Source: Tetragenococcus koreensis
Lineage (GTDB): Bacteria; Bacillota; Bacilli; Lactobacillales; Enterococcaceae
DNA: 64,000 nt
Direction: 5' to 3'
NCBI RefSeq assembly: GCF_003795145.1
Contig: NZ_CP027786.1
Coordinates: forward strand, 248,001 to 312,000
Part shown: piece after piece, positions 1 to 64,000 of the stretch
Numbering within the stretch: the first letter of the stretch is position 1
Layout of the letters: each line of letters starts with the position of its first letter
The notes under the pieces: generated by a model
Told to the model about the DNA's origin: nothing
Seen by the model: the letters and a program-made list of their open reading frames with translations, nothing else
The model's database searches: none
Made by a program: the position numbers and the translations under genes

Positions 1-276
1 TTTAATTTTGCGATCGCGCAAAAAGAACAAAGAAAGGGTTATGGACATTTTTTGCTTGAAAATTTAAATCAAATTGCTTTAACCGAGCAAATTAAGCGAA
101 TTATTTTAGAAGTACGAATGTCCAATCAAGCTGCCCAGAAACTATATTTGAAAAATGGATTTGACGTTATCAATCGTAGGGCGGACTATTATGTAAAACC
201 GACCGAAGATGCGTTAGTGATGACTAAAAAAGTGAGGCCAGAAAAAAAGAATGAGCGAATTGATATTAGGAATTGA
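1..276 (+). CDS. rimI: Ribosomal protein S18-alanine N-acetyltransferase, 5'-truncated by window edge
   Basis: The reading frame is open from the first base, so only the C-terminal 91 residues are visible. They carry the GNAT acetyl-CoA loop ([13 protein letters not shown] near the start) followed by the usual late beta strand ([19 protein letters not shown]), typical of RimI. The enzyme acetylates the N-terminal alanine of ribosomal protein S18. Its end overlaps tsaD by 26 nt, the common Firmicutes tsaB-rimI-tsaD arrangement, so translational coupling is likely. The N-terminus lies outside the window. Other GNAT families cannot be fully excluded from a fragment, but the neighbour makes RimI the natural call. 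Confidence 0.85.
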
Positions 277-1258
277 AAGCAGTTGTGATGAAACAAGCGT
301 TGCAGTTGTTAAAGATGGCAAGATAATTTTAAGCAACATCGTGGCTTCCCAAATTAAAAGCCATAAACGTTTTGGCGGCGTTGTGCCAGAAGTTGCCAGT
401 CGTCATCACGTGGAACAAATTACACGCTGTATCGAGCAATCCCTTCAAGAAGCACAAATAACTAAAAAAGAACTGACAGCCGTGGCTGTTACCTATGGAC
501 CAGGTTTAGTAGGTGCGCTATTAATTGGTGTGCAAGCAGCTAAGGCTTTTGCTTGGGCCAACGATCTGCCATTAGTACCGGTTAATCATATGGCCGGGCA
601 TATTTATGCAGCTCGTTTTGAAAAACCTTTGCAATTTCCTTTACTGGCATTAGTCGTTAGTGGCGGACACACAGAATTGGTTTACATGAAAGAAGATGCT
701 TCTTATGAAGTGCTCGGAGAAACGCGCGATGATGCAGCAGGGGAAGCCTATGATAAAGTCGGTCGAGTGATGGGCTTAAGTTATCCAAGTGGAAAAGAAA
801 TTGATCAGCTGGCTCACTTAGGGACCGATCGTTATCATTTTCCACGGGCGATGCTACAAGAAGATAATTTTGATTTTAGTTTTAGCGGTTTAAAAAGTGC
901 ATTTATTAACCTTGTCCACAATTCCGAACAACGTCAGGAAACATTATCGCAAGAAGATTTAGCTGCTAGTTTCCAAGCAAGTGTAGTTGAAGTCTTGGTA
1001 AAAAAAACAATTCGAGCTGCTAAGACATACCCAGTCAAGCAGTTAATTGTCGCCGGTGGTGTAGCTGCTAATCAAGGACTTCGTGAAACAATGAAACAAA
1101 AAGTTAGCGCAGAACTACCAGATAAAACCTTAATTATTCCACCTCTACGTTTGTGTGGGGATAATGCTGCGATGATTGCTGCGGCGGGTCATGTCGAATT
1201 TATCCAAAACAAACGGGCAGATTTGGCGCTTAATGCCTGTCCAGGGTTAAGTTTCTAA
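251..1258 (+). CDS. tsaD: tRNA N6-adenosine threonylcarbamoyltransferase
   Basis: A 335-residue Kae1/TsaD family protein of normal length. It opens with the ASKHA-type [12 protein letters not shown] segment and has the metal-binding HMAGH motif (H113 and H117), a GGHTEL loop and the late GGVAAN motif. TsaD, with TsaB and TsaE, transfers threonylcarbamoyl from threonylcarbamoyl-AMP to A37 of ANN-decoding tRNAs. Its start overlaps rimI by 26 nt and there is no strong Shine-Dalgarno sequence next to the ATG, which fits coupled translation from rimI. Confidence 0.97.
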
Positions 1259-1303
1259 TTTTTCCACAAGCGTTAAAAATTGTTGTTGCTAGGAATAAAA
1301 TAG

Positions 1304-1332
1304 TTGAAAATAACGTAAAAATATTGTATACT
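1304..1332 (+). promoter_or_regulatory. Sigma-A promoter for rpsB-tsf
   Basis: TTGAAA at 1304-1309 and TATACT at 1327-1332 are separated by exactly 17 bp, a near-consensus promoter. About 125 nt of untranslated leader follow before rpsB. The leader begins with a short hairpin-capable stretch (AGGTGTCT/AGACCT); whether it is a ribosomal protein S2 autoregulatory leader cannot be told from sequence alone. Confidence 0.75.
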
Positions 1333-1461
1333 ACTCAAGGTGTCTGAAAAAGACCTAAAATCCACATCTTATCGTAATCAGCGAAGCGGTGCTGAAGTTA
1401 TTCAGTTCTTCAACGAAAGGATCGATAGGAGAGGAAAATAAAACCACATGGAGGAAATATC

Positions 1462-2259
1462 ATGGCAGTATTAAGTATGAAACAGTTACTAGAGGCTGGT
1501 GTACACTTTGGTCACCAAACTCGTCGTTGGAATCCGAAGATGAAAAAATATATCTTCACAGAAAGAAACGGTATCTATATTATTGACTTACAAAAAACAG
1601 TCAAATTAGTAGATGCAGCCTATGAATATATGAGAGAAGTTGCTGAAGAAGGCGGCGTTGCTTTATTTGTAGGTACTAAAAAACAAGCACAAGATTCAAT
1701 TAAAGACGAAGCGATCCGTGCAGGTCAATACTACGTTAACCATCGTTGGTTAGGTGGCACATTGACTAACTGGGAAACAATCCAAAAACGAATTGGCCGT
1801 CTAAAAGATATTAATCGTATGGAAGAAGACGGAACCTTTGAAGTTCTTCCTAAAAAAGAAGTTGTTGGTTTAAATAAAGAACGCGATCGTCTGGAAAAAT
1901 TCCTAGGTGGTATTGCAGATATGCCTAGAATCCCTGATGTTATCTACATTGTAGATCCTAGAAAAGAACGTATTGCCATCCAAGAAGCGCATAAATTGAA
2001 TATTCCAATTGTTGCAATGGTTGATACAAACTGTGATCCAGATGAAATTGACGTTATCATCCCTTCAAATGATGATGCAATTCGTGCCGTTAAATTGATT
2101 ACTTCAAAAATGGCTGATGCATTAATCGAAGGAAACCAAGGCGAAGATGAAGTTGCTGAAGAAGATTTTGAAGCAGGCGAAAACACTGCTGCAGAAGATG
2201 CTCCTTCAATTGAAGAAATCGTAGATGTAGTCGAAGGCGACAATCAATCAGCTGAATAA
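1462..2259 (+). CDS. rpsB: 30S ribosomal protein S2
   Basis: 265 residues, beginning [20 protein letters not shown], with the conserved GTKKQAQ and [10 protein letters not shown] segments and the [16 protein letters not shown] stretch of S2. The last 35 residues are a strongly acidic tail, normal for Firmicutes S2 but rich here. The start is supported by GGAGG 8 nt upstream. S2 joins the 30S subunit late, next to S1 and the mRNA exit region. It is cotranscribed with tsf through a hairpin that looks like a partial terminator. Confidence 0.98.
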
Positions 2260-2273
2260 TGATTGAATAGCGG

Positions 2274-2327
2274 AGCTGTTTCAAAGACTGGGCAAAAGCT
2301 GCACTCTCCTTTGAAATAGCTTTTTTT
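2274..2327 (+). terminator. Terminator/attenuator between rpsB and tsf
   Basis: AGCTGTTTCAAAG and CTTTGAAATAGCT form a long stem with a loop of about 22 nt, followed by seven T residues. It sits in the 105-nt gap between rpsB and tsf and no promoter is obvious after it, so it probably reduces rather than blocks tsf expression. Confidence 0.75.
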
Positions 2328-2364
2328 AAAAAATTATATACTATTAACCAGGAGGAATAGCTAG

Positions 2365-3246
2365 ATGGCTAAAATTTCAGCAAAATTAGTAAAAGAATTA
2401 CGTGACAAAACTGGCGTCGGAATGATGGACGCTAAAAAAGCATTAGTAGAAGTTGAAGGCGACATGGAAAAAGCAGTTGACTTTTTGCGTGAAAAAGGAA
2501 TGGCTAAAGCAGCTAAGAAAAGTGATCGGATTGCAGCAGAAGGTCTATCTTCAGTGGCTATTTCAGGAAATACTGCAGCGGTTGTTGAAATTAATTCAGA
2601 AACCGACTTTGTTTCAAAAAATGAAAAATTCCAAAACTTAGTGAAAGAAGTTGCTGAAGTTGTTGCTAAGAACAAACCAGCTGATATGAAAGAAGCAATG
2701 GCTTTAGAAACTTCTAATGGTAGCATTGAAGAAGCTTTAATCGGAGCCACTCAAGTGATTGGTGAAAAAATCAGTTTCCGTCGTTTTGAAGTTCTAGAAA
2801 AAACAGATGACGCGGCTTTTGGTGCTTACCTTCACATGGGCGGTAGCATTGCTGCTTTGACTGTACTAGACGGCACAACGGATGAATCAGTGGCTAAAGA
2901 TGTAGCGATGCATGTAGCTGCAATTAATCCGCGTTATATCAACGATGAACAAATTCCTCAAGATGAATTAGAACATGAAAAATCTGTCTTGACCGAACAA
3001 GCAGCAAGCGAAGGCAAACCTGAAAACATTGTTCAAAAAATGGTTGAAGGTCGTTTGAATAAATTTAAAGCAGAAATTTGTTTAGTTGACCAACCTTACG
3101 TCAAAGATCCTGATATGACAGTTGGAAAATATGTTGCAAGTAAAGGCGCCACAGTTAATGCATTCGTTCGTTATGAAGTCGGCGAAGGTATCGAAAAACG
3201 TGAAGAAAACTTTGCCGATGAAGTAAGAAACCAAGCGAACCAATAA
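2365..3246 (+). CDS. tsf: Elongation factor Ts
   Basis: 293 residues of the EF-Ts family. The N-terminal UBA-like domain carries the signature [16 protein letters not shown], followed by two core dimerisation domains with [14 protein letters not shown] and the later HVAAINPRY segment. EF-Ts exchanges GDP for GTP on EF-Tu. A strong AGGAGG lies 9 nt upstream of the ATG. It is the second gene of the rpsB-tsf operon and is closed by a strong terminator. Confidence 0.98.
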
Positions 3247-3260
3247 TGATTGGTTTTTTA

Positions 3261-3296
3261 AAAATGGGGACGCATGAAGATGCGCTCCCATTTTTT
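3261..3296 (+). terminator. Rho-independent terminator of rpsB-tsf
   Basis: Stem ATGGG..CGCAT / ATGCG..CCCAT with a GAAG loop and six T residues, starting 15 nt after the tsf stop codon. Confidence 0.9.
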
Positions 3297-3310
3297 GTGA
3301 GTCATTGTGT

Positions 3311-3334
3311 TTTAATTCCTTGGTAGGAATTAAA
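3311..3334. repeat. Perfect 9-bp inverted repeat downstream of tsf terminator
   Basis: TTTAATTCC and GGAATTAAA flank a 6-nt spacer. There is no T tract, so it is either an RNA hairpin or a protein-binding palindrome in the tsf-pyrH gap. Function unknown. Confidence 0.5.
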
Positions 3335-3479
3335 GCAAGGATAAAAAGCAATGTTTCATTTAAAGACAACAACAACTTAGCCAACTTTTAAAATTTGGTC
3401 TAAAAAGAAAAAAGGTTGTTTTTTATGTTGAAAAATTAGAAACAGATGCAATTTTTCAACTGCGCAATTAAACTGAATA

Positions 3480-3488
3480 TGCTACAAT
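3480..3488 (+). promoter_or_regulatory. Extended -10 promoter of pyrH-frr
   Basis: TGCTACAAT is an extended -10 element, with TACAAT at 3483-3488. No convincing -35 hexamer is seen at the right distance. The pyrH SD lies 18 nt downstream of the -10. Confidence 0.55.
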
Positions 3489-3496
3489 AACATTAG

Positions 3497-4240
<744 letters not shown>

Positions 4241-4243
4241 TAC

Positions 4244-4801
4244 ATGGCAGACAAAGTTTTGAATCAGGCAAAAGAAAATATGGAAAAAGCCACAGATAAC
4301 CTGCAATATCAACTTGGTCAACTTCGTGCGGGACGTGCGAATGCAAGCTTGTTAGATCGTGTGAATGTTACCTATTATGGGGTACCTACCCCGTTAAATC
4401 AATTAGCTTCTATTACAATTCCTGAAGCACGAGTACTAACGATCAAACCATTTGATCAAACCATGGTACAAGAAGTCGAAAAAGCGATTTTGGCTTCAGA
4501 TGTGGGGATCACGCCGACCAGTGATGGTACGGTAGTTCGTTTAGTCATTCCTCAATTGACAGAAGAACGTCGTAAAGAATTAGCAAAAGAAGTCGGTAAA
4601 GATTCAGAAACAGCTAAAGTATCTGTTCGTAATGCTCGTCGCGAGGCAATGGACGAATATAAAAAACAAGAAAAAAATAGTGACATTACCGAAGATGACT
4701 TAAGAACTGCGGAAAAAGATATACAAGATTTGACCGATAAGTACATCCAAAAAATTGATGACATATCTTCTGATAAAGAAAATGAACTATTAGAAATGTA
4801 A
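4244..4801 (+). CDS. frr: Ribosome recycling factor
   Basis: 185 residues, the exact usual length. It shows the RRF signature [25 protein letters not shown] near residues 27-51 and the long three-helix bundle with [17 protein letters not shown] splits the post-termination ribosome together with EF-G. It lies 3 nt behind pyrH, with AAGGGG upstream of the ATG, and ends at a terminator. Confidence 0.98.
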
Positions 4802-4815
4802 AACTATATTTTAGA

Positions 4816-4844
4816 ACAGAACTGTAGCAGGTTCTGTTTTTTTA
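4816..4844 (+). terminator. Terminator of pyrH-frr
   Basis: ACAGAAC / GTTCTGT stem with an 8-nt loop, followed by a run of T residues, 15 nt after the frr stop codon. Confidence 0.85.
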
Positions 4845-4930
4845 TGGATTTAAAAAAAAACAATGTGCTAGCAAAAGAGATTAGCTAGTAAGATAACACC
4901 ACTAGAAGCCTGTTTTTATGTGATTAGGAT

Positions 4931-5163
4931 GGATTAACCACACTGTTTTTCAATTTTACTGTGGATAATCGCTAATAGACTCATTATTTTTGTATTCTTA
5001 TGTGCTTATTTAATCGGATAAGCACATTTTAATGTTTAAAGCTAAAATTAAGCCCGTTAGATTTTAAAAATGGTGACCTTAAAGAGGATTAACCATACTG
5101 TTTTTCAATTCTACTGCGCTTAATCGCTAATAGTCCCACTATTTTGGCATTTTACTGTGCTTA
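4931..5163 (+). repeat. Two diverged copies of an about 80-bp direct repeat
   Basis: Copy 1 (4931-5009) and copy 2 (5086-5163) both start GGATTAACCA, share CTGTTTTTCAATT and TAATCGCTAATAG, and end GTGCTTAT. They differ at roughly one position in six. They lie in the 567-bp gap between frr and uppS, which has no plausible gene. Neither copy has a good reading frame. Confidence 0.75.
5001..5030 (+). terminator. Terminator-like hairpin at the end of repeat copy 1
   Basis: TGTGCTTAT and ATAAGCACA form a perfect 9-bp stem with an 8-nt loop and then TTTT. Copy 2 keeps the left arm (GTGCTTAT) but not the right arm. It could terminate a short transcript from the intergenic repeat. Confidence 0.5.
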
Positions 5164-5294
5164 TAATATATAGTTACGGAATGTTTTTTACGTAGTCATA
5201 AAATAAGTTAGATACATAATTTTTAAAGAATTCTTTTGTTCTATTAATAATTTCAATCATATTTTCAATTATTATAGGCAAGGTGTTTGATTAT

Positions 5295-5303
5295 TGTTAT
5301 AAT
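5295..5303 (+). promoter_or_regulatory. Extended -10 promoter of uppS-cdsA
   Basis: TGTTATAAT (TATAAT at 5298-5303) is an extended -10 box without a clear -35, leaving a leader of about 60 nt before uppS. Confidence 0.55.
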
Positions 5304-5368
5304 AAGAAAGATAAAATTTTATGTCATCCTGGTATATAAAGGACTAACAAAGTTAGGAGACAAAACAG

Positions 5369-6169
5369 ATGCTACGTTTTTTTCCAGAAAAAAATAAAAC
5401 TTTCCAAGAAGAGCACGAATATGAGTTTAGTTCAGAGTTACCTGTACCTAAACATATAGCGATTATTATGGACGGCAATGGGCGTTGGGCGCAAAACCGC
5501 CGTTTACCGCGTGTAGCTGGTCATAAAGAGGGAATGGAAACAGTCAAAAAAATTACCAAACATGCTTCACATTTGGGCGTTAAAGTATTAACGCTCTACG
5601 CATTTTCAACCGAGAACTGGAAACGTCCGGGAGAAGAAGTTGATTTTTTAATGCAATTACCCGTTGACTTTTTTGATACGTTTGTGCCAGAGTTAATGAA
5701 AGAAAATGTGCGTGTTAATGTAATGGGTGATTGTGATGTTTTACCTGCACATACACAGGATGCGGTAAAACGCGCAGTAGAAGCGACCGGAAAAAATACC
5801 GGAATGATTTTGAACTTTGCTTTAAACTATGGTAGTCGTTCGGAAATGGTTACAGCAGTAAAAAATATCGTTACAGATATTGCAGCAGAAAACATTGAAG
5901 TGGATCAAATTGATGATGATGTTATCGCTGATTACTTGATGACTGGTTTTTTACCTAAAGAAATCCGGGATCCAGAAATTTTGATTCGAACCAGTGGAGA
6001 AGAACGGATCAGTAATTTTTTATTATGGCAAATTGCTTATAGTGAATTGCTGTTCACAAAGGAATTATGGCCGGATTATAATGAAACATCGCTTGAAAAC
6101 TCAATCGCCATTTTTCAACATCGAAATCGCCGATTTGGTGGTTTGAAAAATAAGGAGGAAAATAAATGA
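5369..6169 (+). CDS. uppS: Undecaprenyl diphosphate synthase (isoprenyl transferase)
   Basis: 266 residues of the cis-prenyltransferase family, which builds the C55 lipid carrier used for peptidoglycan and teichoic acid. The IIMDGNGRWAQNRRLPR motif holds the catalytic Asp (D35), and the C-terminal part has the RTSGEERISNFLLWQ and SELLFT segments that bind the diphosphate. TTAGGAGA lies upstream of the ATG. Its stop overlaps the cdsA start by 4 nt (ATGA), so the two are translationally coupled. Confidence 0.97.
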   Translation: MLRFFPEKNKTFQEEHEYEFSSELPVPKHIAIIMDGNGRWAQNRRLPRVAGHKEGMETVKKITKHASHLGVKVLTLYAFSTENWKRPGEEVDFLMQLPVDFFDTFVPELMKENVRVNVMGDCDVLPAHTQDAVKRAVEATGKNTGMILNFALNYGSRSEMVTAVKNIVTDIAAENIEVDQIDDDVIADYLMTGFLPKEIRDPEILIRTSGEERISNFLLWQIAYSELLFTKELWPDYNETSLENSIAIFQHRNRRFGGLKNKEENK

Positions 6170-6972
6170 GAAAACGGGTTATCACAGCAGTCATTGCGTT
6201 GCTGCTTTTTTTACCGATCATCTTTTTTGATTTTGGCGGAATCTCCGTTCAATTATTGGGAGCTTTATTAGCTATCATAGGTGTCTACGAACTCTTCCGA
6301 ATGAAAGGCTTAGCAATGTTGAGCTTTGAAGGAGTATTATCTGCGATCGGTGCGGTTGTACTAGTATTACCTAATAATCCTTGGTTTTCATATTTCCCTG
6401 ATAATACAGATAAATTAATTCTATTTTATTTTATTGTAATGATTTTGTTAGGCATATCGGTTATTTCAAAAAATATGTATACAATTGATGAAGCAGGGTT
6501 TCCTGTGTTGGTTAGTTTATACGTCGGGGTTGGTTTTCAAAATTTTGTAGAAGCCAGAGAAACAGGGTTATTGGTACTATTATTTGGACTTTTTATTGTA
6601 TGGGCCACCGATATTGGAGCTTATATGATAGGAAGGAAGTATGGCAGACGGAAACTTTGGCCAGAAATTTCTCCGAACAAATCAATTGAAGGCGCTCTGG
6701 GCGGCATTTTAAGTGCGGTTTTTATCGCAATTGTTTTCTTAATTATTTATCCAGGAAGTCTTTATTTTGAATACGGCTCTTTTGTAATGATTTTTTGGAC
6801 GATCATTTTCTCAATGGTTGGTCAATTTGGTGATTTAGTGGAATCGGCCATTAAGCGACATTATCAAGTGAAAGATTCCGGCAACATTTTGCCCGGACAT
6901 GGCGGTATCTTGGATCGCTTTGATAGTATGTTGTTCGTCTTTCCTATCATGCATCTGATCGGCTTGTTTTAA
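6166..6972 (+). CDS. cdsA: Phosphatidate cytidylyltransferase (CDP-diglyceride synthase)
   Basis: 268 residues with about eight hydrophobic segments, an integral membrane enzyme making CDP-diacylglycerol from phosphatidate and CTP. The C-terminal family signature is visible: GDLVESAIKR followed by KDSGNILPGHGGILDRFDS. Earlier WATDIGAYMIGRKYGRR and SPNKSIEGALGG are also family-typical. It overlaps uppS and ends at a strong terminator, so the pair is an operon separate from rseP here, although in many Firmicutes it continues into rseP. Confidence 0.96.
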   Translation: MRKRVITAVIALLLFLPIIFFDFGGISVQLLGALLAIIGVYELFRMKGLAMLSFEGVLSAIGAVVLVLPNNPWFSYFPDNTDKLILFYFIVMILLGISVISKNMYTIDEAGFPVLVSLYVGVGFQNFVEARETGLLVLLFGLFIVWATDIGAYMIGRKYGRRKLWPEISPNKSIEGALGGILSAVFIAIVFLIIYPGSLYFEYGSFVMIFWTIIFSMVGQFGDLVESAIKRHYQVKDSGNILPGHGGILDRFDSMLFVFPIMHLIGLF

Positions 6973-6987
6973 AAATAGAAAATTGTT

Positions 6988-7020
6988 AAGCATTTCCGAA
7001 ATTTTCGGAAATGCTTTTTT
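6988..7020 (+). terminator. Strong terminator after cdsA
   Basis: AGCATTTCCGAA / TTCGGAAATGCT is a perfect 12-bp stem with a 3-nt loop followed by six T residues. Confidence 0.92.
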
Positions 7021-7048
7021 AAATTCTTATTACAAATAAGGCCAGCGA

Positions 7049-7076
7049 TTGTTAATTCCATAAGATGTGATAAAAT
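7049..7076 (+). promoter_or_regulatory. Candidate promoter of rseP
   Basis: TTGTTA (7049-7054), 16 bp, then TAAAAT (7071-7076) preceded by TG. A second -10-like TATACT lies at 7093-7098. One of the two should start the transcript, because a strong terminator precedes. Confidence 0.5.
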
Positions 7077-7122
7077 AATGAGTAATCTTTGATATACTCT
7101 GACGAAAGAGAGGAAACACGCG

Positions 7123-8388
7123 ATGAAGACGTTGATTACATTTTTAATAGTCTTCTCAGTAGTTGTGGTGATACATGAATTTGGACATTTTTATTTTGCT
7201 AAAAAATCGGGCATTTTAGTCCGAGAATTTTCTATTGGAATGGGTCCTAAATTATTCAGTCACCAAGCAAAAGATGGAACGACTTATACCATTCGAGCAA
7301 TTCCAATGGGTGGTTATGTTCGCATGGCAGGCTACGAGGAAGAAGAGGAACTAAAAGCCGGAATGCCGGTATCCTTAGAAGTAAATGAAAATAATGAAGT
7401 CATAAAAATTAACACAAGTCAAAAAGTTCAGTTAGAAAATGCGGTTCCTATAGAGGTAACTAAATATGATTTAAATGATGATCTTGAAATTACGGGATTT
7501 ATTAATGGCAATGAACAAAATGTAGGTACGTACCCTGTTAATCATGATGCAATGATCATAGAAGAAGATGGGACGCAGCTGCGTATTGCACCGCGCGATG
7601 TGCAATTTCAATCGGCGAAATTATGGCAAAGAATGTTGACGAATTTTGCAGGGCCAATGAATAACTTTTTACTAACAATTGTGTTATTCATTGTAATTGT
7701 ATTCTTGCAAGGCGGCGTTCCAAATGAAGATTCTACAGTTCTGGGTGAAGTTGAACCTAATGGCGCAGCAGCAACAGCAGGTCTAGAATCTGGGGATGAA
7801 ATTGTCGCCATTGACCAAGAAGAAGTGGCGAATTGGCCTGAACTGCAACAAGCAATCCAACAAAACCCTGATGAAGAATTAACCCTTGAAGTTCAACGAG
7901 ATGATGAAACATTGCAAGTTGATGCAACGCCGGAAAGCGTAGAGTCTGGCGAACAAGACATTGGCCAGTTGGGAGTACAAGCATCATTAAAGACTGGTTT
8001 TTGGGATAAAGTAGTAGGTGGTGTACAAGAAAGTTGGGACATGTTTGTTCAAATTTTAGAGGCATTAAGATCACTAGTTACTAACTTCAGCTTGGATCAA
8101 CTAGGAGGCCCGGTAGCTATTTTTGAAATGTCTGATCAAGCAGCGCAACAAGGGGCTTTGACAGTCTTACTTTTGACGGCCATGATATCTGTCAACTTGG
8201 GAATTGTAAATTTACTGCCGATACCAGGCTTAGATGGTGGAAAGCTACTACTTAATATTGTGGAAGCTATCCGCGGTAAGCCGATCAGCGAAGAAAAAGA
8301 AGGAATGATTACCTTAGTAGGATTTGGTTTGTTGATGTTGTTGATGGTATTAGTCACTTGGAACGATATCCAGCGTTTTTTCTTTTAG
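7123..8388 (+). CDS. rseP: Site-2 zinc metalloprotease RseP/Eep
   Basis: 421 residues of the S2P membrane protease family. The zinc site HEFGH (H18-H22) lies in the first membrane helix, a PDZ domain follows the second helix (about residues 195-270), and the third zinc ligand is in NLLPIPGLDGG (D371). The family cleaves anti-sigma factors and signal peptide remnants inside the membrane; the enterococcal homologue Eep matures sex pheromones and controls lysozyme resistance. The stretch between residues 70 and 270 is unusually acidic, in line with a salt-adapted relative. RBS AGAGAGG is upstream of the ATG. Confidence 0.95.
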   Translation: MKTLITFLIVFSVVVVIHEFGHFYFAKKSGILVREFSIGMGPKLFSHQAKDGTTYTIRAIPMGGYVRMAGYEEEEELKAGMPVSLEVNENNEVIKINTSQKVQLENAVPIEVTKYDLNDDLEITGFINGNEQNVGTYPVNHDAMIIEEDGTQLRIAPRDVQFQSAKLWQRMLTNFAGPMNNFLLTIVLFIVIVFLQGGVPNEDSTVLGEVEPNGAAATAGLESGDEIVAIDQEEVANWPELQQAIQQNPDEELTLEVQRDDETLQVDATPESVESGEQDIGQLGVQASLKTGFWDKVVGGVQESWDMFVQILEALRSLVTNFSLDQLGGPVAIFEMSDQAAQQGALTVLLLTAMISVNLGIVNLLPIPGLDGGKLLLNIVEAIRGKPISEEKEGMITLVGFGLLMLLMVLVTWNDIQRFFF

Positions 8389-8473
8389 AACGAGGTCTTC
8401 ATTTAACGTGAGCGACTATATTTTATATTCGCATGGGTAAAAAAAGAGAATTGTTTTAAATGAGGAGTGTACT

Positions 8474-10180
8474 ATGAAACAATCAAAACTTTTGATTCCG
8501 ACATTACGGGAAGTTCCTAATAATGCAGAAGCTAGGAATTTACAACTATTATTAAGAGCAGGATTCATTCGACAAGTTTCTGGCGGCGTTTATGCTTATT
8601 TACCGTTAGCAATGCGGGTGTTAAAAAAAATGAACGCGATTATCGAAGAAGAATTTGAAAAAATTGGGGCAGTGGAAATCAAAATGCCCACGCTGTTGCC
8701 ATTATCTTTATTAGAAAAAACGGGCTTAACTAGTTCCGATGAGAAAGCTTATAATTTTAAAAACCGTACCGGAAAAAACTTTATTTTAGGTTCAACCTAT
8801 GAAGAGCTGATCAGTGAATTGATCGGGGATGAAGTTTCTTCTTATAAACGATTACCGCTAACGCTTTTTCAAATTGAAACAAAATATCGTAATGATAAGC
8901 GTTCGCGGTTTGGTTTATTACGTAGCTATGAATTTATCATGAGCGATGCTTACTCTTTTCATGCTACTGAAAAGAGTTTAGATGAAATGTATCGTGCATA
9001 TCAAAAAGCGTTTAGTCGTATTTTCGAACGTTTGGGTGTTAAGGTAAAAAGTTTACTTGGAGACAGTCAAATTGATGAACAGACGGATGCTCTTGAGTAT
9101 ATGGCGCTTTCAGAATCTGGCGATAAGGTTGGATGTTTTTCAACAGGTAGCGACTATGCTGCTGATTTACAAGCTGCAACTAGCGCTTTTACCTCTAAGA
9201 AATCACACGAATCTCTTAAAGAAATTGAAAAAGTAACCTTTGACCAGCAGAAAAATCTGGAAGAAGCAGCTGTAGCTTTAGATATTCCACTGCAAAAAAC
9301 GATTAAAACACAGCTCTATATAGCAGATGATCAACCGATTCTTATTTTGGTTCGGGCAGATCAGAAAGTAAATGAACTAAAAGTTAAGAAATATCTGCAG
9401 GTTCAGCGATTAAATGCCGCAGATGAAACAAAAGTGGAAACCTACTTTAAGTCCGCGCCAACTTATCTGGGTCCAATTGGTGTATCAATTGACTGTACAA
9501 TATATGCTGACTTGCAAGTGCAAGATTTAGCGAACGCTTTGACAGGTGCTAATGAAGAAAATACTTATTTGCAAAATATTAATCCGGAAAGAGATTTGCA
9601 AGTTGAATATTACGCTGATTTCCGTTTAGTAAAAGAAGGGGATGTTTCTCCTGATAATTCAGGAACTTTAGAGCTGAAAAAAGGGGTCGAAGTTGGTCGC
9701 ATGGTAAAAGTGGGTACCTATTTCAGCGAAAGATTAAAAACTTCTGTATTAGACGAAAACGGTCAACATATCCCAGTACAAATGGGCTACTATGAATTAG
9801 GAATTAGTCGATTATTAGCTACGGTTGCTGAACAAAATAGTGACCAAGAGGGAATCAACTGGCCGGCTGAAGTTGCTCCTTTTGATTTGCATATCGTCCA
9901 AACAAATATGGAAGATGAAACGCAAACGAAGTTGACAAACACTGTAGAAAAAATGATGATTGAAGCTGGCTATCAAGTTTTAGTTGATGATCGTTTAGAA
10001 AGAGGCGGTGTAAAATTTGCTGATGCGGATCTGATTGGTTGTCCGGTGCGTATTACCGTGGGTAACCAAGCAGACGAAGGAACTGTCAGTATAAAATTTA
10101 AGCAGACGCAAGCTACGATCGAAGTAAAACAAGAAGAATTAATCTCGACACTTGATATTTTGTTGAATTCAGAAAGTTAA
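8474..10180 (+). CDS. proS: Prolyl-tRNA synthetase (bacterial type with editing domain)
   Basis: 568 residues of class IIa prolyl-tRNA synthetase. The N-terminal catalytic core has motif 2 (TLFQIETKYRNDKRSRFGLLR), an inserted INS editing domain lies near residues 240-385, motif 3 is GYYELGISRLLATV and the C-terminal anticodon-binding domain starts about residue 470. The INS domain hydrolyses Ala-tRNAPro. It follows rseP by 85 nt, with GAGGAG upstream of the ATG. No T-box leader is visible in this gap. A strong terminator closes the gene. Confidence 0.97.
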   Translation: MKQSKLLIPTLREVPNNAEARNLQLLLRAGFIRQVSGGVYAYLPLAMRVLKKMNAIIEEEFEKIGAVEIKMPTLLPLSLLEKTGLTSSDEKAYNFKNRTGKNFILGSTYEELISELIGDEVSSYKRLPLTLFQIETKYRNDKRSRFGLLRSYEFIMSDAYSFHATEKSLDEMYRAYQKAFSRIFERLGVKVKSLLGDSQIDEQTDALEYMALSESGDKVGCFSTGSDYAADLQAATSAFTSKKSHESLKEIEKVTFDQQKNLEEAAVALDIPLQKTIKTQLYIADDQPILILVRADQKVNELKVKKYLQVQRLNAADETKVETYFKSAPTYLGPIGVSIDCTIYADLQVQDLANALTGANEENTYLQNINPERDLQVEYYADFRLVKEGDVSPDNSGTLELKKGVEVGRMVKVGTYFSERLKTSVLDENGQHIPVQMGYYELGISRLLATVAEQNSDQEGINWPAEVAPFDLHIVQTNMEDETQTKLTNTVEKMMIEAGYQVLVDDRLERGGVKFADADLIGCPVRITVGNQADEGTVSIKFKQTQATIEVKQEELISTLDILLNSES

Positions 10181-10182
10181 TA

Positions 10183-10217
10183 AGCAGTCTAGAACGTTTT
10201 GGTTCTAGACTGCTTTC
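10183..10217 (+). terminator. Terminator of rseP-proS
   Basis: AGCAGTCTAGAAC / GTTCTAGACTGCT is a perfect 13-bp stem with a 6-nt loop. The T tract is short (TTTC). Confidence 0.85.
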
Positions 10218-10236
10218 ATTGCTTTATTAAAAAGCG

Positions 10237-10242
10237 TATACT
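10237..10242 (+). promoter_or_regulatory. Probable -10 box of polC promoter
   Basis: TATACT lies 23 nt upstream of the polC Shine-Dalgarno sequence. The -35 position 17 bp upstream reads TTTCAT, a poor match, and overlaps the tail of the proS terminator. Confidence 0.4.
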
Positions 10243-10279
10243 AGTAGAGAAAGATTGATATATTAAGGAGTGTATAAAC

Positions 10280-13200
10280 TTGTCAAAGGAAGAAGAAACA
10301 TTTGAAATTCTCTTAGACCAAATCAACCTTGATGAAACTATGCGAGAAAATCCTTTGATCAAACAAGGAAAAATCAAACAAGTCATTGTTCATAAACAAT
10401 CGCAAAATTGGACATTTGTTTTAGCATTTGAAAAAATTTTGCCTGTCATGATTTATCAAAGTTTCCGACAAAACTTAGAAATGGCATTTCAAGATATTGC
10501 TTCAGTTGAGATGGTCATTGAAACAGACGATGCACAGTTTGACGAACAGTTGTTGCAAGAGTACTGGCCGTTAGTATTAGCTAACCAAAATTGTGATACG
10601 CCATTTGTTAAGCAAGTGCTAAAAAGCCAACAGCCTTTTATGGAGGAACGACAAATTATTTTGCCGATTGCCAATGAGGCAGTTATACCTAACTTACAAC
10701 AACAATATTTACCCATGATTGAAAAAATTTACCAATCTTTTGGGTTTGCAAAATTTCATATCAAGCCACAATTAGACCAAAAACAAGCAGATGAAAACAG
10801 AGAACAGCTTGAGGCTTTTCAAAAAGAACAGCAAGAAGCATTTATGCAGCAAGCGGCTGAATCTATTGCTTCGCATAAACAACAAAAGAAAGAAAAGAAA
10901 CAAGACAGTCAACCACTGAATGGTCCTATTGCGTTGGGGCGTTCGATTCCGCAAGATGAGTTAATTACACCTATGGGCAATATCTTGGAAGAAGAGCGAC
11001 GAGTTACTATTCAGGGCTATGTTTTTGATAAAGAAGTTCGTGAACTGCGTTCAGGAAGACAACTTTTAATTTTAAAAATTACTGACTATACATCATCGTT
11101 TGTGGCTAAGAAATTCTCGAATGGTGAAAAAGATGAACAAGTTTTTGCAGCAATTCAACAGGGTAGCTGGATGAAAGTCCGCGGAGGTGTTCAAGAGGAT
11201 ACTTTTATGCGCGATCTAGTGATGAATGCTCAAGACTTAGTTGAAGTAAAACATGAAAGTCGCAAGGACTACGCTAAAGAAGATGAAAAGCGCGTTGAAT
11301 TGCACTTACATTCAAACATGAGTACGATGGATGCTACCAATAGCGTTGCCGATTTTGTTGAACAAGCGGGTAAGTGGGGGCACAAAGCAATCGCTATTAC
11401 TGATCACGGCGGCGCTCAATCTTTTCCAGAAGCCCATCAAGCAGGACAAAAAAACGGTGTGAAAATTATTTACGGCGTGGAAGCTAACGTGGTTGATGAT
11501 GGCGTTGAGGTTGCTTATAATCCACAAGATGTTTCACTATCTGAAGGAACTTATGTTATTTTTGACGTGGAAACCACTGGACTTTCGGCAGTTTATGATT
11601 CGATTATTGAACTGGCAGCGGTCAAAATGAATAAAGGGAACGTTGAAGAGACGTTTGAAGAATTTATTGATCCTGGCCATCCACTATCCAATACAACCGT
11701 GAATTTGACTGGGATTACTGATGAAATGGTAAAAGGCTCTAAATCCGAAGAAGAAGTGTTGCAGTCATTTCGTGAGTTTGCTGAAGGAACGATTTTAGTT
11801 GCACATAATGCCTCATTTGATATGGGCTTTTTAAACATGAGTTATAAGCGTAATAATCTACCTGAAGCTTCTAATCCGGTTATTGATACTTTAGAATTAG
11901 CCCGCTTTTTGTATCCCGAGTTTAAGCGTTTTGGCTTAGGTGTGTTAACTAAAAAATTTGGTGTGTCATTGGAACAACATCACCGTGCTGTTTATGACGC
12001 AGAAGCAACTGGACATTTAGCCTGGATTTTTGTCAAAGAAGCTATGGAAAAACATGAAATGTATCTACATAAAGATTTGAATCGACATGTGGGTGGAGCG
12101 AATTCGATCAAGGCCGCTCGTCCGTTTCATGCCACCATCTTGGTTAAAACGCAAAAAGGGTTGAAAAACTTATTCAAATTGATTTCCATGTCAAACGTCA
12201 AATATTTTCATGATAAACAGCCACGAATTCCTCGTTCTGAACTTGTTAAACTACGCGAAGGCTTACTAATTGGAACGGCGTGCGATAAAGGTGAAGTTTT
12301 TGTTGCAATGATGCAAAAAGGCTATGAAGAAGCTAAAGAGCTGGCAAAATTTTATGATTATATTGAAGTGATGCCTAAGGCAGTTTATGCGCCTTTAATT
12401 GAACAAGAATTAGTTAAAAACGAAAAAGATTTGGAAGATATTATCGCTAAATTAGTAAAAATCGGAAAAGAGTTAGATAAACCTGTCATTGCTTCTGGCG
12501 ACGTCCATTATTTAAATGAAGAAGACGCCATTTATCGTAAGGTGCTGATCAATTCAATGGGTGGAGCGAATCCGTTGAATCGACACAGTTTACCTGATGT
12601 TCATTTCCGTACGACTGATGAGATGCTAACAGAATTTCAATTTTTAGGTAAAGAAGAAGCCAAAAAAATAGTGGTTGATAATCCTAATGAATTGAATGAA
12701 AGTTGTGAGGTTGTCATTCCGGTAAAAGATAAGTTATATACTCCTAAAATCCCTGGTTCTGAAGAAGAAATTACGAACTTCAGTTATTCTCGTGCCAAAG
12801 AATTGTATGGGGATCCTTTACCAGAAATCGTTGAAAAACGCTTGGAAAGAGAACTGAAATCAATCATTGGTAACGGCTTTTCTGTTATTTATCTAATTGC
12901 ACAAAAGTTAGTACTTAAAAGTAATAAAGATGGATATCTGGTAGGCTCACGTGGGTCTGTTGGTTCTAGTTTAGTAGCTACAATGACTGGGATCACTGAA
13001 GTAAATCCATTAGCGCCGCACTATTATTGTCCAGAATGCCAATACTCAGAATTTTATGATGATGGTTCTTATGGTTCAGGTTTTGATATGCCGGAAAAAG
13101 ATTGTCCGAAATGTGGCGCACGTTTGAAAAAAGATGGACATGATATTCCGTTTGAAACTTTTTTAGGTTTCAATGGCGATAAAGTTCCCGATATTGATTT

Positions 13201-14617
13201 GAACTTTTCCGGTGATTATCAACCGGAAGCTCACAACTATACGAAAGTGTTGTTTGGTGAAGATTACGTTTACCGAGCAGGAACGATTGGTACTGTAGCT
13301 GATAAAACAGCTTTTGGTTTTGTTAAAGGCTATGAACGCGACAATAATTTGAATTTCAGAAGTGCTGAAGTGGATCGTCTGGCTAAAGGGGCTACCGGCG
13401 TTAAACGGACTACTGGACAGCATCCAGGCGGGATTATTGTTATTCCTGATGATATGGATGTTTATGATTTTACGCCTATTCAATACCCAGCGGATGATTT
13501 AAATGCAGAGTGGCGCACTACGCACTTTGATTTCCACTCCATTCATGATAATGTCTTGAAACTGGATATTTTAGGTCATGATGATCCGACGGTTATTCGG
13601 ATGTTACAAGATTTGTCAGGGATTGATCCTCAAACGATTCCAACCGACGATCCAGAAGTTATGCGGATTTTTGAAGGAACTGAAGTTTTGGGAATTACAC
13701 CTGAGCAATCTTACTCTAAGACGGGGACACTAGGGATTCCTGAGTTTGGGACACGTTTTGTACGCGGAATGTTAGAAGACACACATCCCTCAACTTTCGC
13801 TGAATTACTACAAATTTCTGGTTTATCCCATGGGACTGACGTTTGGTTAGGAAATGCCGACGAACTCGTGCGTCAGGGAACTGCCGATTTAGCCCACGTT
13901 ATCGGCTGTCGTGATGATATCATGGTATATTTGATGCATGCTGGACTTGACGCTGGCATAGCTTTTCAAATTATGGAACATGTCCGTAAGGGTAAAGGTA
14001 TCCCAGATGAATGGCAAGAAGAGATGAAAAAATTTGATGTGCCCGATTGGTATATTGACTCTTGCTTGAAAATCAAATATATGTTTCCTAAAGCCCACGC
14101 AGCAGCCTATGTTTTGATGGCATTGCGGGTTGCTTATTTCAAAGTTTATTTCCCGATACTTTATTATTGTGCTTATTTCTCAGTTCGGGCGGATGATTTT
14201 GATCTAGTTGCGATGAGTAAAGGAAAAGATGCCGTAAAAGAACGGATGAAAGAAATAACCGATAAAGGTATGGATGCTTCCGCTAAAGAAAAAAATCTGT
14301 TAACAGTTCTTGAACTATGTAATGAGATGTTAGAACGTGGTTATGAATTTGGCATGATTGATTTATATAAATCAGACGCTGTCAATTTTGTCATCGAAGA
14401 TAATAAACTGATTGCGCCACTCAGAGCCGTTCCAAGTTTAGGGACCAATGTAGCTAAACAAATTGTAAAAGCACGAGAAGATGGTCCGTTTCTATCAAAA
14501 GAAGACCTTGCAAACCGTGCAAAAGTTTCAAAAACATTAATAGATTATATGTCAGATAATGGTGTTTTAAACGATTTACCTGATGAAAACCAATTATCGT
14601 TGTTTGATATGTTATAA
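10280..14617 (+). CDS. polC: DNA polymerase III alpha subunit, Gram-positive type PolC
   Basis: 1445 residues, the normal size. In order: an N-terminal domain, an OB-fold (about 235-330), a PHP domain (HLHS near 340) interrupted by a DEDDh proofreading exonuclease (FDVETTGL near 427, ending near 600), a zinc finger (CPEC near 917, CPKC near 942), the polymerase palm with the catalytic PDIDLNFSG near 969 and a C-terminal helix-hairpin-helix region. PolC is the main replicative polymerase and carries its own 3'-5' proofreading. The start is TTG at 10280, chosen for AAGGAG 9 nt upstream. It is monocistronic, between two terminators. Confidence 0.98.
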
Positions 14618-14634
14618 ACACAATAAAACAAATG

Positions 14635-14677
14635 AGGTCATCTCTAACTTTTGATAGGTGGAGATGACCTTTTGTTT
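14635..14677 (+). terminator. Terminator of polC
   Basis: AGGTCATCTC / GAGATGACCT stem with a 16-nt loop, followed by TTTGTTTT, 17 nt after the polC stop. Confidence 0.88.
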
Positions 14678-14817
14678 TAAAATAAAAAATGAGCTTTGTT
14701 GCCCTAAGTCAGCAAAGAAGGGGCCGCAAATTTCCTACCATTTTTTACATTAATGAAAAATTGATTCCTCTAGCAAAAAGTTATAAACTAAAGGGAAATG
14801 CACGAAGGGGTGGGGAA

Positions 14818-15615
14818 ATGTATACCGTGACAAGTATCCGTAAATTAAAAGGCATTTTTTACCAAGTAACTCTTGATAACCAGGAGAAAATCAGAGTTTC
14901 TGAAGATCTATTGGTTCGTTTCCGATTATTAAAGGGCAGCGAATTAACAGCTGAAAAATTAGCAGAAGTCAAAGAACAAGCCAGTTACGATTATGGGTTA
15001 CAAGCAGCGTTAAATTATATTAGTTACCAATTACGCACCGAAAAAGAAGTTCGCACTTATTTGCAAAAAAAAGAGGTCCCCTTAGAAGACCGGCATAAGA
15101 TTGTTGCTCGCTTAAAAGAACTTGATGTATTAAACGATCAGACGTATGCTGTGAGCTACGTTCGTACTCAAATTCGTTTAAGTGATAAAGGCCCAAGTAA
15201 TTTAACTCAACAACTGCGTAAAAAAGGAGTACAAGATGATTTGATTGCAGAAGCAATGGAGTTATACACGCCGGAATTACAAGCAGAGATTGCAGCACGT
15301 ACGGCAGCTAAAGGGTTGAAAAAAATACGTGGGAAAAGTTATCGCGAAACTTTACAGAAACTACATTTGAACTTAACTAAAAAAGGATTTAATCAAGATA
15401 TTATCCAACAAGCGATGGATCAGCTTGAATATGAAATTGATGAAACGCAAGAATGGGAAATTTTACAAAAAGAAGGACAAAAGCTGTTGCAACGCGACCA
15501 TTCTAAGGATTATAGCAAGAAAAAAATGAAAATCAAGCAAAAATTATATCAAAAAGGTTTTGCTGCTGATTTGATTCAACAATTTATTGATGAGGAAGTT
15601 TTAGATGAAAAGTAA
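14818..15615 (+). CDS. recX: Regulatory protein RecX
   Basis: 265 residues of the RecX family, made of repeated three-helix units such as ALNYISYQLRTEKEVRTYLQKKEV and the later LHLNLTKKGFNQDIIQQAMDQL. RecX binds RecA filaments and limits strand exchange. The frame is open back to 14689, but the ATG at 14818 is preferred because it follows AAGGGGTGGGG and gives the family start (MYTVTSIRKLKG). It overlaps mutY by 11 nt, so both DNA-maintenance genes are coupled. Confidence 0.9.
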   Translation: MYTVTSIRKLKGIFYQVTLDNQEKIRVSEDLLVRFRLLKGSELTAEKLAEVKEQASYDYGLQAALNYISYQLRTEKEVRTYLQKKEVPLEDRHKIVARLKELDVLNDQTYAVSYVRTQIRLSDKGPSNLTQQLRKKGVQDDLIAEAMELYTPELQAEIAARTAAKGLKKIRGKSYRETLQKLHLNLTKKGFNQDIIQQAMDQLEYEIDETQEWEILQKEGQKLLQRDHSKDYSKKKMKIKQKLYQKGFAADLIQQFIDEEVLDEK

Positions 15616-16747
15616 GATGTGGGATGAACAAACAATCCATGCCTTTCAGACAACTTTGCTAGATTGGTATCATCAAAACAAAAGGAACTTGCCCTGGCGT
15701 GCTGATACGAATCCTTATAAGGTATGGATCTCAGAAATTATGTTACAACAAACGCGGGTAGACACGGTGATCGATTATTATTATCGTTTTATGGAAGAAT
15801 TTCCCACGATTAAAAGCTTGGCTGAGGCCAACGAGGAAAAACTATTAAAAGTTTGGGAAGGCTTAGGCTATTACTCCAGAGCTAGAAATTTGAAAGTTGC
15901 TGCAACCCAAATTCAAGAAAACTTTAATGGAGAGTTTCCACAAACAGTTGAAGGAATTAGAAGTTTAAAGGGGATTGGTCCTTATACAGCAGGAGCCATT
16001 GCAAGCATATCTTTTGGCCTGCCAGAGCCGGCCATTGATGGGAATGTCATGCGGGTAATCAGTCGTTTATTTGGTGTTGAAGAAGATATTGCTAAGGCTA
16101 GCACCTACAAAATATTTGACCAGATTCTTCGTGCAATTATTTCGCATGAAAACCCTGGAGATATGAATCAAGCGCTGATGGAAGTAGGAGCGACGGTTTC
16201 CACGCCAGCAGCGAAAGAGTGCCCAGAATGGCTCAAACCTTTTTGCTATGCTTGTGCTCATGATGAGCATGATAAATTTCCAGTCAAGTCGAAAAAGGCC
16301 AAGCCTAAAGATGTTTACTATTTAGCGGGTGTTATCGAAAATAAAGAACATGAACATTTACTAATACAGCGCCCTGAAAATGGACTTTTAGCTAAGATGT
16401 GGCATTATCCACTAGAAGAAGTTGAGCCCAGGAAATACCAGGAATTTAAACAGCTCTGGCAAAAAGAAGACAGTAAGCAGTTATCATTAGACTTGGTAGC
16501 TGAAGATACTGTACCAGAACTTTTCAGCAGCTGGCCGGTTGTCTGGCAAAAACGACATTTCGGCGAAGTCACTCATGTATTTAGTCATTTAAAATGGCAT
16601 ATTCTCATTTTCTATGGACGTACACAAACTGAGTTTCTACCTGAACATGGTAAATGGCTGGATGAACAATCTTTTTCTGACCTTGTTTTTCCTAAAGTTC
16701 AGCAAAAAATAGTCCAACAATTCAATAAAACGCATAAAGTTGAATAA
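15605..16747 (+). CDS. mutY: A/G-specific adenine glycosylase MutY, apparently without an Fe-S cluster
   Basis: 380 residues. The catalytic Glu lies in EIMLQQTRV (E44), the helix-hairpin-helix is LKGIGPYTAGAIA and the catalytic Asp is in PAIDGNVMRV (D145). The C-terminal NUDIX-like 8-oxoG-reading domain retains the FSHLKWH loop. MutY removes adenine paired with 8-oxoguanine. The Fe-S loop is abnormal: after MEVGATVSTPAAKEC the four-cysteine C-x6-C-x2-C-x5-C pattern is broken (first ligand Ser, last replaced by Asp). Clusterless MutY is known among lactic acid bacteria, so the protein is probably still active. It overlaps recX by 11 nt. Confidence 0.95.
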   Translation: MKSKMWDEQTIHAFQTTLLDWYHQNKRNLPWRADTNPYKVWISEIMLQQTRVDTVIDYYYRFMEEFPTIKSLAEANEEKLLKVWEGLGYYSRARNLKVAATQIQENFNGEFPQTVEGIRSLKGIGPYTAGAIASISFGLPEPAIDGNVMRVISRLFGVEEDIAKASTYKIFDQILRAIISHENPGDMNQALMEVGATVSTPAAKECPEWLKPFCYACAHDEHDKFPVKSKKAKPKDVYYLAGVIENKEHEHLLIQRPENGLLAKMWHYPLEEVEPRKYQEFKQLWQKEDSKQLSLDLVAEDTVPELFSSWPVVWQKRHFGEVTHVFSHLKWHILIFYGRTQTEFLPEHGKWLDEQSFSDLVFPKVQQKIVQQFNKTHKVE

Positions 16748-16773
16748 GATTTATAGAAAACAATTGAATTTAT

Positions 16774-16782
16774 TGCTATAAT
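16774..16782 (+). promoter_or_regulatory. Extended -10 promoter of the DUF402 gene
   Basis: TGCTATAAT (TATAAT at 16777-16782) is a near-perfect extended -10, 45 nt before the RBS of the next gene. Confidence 0.6.
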
Positions 16783-16842
16783 ATTTATGATGCCGGTGTA
16801 AGACACCCAAGCAAATACGAGTTTCGTAAGGTGAGGGTTGCT

Positions 16843-17376
16843 ATGAGAATGCCTAAAGAAGGCGAGTTTGTTAGTATTCAAAGTTACAAACATGATGGCA
16901 ATTTGCATCGAACGTGGCGCGATACGATGGTATTGAAAACTAGTGAGCAGTCACTGATCGGACTAAATGATCATACATTAGTAACCGAATCAGATGGCCG
17001 ACGCTGGGTAACCCGCGAGCCAGCTATTGTTTACTTTCACAAAAAGTACTGGTTCAATATAGTAGCAATGATTCGAGAAAAGGGGGTTTCCTATTATTGT
17101 AATCTAGCTTCGCCCTTTGTTTTAGACGAAGAAGCACTGAAATATATTGATTACGATTTGGATATCAAAGTTTTTCCAGATGGAGAAAAACGATTGTTGG
17201 ATGTGGATGAGTATGAGTTACATGGCAAATTGATGCATTATCCAAACGATATTGATTACATTTTAAAAGAAAATGTCAAAATTTTAGTTGATTGGATCAA
17301 TAATGGAAAAGGGCCTTTTTCGCAAGGGTACGTCGATATATGGTATAACCGCTACAAGCAATTGTCGCATAAGTAA
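16843..17376 (+). CDS. DUF402 family nucleoside di-/triphosphatase (Ntdp-like)
   Basis: 177 residues of the DUF402/UPF0374 family. The N-terminal beta barrel has the typical [20 protein letters not shown], followed by [19 protein letters not shown] and the acidic patch [23 protein letters not shown] that binds the metal. Characterised members hydrolyse nucleoside tri- and diphosphates. The ATG at 16843 is chosen because TAAGGTGAGG sits 6 nt upstream; the frame also contains a GTG at 16831 inside that SD. It is monocistronic and ends at a large hairpin shared with the convergent GNAT gene. Confidence 0.88.
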
Positions 17377-17411
17377 AAAAGGGCTGTAACATAAGTCCTT
17401 TTGATAATAAA

Positions 17412-17492
17412 ATATCCGGACTATATAGAGTGCTTTTGCGGCTATTTGTCGCAATTAGCAAATCTCTCATCAGATATAGTTCGGGTATTTTT
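17412..17492. terminator. Large bidirectional hairpin between convergent genes
   Basis: ATATCCGGACTATAT (17412-17426) pairs over 15 bp, with two G-U pairs, with 17474-17488. The inner sequence continues as AGAG/CTCT, TGCT/AGCA and TTGCG/CGCAA, so almost the whole 81 nt folds into one rod. T residues follow on the plus side. It probably terminates both genes. Upstream, GCTGTAACATAAGTC resembles an intergenic motif also seen near 33717. Confidence 0.65.
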
Positions 17493-17516
17493 GTTTTTAC
17501 TTACGTCATAGACTTT

Positions 17517-17954
17517 TTATGCGATGGTTTTCGTCATTGTAATATGTTGGATCCCAGCGTCTAAAAAGTAATCCCCTTCTTCCTGATAGCCTAAATTTTG
17601 ATAAAAGTTGCGGGCAGTGATTTGCGCTCCTAAGACCATTTTTTGATAGCCTTGCTTTTGCGCGTAGGATTCTGCTTCAGCCATCATGACTTTACCATAG
17701 CCTTTTTTTCTGGCGTCTTTTGCAACTGCCATCCGTTGTACTTTGATGGTGTTGTAATCAGTTGCCAATAAGCGAACGGTGGCAAGGGGTGTGTTTGCTT
17801 CATCATATAAAACAAAATGAATTGCTTGTTGTTCGTCTGTATCGATTTCTCGCTCAGGCGGGACTTGTTGTTCTTCTATGAAAACTTGCTTTCTAATAGC
17901 AAGTGCATCCGAGTAAGTATCACTTAGAATATCATTGGTATGGGTTGTATACAA
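17517..17954 (-). CDS. GNAT family N-acetyltransferase (ElaA/YjcF-like)
   Basis: About 145 residues of a compact GNAT fold. ALAIRKQVFIEEQQVPPEREID at the N-terminus and QRMAVAKDARKKGYGKVMM (acetyl-CoA loop) are typical of the ElaA/YjcF branch, as is the late FYQNLGYQEEGDYFLDAGIQHITM. The substrate is unknown. On the minus strand GAGGTGA lies 5 nt before a TTG (17954), which I take as the start; a GTG at 17963 gives a three-residue extension but overlaps the SD. It is convergent with the DUF402 gene. Confidence 0.82.
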   Translation of the reverse strand: MYTTHTNDILSDTYSDALAIRKQVFIEEQQVPPEREIDTDEQQAIHFVLYDEANTPLATVRLLATDYNTIKVQRMAVAKDARKKGYGKVMMAEAESYAQKQGYQKMVLGAQITARNFYQNLGYQEEGDYFLDAGIQHITMTKTIA

Positions 17955-18054
17955 TTTTATCACCTCGCAACGATTATACCGTTTTGCAAAAAAAATGGCT
18001 AGCTAGAAAAACCGAAGTAAAAGATAAACATTTGATAATGTGAATCTGTTTTCA

Positions 18055-18112
18055 TTGAAAAGAAAAACGCTTTGTGGTAGCATTCTATTGTGGTTGAAAA
18101 CCACGTTTTTTT
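18055..18112 (+). promoter_or_regulatory. Promoter followed at once by a hairpin with T tract
   Basis: TTGAAA (18055-18060) and TAGCAT (18078-18083) are 17 bp apart. The expected start point near 18090 is the first base of GTGGTT-GAA-AACCAC, a 6-bp hairpin followed by eight T residues. It would be either a 5'-protective hairpin or a very early attenuator for the downstream CNNM gene. Confidence 0.5.
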
Positions 18113-18147
18113 TATAAAAATTGAAAAAATAAGGAGCGAATGCAATT

Positions 18148-19527
18148 ATGAATGCTGACCCCGGGAGTCAGTCGCTGATAGCGCAACTATTGCTATTAAT
18201 TGTTTTAACATTAGTGAATGCTTTTTTAGCAGCGTCAGAAATCGCTGTAGTTTCGATCAATAAAAGTCGGATCGAGCAGCAAGCAGAAGAAGGAGATAAA
18301 AAGTCCCAAAATCTTTTACATACACTAAAAGATCCTACAAATTTTTTATCAACAATTCAAGTGGGAATTACTTTGGTTAATATTTTATCGGGGGCATCTC
18401 TGGCTTCACAACTGGCTGAACGACTTTCGCCTTACTTAGGTGGAGGCGCTGCGGCAACAAGTATGGCAAATGTCATTATGGTAGTGCTTTTGACGTATAT
18501 TTCGATTGTATTTGGTGAATTATATCCAAAACGAATTGCTATGGGTAAGACTGAAGAAGTAGCAAAATTTGCTGCTGGAATTATCCGCGTTATCGGAAAA
18601 ATTGCAAAACCATTTGTTTGGCTGCTATCAGCATCGACAAATTTACTCGCACGAATTACTCCAATGGAATTCGATGATGAAGAAAATAAAATGACGCGGG
18701 ATGAAATGCGTTACATGATGGAAACAGAAGGTGTCTTTGAAGATGAGGAATTGTCCATGCTTCAAGGAGTTTTTTCGCTAGATACCAAAGTAGCACGCGA
18801 AGTAATGGTGCCTCGTACAGATACTTATATGGTTGATATCAATGATAACGTAAGCGACGTAATCCAAGATATCTTAAAGCAAAATTATTCCCGAATTCCT
18901 ATTTTTAATGAGGAAAAGGATAAAGTGATTGGCGTCTTACACACGAAAAATCTATTAAAAGGAGCCTATAAACAAGGCTTTGATAATATTGATTTACTTT
19001 CATTGTTGCAAGAGCCTTTATTTGTACCAGAAACTGTTTTTATTGACGATTTGTTATATGAAATGAAGAAAACTCAAAATCAAATGGCGATTTTATTAGA
19101 CGAATATGGTGGCGTTGTAGGGATTGTGACCTTAGAAGATTTACTAGAAGAAATCGTGGGTGAAATTGATGACGAGTCGGATGAGGTAGAAACCCTTTAT
19201 AAAAAAGTCTCTGATTCAGAATACATTATTCAAGGTGGCATGTTGATTGACGAATTCAATGAAGCCTTTGATACCAATCTTCATATGTCTGATGTTGATA
19301 CAATGGCCGGTTATTTGATTACGGCTTTAGGTGAAATCCCTGAAGAAGGCGAAAAGTTAACCTTTGATGTGGATAATTTAACATTAGTATCGGAACAGAC
19401 CGTGGGTTCACGTGTTTTGAAAATTCGTGTCATTTTTCATGATTTAGATGAAACCGAAGGTGTAGAGCCTGAAGAAGAACGCCGTTTCTTCCACAAAGAT
19501 TTTGAAGATGACGAACCTAGACGTTAA
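18148..19527 (+). CDS. CNNM/CorC-type membrane protein (hemolysin C-like) with CBS domains
   Basis: 459 residues: an N-terminal DUF21 transmembrane domain with four hydrophobic helices (about 10-150), two CBS domains (about 215-335, with PRTDTYMV and GVLHTKNLL) and a C-terminal CorC_HlyC domain. Family members act in magnesium or sodium/magnesium export and adenine nucleotide sensing through the CBS pair; the hemolysin name is historical. RBS AAGGAG is upstream of the ATG. It is monocistronic, with its own promoter and a terminator directly after the stop. Confidence 0.9.
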   Translation: MNADPGSQSLIAQLLLLIVLTLVNAFLAASEIAVVSINKSRIEQQAEEGDKKSQNLLHTLKDPTNFLSTIQVGITLVNILSGASLASQLAERLSPYLGGGAAATSMANVIMVVLLTYISIVFGELYPKRIAMGKTEEVAKFAAGIIRVIGKIAKPFVWLLSASTNLLARITPMEFDDEENKMTRDEMRYMMETEGVFEDEELSMLQGVFSLDTKVAREVMVPRTDTYMVDINDNVSDVIQDILKQNYSRIPIFNEEKDKVIGVLHTKNLLKGAYKQGFDNIDLLSLLQEPLFVPETVFIDDLLYEMKKTQNQMAILLDEYGGVVGIVTLEDLLEEIVGEIDDESDEVETLYKKVSDSEYIIQGGMLIDEFNEAFDTNLHMSDVDTMAGYLITALGEIPEEGEKLTFDVDNLTLVSEQTVGSRVLKIRVIFHDLDETEGVEPEEERRFFHKDFEDDEPRR

Positions 19528-19528
19528 T

Positions 19529-19566
19529 AAAAGAAGCAGAATCTTATAAAGGTTCTGCTTCTTTTA
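19529..19566 (+). terminator. Terminator of the CNNM gene
   Basis: AAAAGAAGCAGAA / TTCTGCTTCTTTT is a 13-bp stem with a short loop and T-rich tail directly after the stop codon. Confidence 0.88.
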
Positions 19567-19599
19567 TTGACTATAAACAAATAAACGGAGGAACTGCTA

Positions 19600-19656
19600 A
19601 TGGTTATTCTGTCGGATCGATTAGCTGTTTTTATTTATTTTTATTTGTTCACATGA
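19600..19656 (+). CDS. Possible 18-residue hydrophobic peptide
   Basis: A tiny ORF reads MVILSDRLAVFIYFYLFT. It is preceded by CGGAGG at 8 nt, a better Shine-Dalgarno match than many genes here. The peptide would be a single hydrophobic segment. It lies between the CNNM terminator and prfC, with no clear promoter of its own. It may be a leader or membrane peptide, or chance. Confidence 0.3.
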   Translation: MVILSDRLAVFIYFYLFT

Positions 19657-19713
19657 TATACTGATCAAGTTCGTATTTATCAAGAAAATAATTTATAAGA
19701 CAAGTTTGAAATG

Positions 19714-19741
19714 AAAGGAGAGACTGCAAGAATAGCAGTCT
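19714..19741 (+). promoter_or_regulatory. prfC Shine-Dalgarno separated from the start by a hairpin
   Basis: AAAGGAG (19714-19720) is immediately followed by AGACTGC-AAGAATA-GCAGTCT, a perfect 7-bp hairpin, and the prfC ATG lies 13 nt beyond it. No SD lies directly before the ATG and an in-frame TAA at 19749 excludes earlier starts. Folding would bring SD and start closer. Confidence 0.45.
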
Positions 19742-19754
19742 TGCAGTATAAGAG

Positions 19755-21335
19755 ATGGATAAACAAGCATTAAAAAAAGAAGTCGACCGCAGACGTACCT
19801 TTGCGATTATTTCCCACCCGGATGCCGGGAAAACGACCATTACCGAGCAATTGTTGCTTTTTGGTGGAGCAATCCGACAAGCGGGGACAGTAAAAGGAAA
19901 GAAGACAGGAAACTTTGCCAAGTCTGACTGGATGGATATAGAAAAGCAACGGGGAATTTCCGTTACTAGTTCAGTTATGCAGTTTGATTATGATGATAAA
20001 CGTGTGAATATCTTAGACACTCCGGGACACGAAGATTTCTCTGAAGATACGTATCGTACCTTAATGGCAGTAGATAGTGCGGTTATGGTGATTGATAGCG
20101 CCAAAGGGATTGAAGCTCAGACTAAAAAATTATTTAAAGTCGTTAAACAAAGAGGAATTCCGATTTTTACTTTTATTAATAAAATGGATCGCGACGGTCG
20201 TGAACCATTGGAATTATTAGAAGAGTTGGAAGATTTGCTTGATATTGAATCGTATCCCATGAATTGGCCTATTGGTATGGGAAGAGGATTGGAAGGGATT
20301 TATGATATTCATAATCAGCGAGTTGAATTATCTCATCCAGAAAATTATGACGGTCAGCGTTTCCTTTCACTTGATGAGAAGGGAGATATTGCGAGCGATC
20401 ATCCGTTACGACAAAATAGCGTGTACCAACAAGCCTTGGAAAATGTTGAATTAGTACAAGAAGCCGGCGATGATTTTGACTTAGAAAAAGTTGAGCAAGG
20501 AAATCAGACCCCTGTGTTTTTCGGTTCAGCGTTAACTAATTTCGGGGTCCAAACATTTTTGGAAACCTTCTTAGAATATGCGCCAGAACCTCACGCACAT
20601 AAAACGAAAGACGAGGAAAAAGTCGATCCTTATGAAGAAGAATTCTCTGGTTTTGTATTTAAAATTCAAGCCAATATGAATCCAGCCCATAGGGATCGGA
20701 TCGCTTTTTTAAGAATTTGTTCAGGCACTTTTAATCGAGGGATGGAAGTGACTTTGGAACGAACGGGTAAAAAAATGAAATTAAGTAATGTCACACAATT
20801 TATGGCTGAAGCTCGCGAAAATATCCAAGAAGCTGTAGCAGGTGATATTATTGGTATTTATGACACCGGAAATTATCAAGTTGGCGATACTCTTTACGAA
20901 GGAAAACTCAAAATTGCTTATGAAGAGTTACCGGCTTTTACTCCTGAACTATTTATGCAAGTAAATGCCAAAAATGTGATGAAGCAAAAATCATTTTATA
21001 AGGGAATTCATCAATTGGTTCAAGAAGGCGCCATTCAGTTGTATCAAACTTATATGACAGATGACTTTATTATTGGCGCTGTAGGGCAATTGCAATTTGA
21101 AGTCTTTCAATATCGTATGAAAAATGAGTATAATTCTGAAGTGGTCATGAAACCATTAGGGCATAAGATTGCTCGTTGGATAGATCCAGCAGATTTAGAC
21201 GAAAATATGCATTCTAGTCGAAATATTTTAGCCAAAGATCGTTTTGGCCAACCTTTATTCCTATTTGAAAATGAATTTGCTATGCGCTGGTTTGCTGACA
21301 AATATCCGAACGTGGAATTAAAGAGTTTGCTGTAA
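19755..21335 (+). CDS. prfC: Peptide chain release factor 3
   Basis: 526 residues of the RF3 translational GTPase. G1 is HPDAGKTT (about 20-27), G2/switch includes [10 protein letters not shown]3 is [16 protein letters not shown]4 is NKMDRDG; a beta-barrel domain II and the RF3 C-terminal domain follow. RF3 releases RF1/RF2 from the ribosome after peptide release. The N-terminal sequence [26 protein letters not shown] matches family starts, so the ATG at 19755 is secure despite its unusual upstream region. Confidence 0.96.
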
Positions 21336-21499
21336 AAAATTAAGTCAGCGTTGTTTACAAGGTCGTGTTGTTCGATGAGTTGGTATTATTTACTAAGAAA
21401 TTAGGGGAATATGCATCTATAGAAAGTTGCATCAGTTAAAAAGTGTAGCCGTGGTAACCAGCTCTTAAGTCGATAAAAATTAAACTTAGGAGTGGAAAA

Positions 21500-21772
21500 A
21501 TGAATAATAATAATTTTAACAAATGGTCAGACACCAAATATTTAGCTGAAATGGTTACTAATCCAATGATTGAAGTAGGTAAATATTCCTATTATTCGGG
21601 GTATTATGGAAATGATGACTTTGAAGATGGGTGTGTTAGGTATCTTTGGGGAGATAAAAAAACGAGATATGCCTTTAATCCTAATGAACAGTTTGGTTGG
21701 AAGTTAGACAAATTAATTATTGGAAATTATGTCTGTATTGCAAGTGGTGTAGTGATACTAACGCGAGGCTAG
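21500..21772 (+). pseudogene. Truncated Vat/CatB-like xenobiotic acetyltransferase
   Basis: 90 residues corresponding to the N-terminal part of the hexapeptide-repeat acetyltransferases that inactivate streptogramin A or chloramphenicol: NPMIEVGKYSYYSGYY, FEDGCVRYLWGD and FGWKLDKLIIGNYVCIASGVVI. Full members are about 210 residues. Here the frame stops just where the active-site histidine region and the rest of the left-handed beta helix should begin, and the downstream DNA shows no continuation in any frame. The acetyl-CoA site and catalytic His are therefore absent. AGGAG precedes the ATG, but function is not expected. Confidence 0.8.
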
Positions 21773-21860
21773 AGATGAATGGCGGGTGTTTCAGAGAAGA
21801 ATATCGGCCATTCAACGATTCTCAGAGAACATGTATAAGCTAAAACGAATATAAACAAGC

Positions 21861-21911
21861 AAAAACAGCTTAAAAAGAACTGCAATGACAGTATTTTTTA
21901 AGCTGTTTTTT
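21861..21911. terminator. Bidirectional terminator
   Basis: AAACAGCTTAAAAA / TTTTTTAAGCTGTTT is a long stem around a 17-nt loop with A and T tracts on both sides, between the acetyltransferase remnant and the convergent DUF1827 gene. Confidence 0.8.
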
Positions 21912-21923
21912 AATTTACTAAAA

Positions 21924-22235
21924 TCATTGTGTCTTTTCTATTAGCTTGGGAATAGATATTTCAACGATACCGTCATTTTCAATCTCAGTGATGTCTTCTT
22001 TATTATAGGAGTCGGGGGAAAGCTTTTTCAAAAAGCGATTTTTAATTTCGTTGACCTCAGACGTTCGGATGGCTCTCTTGTTATTTACTAATAAGAGTTC
22101 ATTATGATTGGGAGCTTCGGTGTATACAACAGAAATACTTCCCGCGGTGTATACCTTTACCATCTCAGCATCTGTACTTTCCAACTGTTGCTTTACTAAG
22201 CGGGAATGACTATTAGTCACATTTACTAATTTCAT
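21924..22235 (-). CDS. DUF1827 family protein
   Basis: 103 residues beginning MKLVNVTNSHSRLVKQQLESTDA, a pattern I associate with the DUF1827 family of enterococci and related cocci. It has no membrane segment or catalytic motif that I can name. GAGGTGAAA precedes the ATG on the minus strand. It follows clpE on the same strand, but clpE has its own terminator in between, so it is probably transcribed alone. Function unknown. Confidence 0.75.
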   Translation of the reverse strand: MKLVNVTNSHSRLVKQQLESTDAEMVKVYTAGSISVVYTEAPNHNELLLVNNKRAIRTSEVNEIKNRFLKKLSPDSYNKEDITEIENDGIVEISIPKLIEKTQ

Positions 22236-22322
22236 ATAATTTCACCTCACAATATCAAACCTAGGTTTCTCTTCCATATCTATTATATTTTTATTTTAAA
22301 AAAAATAAAAGTGTTAGGTATT

Positions 22323-22361
22323 AAAAAAACTGGAAAAGAACTCTTGAGAATTCTTTTCCAG
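22323..22361 (-). terminator. Terminator of clpE
   Basis: Read on the minus strand, CTGGAAAAGAA / TTCTTTTCCAG forms a perfect 11-bp stem with a 10-nt loop, followed by seven T residues. Confidence 0.9.
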
Positions 22362-22376
22362 TAAAATTAGGGGCGC

Positions 22377-24602
22377 TTATTTATTTTCTTGTTTATTTTC
22401 AACTACAGCATCTTCAGCTGTTTTGATTGCAATTTCGCCATTGTCATCAAGAACAGCTTTTAGTTCAGAACTTCCTGGGTGATCAAGATAATATTCTGCG
22501 ATACTATCTTCAATTTGTTCTTGGATCGTCCGGCGTAATGGACGAGCACCCATTGCTGGGTCGTAGCCTAACTCAACTAATTTTTCTTTCACGTCTTGTG
22601 AGATATCGATATGAATTTTTTGATGAGCAAGCATATTATTGACATCGTCAAGCATTAACGAAACGATCTTCATTAAGTTTTCTTTGCTCAATCCTTTAAA
22701 TTCTATGATACCATCAAAACGGTTTAGAAATTCAGGGTTGAAGTAATCTTTCAAGTGACTCAATACAGAGTTTGTCGCACCTTCACGTGCAGGTCCAAAC
22801 CCAACATTTGCTTCAACATTGCCGGTACCTGCATTGCTGGTCATGATGATTAATGTATCTTTGAAGCTCACTGTTCTTCCTTGGGCATCCGTCAAACGTC
22901 CATCATCAAGAATTTGCAAGAACATATGCAATACATCTGGATGTGCTTTTTCTACTTCATCAAGTAAGATTAAGCTGTATGGATTACGACGAACTTTTTC
23001 AGTCAATTGACCAGCTTCTTCATAACCAACATATCCTGGGGGTGAACCAATTAATTTGGATATGCTATGTTTTTCCATATATTCAGACATATCAAAGCGA
23101 ATCATCGAGTCAGTTGAGCCGAATAATTCATAAGATAGTTGTCTAGCCAATTCTGTCTTACCAACACCAGTCGGTCCGACAAATAAGAAAGAACCAATTG
23201 GTTGGTTTTGGTTCCCTAAGCCAACCCGATTGCGGCGAATAGCTCGAGAAACTTTATCGATTGCTTCATTTTGACCGATAACATGTTTTTTCAAGTCATC
23301 TCCTAAACTCCGCAATTGGTTTTGTTCTTTTTCTTTTAATTCGCCCACTGGAATACCCGTTTGTTGTTCGACAATTTGTTCCATTGTCTTTTCTGTAATG
23401 ACTGGCATTTTTTCATCATTGACTTGTTTTTCTTTCATTTTTTCCAGTTTATTAATTTGGTCTCTGTAATAGGCAGCTTTTTCGTAATCTTCTTCTTTAG
23501 AAGCTTGTTGTTTTTCTTGTTGAGCTTCTTCTAATTTTTTATCGATCGTTTTAGGGTCAACATATTGAATAGTCAAGTTTTCTCTAGAACCAGATTCATC
23601 CAATAAATCGATGGCTTTATCAGGTAAGAAACGATCTTGGATATAACGATTAGATAAATCTGCTGCTGCTTGAATCGCTTCATCTGTATATTTTACATGA
23701 TGATAGTCTTCATAACGAGGTTGCAAACCTTTTAAAATGGAAACAGTTTCTTCAATTGTTGGCTCGTCAACTCGTACTGATTGTAAACGACGTTCTAATG
23801 CAGCATCTTTTTCAATGATACGAAATTCATTTAAGGTTGTTGCACCAACCATTTGAAGATCGCCACGTGCTAATGCTGGTTTCAAAATATTGCCGGCATC
23901 CATATTGCCATCGCCAGCTGTACCTGCACCCACAATTTCATGAACTTCATCGATAAATAAAATGATGTTTTCTGCTTCTTTAATTTCATTGATCAATTGT
24001 TGCATTCTTTCTTCAAATTGACCACGAATGCCGGTTCCTTGAACCAATGAAGCTACATCTAACCGTACGACTTGTTTGTCCATTAATTTTTGTGGCACAT
24101 CGCCGTCTACGATTTTTTGAGCTAAACCTTCAACGACTGCTGTTTTACCAACACCAGCTTCACCAATTAAGACTGGATTATTTTTTGTACGTCGATTTAA
24201 AATTTCAATCACACGTTTAATTTCTTCATCACGACCCACTACAGGATCGATTTGTCCTTCTTTGGCTTGTTGTGTAATGTTGATTCCATAATCGCCTAAA
24301 AGTCCTGATAAACCGGAATCTTTAGGCGGTTGTCCGCCGTTAGCGTTATTTCCGCCGCCAGCTTGCGTTGGAGGTGTTTGTTCATAATATGAATTTCCTC
24401 CTTGCATTTGTGACATTTGACGGAAGAAATCGTCTAAGTTTCCAAAACCAAATGGATCTTGTTGCATTCCCATTGGATTTTCTTGTTGATTTTTCAATTT
24501 TTGATAACAGTTTTGACAAAAGTCGATTTGTCGTCTTTGTCCACCAACATTTGCATACAAATGAATGGTTGCTTCATTTTTCCCACAATTTTGACAAAGC
24601 AT
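22377..24602 (-). CDS. clpE: ATP-dependent Clp protease ATP-binding subunit ClpE
   Basis: 741 residues. The N-terminal zinc finger uses C3, C6, C29 and C32, which separates ClpE from ClpC and ClpB. A glycine/asparagine-rich linker follows, then AAA domain 1 (Walker [10 protein letters not shown] near 150), a UVR coiled-coil region (about 360-400), AAA domain 2 (GPTGVGKTE near 479) and the C-terminal D2-small domain. ClpE unfolds substrates for ClpP and helps restart growth after heat stress. A CtsR operator lies directly at its promoter, as in other Firmicutes. Confidence 0.97.
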
Positions 24603-24674
24603 CGAACCTCACAACCTTTCTTTATGTTCGAGTTCTTTTTAATTACTAAAAAGGAAAAGCAAAAGTCAAAAAAC

Positions 24675-24691
24675 ATTGACCAACTTTGACC
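24675..24691 (-). promoter_or_regulatory. CtsR operator of clpE
   Basis: On the minus strand GGTCAAAGTTGGTCAAT matches the CtsR heptad direct repeat (GGTCAAA-NNN-GGTCAAA) with one mismatch. It lies just downstream of the -10 box, where binding would block transcription. Confidence 0.88.
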
Positions 24692-24702
24692 TTTCAAATT
24701 CT

Positions 24703-24730
24703 ATTATACAATCTCTGACATAATTTTCAA
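24703..24730 (-). promoter_or_regulatory. Sigma-A promoter of clpE
   Basis: On the minus strand TTGAAA (24730-24725), 16 bp, TATAAT (24708-24703). The transcript has a leader of about 95 nt containing the CtsR box at its beginning. Confidence 0.8.
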
Positions 24731-24802
24731 GTATTTAAACTGGAAAAGCACAAATTTCTTAAGACGATTTAAACAGCCAGCAGGCATGTTAGATTAGGCT
24801 TG

Positions 24803-24830
24803 CAGAATTTTTTCTTTCAATTATAATTCT
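24803..24830 (+). promoter_or_regulatory. Promoter of the small gene before ptsH
   Basis: TTGCAG (24803-24808), 16 bp, TATAAT (24825-24830), 12 nt before the AGAGGAGAG Shine-Dalgarno sequence. Confidence 0.6.
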
Positions 24831-24859
24831 TTTAGACACAATAAAGAGGAGAGAGCAAA

Positions 24860-25057
24860 GTGACACAAGAGGAATATACTGAAATGCTTCAGCAGTTGAA
24901 GGATGGAACGATTGAGCAAATTACAGTTGAACAACCTGATTTTATGGAATTTCGCAAAGCGTGGCTGACTTTTAACAATCGGATGTCGTTTGTCGGAGAG
25001 GCAGGATTGAACGGTACAATCACTTATAAATATGAGCCGACAGAAGATAACATTTGA
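24860..25057 (+). CDS. Small conserved hypothetical protein upstream of ptsH
   Basis: 65 residues starting from GTG, with GAGGAGAG upstream: MTQEEYTEMLQQLKDGTIEQ at the N-terminus, then a mixed region ending TITYKYEPTEDNI. It is soluble and acidic with no motif I recognise. A strong promoter and SD make it a real gene. It sits between clpE and ptsHI, an arrangement also known from enterococcal chromosomes. Function unknown. Confidence 0.7.
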   Translation: MTQEEYTEMLQQLKDGTIEQITVEQPDFMEFRKAWLTFNNRMSFVGEAGLNGTITYKYEPTEDNI

Positions 25058-25093
25058 TTTTGCAAGTATTTCTTCGATTTATGGTGGAAAACG

Positions 25094-25122
25094 GTTGTCT
25101 AACAGGCAAAAAAATGGTAATC
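25094..25122 (+). promoter_or_regulatory. Candidate promoter of ptsHI
   Basis: TTGTCT (25094-25099), 17 bp, TAATCT (25117-25122), about 90 nt before the ptsH RBS. No cre box was seen. Confidence 0.45.
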
Positions 25123-25220
25123 TTATCAATTGAAAGGGTTATTAACTGTTTTTTTTTGTTCATGTTTAATGGTAGAAAGCCCTCACAAAAAATTTGATAA
25201 CTTAAAGGAGATAGATCGAT

Positions 25221-25487
25221 ATGGAAAAAAAAGATTTTAACGTAATTGCTGAGACAGGAATTCATGCACGCCCAGCAACTTTATTAGTACAAACTGCAAG
25301 CAAATTTAACTCTGATATTAACTTAGAGTATAAAGGCAAATCAGTAAACCTTAAATCAATTATGGGCGTAATGTCCTTAGGTGTAGGCCAAGGTTCTGAT
25401 GTAACAATTTCAGTTGAAGGAGCGGATGAATCAGACGCAATGGCAGCAATTGTAGAAACAATGAAAAAGGAAGGATTGTCTGAATAA
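25221..25487 (+). CDS. ptsH: Phosphocarrier protein HPr
   Basis: 88 residues. The phosphorylated His15 is in TGIHARPAT and the regulatory Ser46 in [11 protein letters not shown], the site used by HPr kinase for CcpA-dependent catabolite repression. HPr relays phosphate from enzyme I to sugar-specific EIIA domains. AAGGAG lies upstream of the ATG. The stop codon overlaps the ptsI start (TAATG), so the two are translationally coupled. Confidence 0.98.
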
Positions 25488-27214
25488 TGGCTGATATGCT
25501 AAAGGGAATTGCGGCAAGTGATGGAGTAGCTGTTGCAAAGGCATACCTGTTAGTGGAACCAGACCTAACCTTTTCAAAAGTTACTGTAGAAGATCTTGAC
25601 AAAGAAAATTCACGTCTTGATGATGCATTAAAAGCTTCTGAAAAAGAACTACAAAAAATCCGCGAAAAAGCTGCTGAAGCTTTAGGTGAATCAGAAGCAC
25701 AAGTTTTTGATGCACACTTGATGGTGGTTAATGACCCAGAATTGACGGGTCAAATCAAACAAAATATTTCAGATAATAAAGTTAATGCAGAACAAGCGTT
25801 AAAAGACGTTACAGATATGTATATTAGTATGTTCGAAGCAATGGAAGATAATTCCTACATGCAAGAACGTGCTGCTGATATTCGCGATGTATCAAAACGT
25901 ATATTAGCTCATTTACTAGGTGTAACTTTACCTGATCCTTCAATGATTGATGAAGAAGTTGTCATTGTTGCACACGATTTGACTCCAAGTGATACTGCTC
26001 AATTAGACCGTAACTTTGTGAAAGCATTTGTTACTGATATTGGCGGTCGTACTTCTCATTCTGCAATTATGGCTCGTTCTTTAGAAATTCCAGCGATCGT
26101 TGGTAGTAAAAAAATTACCGAACAAGCTGAAGAAGGCGATATTATTGCGGTCAACGGAATTGAAGGAACTGCAATTGTTAATCCTACAGAAGAACAAATA
26201 GCAGAATATAATGAAGCGGGTAAAAAATTCGCTGAACAAAAGGAAGAATGGAATAAATTAAAAGATGCCAAAACTGTTACTAAAGATGGTAAACACTTTG
26301 ATTTAGCAGCAAACATTGGTACGCCTAAAGATTTAAGCAGTGTTCATGACAATGGCGCTGAAGCAGTTGGTTTGTATCGTACCGAATTCTTATACATGGA
26401 TTCTTCTGATTTTCCAACCGAAGAAGATCAATTTAATGCTTATAAGAAAGTTTTAGAAGGTATGGATGGCAGCCCAGTTGTCGTGCGTACAATGGATATT
26501 GGTGGAGACAAAAAACTTCCATATTTGGATCTTCCTGATGAAATGAACCCATTCTTAGGTTATCGTGCTTTGCGGATTAGTCTTTCACAATTAGGAGAAG
26601 GAATGTTCCGTACACAATTGCGTGCTTTGTTGCGTGCTTCAGTTTACGGTGAATTGCGGATTATGTTTCCTATGGTGGCAACTTTACAAGAATTCCGTGC
26701 TGCAAAGAAAATGTACAACGAAGAACGACAAAAACTAATTGATCAAGGATACGGCGTTTCTAACTCAATTCAGTTGGGAATCATGATTGAAATTCCAGCT
26801 TCTGCTGTTTTAGCTGATCGTTTTGCTAAAGAAGTTGACTTCTTCAGTATTGGAACAAATGATTTGATTCAATACACGATGGCAGCTGACCGTATGAATG
26901 AACAAGTTTCTTACTTGTATCAACCATATAATCCAGCAATTTTGCGTTTGGTTAAAAATGTGGTTGACGCTGCTCATAAAGAAGGCAAATGGACGGGTAT
27001 GTGTGGTGAAATGGCCGGCGACCAAATAGCTGTTCCACTATTAATGGGTATTGGTTTAGATGAATTTTCAATGAGTGCAACGTCTATCTTGAAGACTCGT
27101 AGCTTAATGAAGAAATTAGATACCGAAAAAATGCAAGAACTTGCTAATCGTGCGTTAAACGATTGCGATACAGTAGATGAAGTAATAGCGTTAGTTGAAG
27201 AATACGTTGGTTAA
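25487..27214 (+). CDS. ptsI: Phosphoenolpyruvate-protein phosphotransferase (PTS enzyme I)
   Basis: 575 residues of normal length. The N-terminal HPr-binding domain is followed by the phosphohistidine site [13 protein letters not shown] (H191), then the TIM-barrel PEP-binding domain with the FRTEFLYM-like segment [24 protein letters not shown] and the catalytic GMCGEMAGD near residue 505. It starts all PTS phosphate relay by taking phosphate from PEP. It overlaps ptsH by one base and is followed by a strong terminator. Confidence 0.98.
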
Positions 27215-27232
27215 TTTCATTTCTGTTAAATT

Positions 27233-27278
27233 TAAAGCGACTAAGACAATGAATCGTTGCCTTGGTCGCTTTTTTTTT
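27233..27278 (+). terminator. Terminator of ptsHI
   Basis: AAAGCGACTAAG pairs with CTTGGTCGCTTT around an inner CAA/TTG pair and a 7-nt loop, followed by a long T run. Confidence 0.9.
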
Positions 27279-27309
27279 GGTAGAAAAATAGAAGTATGCG
27301 TCGGTTTAC

Positions 27310-27344
27310 AAAAAAATGAGAAATGAAGTGACACTCCATTCCTC
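27310..27344 (-). terminator. Probable terminator of the dipeptidase gene
   Basis: On the minus strand GAGGAATGGAGTG pairs with CACTTCATTTCTC (two G-U pairs), then ATTTTTTT. On the plus strand the same bases would be A-C mismatches, so the structure is intended for the minus strand. Confidence 0.7.
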
Positions 27345-27386
27345 AACAAACCGTTTAATTAAGTGTCGGCTACCACTACCTAGCCA

Positions 27387-27419
27387 TTCTTCAAATTATA
27401 TCATGTACAATTTGAAGAA
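27387..27419. repeat. Perfect 11-bp inverted repeat
   Basis: TTCTTCAAATT and AATTTGAAGAA flank an 11-nt spacer within the 3' region of the dipeptidase gene. There is no T tract directly after either arm. It may be an RNA processing or decay hairpin. Confidence 0.5.
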
Positions 27420-27473
27420 CGACTTTTCTCATTTTATAAAAGAGGCGCTTGCTAAATAATTAAAGGGATTTAT

Positions 27474-28451
27474 TTAAATTAAAAAATCTTGATATAAATG
27501 CAAAACGTTTTTGTTGAAAATTTGATCGACTTGTTCACTAGAAAAATCAGATTTACGTAGAGCATCATAAATTTTGGGTAAAATTGTTCCGTCTGGTAAA
27601 TCTCCATGTACTGGGATACCGTCAAAATCAGTGCCTAAGCCAATTGATTCGATGCCGCCTACATTATAAAGGTGACGAGCATGACGACAAATAGCATTGA
27701 TCAAGGAACCCTTTTCTTTAGCGTCTTGTAAAAAGCTAGCAGAAAAGTTGATGCCAATCACGCCTCCGCGTTCTGCGATTTTTTTGATTAAGTCGTCAGG
27801 CAAATTGCGGAAATGGGGGCAAATTTTACGAGTATTGGAGTGACTGGCAACAAACGGACGCTTAGTATACTGTAAAACGTCATTAACCAGCGCATCGGAA
27901 CCATGAGAAACATCAATGATCATTCCCAGCTCATCCATTCGCTGAACAATTTCGATTCCTTTATTTGTTAAGCCTCTTTGTGTTTGGTCGGTTAATTGGT
28001 TGTTATCATCAGCAAAAATAGCATTTGGATAGCCAATTTCATTGGGATAATTCCAAGTAAGTGTCATCATTCGTACACCTAGATCATAAAACTCTTCTAG
28101 TTTTTCAACGCTACCTTCGATAGGAGCGCCTTCCTCCATTGTTAGCAGAGCGCTCATACGTTCATTTAAACCATTTTCTAAAATTTGTTCGTAATGAGTG
28201 ATTGGACGGATCTGATCCTCATTGGCTTTCATTTCTGCATAAAAACAGTCAATCATGTTTTTGGCTTCTTCATAAGAAGAGTCAACTGATTTTTTATCAA
28301 TAAAAATGGCAAAATTTTGTAATAAGTAATCGCCTTCTTGCATTTTAGGAATATCTAATTGAAAACTATTTTTCTTTAGATGACTTTGATCATTTACAGG
28401 TGATTGATAAATTTTCATAATTGTATCACAATGCATATCTACAACATTCAT
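27474..28451 (-). CDS. Membrane dipeptidase (peptidase family M19)
   Basis: 325 residues. The metal-binding MHCDT (H7, D9) opens the chain, GAPIEG holds the bridging Glu region, and later DVSHGSD, ASHSNTRKICPHFRNLPD and GLGTDFDGIP are M19 signatures. Renal-dipeptidase-like enzymes hydrolyse dipeptides, including some with a D-residue at the C-terminus. No signal peptide is present, so a cytoplasmic role is likely in spite of the family name. AGGTTAAC lies upstream of the ATG. It is monocistronic. Confidence 0.9.
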   Translation of the reverse strand: MNVVDMHCDTIMKIYQSPVNDQSHLKKNSFQLDIPKMQEGDYLLQNFAIFIDKKSVDSSYEEAKNMIDCFYAEMKANEDQIRPITHYEQILENGLNERMSALLTMEEGAPIEGSVEKLEEFYDLGVRMMTLTWNYPNEIGYPNAIFADDNNQLTDQTQRGLTNKGIEIVQRMDELGMIIDVSHGSDALVNDVLQYTKRPFVASHSNTRKICPHFRNLPDDLIKKIAERGGVIGINFSASFLQDAKEKGSLINAICRHARHLYNVGGIESIGLGTDFDGIPVHGDLPDGTILPKIYDALRKSDFSSEQVDQIFNKNVLHLYQDFLI

Positions 28452-28784
28452 AAGTTAACCTCCATTTTAAAAACATAAGCTACCTTAAAGATATCATTTT
28501 TTGTGAAAAGAAACTAGCAAAACAAAAGTAATTTTTTAAGAAAAGTTTTCTTAACAGCAAACTCAAGAAAGAATTATTCGTTCAGTAAACGAATAGACAA
28601 GAAAAAAAGTTTCCAAAGTATAAATTGCTGAACTGCTAGGCTAAAACGAAACAGTCGTTTGTTTCCAATGAAAATAAGAAACTAATTTTTACAATAATGG
28701 GAATCGATATAGGCCCTTAGTTGGAGTTACGTTCATTTTAAAATATGATATACTGTAGTTGTAAAACGAAAGGGGAATGAATCC
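28452..28784. other. Intergenic region with two palindromes between divergent genes
   Basis: This 333-bp divergent gap contains a 19-bp palindrome (TTAAGAAAAGTTTTCTTAA, 28536-28554) and a hairpin TATTCGTT/AACGAATA (28575-28595). At its right end TGATATACT (TATACT at 28749-28754) forms an extended -10 promoter for the glycosyltransferase gene. No coding sequence is seen. Confidence 0.55.
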
Positions 28785-29789
28785 TTGAAGGTATTGCTTT
28801 ATTTTGAAGGTGAAAAAATGCTAGAAAAATCAGGGATTGGTCGAGCATTTGACCATCAAAAGAAGGCATTGGAAAGCGCAGGAATTGAATATACCACTGA
28901 TGCCAAAAGCAAGGACTACGATATTTTACATATTAATACGTATGGCCTAAATACTCGAAAAATGATTCAGCAAGCCAAAAGGCAAGAGAAAAAAGTGGTT
29001 TATCATGCCCATTCTAACGCAGAAGATTTCAAGAATTCATTTATCGGTTCTAATGCAGTTACACCTTTATATAAAAAATATATTGTCAGTCTTTACTCTT
29101 TAGGGGACCATTTAATCACACCAACACTATATGCTAAACGTATTCTACAAAGTTACGGCATTCAGAAACCTATTGATGTAGTGTCTAATGGGATTAATTT
29201 GGCCCAATTTAAGCCTGATGCTAAAAAGGAGCAGGAATTTCGAGCATATTTTAATTTAGCTGCTGAACAGAAAGTGATTATCTCTGTGGGGCTTTATTTC
29301 TATCGTAAAGGTATTGTTGATTTTGTCGAAATTGCTAGACGTTTTCCGCAATATACATTCATATGGTTTGGTCATATTTCCTTATATTCTGTGCCAAAAG
29401 AGATTCGTAAAATTGTACAATATGATCATCCGGATAATGTCATATTTCCTGGCTATATCAAAGGTGACATCATTGAGGGTGCTTATTCCAACGCAGATTT
29501 ATTTTTCTTTCCTTCTTATGAAGAAACGGAAGGAATCGTGGTTTTAGAAGCCTTAGCAAGTTCACAAAATGTGCTTGTACGTGATATTCCTGTCTATGAA
29601 GGCTGGTTACAAGACAAACAAAATTGCTATATGGGGCATGATAATGCTGAATTTAGTCAATTACTAGAAGGTATTGTAGAAAAAAAGTTGCCTGATCTTT
29701 CAAAAAATGGGTGGCAAACAGCACAAACAAAAAGCATTCAACATATCGGTACTGAATTAAAAAATGTATATGAAATGGTGCTTTCTTAA
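28785..29789 (+). CDS. bgsA: GT4 glycosyltransferase, likely second glycolipid glycosyltransferase (BgsA/CpoA-like)
   Basis: 334 residues with a GT-B fold and the GT4 C-terminal donor site (SVGLYFYRKGIVDF, then FFFPSYEETEGIVVLEALA with the E-x7-E motif). In enterococci and streptococci the paired gene order 'short GT4 then long GT4' makes diglycosyl-diacylglycerol, the lipoteichoic acid anchor: this protein would add the second sugar to monoglucosyl-diacylglycerol. The start is TTG at 28785 with AAAGGGG upstream. The symbol rests on pairing and similarity, so the exact sugar is uncertain. Confidence 0.72.
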   Translation: MKVLLYFEGEKMLEKSGIGRAFDHQKKALESAGIEYTTDAKSKDYDILHINTYGLNTRKMIQQAKRQEKKVVYHAHSNAEDFKNSFIGSNAVTPLYKKYIVSLYSLGDHLITPTLYAKRILQSYGIQKPIDVVSNGINLAQFKPDAKKEQEFRAYFNLAAEQKVIISVGLYFYRKGIVDFVEIARRFPQYTFIWFGHISLYSVPKEIRKIVQYDHPDNVIFPGYIKGDIIEGAYSNADLFFFPSYEETEGIVVLEALASSQNVLVRDIPVYEGWLQDKQNCYMGHDNAEFSQLLEGIVEKKLPDLSKNGWQTAQTKSIQHIGTELKNVYEMVLS

Positions 29790-29824
29790 AAAAACGGCAG
29801 GTTCGTAGTTTGGAGTGAATTTTT

Positions 29825-31066
29825 GTGAAAATCGGATTTTTCACAGATACTTACTTTCCTCAAGTAAGTGGAGTTGCTACATCAATTAAAACTTTAAAAG
29901 ATGAATTAGTTAAATTAGGGCATGAAGTAATCATATTTACCACCACTGATCCTAATGCGCCTGATGATGAAGAAGGGATTATTCGCATGCCGAGTGTGCC
30001 TTTTATCTCATTTAAAGACCGCCGTATTGTGGTACGTGGTATGTGGGATGCGTATATGATCGCAAAAGAATTTGAATTAGATTTGGTCCATACTCATACC
30101 GAATTCGGGGTTGGATTTTTAGGAAAAGTAGTGGGGAAAAGCTTGCATATCCCTGTTGTCCATACTTATCATACAATGTATGAAGATTATTTACATTATA
30201 TCGCTCACGGAAAAGTGCTTCGGCCAACTCATGTAAAAATTTTTTCTCGAGTATTTGCTAACCATACGTCTGGGGTAGTTTGTCCTAGTGAACGAGTGAT
30301 AGCTACGTTAAGAAAATATGGTGTGGTTACGCCAATGCGCATTATTCCAACGGGGATTGAAACAAAAAAATTTGAGCCAAACGAAAACACACCTACAGAA
30401 ATAGCACAATTACGAACTTTTTTGGGAATGGAAAAAGATGAAACGTTTCTTCTTTCTCTTAGTCGGCTTTCTTACGAAAAAAACATTCAAGCTTTGATCC
30501 AAAAATTACCTGATATTTTACAAGTGAAACCTAGCGTACGATTAGTAATTGTAGGAAAAGGGCCTTATGAAGAAGAATTAAAGCAGTTAGCTTTTATTGA
30601 AGGAATAACAGATAGGGTACTGTTTGTCGGAGAGGTGCCTAATGATCAAGTAGCATTGTATTATCAAGCAGCTGATTATTTTGTTTGTACTTCTACTTCA
30701 GAAAGCCAGGGGTTAACATATCTGGAAGCAATGGCCTCTGGAACACAACTTGTAGTTGAAGGGAATGATTATTTAGATCATTTGGTGGATGATTTTTCAC
30801 TAGGAGCCACTTTTAAAACAGATGATGAATTTGCGTCCATGCTGCTTTCTTATATGGCAGAAAACCCTGCTAAAAATCCGGAAGTTTTAGCTAGAAAAAA
30901 ATACGAAATTTCAGCAGAAAGCTTTGGCAAATCCATGCTGGCTTTTTATAATGAGACGATTGTCTATTATGAAAAAGTTCAAGCTGAGAAAGAACAGCGA
31001 CCTGAAGTTGATACAAGCACCAAAACGAAAAAACACAAACGATTATTTAAAGGGATTTTCCATTAA
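29825..31066 (+). CDS. bgsB: 1,2-diacylglycerol 3-glucosyltransferase (BgsB-like GT4)
   Basis: 413 residues. The N-terminal acceptor half begins FFTDTYFPQVSGVATSIKTL and has HTHTEFGVGFLGK and HTYHTMYEDYLHYI, typical of the monoglucosyl-diacylglycerol synthases. The donor half has SRLSYEKN and STSESQGLTYLEAMASGT (E-x7-E). It attaches glucose to diacylglycerol at the inner membrane face, the first step towards the lipoteichoic acid glycolipid anchor. GTG start at 29825, 35 nt behind bgsA. The C-terminus is basic (TKTKKHKRLFKG), suiting membrane binding. Confidence 0.82.
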   Translation: MKIGFFTDTYFPQVSGVATSIKTLKDELVKLGHEVIIFTTTDPNAPDDEEGIIRMPSVPFISFKDRRIVVRGMWDAYMIAKEFELDLVHTHTEFGVGFLGKVVGKSLHIPVVHTYHTMYEDYLHYIAHGKVLRPTHVKIFSRVFANHTSGVVCPSERVIATLRKYGVVTPMRIIPTGIETKKFEPNENTPTEIAQLRTFLGMEKDETFLLSLSRLSYEKNIQALIQKLPDILQVKPSVRLVIVGKGPYEEELKQLAFIEGITDRVLFVGEVPNDQVALYYQAADYFVCTSTSESQGLTYLEAMASGTQLVVEGNDYLDHLVDDFSLGATFKTDDEFASMLLSYMAENPAKNPEVLARKKYEISAESFGKSMLAFYNETIVYYEKVQAEKEQRPEVDTSTKTKKHKRLFKGIFH

Positions 31067-31074
31067 TTATTTTA

Positions 31075-31114
31075 AAAACCTGTACTTTTCACGTATACTG
31101 AAGGTACAGGTTTT
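31075..31114 (+). terminator. Terminator of bgsA-bgsB
   Basis: AAAACCTGTAC / GTACAGGTTTT is a perfect 11-bp stem around an 18-nt loop and ends in TTTTATT. The loop contains TATACT, which could serve as the -10 box of the next gene. Confidence 0.75.
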
Positions 31115-31138
31115 ATTATATTATAAGGAGGAAGACTA

Positions 31139-32017
31139 ATGAAAATTGGTTTTATCGGAACAGGAGTTATGGGACATGCAATTATCGTAAATTTAATGAA
31201 CGCAGGTCATGAGTTATTTGTCTATAACCGAACAAAAAGTAAAACTGACGACCTAGTAGCAAATGGTGCGACTTGGAAAGATACACCCAAAGAAATTGCT
31301 GCTGCTAGTGAAATAATTTTTACCATGGTCGGTTATCCGCAAGATGTTGAACAAGTCTATTATGATGAGTCGACAGGAATTTTTGCTAGCGATGTCAAAG
31401 ATAAAATTTTAGTCGATTTAACGACTAGTACACCTTCTTTGGCTGAAAAAATTAATCAAACTGCTAACGATAAAGGAGCTGCTAGCTTAGATGCTCCGGT
31501 TTCTGGTGGAGATTTGGGCGCACAAAATGCGACATTAACTATTATGGTAGGCGGCGAACAAACAGTTTACAATAAGGTGATGCCACTTTTTGAAAAAATG
31601 GGTAAAACTTATACATTGCATGGTACAGCCGGTAAAGGGCAACATACTAAAATGGCTAATCAAATTATGATCGCTGGAACTATGACTGGTATGACTGAAA
31701 TGCTGGTTTATGCAGATAAAGCAGGACTATCCTTACAAAAAGTTATGGATACATTGGCTGGTGGCGGTGCTGCCAATTGGTCAATGACTAATTACGGTCC
31801 GCGTATTTTAAAAGACGATTATTCACCAGGCTTTTTTGTTAAACATTTTATTAAAGATTTGAAGATTGCTTTAGATGAAGCGAAAAAAATGTCATTGGAT
31901 TTACCTAGTACCCAATTAGCTACTCAACTTTATGAAAAACTGGCAGATCAAGGCAACGAAAATGACGGAACCCAAGCATTAATCAAACTTTGGTGGAAAG
32001 AGAGAACAAATTCTTAA
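31139..32017 (+). CDS. NAD(P)-dependent beta-hydroxyacid dehydrogenase family oxidoreductase
   Basis: 292 residues of the 3-hydroxyisobutyrate dehydrogenase superfamily. The Rossmann motif is FIGTGVMGHAI, DAPVSGGDLGA is the substrate-binding signature and GKGQHTKMANQ carries the catalytic Lys. Members reduce or oxidise short 3-hydroxyacids, glyoxylate, succinic semialdehyde or tartronate semialdehyde; the substrate cannot be fixed here. AAGGAGG is upstream of the ATG. It is probably monocistronic. Confidence 0.88.
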   Translation: MKIGFIGTGVMGHAIIVNLMNAGHELFVYNRTKSKTDDLVANGATWKDTPKEIAAASEIIFTMVGYPQDVEQVYYDESTGIFASDVKDKILVDLTTSTPSLAEKINQTANDKGAASLDAPVSGGDLGAQNATLTIMVGGEQTVYNKVMPLFEKMGKTYTLHGTAGKGQHTKMANQIMIAGTMTGMTEMLVYADKAGLSLQKVMDTLAGGGAANWSMTNYGPRILKDDYSPGFFVKHFIKDLKIALDEAKKMSLDLPSTQLATQLYEKLADQGNENDGTQALIKLWWKERTNS

Positions 32018-32107
32018 AAACTAAAAAAAATTGAAAAAAACGACCACAAGTCTTCTTCTTTTTGTTAGAATATAACAGAAATGTGAATAAAAGAGGAGGC
32101 ACTTAGG

Positions 32108-32338
32108 ATGCAAAGTTCCCAATTAGTTGCTATCATTAAACGACTGGAAGCTATGGTCGAAGCACAAGATAGTGAAGTGCAGGTACGCCGTTTTGAAAAA
32201 GAAGGCGTTGAAAAATGTACAGTAACCTATGACAATTCAACAGAAACATTTGAGTTAACTGAAGCTCAAACGAATCAAGCTTACCAATTCGATAATATTG
32301 ATATTGTGGCAATGGAAATTTATGATTTAATACAATAA
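32108..32338 (+). CDS. YkuJ-like DUF1797 family protein
   Basis: 76 residues. It follows the YkuJ pattern: an N-terminal helix with IIKRLEAMVEAQ, RRFEKEGVEKCTVTY, ETFELTEAQ and the family end YQFDNIDIVAMEIYDLIQ. The family has a known fold but no assigned function. AGAGGAGG lies upstream of the ATG and a strong terminator follows, so it is a single-gene unit. Confidence 0.82.
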   Translation: MQSSQLVAIIKRLEAMVEAQDSEVQVRRFEKEGVEKCTVTYDNSTETFELTEAQTNQAYQFDNIDIVAMEIYDLIQ

Positions 32339-32343
32339 AAGAC

Positions 32344-32385
32344 TCCGAGAAACAAGTTAAAAATAATTGTTTCTCGGATTTTTTT
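32344..32385 (+). terminator. Terminator of the YkuJ-like gene
   Basis: TCCGAGAAACAA / TTGTTTCTCGGA is a perfect 12-bp stem with an 11-nt loop followed by a T run. Confidence 0.92.
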
Positions 32386-32522
32386 GTAGAAGCTCTTCAC
32401 AATAGGTCCAATTTATTGTAGAATTTTAATTGTCTGGAAGCACTATATATGGAAGGCGAACGATGATGAAATACTATATATTGTGTGTTTTTGAAAATAT
32501 AATAAGGAAGGCGATCAAAATC

Positions 32523-33164
32523 GTGATAGTAATGGCAGGAATGATTGGGGCAGGAAAGACGACCTATACAACCAAAATAGCAAAAGAGTTACATACGCAG
32601 CCGTTTTATGAAGCTGTGGATGAAAATCCTATTTTAAACAAATATTATAATAATCCAGAAAAGTATGGCTTTGCTTTACAAATTTATTTTTTAAACAAAC
32701 GTTTTAAAAGTATCAAAGAAGCATTTTTTGATCAAAATAATGTATTGGATCGTTCTATTTATGAAGATGCGTTGTTTACCAAAATCAATGTAGAAAACGG
32801 CAATATCAGTATAGAAGAATATCAACTTTATTTAGAACTATTAGATAATATGATGGAAGAACTAGCGACACTGCCCAAAAAAGCGCCTGATTTAATGATC
32901 TATCTAGATGCTAGTTTTGACCATATATTAACCAATATCCAAAAACGTGGCAGAACATTTGAACAACCAACCAAAGAAAACGGACTGTTAACTTACTATC
33001 AGCAATTGCATACAGCTTACGGTGATTGGTTTGAGCAATATGATCACGGCCCTAAACTAAAAATTGATGCCAATCGTTATGATGTGACAAAAGAGAAAGA
33101 CTGGCAAAATGTATTCGACCAGATCCAAACGAAACTTAATAGAAAGGAAATGACAATTGGGTAA
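32523..33164 (+). CDS. Deoxynucleoside kinase (dGK/dAK family)
   Basis: 213 residues. P-loop MIGAGKTT at the N-terminus, ERS/DRS-type motif VLDRSIYEDALF, and LID region IQKRGRTFEQ identify the deoxyadenosine/deoxyguanosine kinase family, which salvages purine deoxynucleosides. The frame is open to 32430, but GTG at 32523 is preferred: it gives the family start and has AAGGAAGG upstream, whereas the extra 31 residues have no counterpart. It overlaps the deoxyribosyltransferase gene by 8 nt, a salvage pair. Confidence 0.85.
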   Translation: MIVMAGMIGAGKTTYTTKIAKELHTQPFYEAVDENPILNKYYNNPEKYGFALQIYFLNKRFKSIKEAFFDQNNVLDRSIYEDALFTKINVENGNISIEEYQLYLELLDNMMEELATLPKKAPDLMIYLDASFDHILTNIQKRGRTFEQPTKENGLLTYYQQLHTAYGDWFEQYDHGPKLKIDANRYDVTKEKDWQNVFDQIQTKLNRKEMTIG

Positions 33165-33654
33165 AGATAAGCAAAAACAACCGCTAGTCAAAGTTTACTT
33201 AGGGACACCCTATTTTAATGAAGAACAGAAAAAGCGTGTTGAAAAAGCTAAAAAAGCACTTGAAAAAAATGATACAGTAGCCGTTATTCATTTTCCCTTT
33301 GATTTTCAATATAAAGAAGCAACGCTTGATGATCCAAAAGAAATATTTGGTACGCTTACTTGGCAAAATGCTACTTATCAAAATGATTTGTCTGCTATGA
33401 GTACTGCGGATTGCGGCGTATTTTTGTATGATTTGGATCAAATTGATGATGGTTCTGCGTTTGAAATTGGGTTTATGCGTGCACTGCACAAACCTGTTTT
33501 AGTGTTTCCTTTTAGTAAAGAGCTTGATAAACAGGAGTTAAATTTAATGATTGCACGCGGAACAACGAATTTTATCGATTCATTTGAAAAACTAAGTACG
33601 TATGACTTTAATCATTTCCCTAGTGAGCCACAAGCTCCTATTGATGTATTTTAA
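33157..33654 (+). CDS. Nucleoside 2-deoxyribosyltransferase
   Basis: 165 residues. KVYLGTPYFNEEQKKRV starts the Rossmann-like fold, and DDGSAFEIGFMRALHKPV carries the conserved Glu that serves as nucleophile in the NDT family. The enzyme exchanges the base of deoxynucleosides, typical for lactic acid bacteria that rely on deoxynucleoside salvage. The start is TTG, overlapping the kinase by 8 nt with GAAAGGAAA upstream, so the two are coupled. Confidence 0.88.
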   Translation: MGKDKQKQPLVKVYLGTPYFNEEQKKRVEKAKKALEKNDTVAVIHFPFDFQYKEATLDDPKEIFGTLTWQNATYQNDLSAMSTADCGVFLYDLDQIDDGSAFEIGFMRALHKPVLVFPFSKELDKQELNLMIARGTTNFIDSFEKLSTYDFNHFPSEPQAPIDVF

Positions 33655-34199
33655 CTCTTTTGATTTAGCTTTTGTAATGGTAGTTGATAAAACCAAAAAA
33701 ACTATTACAGATCAAGCTGGGACATAAGTTTTCTCTGATAATGATTTTTAAAAAATTAGACATCCCAATCCTGGGCCATTCGCCTTTTCTGACGAGAAAC
33801 ATAGAGATACGGGAGGTAAGCGCTAGTTTTCGAAAATTTATCATTGCTGGAAGCTTTTGTTTCAGCTTTTTCATTAGTGTAAACAGTTTCCTTTTAATGA
33901 TAGATAAAGTGCTTCAAGTACATATTTAGTGCGGATTGCTAGGTCAAAGCTTCTAAAATCTTCTGAGCTAATACCAAAATAAAGCTTCTTCTAAATTTGA
34001 ACTTTAACCAATGATGTCTAACAAATCACCTGTCTATTTGGCAAAGAATGTTAATAAAAACTAAAAGGAAAATCGAAAGCTATTTACACAACAGCTGATT
34101 ATGTTAAAATTATTTGCAAGTCAAAGTAATTTGATCTTCGATTTTTGATTGTTTGCAAAGTAAACGAATGAAAAATGTAAAAATAAGGTTGCAATTTTT
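33655..34199. other. Long intergenic stretch before fabT
   Basis: About 545 bp with no convincing gene; frames up to 81 codons exist on both strands but lack RBS and coding character. GCTGGGACATAAG at 33721-33727 and nearby resembles a short intergenic motif also present at 17386. The last 100 bp lead into the fabT promoter. Confidence 0.5.
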
Positions 34200-34228
34200 T
34201 TGAGTTTCATTTATAGTTTGATTATCAA
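34200..34228 (+). promoter_or_regulatory. Promoter of the fatty acid synthesis operon
   Basis: TTGAGT (34200-34205), 17 bp, TATCAA (34223-34228). The -10 box lies inside the left FabT operator, so repressor binding would exclude RNA polymerase. Confidence 0.6.
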
Positions 34229-34249
34229 ATCGTTTGATAATCAAACTAT
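34213..34249. promoter_or_regulatory. Double FabT operator
   Basis: A perfect 17-bp inverted repeat with a TCG spacer (arms 34213-34229 and 34233-34249). Each arm contains TTTGAT(A/T)ATCAAA, itself a palindrome matching the FabT consensus. Two adjacent FabT dimers could bind. It directly precedes fabT, giving autoregulation of the whole operon by FabT with acyl-ACP. Confidence 0.9.
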
Positions 34250-34266
34250 TCGGATGGTGTTAGTTA

Positions 34267-34707
34267 ATGGAGCCCAATTTTGAACGAATCAATACATTAT
34301 TAGTTGAGGCTTTTAATGATATCTTAGTGATCGAAGAATCTGAGCTGAAAAAGTCGCAATTTAAAGATTTATCGATTACTGAGATGCATACAATAGAAGC
34401 GATCGGTATGTACGAAAAAAAGACTACTTCTGAAGTAGCCAAACAACTTTCGATCACTGTTGGGACATTGACGATCGCAATCAATCGTTTGGTAAAAAAA
34501 GACTATGTTGAACGTCTTCGTAGTGAAGATGATCGACGAGTTGTCAAATTAGGTTTGACCAAAAAGGGGAGATTGATTTTCCGTGTCCATCAGCATTTTC
34601 ATATGCAAATGGTCAAAAGTATTTTGGAAGGCATGGACAGTGAAGAGTCTGTGGCTTTACAAAAGGCATTGGAAAATCTTCATGATTTCCTACAAGATTA
34701 TAAGTGA
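34267..34707 (+). CDS. fabT: Fatty acid biosynthesis repressor FabT (MarR family)
   Basis: 146 residues with a winged helix-turn-helix: helices ITEMHTIEAIGMYEKKTTSEVAKQLSITVGTLTIAINRLVKKDYVERLRSEDDRR lead to the wing DRRVVKLGLTKKG. FabT represses the fab operon when loaded with long-chain acyl-ACP, turning off synthesis when exogenous fatty acids are available. It heads the operon and has the double operator over its own promoter. The ATG follows GGTGTTAGTTA, a weak SD. Confidence 0.93.
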   Translation: MEPNFERINTLLVEAFNDILVIEESELKKSQFKDLSITEMHTIEAIGMYEKKTTSEVAKQLSITVGTLTIAINRLVKKDYVERLRSEDDRRVVKLGLTKKGRLIFRVHQHFHMQMVKSILEGMDSEESVALQKALENLHDFLQDYK

Positions 34708-34717
34708 GTGTAATTGA

Positions 34718-35686
34718 ATGAATAGTTTTGGACAGATCACACAAACAGCCAGTTTCGTTCCTGAAAAAGTCGTGACCAACGATCAATTAGCGCAAATCAT
34801 GGATACCAGTGATGAATGGATTCAATCTCGTACAGGGATTAAAAAACGACACATTGCAACAACTCAGAACACTTCGGATCTTTGTATTAAAGTAGCAGAA
34901 ACACTACTTAAAAAAAGTGAGTATGCTGCTGCAGATCTTGATTTTATCATTGTTGCAACGATGTCTCCTGATTACAATAGTCCTTCGGTTGCTTGCTTAG
35001 TGCAAGGAGCAATTGGTGCAAACCATGCAATGTGTTTTGATTTAAGCGCTGCCTGTTCAGGTTTTGTTTATGCATTATCAATGGGCGATAAGATGATACG
35101 CACTGGTTCTAAAAAGGGCTTGATCATTGGTGGGGAAGTTATCTCTAAAGTGCTAGATTGGACCGATCGGACAACTGCAGTGTTATTTGGTGATGGTGCT
35201 GGTGGTGTTTTATTAGAAGCAGCAGAAAAAGAACATATCACGGCTGAAAATCTACAAGCAGATGGGACGCGAGCGATGTCTTTGACGTCTGGTTTTACCG
35301 CCGTTAATAATCCATATACAGAAGATGGCACGAAGCAAAGTCCTTACTTATCAATGGAAGGACGCGAAATTTTTGATTTTGCGGTAAGAGACGTAGTACA
35401 ACAAATCAAAAAAGTGATGGATGAACAAAATAAAGAAATCGATTATTTCTTACTTCATCAAGCGAATGCGCGTATTTTAGATAAAATCGCGAAGAAAGTC
35501 AATGTTTCCAGAGCAAAATTTTTACAAAACATGGACAGTTATGGAAATACCTCTGCTGCCTCAATTCCAATTTTATTGGATGAAGCAGTAGCAAGTAAAA
35601 AAATTGTTCTTGGAAACCAACAAAATGTGATACTTTCAGGTTTTGGCGGCGGATTAACTTGGGCAACCTTGTCAGTCGTATTATAA
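34718..35686 (+). CDS. fabH: Beta-ketoacyl-ACP synthase III
   Basis: 322 residues of the KAS III thiolase fold. The catalytic Cys is in DLSAACSGFVYAL (C113), with the His in LLHQANARI and the Asn in GNTSAASIPILL. FabH condenses acetyl-CoA (or branched starters) with malonyl-ACP and starts each chain. It lies 10 nt after fabT, with a weak RBS, suggesting coupled translation. Confidence 0.97.
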   Translation: MNSFGQITQTASFVPEKVVTNDQLAQIMDTSDEWIQSRTGIKKRHIATTQNTSDLCIKVAETLLKKSEYAAADLDFIIVATMSPDYNSPSVACLVQGAIGANHAMCFDLSAACSGFVYALSMGDKMIRTGSKKGLIIGGEVISKVLDWTDRTTAVLFGDGAGGVLLEAAEKEHITAENLQADGTRAMSLTSGFTAVNNPYTEDGTKQSPYLSMEGREIFDFAVRDVVQQIKKVMDEQNKEIDYFLLHQANARILDKIAKKVNVSRAKFLQNMDSYGNTSAASIPILLDEAVASKKIVLGNQQNVILSGFGGGLTWATLSVVL

Positions 35687-35732
35687 ACCTGTTAAGTGAT
35701 AAAATTAGAAAAAATATTGGAGGAATATAACT

Positions 35733-35957
35733 ATGGTATTCGAAAAAATTCAAGGAATCGTAGCAGAAGAATTAGATAAGGAAAAAGACGAAATTAAATT
35801 GTCAACAAACATCCAAGAGGACTTAGAAGCTGACAGCTTGGATCTATTCCAAATTATCAACGAAATCGAAGACGAATTTGATGTAAAAATTGAAACAGAT
35901 GAAGGCATCCAAACAGTCGATGATTTAGTGAAATACGTAGAAAAACAACAAGCTTAA
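35733..35957 (+). CDS. acpP: Acyl carrier protein
   Basis: 74 residues, acidic. The 4'-phosphopantetheine attachment Ser is S35 in [16 protein letters not shown], and the C-terminal helix [19 protein letters not shown] is standard. ACP carries the growing acyl chain between the enzymes of this operon. TTGGAGGAA precedes the ATG. In related operons fabK follows directly; here a 477-bp repeat-bearing gap follows. Confidence 0.96.
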
Positions 35958-36434
35958 TTATCAAGGCTGGGCCCAAAGCCTAGCCTTTGCTTTTGCTGTG
36001 AATCACTACGATTTAGCGACCAAGGGGAGCTAAGAGTAGATGATGAACAGTACTAGGACGAGCGAACGCGAGGCGTAGTCACCTTACTTTCGAATCACTA
36101 CGATTTAGCGACCAAGGGGAGCTAAGAGTAGATGATGAACAGTACTAGGAAGAGCGGAGCGAGGCGTAGTCACCTTACTTTCGAATCACTACGATTTAGC
36201 GACCAAGGGGAGCTAAGAACAGATCCTACAAGGTCTTAGCAACTTGTCGCTTAGACCTTGATGAGATCGAAGCGAAAGCGAAGAGATGAACAGTACTAGG
36301 AAGAGCGAATGCGAGGCGTAGTGTCCGGAATTTTCGAATGGTTGCAAGCTGGGCAGTAAAAAATGCTTACATAAATGATGAACGAATGACAGCAATTGCA
36401 ACTTTAATTAGGAGTAGTTTTAAAGGAGAAGCGG
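35958..36434. other. Gap in the fab operon where fabK would be expected
   Basis: In enterococcal and streptococcal operons the order is acpP-fabK-fabD. This 477-bp gap holds no gene and no recognisable fabK remnant; about 960 bp would be needed for fabK. Most of it is the direct-repeat array described separately. No promoter or terminator of obvious strength is visible, so fabD and later genes presumably depend on the upstream promoter reading through. Confidence 0.7.
36000..36335 (+). repeat. Array of about 91-bp GC-richer direct repeats
   Basis: Unit 1 is 36000-36091, unit 2 36092-36182, unit 3 36183-36335. Units 1 and 2 are almost identical and begin GAATCACTACGATTTAGCGA. Unit 3 shares both ends but carries an about 60-nt insertion that itself forms a hairpin (CAAGGTCTTAGC 36229-36240 with GCTTAGACCTTG 36249-36260, one mismatch). 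Each unit can close through CACTACG near its start and CGTAGT near its end, with TTAGC/GCTAA inside. The last bases (GAATGG) look like the start of a fourth, truncated copy. Base composition is richer in G and C than the flanks. Confidence 0.85.
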
Positions 36435-37355
36435 ATGAAAACAGCTTTTTTATTTAGCGGTCAGGGAGATCAATATCCTGGTATGGGAAAAGAACTCTAT
36501 GATCAATACGAAATTGTCAGAGACACATTTGAACAAGCGTCAAATGTTTTAAATTATGATATGGCAGAATTATGCTTTACCGAAAATGATAAACTGGATC
36601 TAACCGAATATACACAACCTGCTATTTTAACGGTCAGTGTTGCTTTTTTGCGATTACTAAAAGAAAAGGGTATTCAACCTGATGCTGTTGCAGGTTTGAG
36701 CTTAGGCGAATATTCTGCACTAGTGGCAAGTGGAGCATTAGACTTTTCCACAGCAGTTGCTTTAGTTGCAAAACGTGGAAAGTATATGGCAGAGGCGGCT
36801 CCACAAGGCGTTGGTAAAATGGTAGCAGTCATGAACGCACCGATAGATACGATTGAAGAGGCTTGTAAAAAAGCTAGTGAACATGGAATTGTGGCACCGG
36901 CTAATTATAATACGCCTAAACAAATTGTCATCGGCGGTGAAAAAGAAGCAGTTGATCATGCAGTTGATTTATTAACCGAGGCAGGCGTACGTCGTATGAT
37001 CCCTTTGAACGTCAGTGGCCCTTTTCATACGAAACTTTTAGAACCAGCAGCTAAACAATTAAAAGAAACATTACAAAATGTAACTTTTAATGAAATGCAA
37101 ATTCCGGTTATCAGCAATACCACTGCTAACGTTATGCAGCAAGACGAAATCAAACATTTATTGGAATTACAAGTTAAATCGCCTGTTCGTTTTTATGAAA
37201 GTGTTGCAACTTTAAAAGATTTGGGGATTGAACGCGTAGTCGAAGTGGGTCCTGGAAAGACGATCACAGGATTTATGAAAAAAATTGATAAAACAATAAA
37301 AATGAACCGTGTTTCAGATTTGAAGACCTTGCAAGAAACAGAAGAATTTGTTTAA
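36435..37355 (+). CDS. fabD: Malonyl CoA-ACP transacylase
   Basis: 306 residues of the acyltransferase fold. FLFSGQGDQYPGMGKELYD forms the oxyanion region, the nucleophile is S89 in GLSLGEYSAL and the His lies in GPFHTKLLEPA. FabD loads malonyl groups from CoA to ACP. AAAGGAGA precedes the ATG. It follows the repeat-bearing gap and lies 15 nt before fabG. Confidence 0.96.
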   Translation: MKTAFLFSGQGDQYPGMGKELYDQYEIVRDTFEQASNVLNYDMAELCFTENDKLDLTEYTQPAILTVSVAFLRLLKEKGIQPDAVAGLSLGEYSALVASGALDFSTAVALVAKRGKYMAEAAPQGVGKMVAVMNAPIDTIEEACKKASEHGIVAPANYNTPKQIVIGGEKEAVDHAVDLLTEAGVRRMIPLNVSGPFHTKLLEPAAKQLKETLQNVTFNEMQIPVISNTTANVMQQDEIKHLLELQVKSPVRFYESVATLKDLGIERVVEVGPGKTITGFMKKIDKTIKMNRVSDLKTLQETEEFV

Positions 37356-37370
37356 TTAATGGAGGAATCT

Positions 37371-38108
37371 ATGGAACTGCAAAATAAAAATGTATTTGTT
37401 ACTGGCAGTACTCGTGGCATTGGATTAGCTATTGCTAAAGCATTTGCGCAGCAAGGTGCTAACATTGTACTTAATGGACGCAAAGAAATTTCTGCGGAAT
37501 TAATTGCCGAAATTGAGACTTTTGGGGTAAAATGTATTGGTATATCTGGTGATATTTCTGATTTTTCAAGCGCCAAAGATATGCTTGAACAAGCCCAAGA
37601 GCAATTAGGTGAAATTCAGGTGTTGGTCAATAATGCAGGAATGAATAACGACAAATTATTGCTCCGCATGAAAGAAGAAGACTTTGAAGATGTTTTGAAA
37701 GTTAACCTAACTGGAACCTTCAATATGACCCAACATATCCTGAAAAAAATGATGAAACAAAAAGCAGGCGTTATTATCAATATCTCCAGCGTTTCTGGTT
37801 TGATAGGCAATGTCGGTCAAGCAAACTATGCTGCAAGTAAAGCTGGTGTTGTTGGGTTTACTAAAACAGTAGCCAAAGAAGCAGCACCACGTGGTATTAC
37901 TTGCAATGCGATTGCGCCCGGTTTTATTGCTACGGATATGACAGATGTTTTGTCGGATAAAATTAAAGCACAAATCAACGAAACTATTCCATTGCAGCAT
38001 TTAGGTAGCCCAGAAGACGTAGCTAAAACAGCCGTTTTCTTAGCTCAAAGTCCTTATATTACAGGACAAGTGATTAGTGTTGATGGTGGTTTAGTGATGC
38101 AAGGTTAA
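37371..38108 (+). CDS. fabG: 3-oxoacyl-ACP reductase
   Basis: 245 residues of the classical SDR family: NADPH motif TGSTRGIGLAIA, NNAGMNND, catalytic Ser in INISSVSGL, and YAASK active site. FabG reduces 3-ketoacyl-ACP to 3-hydroxyacyl-ACP. The ATG at 37371 is chosen because TGGAGGA lies 6 nt upstream; an upstream ATG at 37359 overlaps that SD. Part of the coupled fabD-fabG-fabF block. Confidence 0.96.
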   Translation: MELQNKNVFVTGSTRGIGLAIAKAFAQQGANIVLNGRKEISAELIAEIETFGVKCIGISGDISDFSSAKDMLEQAQEQLGEIQVLVNNAGMNNDKLLLRMKEEDFEDVLKVNLTGTFNMTQHILKKMMKQKAGVIINISSVSGLIGNVGQANYAASKAGVVGFTKTVAKEAAPRGITCNAIAPGFIATDMTDVLSDKIKAQINETIPLQHLGSPEDVAKTAVFLAQSPYITGQVISVDGGLVMQG

Positions 38109-38150
38109 AACAATGCGATTGGCTTTTCGCAAAATGGAGGGAGAAGCATT

Positions 38151-39386
38151 ATGAATCGAGTAGTTATTACAGGTTATGGTGTTGTTTCGCCGATCGGCAA
38201 TGACCCAGAAACCTTTTTATCAAGTTTACAAAATGGGACAAACGGGATTGATAAAATCACGAAGTTTGATGCAGAAGATACCGGCGTTTCAGTAGCAGGT
38301 GAGGTCAAAGACTTTCCCAGAGAGAAATATTTTAAGAAAAAAGATACTAAACGAATGGACCTTTTTTCACTTTATGGCGTTTATGCTGCACTTGATGCCC
38401 TTGAAATGGCAAAATTAGACACAGAGAAAACGGATATGGACCGTTTCGGTGTCATGGTGGGTTCTGGTATCGGTGGATTACCAACGATTCAAGAACAAGT
38501 GACACGCATGAACGAAAAGGGGGCCGATCGTGTTTCGCCAATGTTTGTACCAATGTCAATTGTGAATATGGTCGCTGGAAATATCGCTATGCGTGTAGGT
38601 GCTAAAGGTATTTGCACATCCATTGTTACAGCATGTGCTTCTGGCAATAATTCTATTGGCGAAGCTTTCCGTAATATTAAACATGGTTATCAAGATGTGA
38701 TGCTTGCGGGCGGATCTGAATCAACCATTTGTGAAATCGGCATTGCCGGCTTTGCTTCTTTAACTGCTTTAAGCCGTAACGAAGATCCTAATCATGCTTC
38801 AACGCCTTTTGATACTAATCGTTCAGGCTTTGTTATGGGTGAAGGTGCTGGTGTTCTTTTAATGGAATCACTAGAACATGCTCAAGCTCGCGGAGCTAAT
38901 ATTTTAGGGGAAGTTGTCGGCTATGGTGCTAACTGTGATGCTTATCATATGACCGCACCAAATCCTGATGGTTCAGGTGCCGGAAAAGCCATGAAATTAG
39001 CTATGGATGAAGCGCAAATCACTCCTGAACAAATCGGCTATGTTAATGCTCATGGAACAGCAACGCCGGCTAACGATGTATCAGAAGCGACCGCTATTCA
39101 CTATGGTTTAGGCGAACATGCCAAAGATGTCTATGTCAGCAGTACCAAATCAATGACCGGACACTTGTTAGGAGCTGCCGGTGGAATCGAATCCGTTGCT
39201 TCCTTGTTAGCTTTACAACATCAATTTGTACCAGCTAGTATTAATGTAACTGAACAAGATCCAGACATTGATTTAAACGTGGTGAAAAACCAAAGTATCG
39301 ACGCGAATTTAGACTATGTATTGAGCAATTCAATGGGCTTTGGTGGCCATAATGCGGTATTATTGATGAAACGTTGGGAGGCATAA
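38151..39386 (+). CDS. fabF: Beta-ketoacyl-ACP synthase II
   Basis: 411 residues of the KAS I/II family. The nucleophile is C162 in TACASGNNSIGEA, with the two His residues in NAHGTATPAND and STKSMTGHLLGAAGG. FabF elongates the acyl chain using malonyl-ACP. GGAGGGAGAAGC precedes the ATG, and its stop lies 2 nt before the accB start. Confidence 0.97.
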   Translation: MNRVVITGYGVVSPIGNDPETFLSSLQNGTNGIDKITKFDAEDTGVSVAGEVKDFPREKYFKKKDTKRMDLFSLYGVYAALDALEMAKLDTEKTDMDRFGVMVGSGIGGLPTIQEQVTRMNEKGADRVSPMFVPMSIVNMVAGNIAMRVGAKGICTSIVTACASGNNSIGEAFRNIKHGYQDVMLAGGSESTICEIGIAGFASLTALSRNEDPNHASTPFDTNRSGFVMGEGAGVLLMESLEHAQARGANILGEVVGYGANCDAYHMTAPNPDGSGAGKAMKLAMDEAQITPEQIGYVNAHGTATPANDVSEATAIHYGLGEHAKDVYVSSTKSMTGHLLGAAGGIESVASLLALQHQFVPASINVTEQDPDIDLNVVKNQSIDANLDYVLSNSMGFGGHNAVLLMKRWEA

Positions 39387-39388
39387 AG

Positions 39389-39877
39389 ATGCAACAAGAA
39401 GAATTGAAAGAATTGCTTGCAATCTTTGATCAATCTACTTTGACCGAATTTGATTTAAAAGACGGAGCTTTTGAATTATACTTTAATAAAACAGCAGCAG
39501 CAAGAAGTCAAGCTGGTCAAGGAAATAGTGCTGGAGCTTCAACAGAAACTACTGTAGAATCAGCACCAACAGCCCAACCAGCGACGCAACAAACTGTTCA
39601 GTCAAAAACAGCTGAACCAGAAAAAGAAGCGGTAGAAGGAACAGATATCGTTTCTCCAATCGTTGGCGTTACTTATTTACGTCCAGCGCCGGAAAAACCT
39701 GATTTCAAAAAAGTTGGGGATCATATCGAAGCTGGGGAAGTCGTTTGTATCGTTGAAGCGATGAAAGTGATGAATGAAATTACCAGTGACGTATCTGGCG
39801 AAATTGTTGAAGTATTAGTAGAAAATGAGCAAGTGGTCGAATTTAATCAACCATTGTTCCGGGTGAAAGAAGGCTAA
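39389..39877 (+). CDS. accB: Acetyl-CoA carboxylase biotin carboxyl carrier protein
   Basis: 162 residues: an N-terminal helical part, an Ala/Thr/Gln/Pro-rich linker (about 45-85) and the C-terminal biotinyl domain with the biotinylated Lys in VEAMKVMNE (K126). It carries carboxybiotin between AccC and AccAD. The ATG at 39389 has GGGAGG 7 nt upstream within the end of fabF. Confidence 0.96.
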
Positions 39878-39879
39878 AT

Positions 39880-40308
39880 ATGTCAGTAATGAATATTCAA
39901 GAGATCAAAGAAATCATCCCGCATCGTTTTCCTATGCTCTTACTTGATCGCATAGAAGAGTTAGAAGAAGGAAAACGGATTGTGGCTAAAAAGAATGTTA
40001 CAGTTAATGAACCATTTTTTCAAGGTCATTTTCCTCATGAACCAGTGATGCCAGGAGTTTTGATTATTGAAGCAATGGCACAAGCAGGTGCTGTTTCTCT
40101 GCTTAGCTTAGAACAGTTTCGTGGGAAAACTGCTTATTTTGGTGGTATTGACAAAGCCAAATTCCGCAAAAAAGTTACTCCTGGCGATACACTAATGTTA
40201 GAAGTTGAACTGTTAAAAGTGAAATCTTCTGCGGGCATTGGTAAAGGTATCGCTCGTGTTGACGGAAAAAAAGTAGCGGAAGCAGAATTAACGTTCATGA
40301 TTGGATAG
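39880..40308 (+). CDS. fabZ: 3-hydroxyacyl-ACP dehydratase
   Basis: 142 residues of the hotdog fold. The catalytic His is in [20 protein letters not shown], with the Glu in the same motif. FabZ-type enzymes dehydrate 3-hydroxyacyl-ACP; in enterococci one of two paralogues (FabN) also isomerises to make unsaturated acids, but the operon copy next to accB/accC is normally the plain FabZ. The stop lies just before accC. Confidence 0.93.
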
Positions 40309-40315
40309 GTGGATT

Positions 40316-41680
40316 ATGTTTTCAAAGATTTTAGTTGCAAACCGCGGAGAAATCGCGGTACGGATTATACGCGCTTGTCGCGAATTAGGCGTTCATACAG
40401 TTGCGGTTTATTCAGAGGCAGATAAAGATGCCCTACATGCTGAATTAGCTGACGAAGCAATCTGTATTGGTCCCGCACGTTCATCAGACTCTTATTTGAA
40501 CGTTCAGCAAATTTTAAGTGCAGCTATCGTAACCAAAGCAGAAGCAATCCATCCTGGGTTTGGTTTTCTGTCAGAAAACGCACGTTTTGCTGCGATGTGT
40601 GAAGAAATGAATGTTGTCTTTATTGGTCCTAAAAGTAAAACAATTGATGACATGGGGAATAAAATCAATGCTAGAAAATTGATGAGAGAAGCAAATGTTC
40701 CGGTTATTCCGGGCAGTCCAGGTGCCATTAGCGATGTCGAAGAAGCGGTTCAAATCGCTGATGAAATCGGCTTTCCAATTATGTTGAAAGCTGCAGCTGG
40801 TGGTGGTGGTAAAGGGATCCGGAAAGTTTATAATAAAGAGGATTTACCACATCATTTTTCTTCTGCTCAACAAGAAGCTAAAGCAGCTTTCGGCGATGAT
40901 TCCATGTACATCGAAAAAATTGTTTATCCGGCTCGTCATATAGAAATTCAAATTTTAGCCGATAATTTTGGTCATGTGATACACTTAGGAGAAAGAGACT
41001 GCTCTTTACAACGTAATAACCAAAAAGTTATGGAAGAGTCACCTTCAGTAGCTATAGATGAAGAAAAACGACAAGAAATTGGGATGACTGCAGTTAAGGC
41101 GGCCCAAGCTGTCGATTATTGTAATGCTGGAACAATTGAATTTTTAATGGATGAAGACGGTAATTTTTATTTCATGGAAATGAATACTCGAATTCAAGTA
41201 GAACATCCGATTACAGAAATGGTAACAGGCGTTGATATTGTCAAAAAACAATTAGAAATTGCTAGTGGCCAAGAGCTAACTATTGAACAAAAAGACGTTC
41301 AATTTAAAGGGCATGCGATTGAGTGTCGGATTAACGCTGAAAATCCAGCCTTTAATTTCGCTCCATCTCCTGGTAAGATTGAAAACTTATTATTGCCAGC
41401 AGGTGGTATGGGCATTCGGGTAGAAAGTGCGATGTATTCAGGCTATACGATTCCACCTTATTATGATTCAATGATTGCCAAAATCATCGCTTATGCTGAT
41501 ACACGCTTAGAAGCACTAATGAAAATGCAACGGGCATTAAGTGAATTAGTTACTGAGGGAATTGTGACGAATGCAGAATTTCAATTAGATTTGATCAGTC
41601 ATCCCAAAGTACTTTCTGGCGATTATAATACTGCCTTTTTACAAGAAGAATTCTTACCAAATTGGACACCTGAAGATTAG
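40316..41680 (+). CDS. accC: Acetyl-CoA carboxylase, biotin carboxylase subunit
   Basis: 454 residues with an ATP-grasp fold. MFSKILVANRGEIAVRIIRAC is the family start, AAAGGGGKGIRKV the ATP-binding glycine loop, MEMNTRIQVEHPITEMVTGVD the catalytic region with metal ligands and the carboxylation Arg. It carboxylates biotin on AccB using ATP and bicarbonate. The ATG at 40316 follows AGGTGG; a longer frame back to 40301 overlaps fabZ and lacks an SD. Confidence 0.97.
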   Translation: MFSKILVANRGEIAVRIIRACRELGVHTVAVYSEADKDALHAELADEAICIGPARSSDSYLNVQQILSAAIVTKAEAIHPGFGFLSENARFAAMCEEMNVVFIGPKSKTIDDMGNKINARKLMREANVPVIPGSPGAISDVEEAVQIADEIGFPIMLKAAAGGGGKGIRKVYNKEDLPHHFSSAQQEAKAAFGDDSMYIEKIVYPARHIEIQILADNFGHVIHLGERDCSLQRNNQKVMEESPSVAIDEEKRQEIGMTAVKAAQAVDYCNAGTIEFLMDEDGNFYFMEMNTRIQVEHPITEMVTGVDIVKKQLEIASGQELTIEQKDVQFKGHAIECRINAENPAFNFAPSPGKIENLLLPAGGMGIRVESAMYSGYTIPPYYDSMIAKIIAYADTRLEALMKMQRALSELVTEGIVTNAEFQLDLISHPKVLSGDYNTAFLQEEFLPNWTPED

Positions 41681-41692
41681 GAGGCGCAGCAA

Positions 41693-42556
41693 ATGGCATT
41701 GTTTAAAAAGAAAAAGGATTACATCAAAATCAATCCTAATCGTAATGCGACACCTATGAACGAGCCTTCTGTCCCAGATGATATGTGGGCAAAATGTCCA
41801 AGCTGCAAACATATTTTATATACTAAGGAGATCGGTGAAGAAAAAGTTTGTCCCAATTGTGGGTACAATTTCCGTATCAGTGCCAGCCAACGTCTAGCGT
41901 TGATCGCAGATGACGGTACTTTTGAAGAATGGGACACTGATATTGAAACAAAAGATCCACTCGATTTCCCTGGTTATTCAGAAAAAGTAAAAAAAATGCA
42001 AGAAAAAAACAACTTACATGAAGCTGTTTTAACGGGTATTGCTGATATATCTGGTGAACGAGTCGCACTTGGCATTATGGACTCCCATTTTATTATGGCA
42101 AGTATGGGCACTGTCGTCGGTGAAAAGATCACGCGCTTATTTGAAAAAGCCATCGAACAACAATTACCTGTCGTTTTATTTACTGCTTCAGGCGGTGCTC
42201 GGATGCAAGAAGGCATCTTTTCTTTAATGCAAATGGCTAAAGTATCAGCAGCCGTAAAAAATCATAGTAATGCTGGATTATTGTACCTAACCGTTTTAAC
42301 TGATCCGACTACCGGTGGCGTCACGGCAAGTTTTGCGATGCAAGGAGATATTATTATTTCCGAACCACAAGCACTCATTGGTTTTGCTGGTAGACGAGTG
42401 ATCGAAAATGCGATCAAACAAGAATTGCCAGAAGATTTTCAACGAGCAGAATTTCTTTTGGAACATGGTTTTATTGATCAGATTGTTACGCGTAAGGAAT
42501 TAAAAGCGCGTATCTATGAATTAATTCATATGCATACGATGAAAGGGTGGCGTTAA
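41693..42556 (+). CDS. accD: Acetyl-CoA carboxylase carboxyltransferase beta subunit
   Basis: 287 residues. The N-terminal zinc ribbon uses CPSC and CPNC (about residues 36-58); the crotonase-like core has [18 protein letters not shown] and [14 protein letters not shown]. With AccA it moves the carboxyl from biotin to acetyl-CoA, making malonyl-CoA. AGGAGG precedes the ATG. Its stop is one base before accA's start codon. Confidence 0.97.
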
Positions 42557-42557
42557 G

Positions 42558-43343
42558 ATGAAAAGATCTGCACATGAGATCGTTCAACTAGCTCGCGATC
42601 AAAAACGCCTGACCTCTTTGGATTATATTGAACGTATCTTTGAAAACTTTCAAGAATTTCACGGCGATCGTTATTATGCAGATGATGAAGCTGTGGTTGG
42701 TGGCGTTGCTTTATTAGACAACAAGCCAGTGACAGTGATTGGAATTCAAAAAGGTAAAAATTTACCAGAAAATTTAAGACGTAATTTTGGCTCTGCTAAA
42801 CCTGAAGGTTATCGTAAAGCACTACGCCTAATGAAACAAGCTGAAAAGTTTGGTCGTCCTGTTGTTACCTTTATTAACACTTCTGGGGCGTATTCTGGTG
42901 TCAGTGCAGAAGAACGTGGTGAAGGGGAAGCAATTGCCAAAAACTTGTTTGAAATGGCTGACTTAAGTGTACCCATTATTTCAATTATTATCGGTGAAGG
43001 CGGCAGTGGTGGGGCACTAGCATTAGCCGTGGCTGATGAAGTTTGGATGCTGGAAAATTCTATTTATGCCGTGTTGCCACCAGAAAGTTTTGCTTCGATT
43101 TTGTGGAAAGATAGTAGCCGTGCGGAGGAAGCTGCGGACTTGATGAAGATTACGGCTCAAGAATTAAAAGAGCTGGATGTTATTGAGCAAGTCATTCCAG
43201 AATCATTCCGTGGCGAACCCATATCAGAAGAAGCAATTTTGCGGCGAGTCAAAGCCGATTTAACTTGGAAATTAAATGATCTTGCTAAAAGAGAACCTGC
43301 TAAATTAGTGCAAGACCGCTATGAACGTTTCCGTAAATTTTAA
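42558..43343 (+). CDS. accA: Acetyl-CoA carboxylase carboxyltransferase alpha subunit
   Basis: 261 residues, the short Firmicutes form lacking the N-terminal helical extension of the E. coli protein. Crotonase-type motifs [21 protein letters not shown] and [16 protein letters not shown] are present. It completes the carboxyltransferase with AccD. It is the last gene of the fab-acc operon, closed by a terminator 7 nt after the stop. Confidence 0.97.
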
Positions 43344-43349
43344 ACAAAA

Positions 43350-43384
43350 ATCACCGAGCCGTATAGTGGTCCGGTGGTTTTTTA
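43350..43384 (+). terminator. Terminator of the fab-acc operon
   Basis: ATCACCG / CGGTGGT (one T-G pair) encloses a 15-nt loop and is followed by six T residues. Confidence 0.8.
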
Positions 43385-43569
43385 GTTATAAAGGAAGGTA
43401 CAGTTAACTTGCCTTCTTTTTGCTGTATTAAATAATTTGATAAGTAGCGGGAAGTGAAAATTTTATTGAGGCTTATAGTGGTGAGAAAAAAGAGGTTGTT
43501 ATTTGTAATTAAACCGTGACAGCTACTAATGGCAACGACCCTATTTTCCAAAAGATAGAGAGCATTTCT

Positions 43570-43853
43570 CGAAAGTAATTCTAGAAATAGGGAAAACTAG
43601 AGTAGGATTCGAAAAGTAGCTCTAGAAATAGGGAAAACTAGAGTAGGATTCGAAAAGTAGCTCTAGAAATGAGGGAAACTAGAGTAGGATTCGAAAAGCA
43701 GCTCTAGAAATAGGGAAAACTAGAGTAGGATTCGGAAAGTAGCTCTGGAAATAGGGAAAACTAGAGTAGGATCAGGAAAGTAACTAGAAATGAGGGAAAC
43801 TAGAGTAGGATTCGAAAAGTAACTTTAGAAATTGGAAAAACTAAAGTAAGAAC
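43570..43853 (+). repeat. Seven tandem 40-41-bp hairpin-forming units
   Basis: Units start at 43570, 43610, 43651, 43692, 43733, 43773 and 43813. Most units have CTCTAG, a 12-nt purine-rich loop and CTAGAG, a 6-bp hairpin. Unit 5 has CTCTGG (kept as a G-U pair) and the last has CTTTAG with CTAAAG, a compensatory change. There are no unique spacers. It is in the 713-bp region between accA and the next gene, downstream of the operon terminator. No reading frame of note covers it. Confidence 0.9.
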
Positions 43854-44056
43854 AGAAGTTGCCTCTTTATCTTTTCAAACATGGAAAGCCAATTCGTATT
43901 CTACCCCTTCTCTGTGTCTTTGCTCCTATGGTGTTGAATGCCTGTAAGCTTTTGTAAAATATATCTTTATAACTTAAAAAGTTAAGTGGGGGTAAATATT
44001 TTAGTTGAAATTTGAAACGTTATAATAATAAAAAATAACATATAAGGAGACGAACA
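43854..44056. other. Gap between the tandem repeats and the esterase gene
   Basis: About 200 bp with no gene. AACGTTATAATAATA near 44017-44031 could supply a -10 box for the esterase gene, and AAGGAGACG lies just before its start codon. Confidence 0.4.
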
Positions 44057-45019
44057 ATGAAGATAACTGATGAGATGATTCACCCTGAACTACGCTCGAT
44101 CGGAAAAATGATTCGGTATGGCTTTCATTTTAAAAACGAAAATACTTTTTCTCATATGCAAAAGATATTGAATGTTACACGCGGCATTTTACGGCCTAAA
44201 AATCTTCAATGGAAAAATTATGTGACACTTTCTTTGCATAACGATCAACTAAAATTTGCCGTGGCTAAAAGCAATAAACCCAAAAATGAAGCAGTAGGCC
44301 TTCTTTGGGTTCACGGAGGTGGCTACGCTTTAGGCGCACCAGAACAAGATGGAGGGTTTGTTCAAAAATTTATTGAAGCCACTAATTGCGTAGTTGTATT
44401 ACCTGATTATCGTCTATCAACCGAAGCAGCTTTTCCTGCAGCTTTAGAAGATTGCTATGACACATTGCTTTGGATGAAAGATCATGCGAGCGAATTAGGT
44501 ATCCGTTTCGATCAAATTTTTGTGGGAGGCGATAGCGCAGGCGGTGGATTAGCTGCAGCAGTGTCACTTTTAGCACGTGACCGTGGGGAAGTCAATATTG
44601 CTTTTCAAATGTCTCTTTATCCCATGTTGGACGATCGTATGATGACGTCTTCTATGCAAAATAACGATGCACCTATTTGGGACAGTCATGCGACTCAAGT
44701 GGCTTGGCAAATGTATTTAAAAGACCATTTTCAAACAGAAGATGTATCAAGCTATGCTGCACCAGCCAGAGCTACTAATTATCATAACTTACCACCAACT
44801 TATACTTTTGTCGGTGACATTGAGCCTTTTTACGATGAGACCAGGATATATATCAAAAACTTACAACAAGCGGGCATCCCAGCTACTATGGATATTTACC
44901 CAGGCTGTTTTCATGCTTTTGACCAATTCGATCAAACAAAAATAGCACAAAAAGCAACGATAAATTATTTAGCTCATTTTATTTTTGCTACAAATCATTA
45001 TTTTGCAGCACAAACGTAG
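44057..45019 (+). CDS. Alpha/beta hydrolase of the hormone-sensitive lipase family
   Basis: 320 residues. The oxyanion motif is HGGG in LLWVHGGGYALGAPEQD, the nucleophile elbow is GDSAGGG, and the catalytic Asp and His are likely in VGDIEPFYDE and CFHAFDQF. HSL-type esterases cleave short acyl esters. No signal peptide is present, so it is cytoplasmic. AAGGAGACGAACA is directly upstream of the ATG. Alone with its own promoter region; the natural substrate is unknown. Confidence 0.88.
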   Translation: MKITDEMIHPELRSIGKMIRYGFHFKNENTFSHMQKILNVTRGILRPKNLQWKNYVTLSLHNDQLKFAVAKSNKPKNEAVGLLWVHGGGYALGAPEQDGGFVQKFIEATNCVVVLPDYRLSTEAAFPAALEDCYDTLLWMKDHASELGIRFDQIFVGGDSAGGGLAAAVSLLARDRGEVNIAFQMSLYPMLDDRMMTSSMQNNDAPIWDSHATQVAWQMYLKDHFQTEDVSSYAAPARATNYHNLPPTYTFVGDIEPFYDETRIYIKNLQQAGIPATMDIYPGCFHAFDQFDQTKIAQKATINYLAHFIFATNHYFAAQT

Positions 45020-45087
45020 TTAATTATTCTATTTTAGTATTAATACAGCGATGAATAAATGTATAAAAGGAAACGAGGTAAGTCAAT

Positions 45088-45609
45088 ATGGAAGAATTTC
45101 GTTATTGTCGCGAATCAAAAGTTATTCAAAATCATCGAATTTTCCCCTTTGATTTGAACCCTTTTGGCGCTTTATTTGGTGGAAAACTGATGACAATTAT
45201 TGATGATGCGTCATCAATTTCAATCACTAGACACTGTAGAAGAGGCGCTGTGACAGCTTCTATTGATCAAATGAATTTTTTGAAACCACTGAAAAGTAAC
45301 CACTCAGTGTGTGTAGATTCCTACGTGACCGGAGCCCATCATAAATCAATGGAGGTTTTTGTGAAAGTAATCGGAGAAGATTTGGTTACAGGAGAACGTT
45401 ATCTGGCGGCTACTTGCTTTATGACCTTTGTCGCTGTTCCTTCTCATATGAACAAAGAAAAAGAATTCACTGTCCCTAAAGTTGTTCCGGAAACAGAAGA
45501 AGAAAAAATGGTTTGTGACGGTTATGAAAAAAGAAGACAACAAAGACTGGCAGAACGGGAGGGATATAAAAACTTCGTTGCCAATCTCTCAACGGATTTT
45601 CCGTGGTAA
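45088..45609 (+). CDS. Acyl-CoA thioesterase (hotdog fold, YkhA-like)
   Basis: 173 residues. NPFGALFGGKLMTIIDDASSI is the N-terminal hotdog motif with the catalytic Asp, and FLKPLKSNHSVCVDSYV / HHKSMEVFVKV follow the cytosolic acyl-CoA hydrolase pattern. Such enzymes release free acid from acyl-CoA. GGAAACGAGG precedes the ATG. It follows the esterase by 68 nt in the same direction and may share its transcript. Confidence 0.85.
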   Translation: MEEFRYCRESKVIQNHRIFPFDLNPFGALFGGKLMTIIDDASSISITRHCRRGAVTASIDQMNFLKPLKSNHSVCVDSYVTGAHHKSMEVFVKVIGEDLVTGERYLAATCFMTFVAVPSHMNKEKEFTVPKVVPETEEEKMVCDGYEKRRQQRLAEREGYKNFVANLSTDFPW

Positions 45610-45799
45610 ATCTAGTATGGGGATGAGGACAAAATTTACTCATTCTTCGCTATGCTAACCCTAAGTGTAAAATTTATTGAGACTCTCTAAAGGATAGACA
45701 ACAAAAGAAATTGTATTTTCTGTAACTAGCTGGTTGGACAATAATGTTAGAGTTTGTTATTTATGGATATTGTCAGATTTAATGAAAATTTTTTCATTC

Positions 45800-45888
45800 A
45801 TGGGGATTCTTTCACGAATACAGTCCCCATCTTTCATTTTTCAGGGAGTAAATTGGAGAGACACTACCTATGTTTTAAAAGATGGGGA
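45800..45888 (+). promoter_or_regulatory. Mutually exclusive hairpins
   Basis: ATGGGGA (45800-45806), TCCCCAT (45824-45830) and AAAGATGGGGA (45878-45888) compete: the middle element TCCCCATCTTT (45824-45834) pairs either with the first over 7 bp or with the last over 11 bp. It resembles an attenuator or RNA switch, upstream of the HicB remnant. Confidence 0.35.
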
Positions 45889-46120
45889 GTGTAAAAGAGA
45901 ACGAACCATTTAATGAGGACAATGATGTTCAAAACGTATTTGATTCGATAAAACTTTTATTACGATGGTGTATGTAGATATAAATTCCTTTTTAGGCTCG
46001 CAAAATCCTATCAAAAAAACTTTTACGATTCCTAAATGGGCAGATGATTTGGGTAAGCAACGCTCGTTAAACTTTTCAAAAACGCTAGAAGACGCTTTCG
46101 TAGAAAAAGTGAAAAATTAA
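45882..46120 (+). pseudogene. Decayed HicB-type antitoxin remnant
   Basis: Two frames carry HicB-like sequence. One (45882 onward) reads EPFNEDNDVQNVFDSIK; one base later in phase, from about 45944 to the stop at 46120, another reads KTFITMVYVDINSFLG then KKTFTIPKWADDLGKQ and NFSKTLEDAFVEKV, the ribbon-helix-helix end of HicB antitoxins. A one-base loss in the AAAAC run near 45950-45954 would explain the shift. The N-terminal half and any HicA toxin gene are absent. A strong terminator follows at 46151. Confidence 0.6.
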
Positions 46121-46150
46121 AAAAGCTCAAGGAAGTAATAAATTCAAGCG

Positions 46151-46190
46151 AACCCAGCAAACAGATTATGGAACTGTTTGCTGGGTTTTT
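46151..46190 (+). terminator. Terminator behind the HicB remnant
   Basis: AACCCAGCAAACAG / CTGTTTGCTGGGTT is a perfect 14-bp stem with a 9-nt loop and a T tail. Confidence 0.92.
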
Positions 46191-46386
46191 ATTCGGCTTT
46201 TGCATGAATTCCACATATTTAAATAACAACTTTCTTATTACCGATTGCGATTTAACCTAAGGTAAGGTAACATTAAAATACAAAATTGTACTTAAAAAAG
46301 CAAACGAATCTTTGTTTTTTATATTGGGGAAAAAGAGATAGTTGGTACAGTTTGTTATTCATACTGTTAAAAAGGGAGTGGGGATT

Positions 46387-47286
46387 GTGTTAGAAGTGAA
46401 AAACTTGTCGAAATCTTTTGGCAATTATAAAGCAGTAGATGATTTAACCTTCACCATTGATAAGGGTCAAATTATGGGGTTAATTGGTCAAAATGGTGCG
46501 GGGAAAACCACAACCTTTCGTTTGATCCTTAATTTTTTACAAGCGGATCAAGGCGAAATTTTGTGGAATGGACGTCATTTAAGTGACAAAGAATACAATA
46601 TTATTGGTTATTTACCAGAAGAACGCGGATTATATCCGCGAATCACTGTTCAAGAGCAGCTGATCTATTTCGCACGATTAAGAGGAAAAACGAAAAAAGA
46701 AATTTTACCAAAGATTGATGAATGGATGGAAAAATTTCAAGTTAAAGGTAAAAAATCAGATAAAGTCAAGACATTGTCAAAAGGGAATCAACAAAAGATT
46801 CAATTGATCGCTACATTGATTCATGAGCCGGATCTCATTATATTGGATGAGCCGTTTAGTGGATTAGATCCGGTTAATGCTGAGCTATTAAAAGATGGAA
46901 TTATGGACCTCAAGGAAAAAGGATCTTGTGTGATATTTTCTAGTCATAATATGGATAACGTGGAAAAAATTTGTGACCATTTGATTATGCTAAATAACGG
47001 AAGGGCTGTTTTAAAAGGAGATGTTCATGAAATCCGGGAATCCTTTGGACGAACCAAAGTCTTTTTAGAATCAGACCTAACAAAAGATGAAGTTGCTCAA
47101 ATGCCTGGAGTTACTAGTGTAATAGAACAGGATCAACGTTATTTAGAGATTACAGTGGATGATCCTGCAGTTGGAAAAACGATCTTTAACCAAGCAACGA
47201 CAGAAGGCTATATCCCTATGTTTAATCAACAACCACCTACGCTAGAAGAAATATTTAAAATGAAAGCAGGTGATCGACATGAATAA
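46387..47286 (+). CDS. ABC transporter ATP-binding protein (NatA/EcsA-like)
   Basis: 299 residues. Walker A GQNGAGKTT, signature LSKGNQQKIQ, Walker B LIILDEPFSGLDP and H-loop SSHNMDNVEK are all present, followed by a C-terminal DUF4162-type domain. This layout belongs to the NatA branch of ABC-2 exporters, some of which export sodium or antimicrobial compounds. The frame opens at 46342, but GTG at 46387 is preferred (VLEVKNLSKSFGNYKAVDD with AAGGGAGTGGGG upstream). It overlaps the permease gene by 8 nt. Confidence 0.88.
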   Translation: MLEVKNLSKSFGNYKAVDDLTFTIDKGQIMGLIGQNGAGKTTTFRLILNFLQADQGEILWNGRHLSDKEYNIIGYLPEERGLYPRITVQEQLIYFARLRGKTKKEILPKIDEWMEKFQVKGKKSDKVKTLSKGNQQKIQLIATLIHEPDLIILDEPFSGLDPVNAELLKDGIMDLKEKGSCVIFSSHNMDNVEKICDHLIMLNNGRAVLKGDVHEIRESFGRTKVFLESDLTKDEVAQMPGVTSVIEQDQRYLEITVDDPAVGKTIFNQATTEGYIPMFNQQPPTLEEIFKMKAGDRHE

Positions 47287-48532
47287 ATTTTGGATTATTG
47301 CTGGAGATGTTTATAAGAAAAATGTACGTTCCGTTTCGTTTTTGATTATGTTGTTGGTTCCTTTTATATTAGGGGGAATCGTATACGCGGCTGGGTATTT
47401 TGGTAGCCAAAGCGAGGAAGTAGATACGATTGGTATCACGTCTTCTTCAACGGAATTGGCAGAAGGAATGAGTGATTCAGCTCCTGCAGGCTACAATTTT
47501 AAAGTTGTTGATTCACAAGATGCAGGGGAAAATGAATTATCTGCTGAAGAAATCGATGCACTTTTCGTTGTCGATACCGCAGATAATAATCAACTTGATG
47601 GCACTTTATATAGCGAGTCTAACATGGGACAGTCGGTTGAGTTGACCTTGCAGCAAATGTTGAATGATATTCAGACGAATATGCGGGCGCAAGAATTAGG
47701 TTTGTCTGCAGATGAAGTCAACAGCTTGAATCAGCCAGCAGCTTTTGAACAGCAATCCGTTAGTTTTACTGACGCTGGGGATATGCAAATAGGAGAAGAT
47801 TCTGAAGACTTCAATTTTGCTATTAGCTTTGCAGCGACAATTGTTTTATTTGTTTTTATTATTACTTACGCCGGCATTATTTCACAAGAAATTGCTTCAG
47901 AAAAAGGAACGCGTATTATGGAAGTCATTTTATCCAGTACGCGAGCGCAAATCCATTTTTATGGTAAGCTTGTTGGGATTTTGTTCGTTGCTTTAACGCA
48001 GATGGTGGTTTATGTTGCAGCTTTCGCGATTAGCTATCAATGGGTAAAAGACATTGAAGTCGTCAAAAACTTATTGGATACTGTTTCACTAAAAGGTGTG
48101 TTTGGAACCTTCCTCATGTTTACGTTGGCTTTTTTGATTTTAGGAATTTTTATTTATGCCGTTTTGGCAGCACTTTGTGGGTCTTTGGTAACGAAAACAG
48201 AAGACACGTCCAAAGTGATTTTGCCTGTGACCTATTTATCCTTAATCGGTTATCTATTGGGAATCTCTCTAGGTTCGTTTGATCCAAGTAACATTATTAT
48301 TCGAATTACTTCCTATATCCCATTTCTATCTTCTTATTTGATGCCGATTCGTTTGGCTAACGAAACAGCTTCCATCCAAGAAGCGGTTATTTCTTTAGTG
48401 ATTTTAGTTGCTACTACAGTTCTATTGACCATAGCTTCAGCTAAGATGTATAAATCAAATGTTTTGGTATATAACGATAAAGGCTTATTAGCGACTCTAA
48501 AACAATCATTTACGTTGATGAAAAATAAATAA
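47279..48532 (+). CDS. ABC transporter permease (NatB-like)
   Basis: 417 residues. One N-terminal membrane helix (about 15-40), a large acidic extracellular loop (about 45-170), then five hydrophobic segments from about residue 180 to 395, the ABC-2 type NatB architecture, with the cytoplasmic QEIASEKGTRIMEVILSS motif. It forms an exporter with the upstream ATPase; sodium export by NatAB is a known activity of the family, but the substrate is not shown here. The ATG at 47279 follows AGGTGAT. Confidence 0.88.
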   Translation: MNKFWIIAGDVYKKNVRSVSFLIMLLVPFILGGIVYAAGYFGSQSEEVDTIGITSSSTELAEGMSDSAPAGYNFKVVDSQDAGENELSAEEIDALFVVDTADNNQLDGTLYSESNMGQSVELTLQQMLNDIQTNMRAQELGLSADEVNSLNQPAAFEQQSVSFTDAGDMQIGEDSEDFNFAISFAATIVLFVFIITYAGIISQEIASEKGTRIMEVILSSTRAQIHFYGKLVGILFVALTQMVVYVAAFAISYQWVKDIEVVKNLLDTVSLKGVFGTFLMFTLAFLILGIFIYAVLAALCGSLVTKTEDTSKVILPVTYLSLIGYLLGISLGSFDPSNIIIRITSYIPFLSSYLMPIRLANETASIQEAVISLVILVATTVLLTIASAKMYKSNVLVYNDKGLLATLKQSFTLMKNK

Positions 48533-48540
48533 AATATAGT

Positions 48541-48586
48541 AAATCCCCCAAAGTTCGTGTGTGGATCGAACTTTGGGGGATTTTAT
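48541..48586 (+). terminator. Terminator of the natAB-like operon
   Basis: AAATCCCCCAAAGTTCG / CGAACTTTGGGGGATTT is a 17-bp stem with a 9-nt loop and T-rich tail. Confidence 0.93.
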
Positions 48587-48893
48587 TAGTTAGTGAATTT
48601 ATCTAACAATAGGACAACACAAATTAGCAGCCTGCTAGTCGAATTCTAGTTTCTGAATTTCATGATGTTTTTGCAATATATTTGTTTAAATCATTATATG
48701 TGATAAATACTATTGCCGCATTATGAAAAGTTTTAACCGAGAAGCAAGAATAGAATCTCATTTTACTAGATAGGAAATTGACCAGCATTTTCCACATTGA
48801 CCTTGAATTGTCTGCCAAGGCTTTTCGATTAGTTGCTATAGTGCCATTTCTTTAGTAGACTGAATTTATAAAAAAATCATTGAGGTGATCCTA
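48587..48893. other. Gap before the second alpha/beta hydrolase
   Basis: About 300 bp with no gene. TGCTATAGT (TATAGT at 48837-48842) is a usable extended -10 box and TGAGGTGAT is the RBS of the following gene. Confidence 0.45.
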
Positions 48894-49616
48894 ATGGATA
48901 TTAAAAATATTACGCTTGATTCAACGAATAATTCGTCATTAACGATTTATCAAAGTAATACAAATGTTGCTCTTCCAGGAATCGTTATTATTGCTGGAGG
49001 AAGTTATAAGGAACTACAGGAAAGAGATACGGAAAGAGTAGCACTGCAATTTGCGACACAAGCTTTCCAATCCTTTGTAGTGAATTACCCGGTGGAAGAA
49101 CAAAAAAATTATACGGCTGCTAAAGAAGTAATCACACAAGCTTTTTCTTATATTGCAGATCACGCCAGTCAGCTACAAGTAGATATCAATCAGTTGGGAA
49201 TTATTGGATTTTCAGCCGGAGGGCAACTAGCTGCGGCTTATTCAAATCAAGAAGCAACACTGGCTAAATTTGCGCTTCTTGGCTATCCTGTCATCAAACC
49301 TACCTTAGATGAAAAAATGGGCGTTAAGAGTGAAGATGTTTCCCAATTTGTTTCGACAAATACGCCACCAACCTTTATCTGGGGAGCTGTCAATGATCAA
49401 GTAACCCCATTTTTAGAACACATCCACGTATATACAGAAGCTTTGGCACGCAACAACGTTCCTTTTGAAGTTCATGAATTTGGCACTGGCGATCATGGCA
49501 TCGCATTAGCTAATAAATGGACCAGTGTTGTTAATAACGATCGATTGGATCCACATATGTCACGTTGGCTCCCATTAAGTATTGAATGGTTAGAAAAGGT
49601 AGTAGGTATTGGATAA
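48894..49616 (+). CDS. Alpha/beta hydrolase (acetyl-esterase-like)
   Basis: 240 residues. GIVIIAGGSYKELQERDTE is the N-terminal strand-loop, GFSAGGQLAAAYS the nucleophile elbow, WGAVNDQVTP the Asp region and FGTGDHGIALAN the catalytic His. It resembles the small esterases grouped with BD-FAE or acetyl-xylan esterases. No signal peptide. The ATG at 48894 with GAGGTGAT upstream is preferred over an in-frame GTG at 48885. Convergent with the LysR gene. Confidence 0.85.
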   Translation: MDIKNITLDSTNNSSLTIYQSNTNVALPGIVIIAGGSYKELQERDTERVALQFATQAFQSFVVNYPVEEQKNYTAAKEVITQAFSYIADHASQLQVDINQLGIIGFSAGGQLAAAYSNQEATLAKFALLGYPVIKPTLDEKMGVKSEDVSQFVSTNTPPTFIWGAVNDQVTPFLEHIHVYTEALARNNVPFEVHEFGTGDHGIALANKWTSVVNNDRLDPHMSRWLPLSIEWLEKVVGIG

Positions 49617-49635
49617 GCATTTTTTATGATTACGT

Positions 49636-49714
49636 AAAAAAATCGCACACTGGAGGGATATTTCATTTCCCAGAATGTTTGGTATCTGTTAAAGAGATTG
49701 TGCCAGTGTGCGAT
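49636..49714 (-). terminator. Terminator overlapping the 3' end of the LysR gene
   Basis: ATCGCACACTGG (49642-49653) and CCAGTGTGCGAT (49703-49714) form a perfect 12-bp stem with a 49-nt loop; on the minus strand seven T residues follow. One arm lies inside the coding end of the LysR gene. Confidence 0.65.
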
Positions 49715-50561
49715 AAATGTCGGAAAAGACGCTTCCTTTGCGCCAAACAAAATAAAAGTCATGCATTTTTTGTAAATCGTCGATGACGATTTTTTTTAGT
49801 TGACCATTTTTTAATTCCTCTGTTACTGCCGCTTCATATAACGCAGTGACGCCTAAATTATTTTTAACGAAATTCTTCAAAACGCTAATATCTCCAATTT
49901 CAAGTATTTGCTTAAAATCATTAAGTAATAGGTTTTGTTTTTCCAAATTTTTCTCAAAAATAGCGCGTGTTCCTGAGCCAGATTCTCTAATAATTAAGGT
50001 TTCATTTAATAAATCTTCCAACAAATGGGGCGTTTTTTTAAAAGAGTAGTTTTGTCCTGCGACAAAAACATAGTTCTCCCTGGAATATTGGATAAAACTA
50101 TATTCTGTTTTGGGAAAATAGCCTTCCAATAAAGCAAAATCAATTGCGCCACTTTGTAACTTATCAAGTAAGTAAGCAGTGTTTTCAACAATCATCGTTA
50201 GCTGTATCGACGGATGCGTCTTAAAAAAATCAGCTAATCTCTCTGGTAGGACAAACTCACCAATTGTGCGCGTAGCGCCGAAATTTAAATGGGACACTAA
50301 GTGATCATCCTGCAGCATACTTTTTCTTAGCAGCTGGTCATCATAAGCGACAGTCGATAAGGTCTTATGGAAAAGTTTTCCGGCACGAGTCAGTTGTAGC
50401 TTTTTCCCTTCATAACTAAACAGCTTTGTACCATAATTTGTTTCTAAGTACTTAATGTGTTGGGACACCGCTGGCTGGGTGATACGTAGTTCTTCAGCTG
50501 CTTGAGTAAAATTCATATATTTGCATACGGTTAAAAATGTAGTCGTTCTAAAATCTAGCAA
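49689..50561 (-). CDS. LysR family transcriptional regulator
   Basis: 290 residues: N-terminal winged helix (FLTVCKYMNFTQAAEELRITQPAVSQHIKYLE, about 8-40) and a periplasmic-binding-protein-like effector domain (about 90-290). It is divergent from the YeiH-family transporter across a 116-bp gap, so it most likely controls that gene; CysL/CysR-type regulation by sulphur compounds is known for such pairs but is only an inference here. Minus-strand GGAGG lies upstream of the ATG. Confidence 0.9.
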   Translation of the reverse strand: MLDFRTTTFLTVCKYMNFTQAAEELRITQPAVSQHIKYLETNYGTKLFSYEGKKLQLTRAGKLFHKTLSTVAYDDQLLRKSMLQDDHLVSHLNFGATRTIGEFVLPERLADFFKTHPSIQLTMIVENTAYLLDKLQSGAIDFALLEGYFPKTEYSFIQYSRENYVFVAGQNYSFKKTPHLLEDLLNETLIIRESGSGTRAIFEKNLEKQNLLLNDFKQILEIGDISVLKNFVKNNLGVTALYEAAVTEELKNGQLKKIVIDDLQKMHDFYFVWRKGSVFSDIYRTLAQSL

Positions 50562-50677
50562 CTTTTACAACCTCCTTGCGATAAATTATTTTTATTGGTA
50601 TATAATAATAAATAATTTTCTGTTATATATGCTTTATGATAATATATTGCTAAATGAAATAGCAAGGAGAAGCTAGA

Positions 50678-51676
50678 ATGAATTTTATCAAGAAAAATTA
50701 TCAAGGGATTGTTTTATCCTTTTTTATTGCACTTATTGCAACATTTTTAGGACAGCGTTTTTCAATTATTGGAGGGCCTGTCTTTGGTATTTTAGTTGGT
50801 TTGATTATTGCGTTATTTCCCAGAAGTAGTGTGTTTGAACCTGGAATTAAGTTTACCTCCAAGAAAATTTTACAGTACGCTATTGTTTTACTGGGATTTG
50901 GAATGAACCTTTTTCAAATCTTTGCGGTGGGGAGCCAGTCGTTATTGATTATTATTTCAACAATCAGCACAGCCTTGATTGTTACGTATTTTGTAAGCAA
51001 ATGGTTAAAGATTCCTGCAGATGTTTCAATTTTAGTGGGTGTGGGTTCTTCTATTTGTGGAGGCTCTGCGATTGCGGCTACTGCACCGGTGATTGAGGCG
51101 AAAGATGAAGATATCGCAAAATCAATTTCGGTAATTTTTTTATTTAACGTGATTGCAGCATTTTTATTTCCTATTTTTGGTGAGTTTCTAGGATTGAATG
51201 ATGTTGGGTTTGGCACGTGGGCCGGCACTGCAATTAATGATACTTCATCAGTAGTTGCCGCAGGACAAACATGGGCCGCATCACATAGTAGTGATGTCGC
51301 TTTGAATTATGCAACGATTGTTAAACTAACTAGAACACTTGCGATCATTCCAATTACATTGATATTAGCTTTTTATCGTTCTAAAAAAAGCAACGCGGTT
51401 TCTGTTAAGCTATCTCAAACCTTTCCTTGGTTTATTTTGTTTTTCTTACTTGCCGCCATTTTTAGTACGGTGTTTCAATTAGATACCAGTGTGACCACGA
51501 CATTAACGGATTTGAGTAAATTCTTTATTACGATGGCCATGTCAGCGATTGGTTTAAATACCAATATTGTCCAATTAGTAAAATCAGGTGGCAAACCGAT
51601 TTTACTAGGCTTCATTTGTTGGATAAGTATTATGCTGGTTAGTTTGGTCATGCAGCAAGTGTTGGGTATTTGGTAA
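50678..51676 (+). CDS. YeiH family putative sulfate exporter
   Basis: 332 residues with about ten hydrophobic helices. [30 protein letters not shown] and [15 protein letters not shown] are hallmarks of the UPF0324/YeiH family. Members are annotated as putative sulfate exporters; export has been proposed during taurine or sulphonate use. AAGGAGAAG precedes the ATG. Between the LysR gene and it, TTGCTA/TAGCAA (50647-50665) is a possible operator near the start. Confidence 0.88.
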
Positions 51677-51798
51677 TAAGGCAACGATTTTTCTAATATA
51701 GTTTTGTGAAAGTATCTTAATGAGCAAAAAATCGTCTATGGTAATAATCAATAGGTAGTAGAAATGATTATTTAAATATGATTTAGAAAGATCTAGAA

Positions 51799-51831
51799 AA
51801 GAAAGTTAGCTTTTGCTATCTTTCTTTTTTT
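51799..51831 (+). terminator. Terminator after the YeiH gene
   Basis: AGAAAG-TAGC pairs with GCTA-CTTTCT around a TTTT loop with one bulged T on each side, followed by a T run. Confidence 0.8.
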
Positions 51832-51904
51832 ACGTAAATAGACAGCTTTCTTTGCTATGACAAAGTTTTATGAATTGTATTATCGAAATGTGCAATATAA
51901 CTTA

Positions 51905-51933
51905 ATGACAGAAGGGCATTTTACGCATATAAT
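51905..51933 (+). promoter_or_regulatory. Promoter without a following gene
   Basis: ATGACA (51905-51910), 17 bp, TATAAT (51928-51933). The predicted transcript begins near 51940 and meets a terminator at 52042-52093. Confidence 0.6.
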
Positions 51934-51940
51934 ACAATTT

Positions 51941-51954
51941 TGAAAGCGCTTTTT
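51941..51954. promoter_or_regulatory. cre-like site (CcpA)
   Basis: TGAAAGCGCTTTTT matches the catabolite-responsive element pattern (TGAAANCGNTTNCA) in all but the last two positions. It overlaps the start point of the promoter at 51905-51933, a position that would repress. Confidence 0.65.
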
Positions 51955-52041
51955 TAAAACTTGAACCGTAAATTTTGAAGAGAATCAATTTTGTTTGTCG
52001 GATAAGTTTGGCGTTGCAGCGTTTTTTGCATGATTAATAAT

Positions 52042-52093
52042 TAAAAAAGCCAAGTAAGGTAGCAAAAAAATTGCCATCTGCTTGGCTTTTTAT
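52042..52093 (+). terminator. Terminator upstream of the YfcC gene
   Basis: AAAAAGCCAAG pairs with CTTGGCTTTTT around an inner GGTAGC/GCCATC-like stem. The stem sequence resembles the terminator at 55087-55137. Confidence 0.8.
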
Positions 52094-52341
52094 TTATGAT
52101 TAGGACATAAGCGAATAAAAATAGCAGTTTTTCCCCGTCTTGTTGTAATTAGAGTAAGAGCATTGTCCCTGACAACTTCATTTGTTAGAATAAGCCACAA
52201 TAGGCTGCAATAAATATCAAGTAGTCAATGAATCATTGGTTGATATAAATTCCTGATTTTGGCATGAGTATTAGATCAGGAAATTGGATTATGCATAGTC
52301 TTTAATTAGTAAAGATATTTTACAAGAAAGGAGAAAAATAG
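52094..52341. other. Upstream region of the YfcC gene with two palindromes
   Basis: TTCCTGAT (52250-52257) and ATCAGGAA (52275-52282) form an 8-bp inverted repeat, and TCAATGAATCATTGGTTGA near 52226-52244 is another dyad. Either could be an operator. AGAAAGGAG precedes the start codon. No gene is seen. Confidence 0.4.
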
Positions 52342-53853
52342 ATGACGGAAAATAAACAAAAAAAAGGTTTTTCAGTGCCCTCGGCATATACCATTTTATT
52401 TTTATTGATTGTTACGATGGCTATTTTGTCCTGGATTGTTCCCGCTGGAGCTTACAACGTTGACCAAGCAGGCGAGATCATCAGTGATAGTTACCATACA
52501 GTTGCTAATAATCCCCAAGGAATTTGGGACATTTTCATGGCCCCAATCATAGGGATGGTCGGTAATGAAACAACAGAAGGAGCCATTTCGATTTCTCTTT
52601 TTATTTTAGTCATTGGAGGTTTTTTAGGAGTTGTCAATAAGACAAACGCACTAAACGACGGAATCGAAGTTTTAGTTCATAAATATTCCAAACAGAAGAA
52701 AATGTTGATTCCTATTTTGACAATACTTTTTGCATTAGGAGGTTCGACTTTTGGTATGGCAGAGGAAACAATGGCATTTTATCCGCTATTGATTCCAATC
52801 ATGAAGGCTTTAGGATTAGACGCGATCGTTGCCGTTGCAATTCCTCTGGTCGGTGTTCAGATGGGAAATATCGCTGCTACAGTTAACCCTTTTGCCACAG
52901 GTGTTGCATCGCAAACCTTAAACATTTCGATGGGAGAGGGCTTGATTTCTCGCTTGATTTTGTTAGCAATCAATTTATCGGTTGCGATTTGGTATATTTA
53001 TCATTATGCTAGTAAAATTGAAAAAGACCCGCAAAAATCTTTGGTCTATTCTACAAAAGAGGCGAGTGAACCTTCAGAAACTGAACAAGCGCCTGGAGGG
53101 AAAATTCCACAGCTTTCTTCAGGACAAAAAAGAGTATTATGGATTTTTGCTTTGACTTTTGTACTGATGGTCGTTGGTTTGGTGCCTTGGCAAACGATCA
53201 ATACTGAGTGGACCTTTTTTGATTCGTTTGCCGAATGGCTGAAAAACGTGCCTTTATTAGGAAGTATAATTGGACAAGACATTGTGGCATTTGGCAATTG
53301 GTATTTTAATGAAATCACGATGCTCTTTCTTGCAATGGCAATTGCTATTAAATTTGCCTATCGTATCCCTGAACAAAAATTTGTTGGTTATTTCATGGAA
53401 GGTGTGAAAGATTTTGTCAGTGTCGCAATCGTTGTAGCTTTAGCGCGTGGTATTCAGGTTGTGATGGATGCAGGTATGATTACTGATACTGTCTTACATT
53501 GGGGAGAATTGGTTCTTCAAGGTACCAACAAAGTGGTCTTTACGGTTGCAACTTATATTTTTTATTTACCAATGACATTCCTTATTCCTTCAACATCAGG
53601 ATTAGCTGCAGCGACAATGGGGATTATTGGTCCTATGGGAGAATTTGCAGGTGTAGCATCAGATATCGTTGTTAGTATCTATCAAGCAGCCGCTGGGTTG
53701 GTTAATATGTTGACGCCAACGTCTGCGGTAGTTATAGGTGCTTTGCAAATTGCGAATGTTAATATTTCGACGTGGTGGAAATGGGCTTGGAAATTAGCTT
53801 TATTGTTACTGCTCATTTCTTGTAGCTATTTCGTAATTTTAACGCTGATTTAA
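52342..53853 (+). CDS. YfcC family transporter (DcuC/arginine-type permease superfamily)
   Basis: 503 residues with about eleven to twelve membrane helices. It follows the YfcC pattern: SAYTILFLLIVTMAILSWIVPAGAY at the first helix, GGSTFGMAEETMAFYPLLIPIM, GNIAATVNPFATGVAS and PSTSGLAAATMGIIGPMGEFAG. The family is linked to dicarboxylate or basic amino acid transport, with substrates mostly unproven. The M20 peptidase gene follows by about 37 nt, suggesting uptake of a peptide or acylated amino acid that is then hydrolysed. It starts with AAAGGAG and ATG. Confidence 0.88.
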   Translation: MTENKQKKGFSVPSAYTILFLLIVTMAILSWIVPAGAYNVDQAGEIISDSYHTVANNPQGIWDIFMAPIIGMVGNETTEGAISISLFILVIGGFLGVVNKTNALNDGIEVLVHKYSKQKKMLIPILTILFALGGSTFGMAEETMAFYPLLIPIMKALGLDAIVAVAIPLVGVQMGNIAATVNPFATGVASQTLNISMGEGLISRLILLAINLSVAIWYIYHYASKIEKDPQKSLVYSTKEASEPSETEQAPGGKIPQLSSGQKRVLWIFALTFVLMVVGLVPWQTINTEWTFFDSFAEWLKNVPLLGSIIGQDIVAFGNWYFNEITMLFLAMAIAIKFAYRIPEQKFVGYFMEGVKDFVSVAIVVALARGIQVVMDAGMITDTVLHWGELVLQGTNKVVFTVATYIFYLPMTFLIPSTSGLAAATMGIIGPMGEFAGVASDIVVSIYQAAAGLVNMLTPTSAVVIGALQIANVNISTWWKWAWKLALLLLLISCSYFVILTLI

Positions 53854-53890
53854 GAAATGACATTTTTTATGAAAGACAAGGTGAATGAAT

Positions 53891-55048
53891 ATGAACAAAG
53901 AAAAACAAATTGAATTACTGCAACATTTGATTCAAATCCCGACTGTGGACGATCATGAAAAGCAAGTCGTAGATTACATCGTGAAATTATTTGCACCCTA
54001 TAAAGACCAAGACGCAGTACGGATTACGCGTGTTCCTTATAAAGGAGATCGGGAGAGTGTAGTTGTTTCGATCGGACCCGAAAATAGTGATTTTAAACTA
54101 GGCTTTTCCGGGCATATGGATGTCGTCAATTTGGGCGATCCAGATGCATGGAAGGATGATCCTTTTTCTGGCAAGCTATATGACAACAACACGAAAATGT
54201 ATGGACGTGGAACGACTGACATGAAGAGTGGTTTGGCCGGTATGGTCGGCACGATGTTAACGTTATTAGAAGAAAAGGTTCCTTTAAAAGGAGAATTACG
54301 TTTATTAGCGACAGTAGGTGAAGAGACTGGAATGTGGGGTTCAGAGGAATTGACCAAGCAAGGGTATGTCGATGATCTGGATGTTCTGGTAATTGGTGAA
54401 GATACCACAGATCTGAACGTGGTATATGCCAGTAATGGCGATATTGACTACACGATTACCTCCTATGGGAAAGTTGCGATCAGTTCTAGTCCGGGCATTA
54501 ATGCCTTGGACCACATGCTAGACTTTATTCATATGGCGAATCAAAAGTTGCGGACTCAACCAAAAATCCATGAAACGTTGGGACCATTGGTTCATAATGT
54601 AACGATGATCTCAGGTGGAGATCAAGTGAATAGTATACCGGGGAAAATCACAGCTCGTGGAAATGTTCGGATCAACCCGCTGTACACAGTTGAAGAGGTT
54701 CAAGAAATGGTGGAAAGCATCGTTTCAGAGTTGAATTCCTGGCCAGATTACAAATTTGAATTACAATATGATTATTTAGGCGGGGCAGTAGATGGTGACC
54801 TACAAGGCGAATATGTCACAACAGCTAAACAAATGTTGGGCGATATTTTAGGCCATCCGGTTAAGATTGTTGGCGAACCTGGAGCCACAGATGCTTCTAA
54901 CTTTGTTAAAAGTCCTTCAGCGCCAACGATGCTTGTAGTTGGCCCAGGGAATGATTCTGTCCATCAAATCGATGAATATGTGGATATAGATGAATACTTA
55001 GCTGCGGCAGAATTTTATAAACGGTTTGCTAAGAAGTATTTGTCTTAA
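53891..55048 (+). CDS. M20 family metallopeptidase (ArgE/DapE-type deacylase)
   Basis: 385 residues of the zinc aminoacylase/carboxypeptidase fold. The metal ligands are visible: His and Asp in GFSGHMDVVNLGD, Asp in GRGTTDMKSGLAG, Glu pair in ATVGEETGMWG, further His/Asp in the C-terminal PGNDSVHQIDEYV. A dimerisation domain lies at about 170-290. The substrate is likely an N-acyl amino acid or dipeptide delivered by the YfcC transporter. The ATG at 53891 has AAGGTG 7 nt upstream; an ATG at 53885 is too close to it. Confidence 0.88.
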   Translation: MNKEKQIELLQHLIQIPTVDDHEKQVVDYIVKLFAPYKDQDAVRITRVPYKGDRESVVVSIGPENSDFKLGFSGHMDVVNLGDPDAWKDDPFSGKLYDNNTKMYGRGTTDMKSGLAGMVGTMLTLLEEKVPLKGELRLLATVGEETGMWGSEELTKQGYVDDLDVLVIGEDTTDLNVVYASNGDIDYTITSYGKVAISSSPGINALDHMLDFIHMANQKLRTQPKIHETLGPLVHNVTMISGGDQVNSIPGKITARGNVRINPLYTVEEVQEMVESIVSELNSWPDYKFELQYDYLGGAVDGDLQGEYVTTAKQMLGDILGHPVKIVGEPGATDASNFVKSPSAPTMLVVGPGNDSVHQIDEYVDIDEYLAAAEFYKRFAKKYLS

Positions 55049-55086
55049 ATTAGAAAATAATGATTTATTTTCCAGTTAGGTATCAT

Positions 55087-55137
55087 AAAAAGGCCAAGTA
55101 ACGTTGTAAAGTATTTTACTTCGCTACTTGGCTTTTT
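55087..55137 (+). terminator. Terminator of the YfcC-M20 operon
   Basis: GGCCAAGTA / TACTTGGC stem with an inner GTAAAGTATTTTAC hairpin and a T tail. Resembles the terminator at 52042-52093. Confidence 0.85.
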
Positions 55138-55308
55138 CGCTATTGTTTGAAAAATAATGAAAACAAGGACAAACGGTTGAAAAAGTTAAATGAAAATCCG
55201 TATTATAAAATCAAAATTTTGTAGGCTAATCATTGGTAGAGTGGAAGTTTTTAGGCAGAAAAATAGGATATTCTAAAAAATTTCCTTGAACAAAAAAGAG
55301 TCGCTTAA

Positions 55309-56058
55309 CTATAAGAAATATCCATTTTCCTTAAATGCATTATCTTTTGGCTGATAGTTTAATGCTACATGAGCTTCTTTTAGGGAAAGTCGCGGGAAAG
55401 TATTGTTTGAGATGCCATTGACAACTAAAAAAGGTTCTTGAAGTTCAGATTCTAAACAGCAGTCCACTAAATGATTCATATCCTGTGCTGAGAAGTAACT
55501 CGCCATTTCATTTTTATCCGCGTTTTCATCCAGTTCATTCCTATTTGTTTTGTAATCCGCGATTCGAATACCAATGGATTCTATACCATTTATGTATGCG
55601 TGATAAGAAGCTAAACCCTCTAAATAAACTTTGGAAACACCATACAAATCATTGGGGCGTACTTGGTCCGCTACCTTGATTTGTATGTTATCAGGATAAG
55701 CATCCACTGCATGTATGGAACTTGCGAAAATAATTCGTTTTAAGTGCTTAGCTTGCGTTGCTTCTTCATATAAGTTGTGGGGAAGTTTGTAGTTCAATTC
55801 CAATAAATCATTATAAAATTCGGCATCAGGACTTGCTTGGCCCGCCAACTGGATGACATATTCAATATTGTCTAATAATCCTTCCCAATTTTTGGGTTTA
55901 GTTAAATCTGTTTCAACAATTTTCGTTTTTTCTTTTAAAAACTCCGGGAAGTTTGAAAAATCAACATCCACTAAAGTCAAGTCGTGTTGGTTTTTTAAAT
56001 GTTTCGTCAACTGTGTGCCAATTTTTCCTGTGGCGCCGGTGATAAGTATATTTGACAT
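55309..56058 (-). CDS. NAD-dependent epimerase/dehydratase (extended SDR)
   Basis: 249 residues. NAD motif ITGATGKIGTQL, LAGQASP, catalytic FASSIHAVDAY and YGVSK (Tyr-x3-Lys) are present. The size and pattern resemble uronate dehydrogenase or UDP-sugar epimerase-like SDRs rather than full-length GalE. It is on the minus strand, alone. The ATG at 56058 with AGAGGTG upstream gives the family start; the longer frame to 56079 overlaps that SD. The neighbouring sugar PTS locus suggests a role in sugar metabolism, but no more can be said. Confidence 0.82.
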   Translation of the reverse strand: MSNILITGATGKIGTQLTKHLKNQHDLTLVDVDFSNFPEFLKEKTKIVETDLTKPKNWEGLLDNIEYVIQLAGQASPDAEFYNDLLELNYKLPHNLYEEATQAKHLKRIIFASSIHAVDAYPDNIQIKVADQVRPNDLYGVSKVYLEGLASYHAYINGIESIGIRIADYKTNRNELDENADKNEMASYFSAQDMNHLVDCCLESELQEPFLVVNGISNNTFPRLSLKEAHVALNYQPKDNAFKENGYFL

Positions 56059-56452
56059 AAGGACACCTCTTGTCTTCATTCATTTATTTTTGATAAAAGT
56101 ATTGTGAGAAAGTCCTGCTTAAGTTCGTTGGAAAATTATAAATTGTTAATATTTATTATATATCATAGTTAGTGAACGACAAAGGATTTTAATGAAAATA
56201 GTTATGAATAAGCTAAGCAAGTTAGAATGGTTGGTGTCTAACTGCTTTTTTGTGCGGGATGGACAAATAATTATGGGATCAAAGTTTCAAAGAAGTGCTA
56301 AAAAAATAGAGCATTGAATTATTCTAGTATTAACTTACTCTTTACTTGGAAAAATTTGGAAAAATATGAAATAAAAAGAAAAATAATGATTGAAAAAGAA
56401 AAAATATGATGCTATGATAAGTTCAACAAATAAAACAAGGAGGAATTAATAA
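56059..56452. promoter_or_regulatory. Divergent regulatory region of the PTS locus
   Basis: 394 bp between the SDR gene and the PTS operon, AT-rich. A strong promoter TTGAAA (56390-56395), 17 bp, TATGAT (56413-56418) drives the operon. No cre box was recognised. No coding sequence is seen. Confidence 0.65.
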
Positions 56453-57379
56453 ATGAAATTGGCAACCAGAATCAATTCTTTTTTACCTAAGTTTAATAAT
56501 GACTTAGGAGAAATTTTTAAAGAATTTAATCATATTGGTTTAAGTCATGTAGATTTAAATTATCCAGAACATGTTGAAGACATATCAGCGCAAAATATGA
56601 AAGAGCTTCTAGACAAAAATGATTTAAAAGCAAACGGTGTTGCGCTACGGTTTCGCAATGAATTTATCAATGGAGAACTAGGTAACGCTGATAAGGAAAT
56701 TTCAGAAAAAGCAGTCCAGCTTACTAAAGATGCCGCAGATTACTGCAGAGAAATTGAAGGGGAAGTCGTTACTATTTGGCTAGGCTTCGATGGCTTTGAT
56801 TATTCATTTCAAATTAATTATGAAAAAGTTTGGCAACAAATTAAAAATTGCATGATCGAAATTGCTGACTATGCGCCTGATCTTAAAATTAGTATTGAGT
56901 ATAAACCATTCCAACCTCGCGCTTATGCTTTTATTGATAGTTTAGGAATTGCGATGTCAATGATGAATGAAATCGATCGTGAAAATGTGGGCATCACTTT
57001 AGACTATTGTCATATGTTAATGAAGCATGAAAACCCCGCGTATGGTGCAAGTATTTTAGGAAGTCGTCAAAAATTATTTGGTGTTCATTTAAATGACGGC
57101 TATGGGTTGAACGACGATGGTCTGATGATTGGTACAAGTAGTTTGGTAAAAACTTTTGAATTCTTATATTACACAAAACTGCATAATTATGATCAAGCGA
57201 TTTATTTTGATACTTTTCCAGTGATCGAAGACCCGGTCGAAGAATGTGAGGCCAATTTAAAAATGATCACTCGGATAAATGAAAAAATTGATCAAATCGG
57301 CTTAAATAAAATAACATCAATAATAGAAAAAAATAGTGGTGTAAAAGCAAGTGAACTTGTATTGGAAATCTTATCTTAA
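56453..57379 (+). CDS. Sugar phosphate isomerase/epimerase (xylose isomerase-like TIM barrel)
   Basis: 308 residues of the AP endonuclease 2/xylose isomerase-like TIM barrel fold. Typical metal-binding strand ends are seen: IEYKPFQPRA (Glu), GITLDYCHMLM (Asp and His), GVHLNDGYG (His, Asp) and AIYFDTFP. Relatives epimerise ketoses or isomerise aldoses. It is first in an operon with a PTS transporter and RpiB, so its substrate is probably the imported sugar phosphate. AGGAGG precedes the ATG. Confidence 0.82.
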   Translation: MKLATRINSFLPKFNNDLGEIFKEFNHIGLSHVDLNYPEHVEDISAQNMKELLDKNDLKANGVALRFRNEFINGELGNADKEISEKAVQLTKDAADYCREIEGEVVTIWLGFDGFDYSFQINYEKVWQQIKNCMIEIADYAPDLKISIEYKPFQPRAYAFIDSLGIAMSMMNEIDRENVGITLDYCHMLMKHENPAYGASILGSRQKLFGVHLNDGYGLNDDGLMIGTSSLVKTFEFLYYTKLHNYDQAIYFDTFPVIEDPVEECEANLKMITRINEKIDQIGLNKITSIIEKNSGVKASELVLEILS

Positions 57380-57419
57380 GATTTCTGATACAAGTATTAA
57401 AAAATAGGAGGATTGAAAA

Positions 57420-58793
57420 ATGGATTATAAAAAAATGGCGCAGGAAATTTTAGATGAAGTTGGTGGACCAGAGAATGTTTCTAACATGACGCACTGTGCG
57501 ACAAGATTAAGACTTACTTTAAAAGATACTTCAAATGTTGATAGTAAAGCGCTTGAAGCAATTGATGGAGTGCAAAATGCTGTTAATAAAGCTGGGCAAT
57601 ATCAAATTTTAATCGGTACAGAAGTGCCTAAACTCTATGAAGAGTTTGAACCTCTAGTAAAAGGGGAATCTACTGATGCGATGACACAAGACAATGGAAG
57701 TTCTGGTAGCATTATTGGAAACATCTTTTCAGCCATTTCAGCCATTTTTGCACCATTGTTACCAGCTTTAGCCGGTTCGGGAATCTTACGCGGGTTATTG
57801 ATTCTAGCTGTTCAAATAGGAATTATTAGTGAAGATAGTGGTACTTATTCGATTTTATTTGTTGCCTCCATGAGTGTCTTTTATTTCTTACCGGTTTTGT
57901 TAGCGTTTACCTCGGCTAGAAGATTTGGTGCGAGCCCTTATATTTCAGCTTTGATCGGCGCTTCGTTAATTCATCCTGATTTTATTGCTTTAATGGGTGA
58001 CGCGGGTAACGGAGCAACTACCGATTTTTTCAATATTCCAGTTGTTTTGATGGAATATAATTCCACGGTCGTTCCAATTATTTTATCTATTTGGGCGTTT
58101 TCTTATCTGTATAAGTTTTTAGATAATCATGTCACTGAAAACTTAAAATTAGTCGTGATTCCACTTGTTTCGCTTGCCATTATGGTTCCTCTAACTGTAA
58201 TTATTATCGGACCAATTGGTGTTTATAGTGGGGAAGCTGTAGCAAATGTTGTGAATTGGCTGATTGAACGTAGTAGCATTTTGACAGGGATTGTTGTTGG
58301 CGGCGGTTGGAGTGTACTTGTTAGTCTTGGGATTCACTGGGCGGTAAACCCTATTATGATCAATAATGTTTCGACTTATGGATTTGACTATATTGTCCCG
58401 TTTACCTTCGCTTGTAATTTCGCTGTCATCGGAACGACAATTGGTGTTTACTTTAAAGCAAAAAATAAAAAACTTAGAGGTTTTGCAGTAACAGGTTTAG
58501 TAACCGTAGCTCTTTCTGCGATTATTGAAGCAACTTTATTTGGCTTATTAGTAAAAAATAAAAAATTATTTTTAAGCCAAATTATTGGAGGAGCAGTTGG
58601 GGGGGCTTACCTTGGTTTGACAAAAGTAGTAACCAACGCTTTTGTTTTTGGTAGCGTTACAACATTCCCAGCTTTTGTTGAAAATAATAGTGCGAACTTC
58701 ATAAATGCGATGATTGGCTTATTAATCTCACTGGTTGTTTCAGCGATTTTAGCCTATGTATTTACTAGAAAAGACGAACAACTTGCGCAATAA
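57420..58793 (+). CDS. PTS sugar transporter subunit EIIBC
   Basis: 457 residues. N-terminal EIIB domain of the glucose/beta-glucoside type with the phosphorylated Cys in MTHCATRLRLTLKD (C26), followed by the EIIC membrane domain (about 95-450, ten helices, with LPALAGSGILRGLL and GGGWSVLVSLGIHWAVNP). No EIIA domain is attached and none is encoded in this operon, so another EIIA must serve it. Substrate unknown; the neighbours (TIM-barrel epimerase, RpiB) suggest an unusual hexose or pentose. GGAGG is upstream. Confidence 0.9.
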   Translation: MDYKKMAQEILDEVGGPENVSNMTHCATRLRLTLKDTSNVDSKALEAIDGVQNAVNKAGQYQILIGTEVPKLYEEFEPLVKGESTDAMTQDNGSSGSIIGNIFSAISAIFAPLLPALAGSGILRGLLILAVQIGIISEDSGTYSILFVASMSVFYFLPVLLAFTSARRFGASPYISALIGASLIHPDFIALMGDAGNGATTDFFNIPVVLMEYNSTVVPIILSIWAFSYLYKFLDNHVTENLKLVVIPLVSLAIMVPLTVIIIGPIGVYSGEAVANVVNWLIERSSILTGIVVGGGWSVLVSLGIHWAVNPIMINNVSTYGFDYIVPFTFACNFAVIGTTIGVYFKAKNKKLRGFAVTGLVTVALSAIIEATLFGLLVKNKKLFLSQIIGGAVGGAYLGLTKVVTNAFVFGSVTTFPAFVENNSANFINAMIGLLISLVVSAILAYVFTRKDEQLAQ

Positions 58794-58860
58794 TAAAGGT
58801 AAGTAATAATGTGTAGAGTTGATTAAAAAGTATAAAGCTCAATGAAAGGAGTTTTTGCAA

Positions 58861-59298
58861 ATGAAAATAGCAATTGGGTCAGATCATGTCGGCTTTGAAT
58901 TAAAGCCAACTATTATTGATTATTTAGAGGAATTAGGGCATAAAGTAACCGACTTTGGTGCAAAATCCAGCGCACGAGTTGATTATCCAGATTATAGTAA
59001 AAAAGTTGCAGAAGCCGTGCTTTCAGAAGATTTTGATCGTGGAATTCTAATATGCGGAACTGGAGTGGGTATCTCGATTGCCGCCAATAAAATCCATGGC
59101 ATTCGTGCGGTTGTTTGTAGTGAACCATATTCTGCCAAATTGTCAAAAGAGCATAACAATACCAACATTTTAGCTTTAGGTTCTAGAGTTGTTGGAAAAG
59201 AATTGGCGAAAATGATTGTGGACGAATGGTTAGAAGCCGAATTTGAAGGCGGACGACACGCTAATCGTGTAGAAAAAATTGCAAAATTAGAAGAATAA
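58861..59298 (+). CDS. rpiB: RpiB/LacA/LacB family sugar-phosphate isomerase
   Basis: 145 residues. IGSDHVGFELK is the N-terminal motif, CGTGVGISIAANK carries the catalytic Cys, and YSAKLSKEHNNTNILALGSRVVG is the substrate-binding stretch. RpiB interconverts ribose-5-P and ribulose-5-P; many operon-linked copies act on allose-6-P or related sugars. The ATG at 58861 has AAAGGAG 9 nt upstream; a TTG at 58855 is too close. It is the third gene of the PTS operon. Confidence 0.88.
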   Translation: MKIAIGSDHVGFELKPTIIDYLEELGHKVTDFGAKSSARVDYPDYSKKVAEAVLSEDFDRGILICGTGVGISIAANKIHGIRAVVCSEPYSAKLSKEHNNTNILALGSRVVGKELAKMIVDEWLEAEFEGGRHANRVEKIAKLEE

Positions 59299-59306
59299 AA
59301 TAAGCA

Positions 59307-59356
59307 AAATAGCAAGTGGAATGAATAGGAAATGTACATTCTGCTTGCTATTTTTA
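59307..59356 (+). terminator. Terminator after rpiB
   Basis: AAATAGCAAG / CTTGCTATTT with an additional inner GAATG/CATTC pairing, then T residues. Confidence 0.85.
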
Positions 59357-59427
59357 TGTTTTTGCTTCAAAGCTGTTGAAAAATGATAAAATAGGAATAT
59401 GCGATATCCAGGCAAGGAGGCAAAAAA

Positions 59428-60177
59428 ATGATTCCTTATGAACGGCAGGAAAAAATTTTAGAAGAACTTAACAAAGAAGAGCTATTAAAAATTGAAGAGT
59501 TACAACAAGTGATTCCCAATGCATCAATGTCTACACTTAGACGAGATTTAAAAGAGCTAGAAAAACGAGGGAAAATTGTCATGCTGACAGGTGGTGCGGT
59601 AAAAGTGTCTTCTCCAACTGTTGAGTTATCGATCGCTACTAAGCAATCTTTACATTCAAAAGAAAAAGAAATGATTGCTGAAATTGCTGAAAAACTGATT
59701 AATAACGGAGACGTTATCTACCTTGATTCAGGTTCAACTTGTACAGCTTTATTAAATAAAATTATCTATAAAAAAATTACGATAATTACGACCAATGCTG
59801 GTGTGTTAAGTGCTCCAACTGATATTGAAGCAGATATTATCGTTTTAGGCGGACGCTATAACCCTAATATTTCTTCGTTAAATGGACCTTTAACAGATAA
59901 TAACATTCAGGATTTTTATTTCGATAAATCATTTTTGGGGGCTAACGGGATTGATTCAACTAGAGGAGTTAGCACTCCGAATTTGGTGGAAGCTAATAAA
60001 AAACGCTATGTAATTAATAATTCTAAAAAGTCTTTTCTGTTATGTGATAGTTCAAAGTTTCATGCTAGCTCTACAGTAAGAGCTTTTGATCTAAATGAAG
60101 TGACATTAATAGCCAACCAGTATGATGAAGACTTAGCCAAGCAAACGGAATTAATGTATCCTAGCCATTCGAAATAA
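59428..60177 (+). CDS. DeoR family transcriptional regulator
   Basis: 249 residues: N-terminal winged helix (YERQEKILEELNKEELLKIEELQQ... STLRRDLKELEKRGKIVMLTGGA, about 4-60) and a DeoRC sugar-phosphate-binding domain with DSGSTCTALL and TTNAGVL. DeoR regulators usually repress a neighbouring sugar operon and release it on binding a phosphorylated intermediate, so the PTS-RpiB operon is the likely target. It stands behind a terminator, so it has its own promoter. AAGGAGG precedes the ATG. Confidence 0.9.
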   Translation: MIPYERQEKILEELNKEELLKIEELQQVIPNASMSTLRRDLKELEKRGKIVMLTGGAVKVSSPTVELSIATKQSLHSKEKEMIAEIAEKLINNGDVIYLDSGSTCTALLNKIIYKKITIITTNAGVLSAPTDIEADIIVLGGRYNPNISSLNGPLTDNNIQDFYFDKSFLGANGIDSTRGVSTPNLVEANKKRYVINNSKKSFLLCDSSKFHASSTVRAFDLNEVTLIANQYDEDLAKQTELMYPSHSK

Positions 60178-60214
60178 GTTTGTGGCAGTGTTCTCTGAGT
60201 TGTAATAAAAACAT

Positions 60215-60250
60215 AATACAAGAGACAATAGGTTGTTTCTTGTATTTTTA
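60215..60250 (+). terminator. Terminator of the DeoR gene
   Basis: ATACAAGA-ACAA pairs with TTGT-TCTTGTAT around a TAGG loop, followed by TTTT. Confidence 0.82.
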
Positions 60251-60615
60251 TACGCTTTGTAACATACAATTTATTTAGAAAACAAGATTTTATTACAACA
60301 GATTTATTGAAAAGAAAAATTTGTTTTACGTCATGTAGCCCATTAATAATTTGTTCTTATTGTGCGTTTAAATCCACTGATTGGTAACCTAGGGAATCAC
60401 TTCATATTGTTTATCTTTACCCTAACAGTTTGGCATATACTCTAACTAGATAGAAATTTCCCTTGATCAAATATTAATGCTACTATTGTATTAGTTATAG
60501 TAAAGCTTGCTGCACACTCATTTTTTTGAAGATAATTTATACATATTAGTACAGTAAATTGAGTGTGGAACTAGAACTTTATTTGATATAAATTTTATAA
60601 ATCGAGGGGATATTA
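60251..60615. other. AT-rich gap before the split mscS gene
   Basis: About 365 bp with no gene. CGAGGGG at 60602-60608 is the RBS of the channel gene. Nothing else of note. Confidence 0.45.
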
Positions 60616-60957
60616 TTGGATCAAGTACAAGAGATCTATCAAGATATTTTTACCGATGTTCAAGCAGATATCAGTGATTCTCAAGTTTTAGTAGAAAAAA
60701 TTATTTTTTCGATCGCCGCGATATTTGTTTGGTATTGGTTAACACGAAATTTAAATAGATGGTACGACCGCAAAATCGAAAGTGCAAAAGTCGTCAATGT
60801 TGTTGTTAATACTTCAAATTATATTTTTGGTTTTCTTTTTATGATGCTTTTTTTAGTTACTCAAGTTTCGCACATGTAAAATGATATTAAACAACGGTCT
60901 TATCAACTCTTAGGTCGAAAAAAGTCCTGATATTGACTGCCTACCTTTTTATACAAA

Positions 60958-61015
60958 AAGAACTCCTTTTGTTTTATAATTGATTTAACCACAAACCAAA
61001 AACAAAGGAGTTCTT
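60958..61015 (+). promoter_or_regulatory. RBS-masking hairpin of the transposase gene
   Basis: AAGAACTCCTTTTGTTT (60958-60974) pairs with AAACAAAGGAGTTCTT (61000-61015) with one bulge. The right arm includes the SD AAAGGAG of the transposase. Transcripts from the inner promoter would lack the left arm and leave the SD free; read-through transcripts from outside would fold and hide it, a known safeguard in IS10/IS50. Confidence 0.75.
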
Positions 61016-61021
61016 GCCTTT

Positions 61022-62379
61022 ATGGTACACTTAAAAGCTATTAAAAATCAATTACCGAATGAAATAAAAGCCCTTTTTTCTGAATTAAAAGTCACGCAAT
61101 TTTTAAAACAAGCCCATATGGAAAAGCAAAAAGGGTATTCGGTGGCTATTCTATTCACTTTTCTCTTTAGCCTCGTCTTTAAAGGAAAATCCTTAAACCA
61201 AGTTCTCAGTGGGCGGGAAAGCGACCAATACATGAAAAAAGATACCGTGTATCGATGGATGAACAATCCCCATAACAACTGGCGTCTGTTTTTACTTCGG
61301 TTTAGTGCGTCTGTCATCGAAAAGCTCCATTCTTTAACGGATACGAAAACCCATATTCGGACGTTGATCTTGGATGATTCGACGTTTTATCGTAATCGAA
61401 GCCAAGAGGTACCAGGCTTAGCTCGTCTTTGGGATCATGCGCTCAAACAAGGATACAAAGGGTACCGTATGCTTACTTTAGGGTTCTCCGATGGCTATTC
61501 TTTCATTCCGATTGATTTCGGGTTACTATCCGGTAAGAAAAAAGTGAACCAAACAATAGCAGAAAAAGATCAACGAACCGTAGGAGCCAAACGATTCAAC
61601 GAATCAAGTCGTAAAATGCCCGAAGTGGCACTTGAGATGGTTCAACGCGCCTTGAACCAAGGGATTTACGCCACCCATGTGTTGATGGATAAATGGTTTA
61701 CTTCCCTAAAATGATAGACCAATTACACGATATGGGGATTCACACCATTGGGATGGTGAAAAATGGAAAAACCAAATACCTTTTTCATCAACGTTTATAC
61801 AAGCTGGAAGAACTTTATGCCAAATCTACGAAAGAATATACACAAGAAGCGATTATTTCCTCGATTGTGGTGAAACCAAGCTCCGGCAAAAATCCCGTGA
61901 AAATCGTTTTTGTCAAAAATCACAATAAGAAAAGTGCTTGGTTGGCGATTATGACCGATGATCTGGATTTATCTTCCCAAGAAATGGTCAAAACATACTC
62001 GGCGAGATGGGACATCGAGACATTTTTTAAGGCATCGAAATCATTGCTTCATCTGACTAAAGAAACACAAACGCGACATTATCAAGCCTTAATTTGTCAC
62101 ACCACCATTGTGTTCACACGGTATATTTTATTAAGCTGGCAGCAGCGCTGTGCCAATGATGAGCGGACCTTAGGTGGCTTATTTTATGAACTGGGCGATC
62201 AAATAAAAGAACTCGATTGGTCCGCTGCTCTTATCGAATTAGTACATATTATTCAAGCGGTAAGCGAAGAATCAGGAAGCCAATTACAAGATTTTATTAC
62301 AAGTCAACTCCAACACTGGGTGGATACTCTGCCCCGTTATATCAAGGCTTATCTCCCAGATTTGGTGTGCGAAACTTGA
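61022..62379 (+). pseudogene. IS4-family transposase, frameshifted
   Basis: The first frame (61022-61714) carries the first catalytic Asp (LILDDSTFYRN) and second Asp (VLMDKWF); the second frame (from about 61708 to 62379) carries the YREK signature Y-(2)-R-(3)-E-(6)-K in YSARWDIETFFKASK. The protein would read WFTSPKMID if one C were added to the CCC run at 61704-61706, so a single-base loss (or sequencing error) splits the gene. No slippery heptamer is present, so programmed frameshifting is unlikely. Confidence 0.88.
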
Positions 62380-63141
62380 GTTAGTTATTTGGATGTCTTT
62401 AGCAGACTCAGTTGTATTATTTTTGCTATTAATAGGTGCGATCGGTTTACTTTCAATAAAAGGGCTTTTTTCTAATTTTGTTGTATGGACAATGTTAATG
62501 CGCAAAAAGTATTTTAAAACCTATGATCGTATTGAAATTGACGGAAATAAGGGGATTGTTACCAAAGTCTCGTTTCTATATTTTCAAATGATGGAATTGT
62601 CCAATTGGTTTGATGCTGAAGCTCCTACAGGGCGAGTGATACGGATTCCTAATGAGCTTTTGCTGAAAAAACCAGTGTTTAACTACAATGGCTTATTAAA
62701 GATTAATTGGAAAGAAGTTGAATATACAATTCGGCCAGACAGTGATTGGGAGAAAGCTACGCAAATCCTGACTGAAATTTCAGAAGCCTATGTACATGAG
62801 CTAATAAATGGTCGTTTTGTGAATAAAAAAGAAGAACTAGAACATAAAATAGATTTATTTGACGGCAAAGTAGATCCTGTGAACATTGTTGATGTTACGC
62901 CTATCGGGATTACTTTAAAAGTTCGTTTTCCGGTATATTACACTGAAGGAACTGCTACTAAAACCATGTTAAATAAACAAGTACTGAGACGTTTTACCGA
63001 TGAACCAGATATCGAATTAGTTGGGACTAAGCTGCATATTAAAGATGAGAAAGAATAGGCTAAGATTTTTCGAAAGAATTATTATAAATACTAGTGTAAG
63101 TTTTATAAGGGATAAAAGATAATGTGAGGAGGCGATTGAAT

Positions 63142-63915
63142 TTGAAGAAAATTTTACTACGAGCTGATGATTTAGGATATTCAGAAGCGATAAATTATGG
63201 TATTGAAAAAGCAGTGAAGGAAGGATTGATTCGCAGTGTCGGTGTGATGGTTAATATGCCTGCAAGCAAACATGGGGTTGATTTGTTGGTGGACGAACCG
63301 ATCGCATTTGGACAACATACAAATTTTTGTGTGGGGCGGCCAATTTCAGATCCGAAACTTATTCCTTCGCTTGTCGATGAAGAAGGGATGTTTAAAACAT
63401 CAACAGTCTATCGTAAAGCAGAAGAGGACTTTGTTAATTATGATGAAGCATTGATTGAAATCGAAGCTCAATATAACCAATTTTTGATGCTTTTCAATAA
63501 AAAACCCGATTATTTTGAAGGACACGCTGTTGCAAGTGCAAATTTCTTTCGAGCGTTAGAAGATTTTGCGCACAAGAATGAGTTAAAATATTCTGGTTTA
63601 CCAGAAGGTAAGGATCCCAATCGCCTAGATGAGGATTCACATATTTTGATTAACGAATACAAAGTTTATATGACAATGGAAAGTATGAATGAGGACTATG
63701 ACCCTTATGATACGTTTTATAAAATGGTAAAAGAACAACGAGAAGATGGGGTCGAAATGATGATCTTTCATCCAGGTTATTTAGACGATTACATTATCAA
63801 CCATTCCTCCTTGTTACTGCCACGAACGAAAGAAGTGACTTTTTTAACAAATCCTGAGATCAGTAATTTTCTAATCGATAAAGAAATTGATTGTTTGGAT
63901 TACCGCGATTTATAA
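63142..63915 (+). CDS. YdjC/ChbG family carbohydrate deacetylase
   Basis: 257 residues. RADDLGYSEAINYGI holds the metal-binding Asp pair, FGQHTNFCVGRPI the His, YFEGHAVASANFF the second His, and HPGYLD the catalytic His. The family removes acetyl groups from chitooligosaccharides such as diacetylchitobiose-6-P. TTG at 63142 is the likely start: GAGGAGG lies 9 nt upstream, while the longer frame begins inside it. It follows the split channel gene and is outside the PTS operon, though it may serve sugars imported by such a system. Confidence 0.85.
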   Translation: MKKILLRADDLGYSEAINYGIEKAVKEGLIRSVGVMVNMPASKHGVDLLVDEPIAFGQHTNFCVGRPISDPKLIPSLVDEEGMFKTSTVYRKAEEDFVNYDEALIEIEAQYNQFLMLFNKKPDYFEGHAVASANFFRALEDFAHKNELKYSGLPEGKDPNRLDEDSHILINEYKVYMTMESMNEDYDPYDTFYKMVKEQREDGVEMMIFHPGYLDDYIINHSSLLLPRTKEVTFLTNPEISNFLIDKEIDCLDYRDL

Positions 63916-63932
63916 GCAGTAGATTAAATTAG

Positions 63933-63976
63933 AAAAAGCTGAGTTACGTTGACTAAAATGTAATTCAGCTTTTTTA
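63933..63976 (+). terminator. Terminator of the deacetylase gene
   Basis: AAAAGCTGA-TTAC / GTAA-TCAGCTTTT stem with a 12-nt loop and T tail. Its stem belongs to the same type as the terminators at 52042 and 55087. Confidence 0.85.
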
Positions 63977-64000
63977 TAACTTATCTTCTTCAATTTCTTT

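Follow-up and report, generated by a model that had tools for sequence, protein, structure and literature searches.

A tandem array of a terminator-associated repeat with predicted RNA structure in the fatty acid operon of Tetragenococcus koreensis

The gap between acpP and fabD in the fatty acid synthesis operon of Tetragenococcus koreensis is very probably no scar of a lost gene. Instead, it appears to hold a tandem array of a mobile, structured element that homes to terminators, with the enoyl-ACP reductase FabI, encoded elsewhere, standing in for FabK. A preliminary description of the window (the whole stretch of 64,000 nucleotides that was analysed; contig NZ_CP027786.1, positions 248,001 to 312,000) had reported a 477-bp gap that contains three long direct repeats and no reductase gene, all of which is confirmed in the sequence. 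It had also suggested that the repeats mark a deletion, a reading that fared less well.

The genes flanking the gap are fabT (34267..34707; NF050133, 210.3 bits, cut-off 200), fabH (34718..35686; TIGR00747, 332.4 bits, cut-off 292.1) and acpP (35733..35957) on one side, and fabD (36435..37355; TIGR00128, 340.2 bits, cut-off 260.9), fabG (37359..38108; TIGR01830, 323.6 bits, cut-off 297.75), fabF (38151..39386; TIGR03150, 610.1 bits, cut-off 493.75), fabZ (39880..40308; TIGR01750, 197.1 bits, cut-off 155.15) and accA (42558..43343; TIGR00513, 363.4 bits, cut-off 319.3) on the other, all on the plus strand. Eight operon proteins were scanned, and seven scored over their cut-offs; the acyl carrier protein AcpP matched no NCBIfam family at 1e-40 and was recognized from its open reading frame (ORF), a DSL motif seen by eye and tblastn matches to ACP loci. 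The genes accB, accC and accD were identified from ORFs only.

According to the window sequence and its ORFs, acpP stops at 35957 and the first base of fabD is 36435. The sole ORF of at least 60 codons in the gap encodes 62 amino acids on the minus strand (36213-36401). A repeat search found a 65-nt direct repeat beginning at 36000, 36092 and 36183 (spacing 92 and 91), with copies 2 and 3 being 98% and 74% identical to the first, and a second repeat of 49 nt at 36042 and 36285 (86% identity). The third 65-nt copy diverges after 36 nt because it belongs to a longer version of the unit that carries an extra module.

Read on the plus strand, the gap opens directly 3' of acpP with a terminator-like hairpin, AAGGCTGGGC-CCAAA-GCCTAGCCTT (35963..35987), recognized from the sequence and from an alignment of seven loci. 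Its T-tract of four T's (35991..35994) is the insertion point, as judged from the sequence and from comparison with other sites. Next is the left end of the element, GCTGT (35995..35999, followed by GAATCAC), which is missing from empty sites at two other loci. Then follow short unit 1 (36000..36083), short unit 2 (36092..36174) and a long unit (36183..36326), the last consisting of a short unit plus a hairpin module of roughly 60 nt. A covariance model of the long unit, R1, matches these at G000:C1:284000-284083 (67.3 bits), G000:C1:284092-284174 (61.6 bits) and G000:C1:284183-284326 (159.7 bits), where G000 is the host genome and subtraction of 248000 gives window positions. The third match holds by construction, because this long unit is a member of the alignment, A2, from which R1 was made.

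The missing fabK is ordinary and unremarkable, because the gene is absent from this position at many loci and is dispensable in Enterococcus faecalis. FabD was used to retrieve 80 named loci, and the acpP-fabD gap was measurable in 78; fabK was absent from 52 of these and present in 26. The enterococcal gene order with fabK that the preliminary description took as its standard thus applies to part of the family only. The fabK-less set comprises all five measurable Tetragenococcus loci (a sixth begins within the gap and is therefore unmeasurable), most Enterococcus loci and six Lactococcus loci, and 50 of its 52 gaps are at most 192 bp long. Gaps that carry fabK occur in loci that we take to belong to relatives of E. 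faecalis, and in E. canis, Pilibacter, streptococci and some other loci. Tetragenococcus loci lack fabK both with and without repeats in the gap; T. halophilus subsp. flandriensis, T. solitarius and T. muriaticus have neither the gene nor the array. In E. faecalis, whose fab operon has the same gene order around the gap and does carry fabK, one report places the gene for the main reductase outside the operon and describes translation of fabK as inefficient (PMC9083066), and another states that cells with fabK knocked out are viable in the absence of fatty acids (PMC9260719). Tetragenococcus differs from E. faecalis in having FabI only.

These comparisons bear on the idea that recombination between repeats on either side removed fabK and left the array behind. 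The presence of fabK between acpP and fabD in 26 of the 78 loci, including E. faecalis relatives and streptococci, would be compatible with such a loss. However, array-free sisters are fabK-less too, the repeats are dispersed behind many other terminators, and no FabK remnant was detected when four FabK proteins were compared by tblastn with six gaps: among the 30 rows of this comparison, the best E-value was 0.64 in the window gap and 0.026 overall, the latter on the antisense strand of a T. halophilus array. As a positive control, a fabK-bearing gap returned a full-length match. We therefore regard a deletion scar as very improbable. A recent loss of fabK was rejected.

An assembly that had collapsed across the repeats and dropped a real fabK deserves almost no credence. 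Repeats can break assemblies, and contigs of one draft genome (G008) do end inside the acpP array. However, FabK did not exceed the cut-off of 453 bits in any of nine Tetragenococcus genomes (best 207 bits, in G006), three of these genomes (G000, G005 and G007) are assembled in 2 to 5 contigs, and the array-free sisters have a short gap without fabK. No sister genome was found to hold the repeats together with fabK.

The last step of elongation is most likely performed by FabI from another locus, as judged from profile matches. The preliminary description had expected a reductase to be encoded elsewhere in the genome, and a profile search bears this out: a FabI protein encoded at G000:C1:599243-599992 scores 428.7 bits to NF004748 (cut-off 362), and no host protein exceeds the cut-off for FabK (TIGR03151, best 26.9 bits, cut-off 453.1). 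The FabI translation contains YNMMGIAK, which by eye fits the Y-x6-K active-site motif of FabI, and its score to the FabL model NF005975 (128.6 bits) is below the cut-off of 328. Since the host has FabI, neither FabK nor outside fatty acids are needed to explain the gap, and the fatty acid auxotrophy that had been offered as an alternative was rejected as its explanation. The fabI gene and a second gene for a FabZ-type dehydratase are divergently oriented (L025:1492-2881) and form a separate fatty acid locus.

FabI exceeds its cut-off in eight of the nine Tetragenococcus genomes, the host included; the exception, G008, is a draft of 88% completeness. Our profile survey covered 59 genomes, 36 of them from Enterococcaceae. 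Within these 36, FabI was over the cut-off in 31, FabK in six, both in three and neither in two (G008 and G014), and three further genomes (G018, G025 and G032) have FabK-like matches of 352-407 bits, which is below the cut-off. As a separate observation, G014, from Enterococcaceae genus g7, has both proteins below the cut-off and no DNA match to the acpP-fabD region, and might be a fatty acid auxotroph.

The gap repeats recur at four further sites in the host, making five in total, and the repeat was found in seven of the nine Tetragenococcus genomes; a covariance-model search yielded no element in T. muriaticus or in G003. Each of three T. halophilus genomes has approximately 21-26 element sites, and the count for T. 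halophilus DSM 20339 is approximately 21, where sites are our own grouping of repeat and model matches. We extracted 48 units from 30 loci, which fall into 25 short units (79-85 nt, mode 84) and 23 long units (141-145 nt, mode 144), a long unit being a short unit with an additional module of about 60 nt. By eye, arrays mostly end in a long unit, and spacers are similar within one array and differ across arrays. This likeness within arrays suggests that the arrays grew by local tandem duplication. The left-end sequence TTTTGCTGTGAATCAC, with at most one mismatch, is present in eight of the nine genomes, and its reversed control in none.

No long ORF is present in the element units of 79-145 nt. 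Rfam yielded no match in the window at the gathering score and, for seven loci scanned at E<=10, nothing overlying the arrays. The Tetragenococcus array, compared with plasmids only, found no match there, nor did an Enterococcus-type element (see below) in collections of plasmids and phages. In the literature covered, which included few subscription papers, we found no report on intergenic repeats of Tetragenococcus or on terminator-inserted repeats of Enterococcaceae.

The element sits directly 3' of the T-tracts of intrinsic terminators, in one orientation, and its arrays repeatedly begin hairpin-TTTTTT-GCTGTGAATCAC. This targeting rule is sharper than we found described in the literature searched. 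It was established on 62 site loci, namely the window, one G007 locus and 60 stretches of G000, G002, G005, G006 and G008; outside this set are all 24 G004 sites, two contig-end sites of G006, one duplicate G005 site and four G008 sites. A T-tract precedes the left end at 56 of the 62 loci, and the other six offer no usable strict left end. At one of these six, L235, the left end does lie behind a T-tract, with a failed test of the unit tail and a hairpin of -5.1.

The strict left end matched 65 times in the 62 loci, and 56 matches were distinct by the 22 nt upstream. A T-tract precedes 48 of the 56, a number that includes orthologous sites (acpP three times, pyr twice) and thus does not represent 48 independent insertions. 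The upstream hairpin reaches -8 kcal/mol or lower at 47 of these and -7.8 at the last (median over the 48, -13.95). Of the eight distinct matches without a T-tract, inspection by eye placed seven within a unit, on its opposite strand, and the eighth in flanking DNA. In control sets, 120 of 12,400 random positions in the 62 loci passed, as did 72 of 960 shuffled upstream sequences in which the T-tract was kept. The strict count accepts a run of four T's, on which the host acpP site, L124, L233 and L234 depend. A loose left-end pattern, which also picked up internal units and antisense matches, gave 82 matches, 73 of them distinct, 44 with at least five T's of six, and 43 of these 44 with a hairpin.

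Some of the target terminators are regulatory. For example, the terminator at L139 is that of a T-box (RF00230, 118.3 bits, gathering 93). Below gathering are a T-box at L136 (72.1 of 93) and a PyrR match at L127 (52.3 of 54).

The core of the hairpin at the acpP site, GGCTRGGC..GCCTRGYC, searched with at most two substitutions in the 360 nt before fabD, is present in 29 of the 52 fabK-less gaps, compared with 20 of 1040 control windows. A looser definition, a hairpin of -8 kcal/mol or lower close to T's and no more than 110 nt from acpP, applies to 48 of the 52 fabK-less and 17 of the 26 fabK-bearing loci. We rely on the core count, because the looser search selects the most favorable among many positions and lacks a control. 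Within the fab operon, the hairpin at 35963-35994 may raise expression of acpP above that of the downstream genes.

Filled and empty versions of the same site define the junctions. The pyr locus of the host carries two short units and one long unit, and its counterpart in G008 also contains the element; in G001, G002 and G004-G007 the terminator is bare, followed by a few other bases and an A-run, with no element. G003 is also bare there, but too diverged for close alignment. A second terminator carries one short unit in the T. halophilus genomes G004, G005 and G006 and is bare in G000, G001, G002 and G007, with G003 and G008 matching partially and remaining outside the alignment. In these two filled/empty pairs, the left boundary of the element is GCTGT, directly behind the T-tract. 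By eye, neither pair has clear terminal inverted repeats or a clear target duplication, although the T-rich targets could mask a short duplication. The element does contain a subterminal CACTACG/CGTAGTG pair.

The acpP site is filled in the host, G007, G008, G004 and G005, and unfilled in T. halophilus subsp. flandriensis (G006), T. solitarius (G002), T. muriaticus (G001) and G003. In flandriensis, the sequence after the T-tract is GCTGCAATTTTTTGCAG. Since the empty acpP sites of flandriensis and T. solitarius already read GCTG behind the T-tract, these two sites may have lost the element.

The units carry covarying hairpins according to structure prediction. RNAalifold, applied to the 23 long units, predicted 38 pairs in five helices. 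In the alignment, 96.8% of paired cells can pair, compared with 94.6% after shuffling; eight pairs are changed on both sides (shuffled mean, 3.4), as are 27 cells (shuffled, 7.3). None of 500 shuffles reached any of these three values, although kinship of the sequences can beat shuffles without any structure. Hairpin 1 holds five of the eight doubly changed pairs. The count of further standard pair types (18, compared with 18.5 after shuffling) has no excess in the 23 long units, and nine of the 38 base pairs fail to pair in at least two of them. Slid structures pair only 23-42% of cells, a control that is biased toward the structure because the structure was predicted from the same 23 sequences. 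G-U pairs at columns 13-36 and 117-147 of the prediction suggest that the folded strand is the one read from the terminator.

Compensatory changes in hairpins, G-U pairs on the terminator-read strand, and regular placement behind terminators, a T-box among them, are also what a resident regulatory RNA might exhibit, for example, an immobile module that evolved together with terminators and controls read-through. However, the element is present or absent at orthologous terminators with clean junctions, and the model search finds none in T. muriaticus or G003. We consider such a resident RNA distinctly unlikely, and favor a mobile element.

Other elements in these genomes share the target. By eye, seven of eight group II intron copies in Tetragenococcus are behind terminator T-tracts, and five of seven copies of an IS200/IS605-like Y1 element are behind terminators. 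Introns, the Y1 element and the repeat are all found behind terminators, and thus three kinds of element share a target. The loci in which an intron or Y1 copy is behind a terminator are L268, L276-L279, L281, L282, L286-L288, L290 and L291. At L283, from T. halophilus, one group II intron copy appears to lie directly behind or inside another.

Either of these elements could supply the machinery that moves the repeat. Elements of the IS200/IS605 family have a fixed orientation, no obvious terminal inverted repeats, and subterminal hairpins, features that they and their miniature derivatives have in common with the repeat. Group II introns have GUGYG ends. Like the repeat, group IIC introns are inserted 3' of a hairpin and T-tract, a comparison in which the Tetragenococcus introns are classed as group II only. 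The Tetragenococcus introns are about 1.85 kb long and encode a maturase, whereas the repeat is ORF-less and has different ends. In seven loci scanned with Rfam at E<=10, none of the matches belonged to a group II intron family, and blastn found no match to the element unit in the intron and Y1 loci.

Retro-mobility, in which the reverse transcriptase of a group IIC intron inserts read-through transcripts into the same kind of target, would fit the position of the Tetragenococcus introns behind T-tracts, and passages of one report state that group IIC introns recognize a DNA stem-loop (PMC10190682). However, the element lacks intron-like ends, and maturase counts are unlinked to element counts; retro-mobility is, in our estimate, rather unlikely. 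Neither maturase nor Y1 transposase counts follow the copy number of the element: G002 lacks both enzymes, yet has the element at about nine sites; G007 combines 23 maturase matches with a single element site; and G001 encodes a Y1 transposase but is element-free, in which case it should be borne in mind that drafts can miss repeats. A 16-mer search revealed no larger autonomous partner with the same left end; by eye, exact matches were at known sites, and one-mismatch matches outside known arrays were at G005:C1:258667, G006:C9:2904 and G003:C204:5942.

Relatives of the element occur beyond the genus. The covariance model of the long unit has matches in 39 of 105 Enterococcaceae genomes, representing 7 of 17 genera including Tetragenococcus, in counts made with stricter filters that lose some weak matches. 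Beyond Tetragenococcus, most of the matches come from genus g9, whose members include E. plantarum and E. ureasiticus. A left end behind T's was found at 15 of 23 loci from other genera, in a search that itself required the T's. One Enterococcus-type copy, L158, was inspected by eye: it lies behind a T-box-like terminator and contains two hairpins in about 150 nt. The Enterococcus type, examined by eye in genus-g9 copies, has the long module inverted and before hairpin 1; in contrast, the module follows hairpin 1 in the Tetragenococcus unit.

The element resembles, by description, two repeat families of E. faecalis. EFAR repeats, reportedly described in FEMS Microbiol. Lett. in 2007, are said to be miniature insertion sequences with a modular, structured build, 42-650 bp in length, whose target sequences can form stem-loops. 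The Tetragenococcus element likewise inserts at stem-loops, and it resembles the EFAR description in being modular, structured and inserted at stem-loops. The Efa-1 stem-loop family, according to passages of its report, is 163 nt long, with 65 intergenic copies that form two adjacent stem-loops (PMC2267715), and is thus similar in size and two-hairpin shape, as compared by description only.

We propose that a non-autonomous structured element inserts in one orientation directly behind the T-tract of an intrinsic terminator, and that it would have landed behind acpP because the acpP-fabD gap carries a terminator-like hairpin within the operon. Movement would occur in trans, through a host transposase or reverse transcriptase that recognizes the hairpin and T-tract. 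Of the two, we slightly favor a Y1 transposase of the IS200/IS605-like kind, ahead of the reverse transcriptase of a group IIC intron. After insertion, arrays would expand by tandem duplication. The effect on the operon would presumably be mild or nil, because transcripts that reach fabD already read past the hairpin, and FabI would carry the elongation flux.

A broader proposal is that protein-free, RNA-structured elements of Enterococcaceae home to terminator T-tracts, attenuators included, possibly via a read-through RNA intermediate, and then form tandem arrays, with terminators being a niche shared with group II introns and IS200-like elements of the same chromosome. We offer this only tentatively and think it rather unlikely. 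If true, terminators would be a common niche for three kinds of element in one chromosome.

For T. koreensis, these results close a false lead: the species has FabI, and FabK or outside fatty acids need not be invoked. Given FabI, triclosan-type FabI inhibitors are expected to act on this host. The repeat provides a clear integration rule, comprising a hairpin and T-tract, one orientation and natural empty sites, and two other classes of mobile element in these genomes use the same kind of target. This rule could help to find the mover of orphan repeats, and to learn whether arrays behind attenuators alter read-through.
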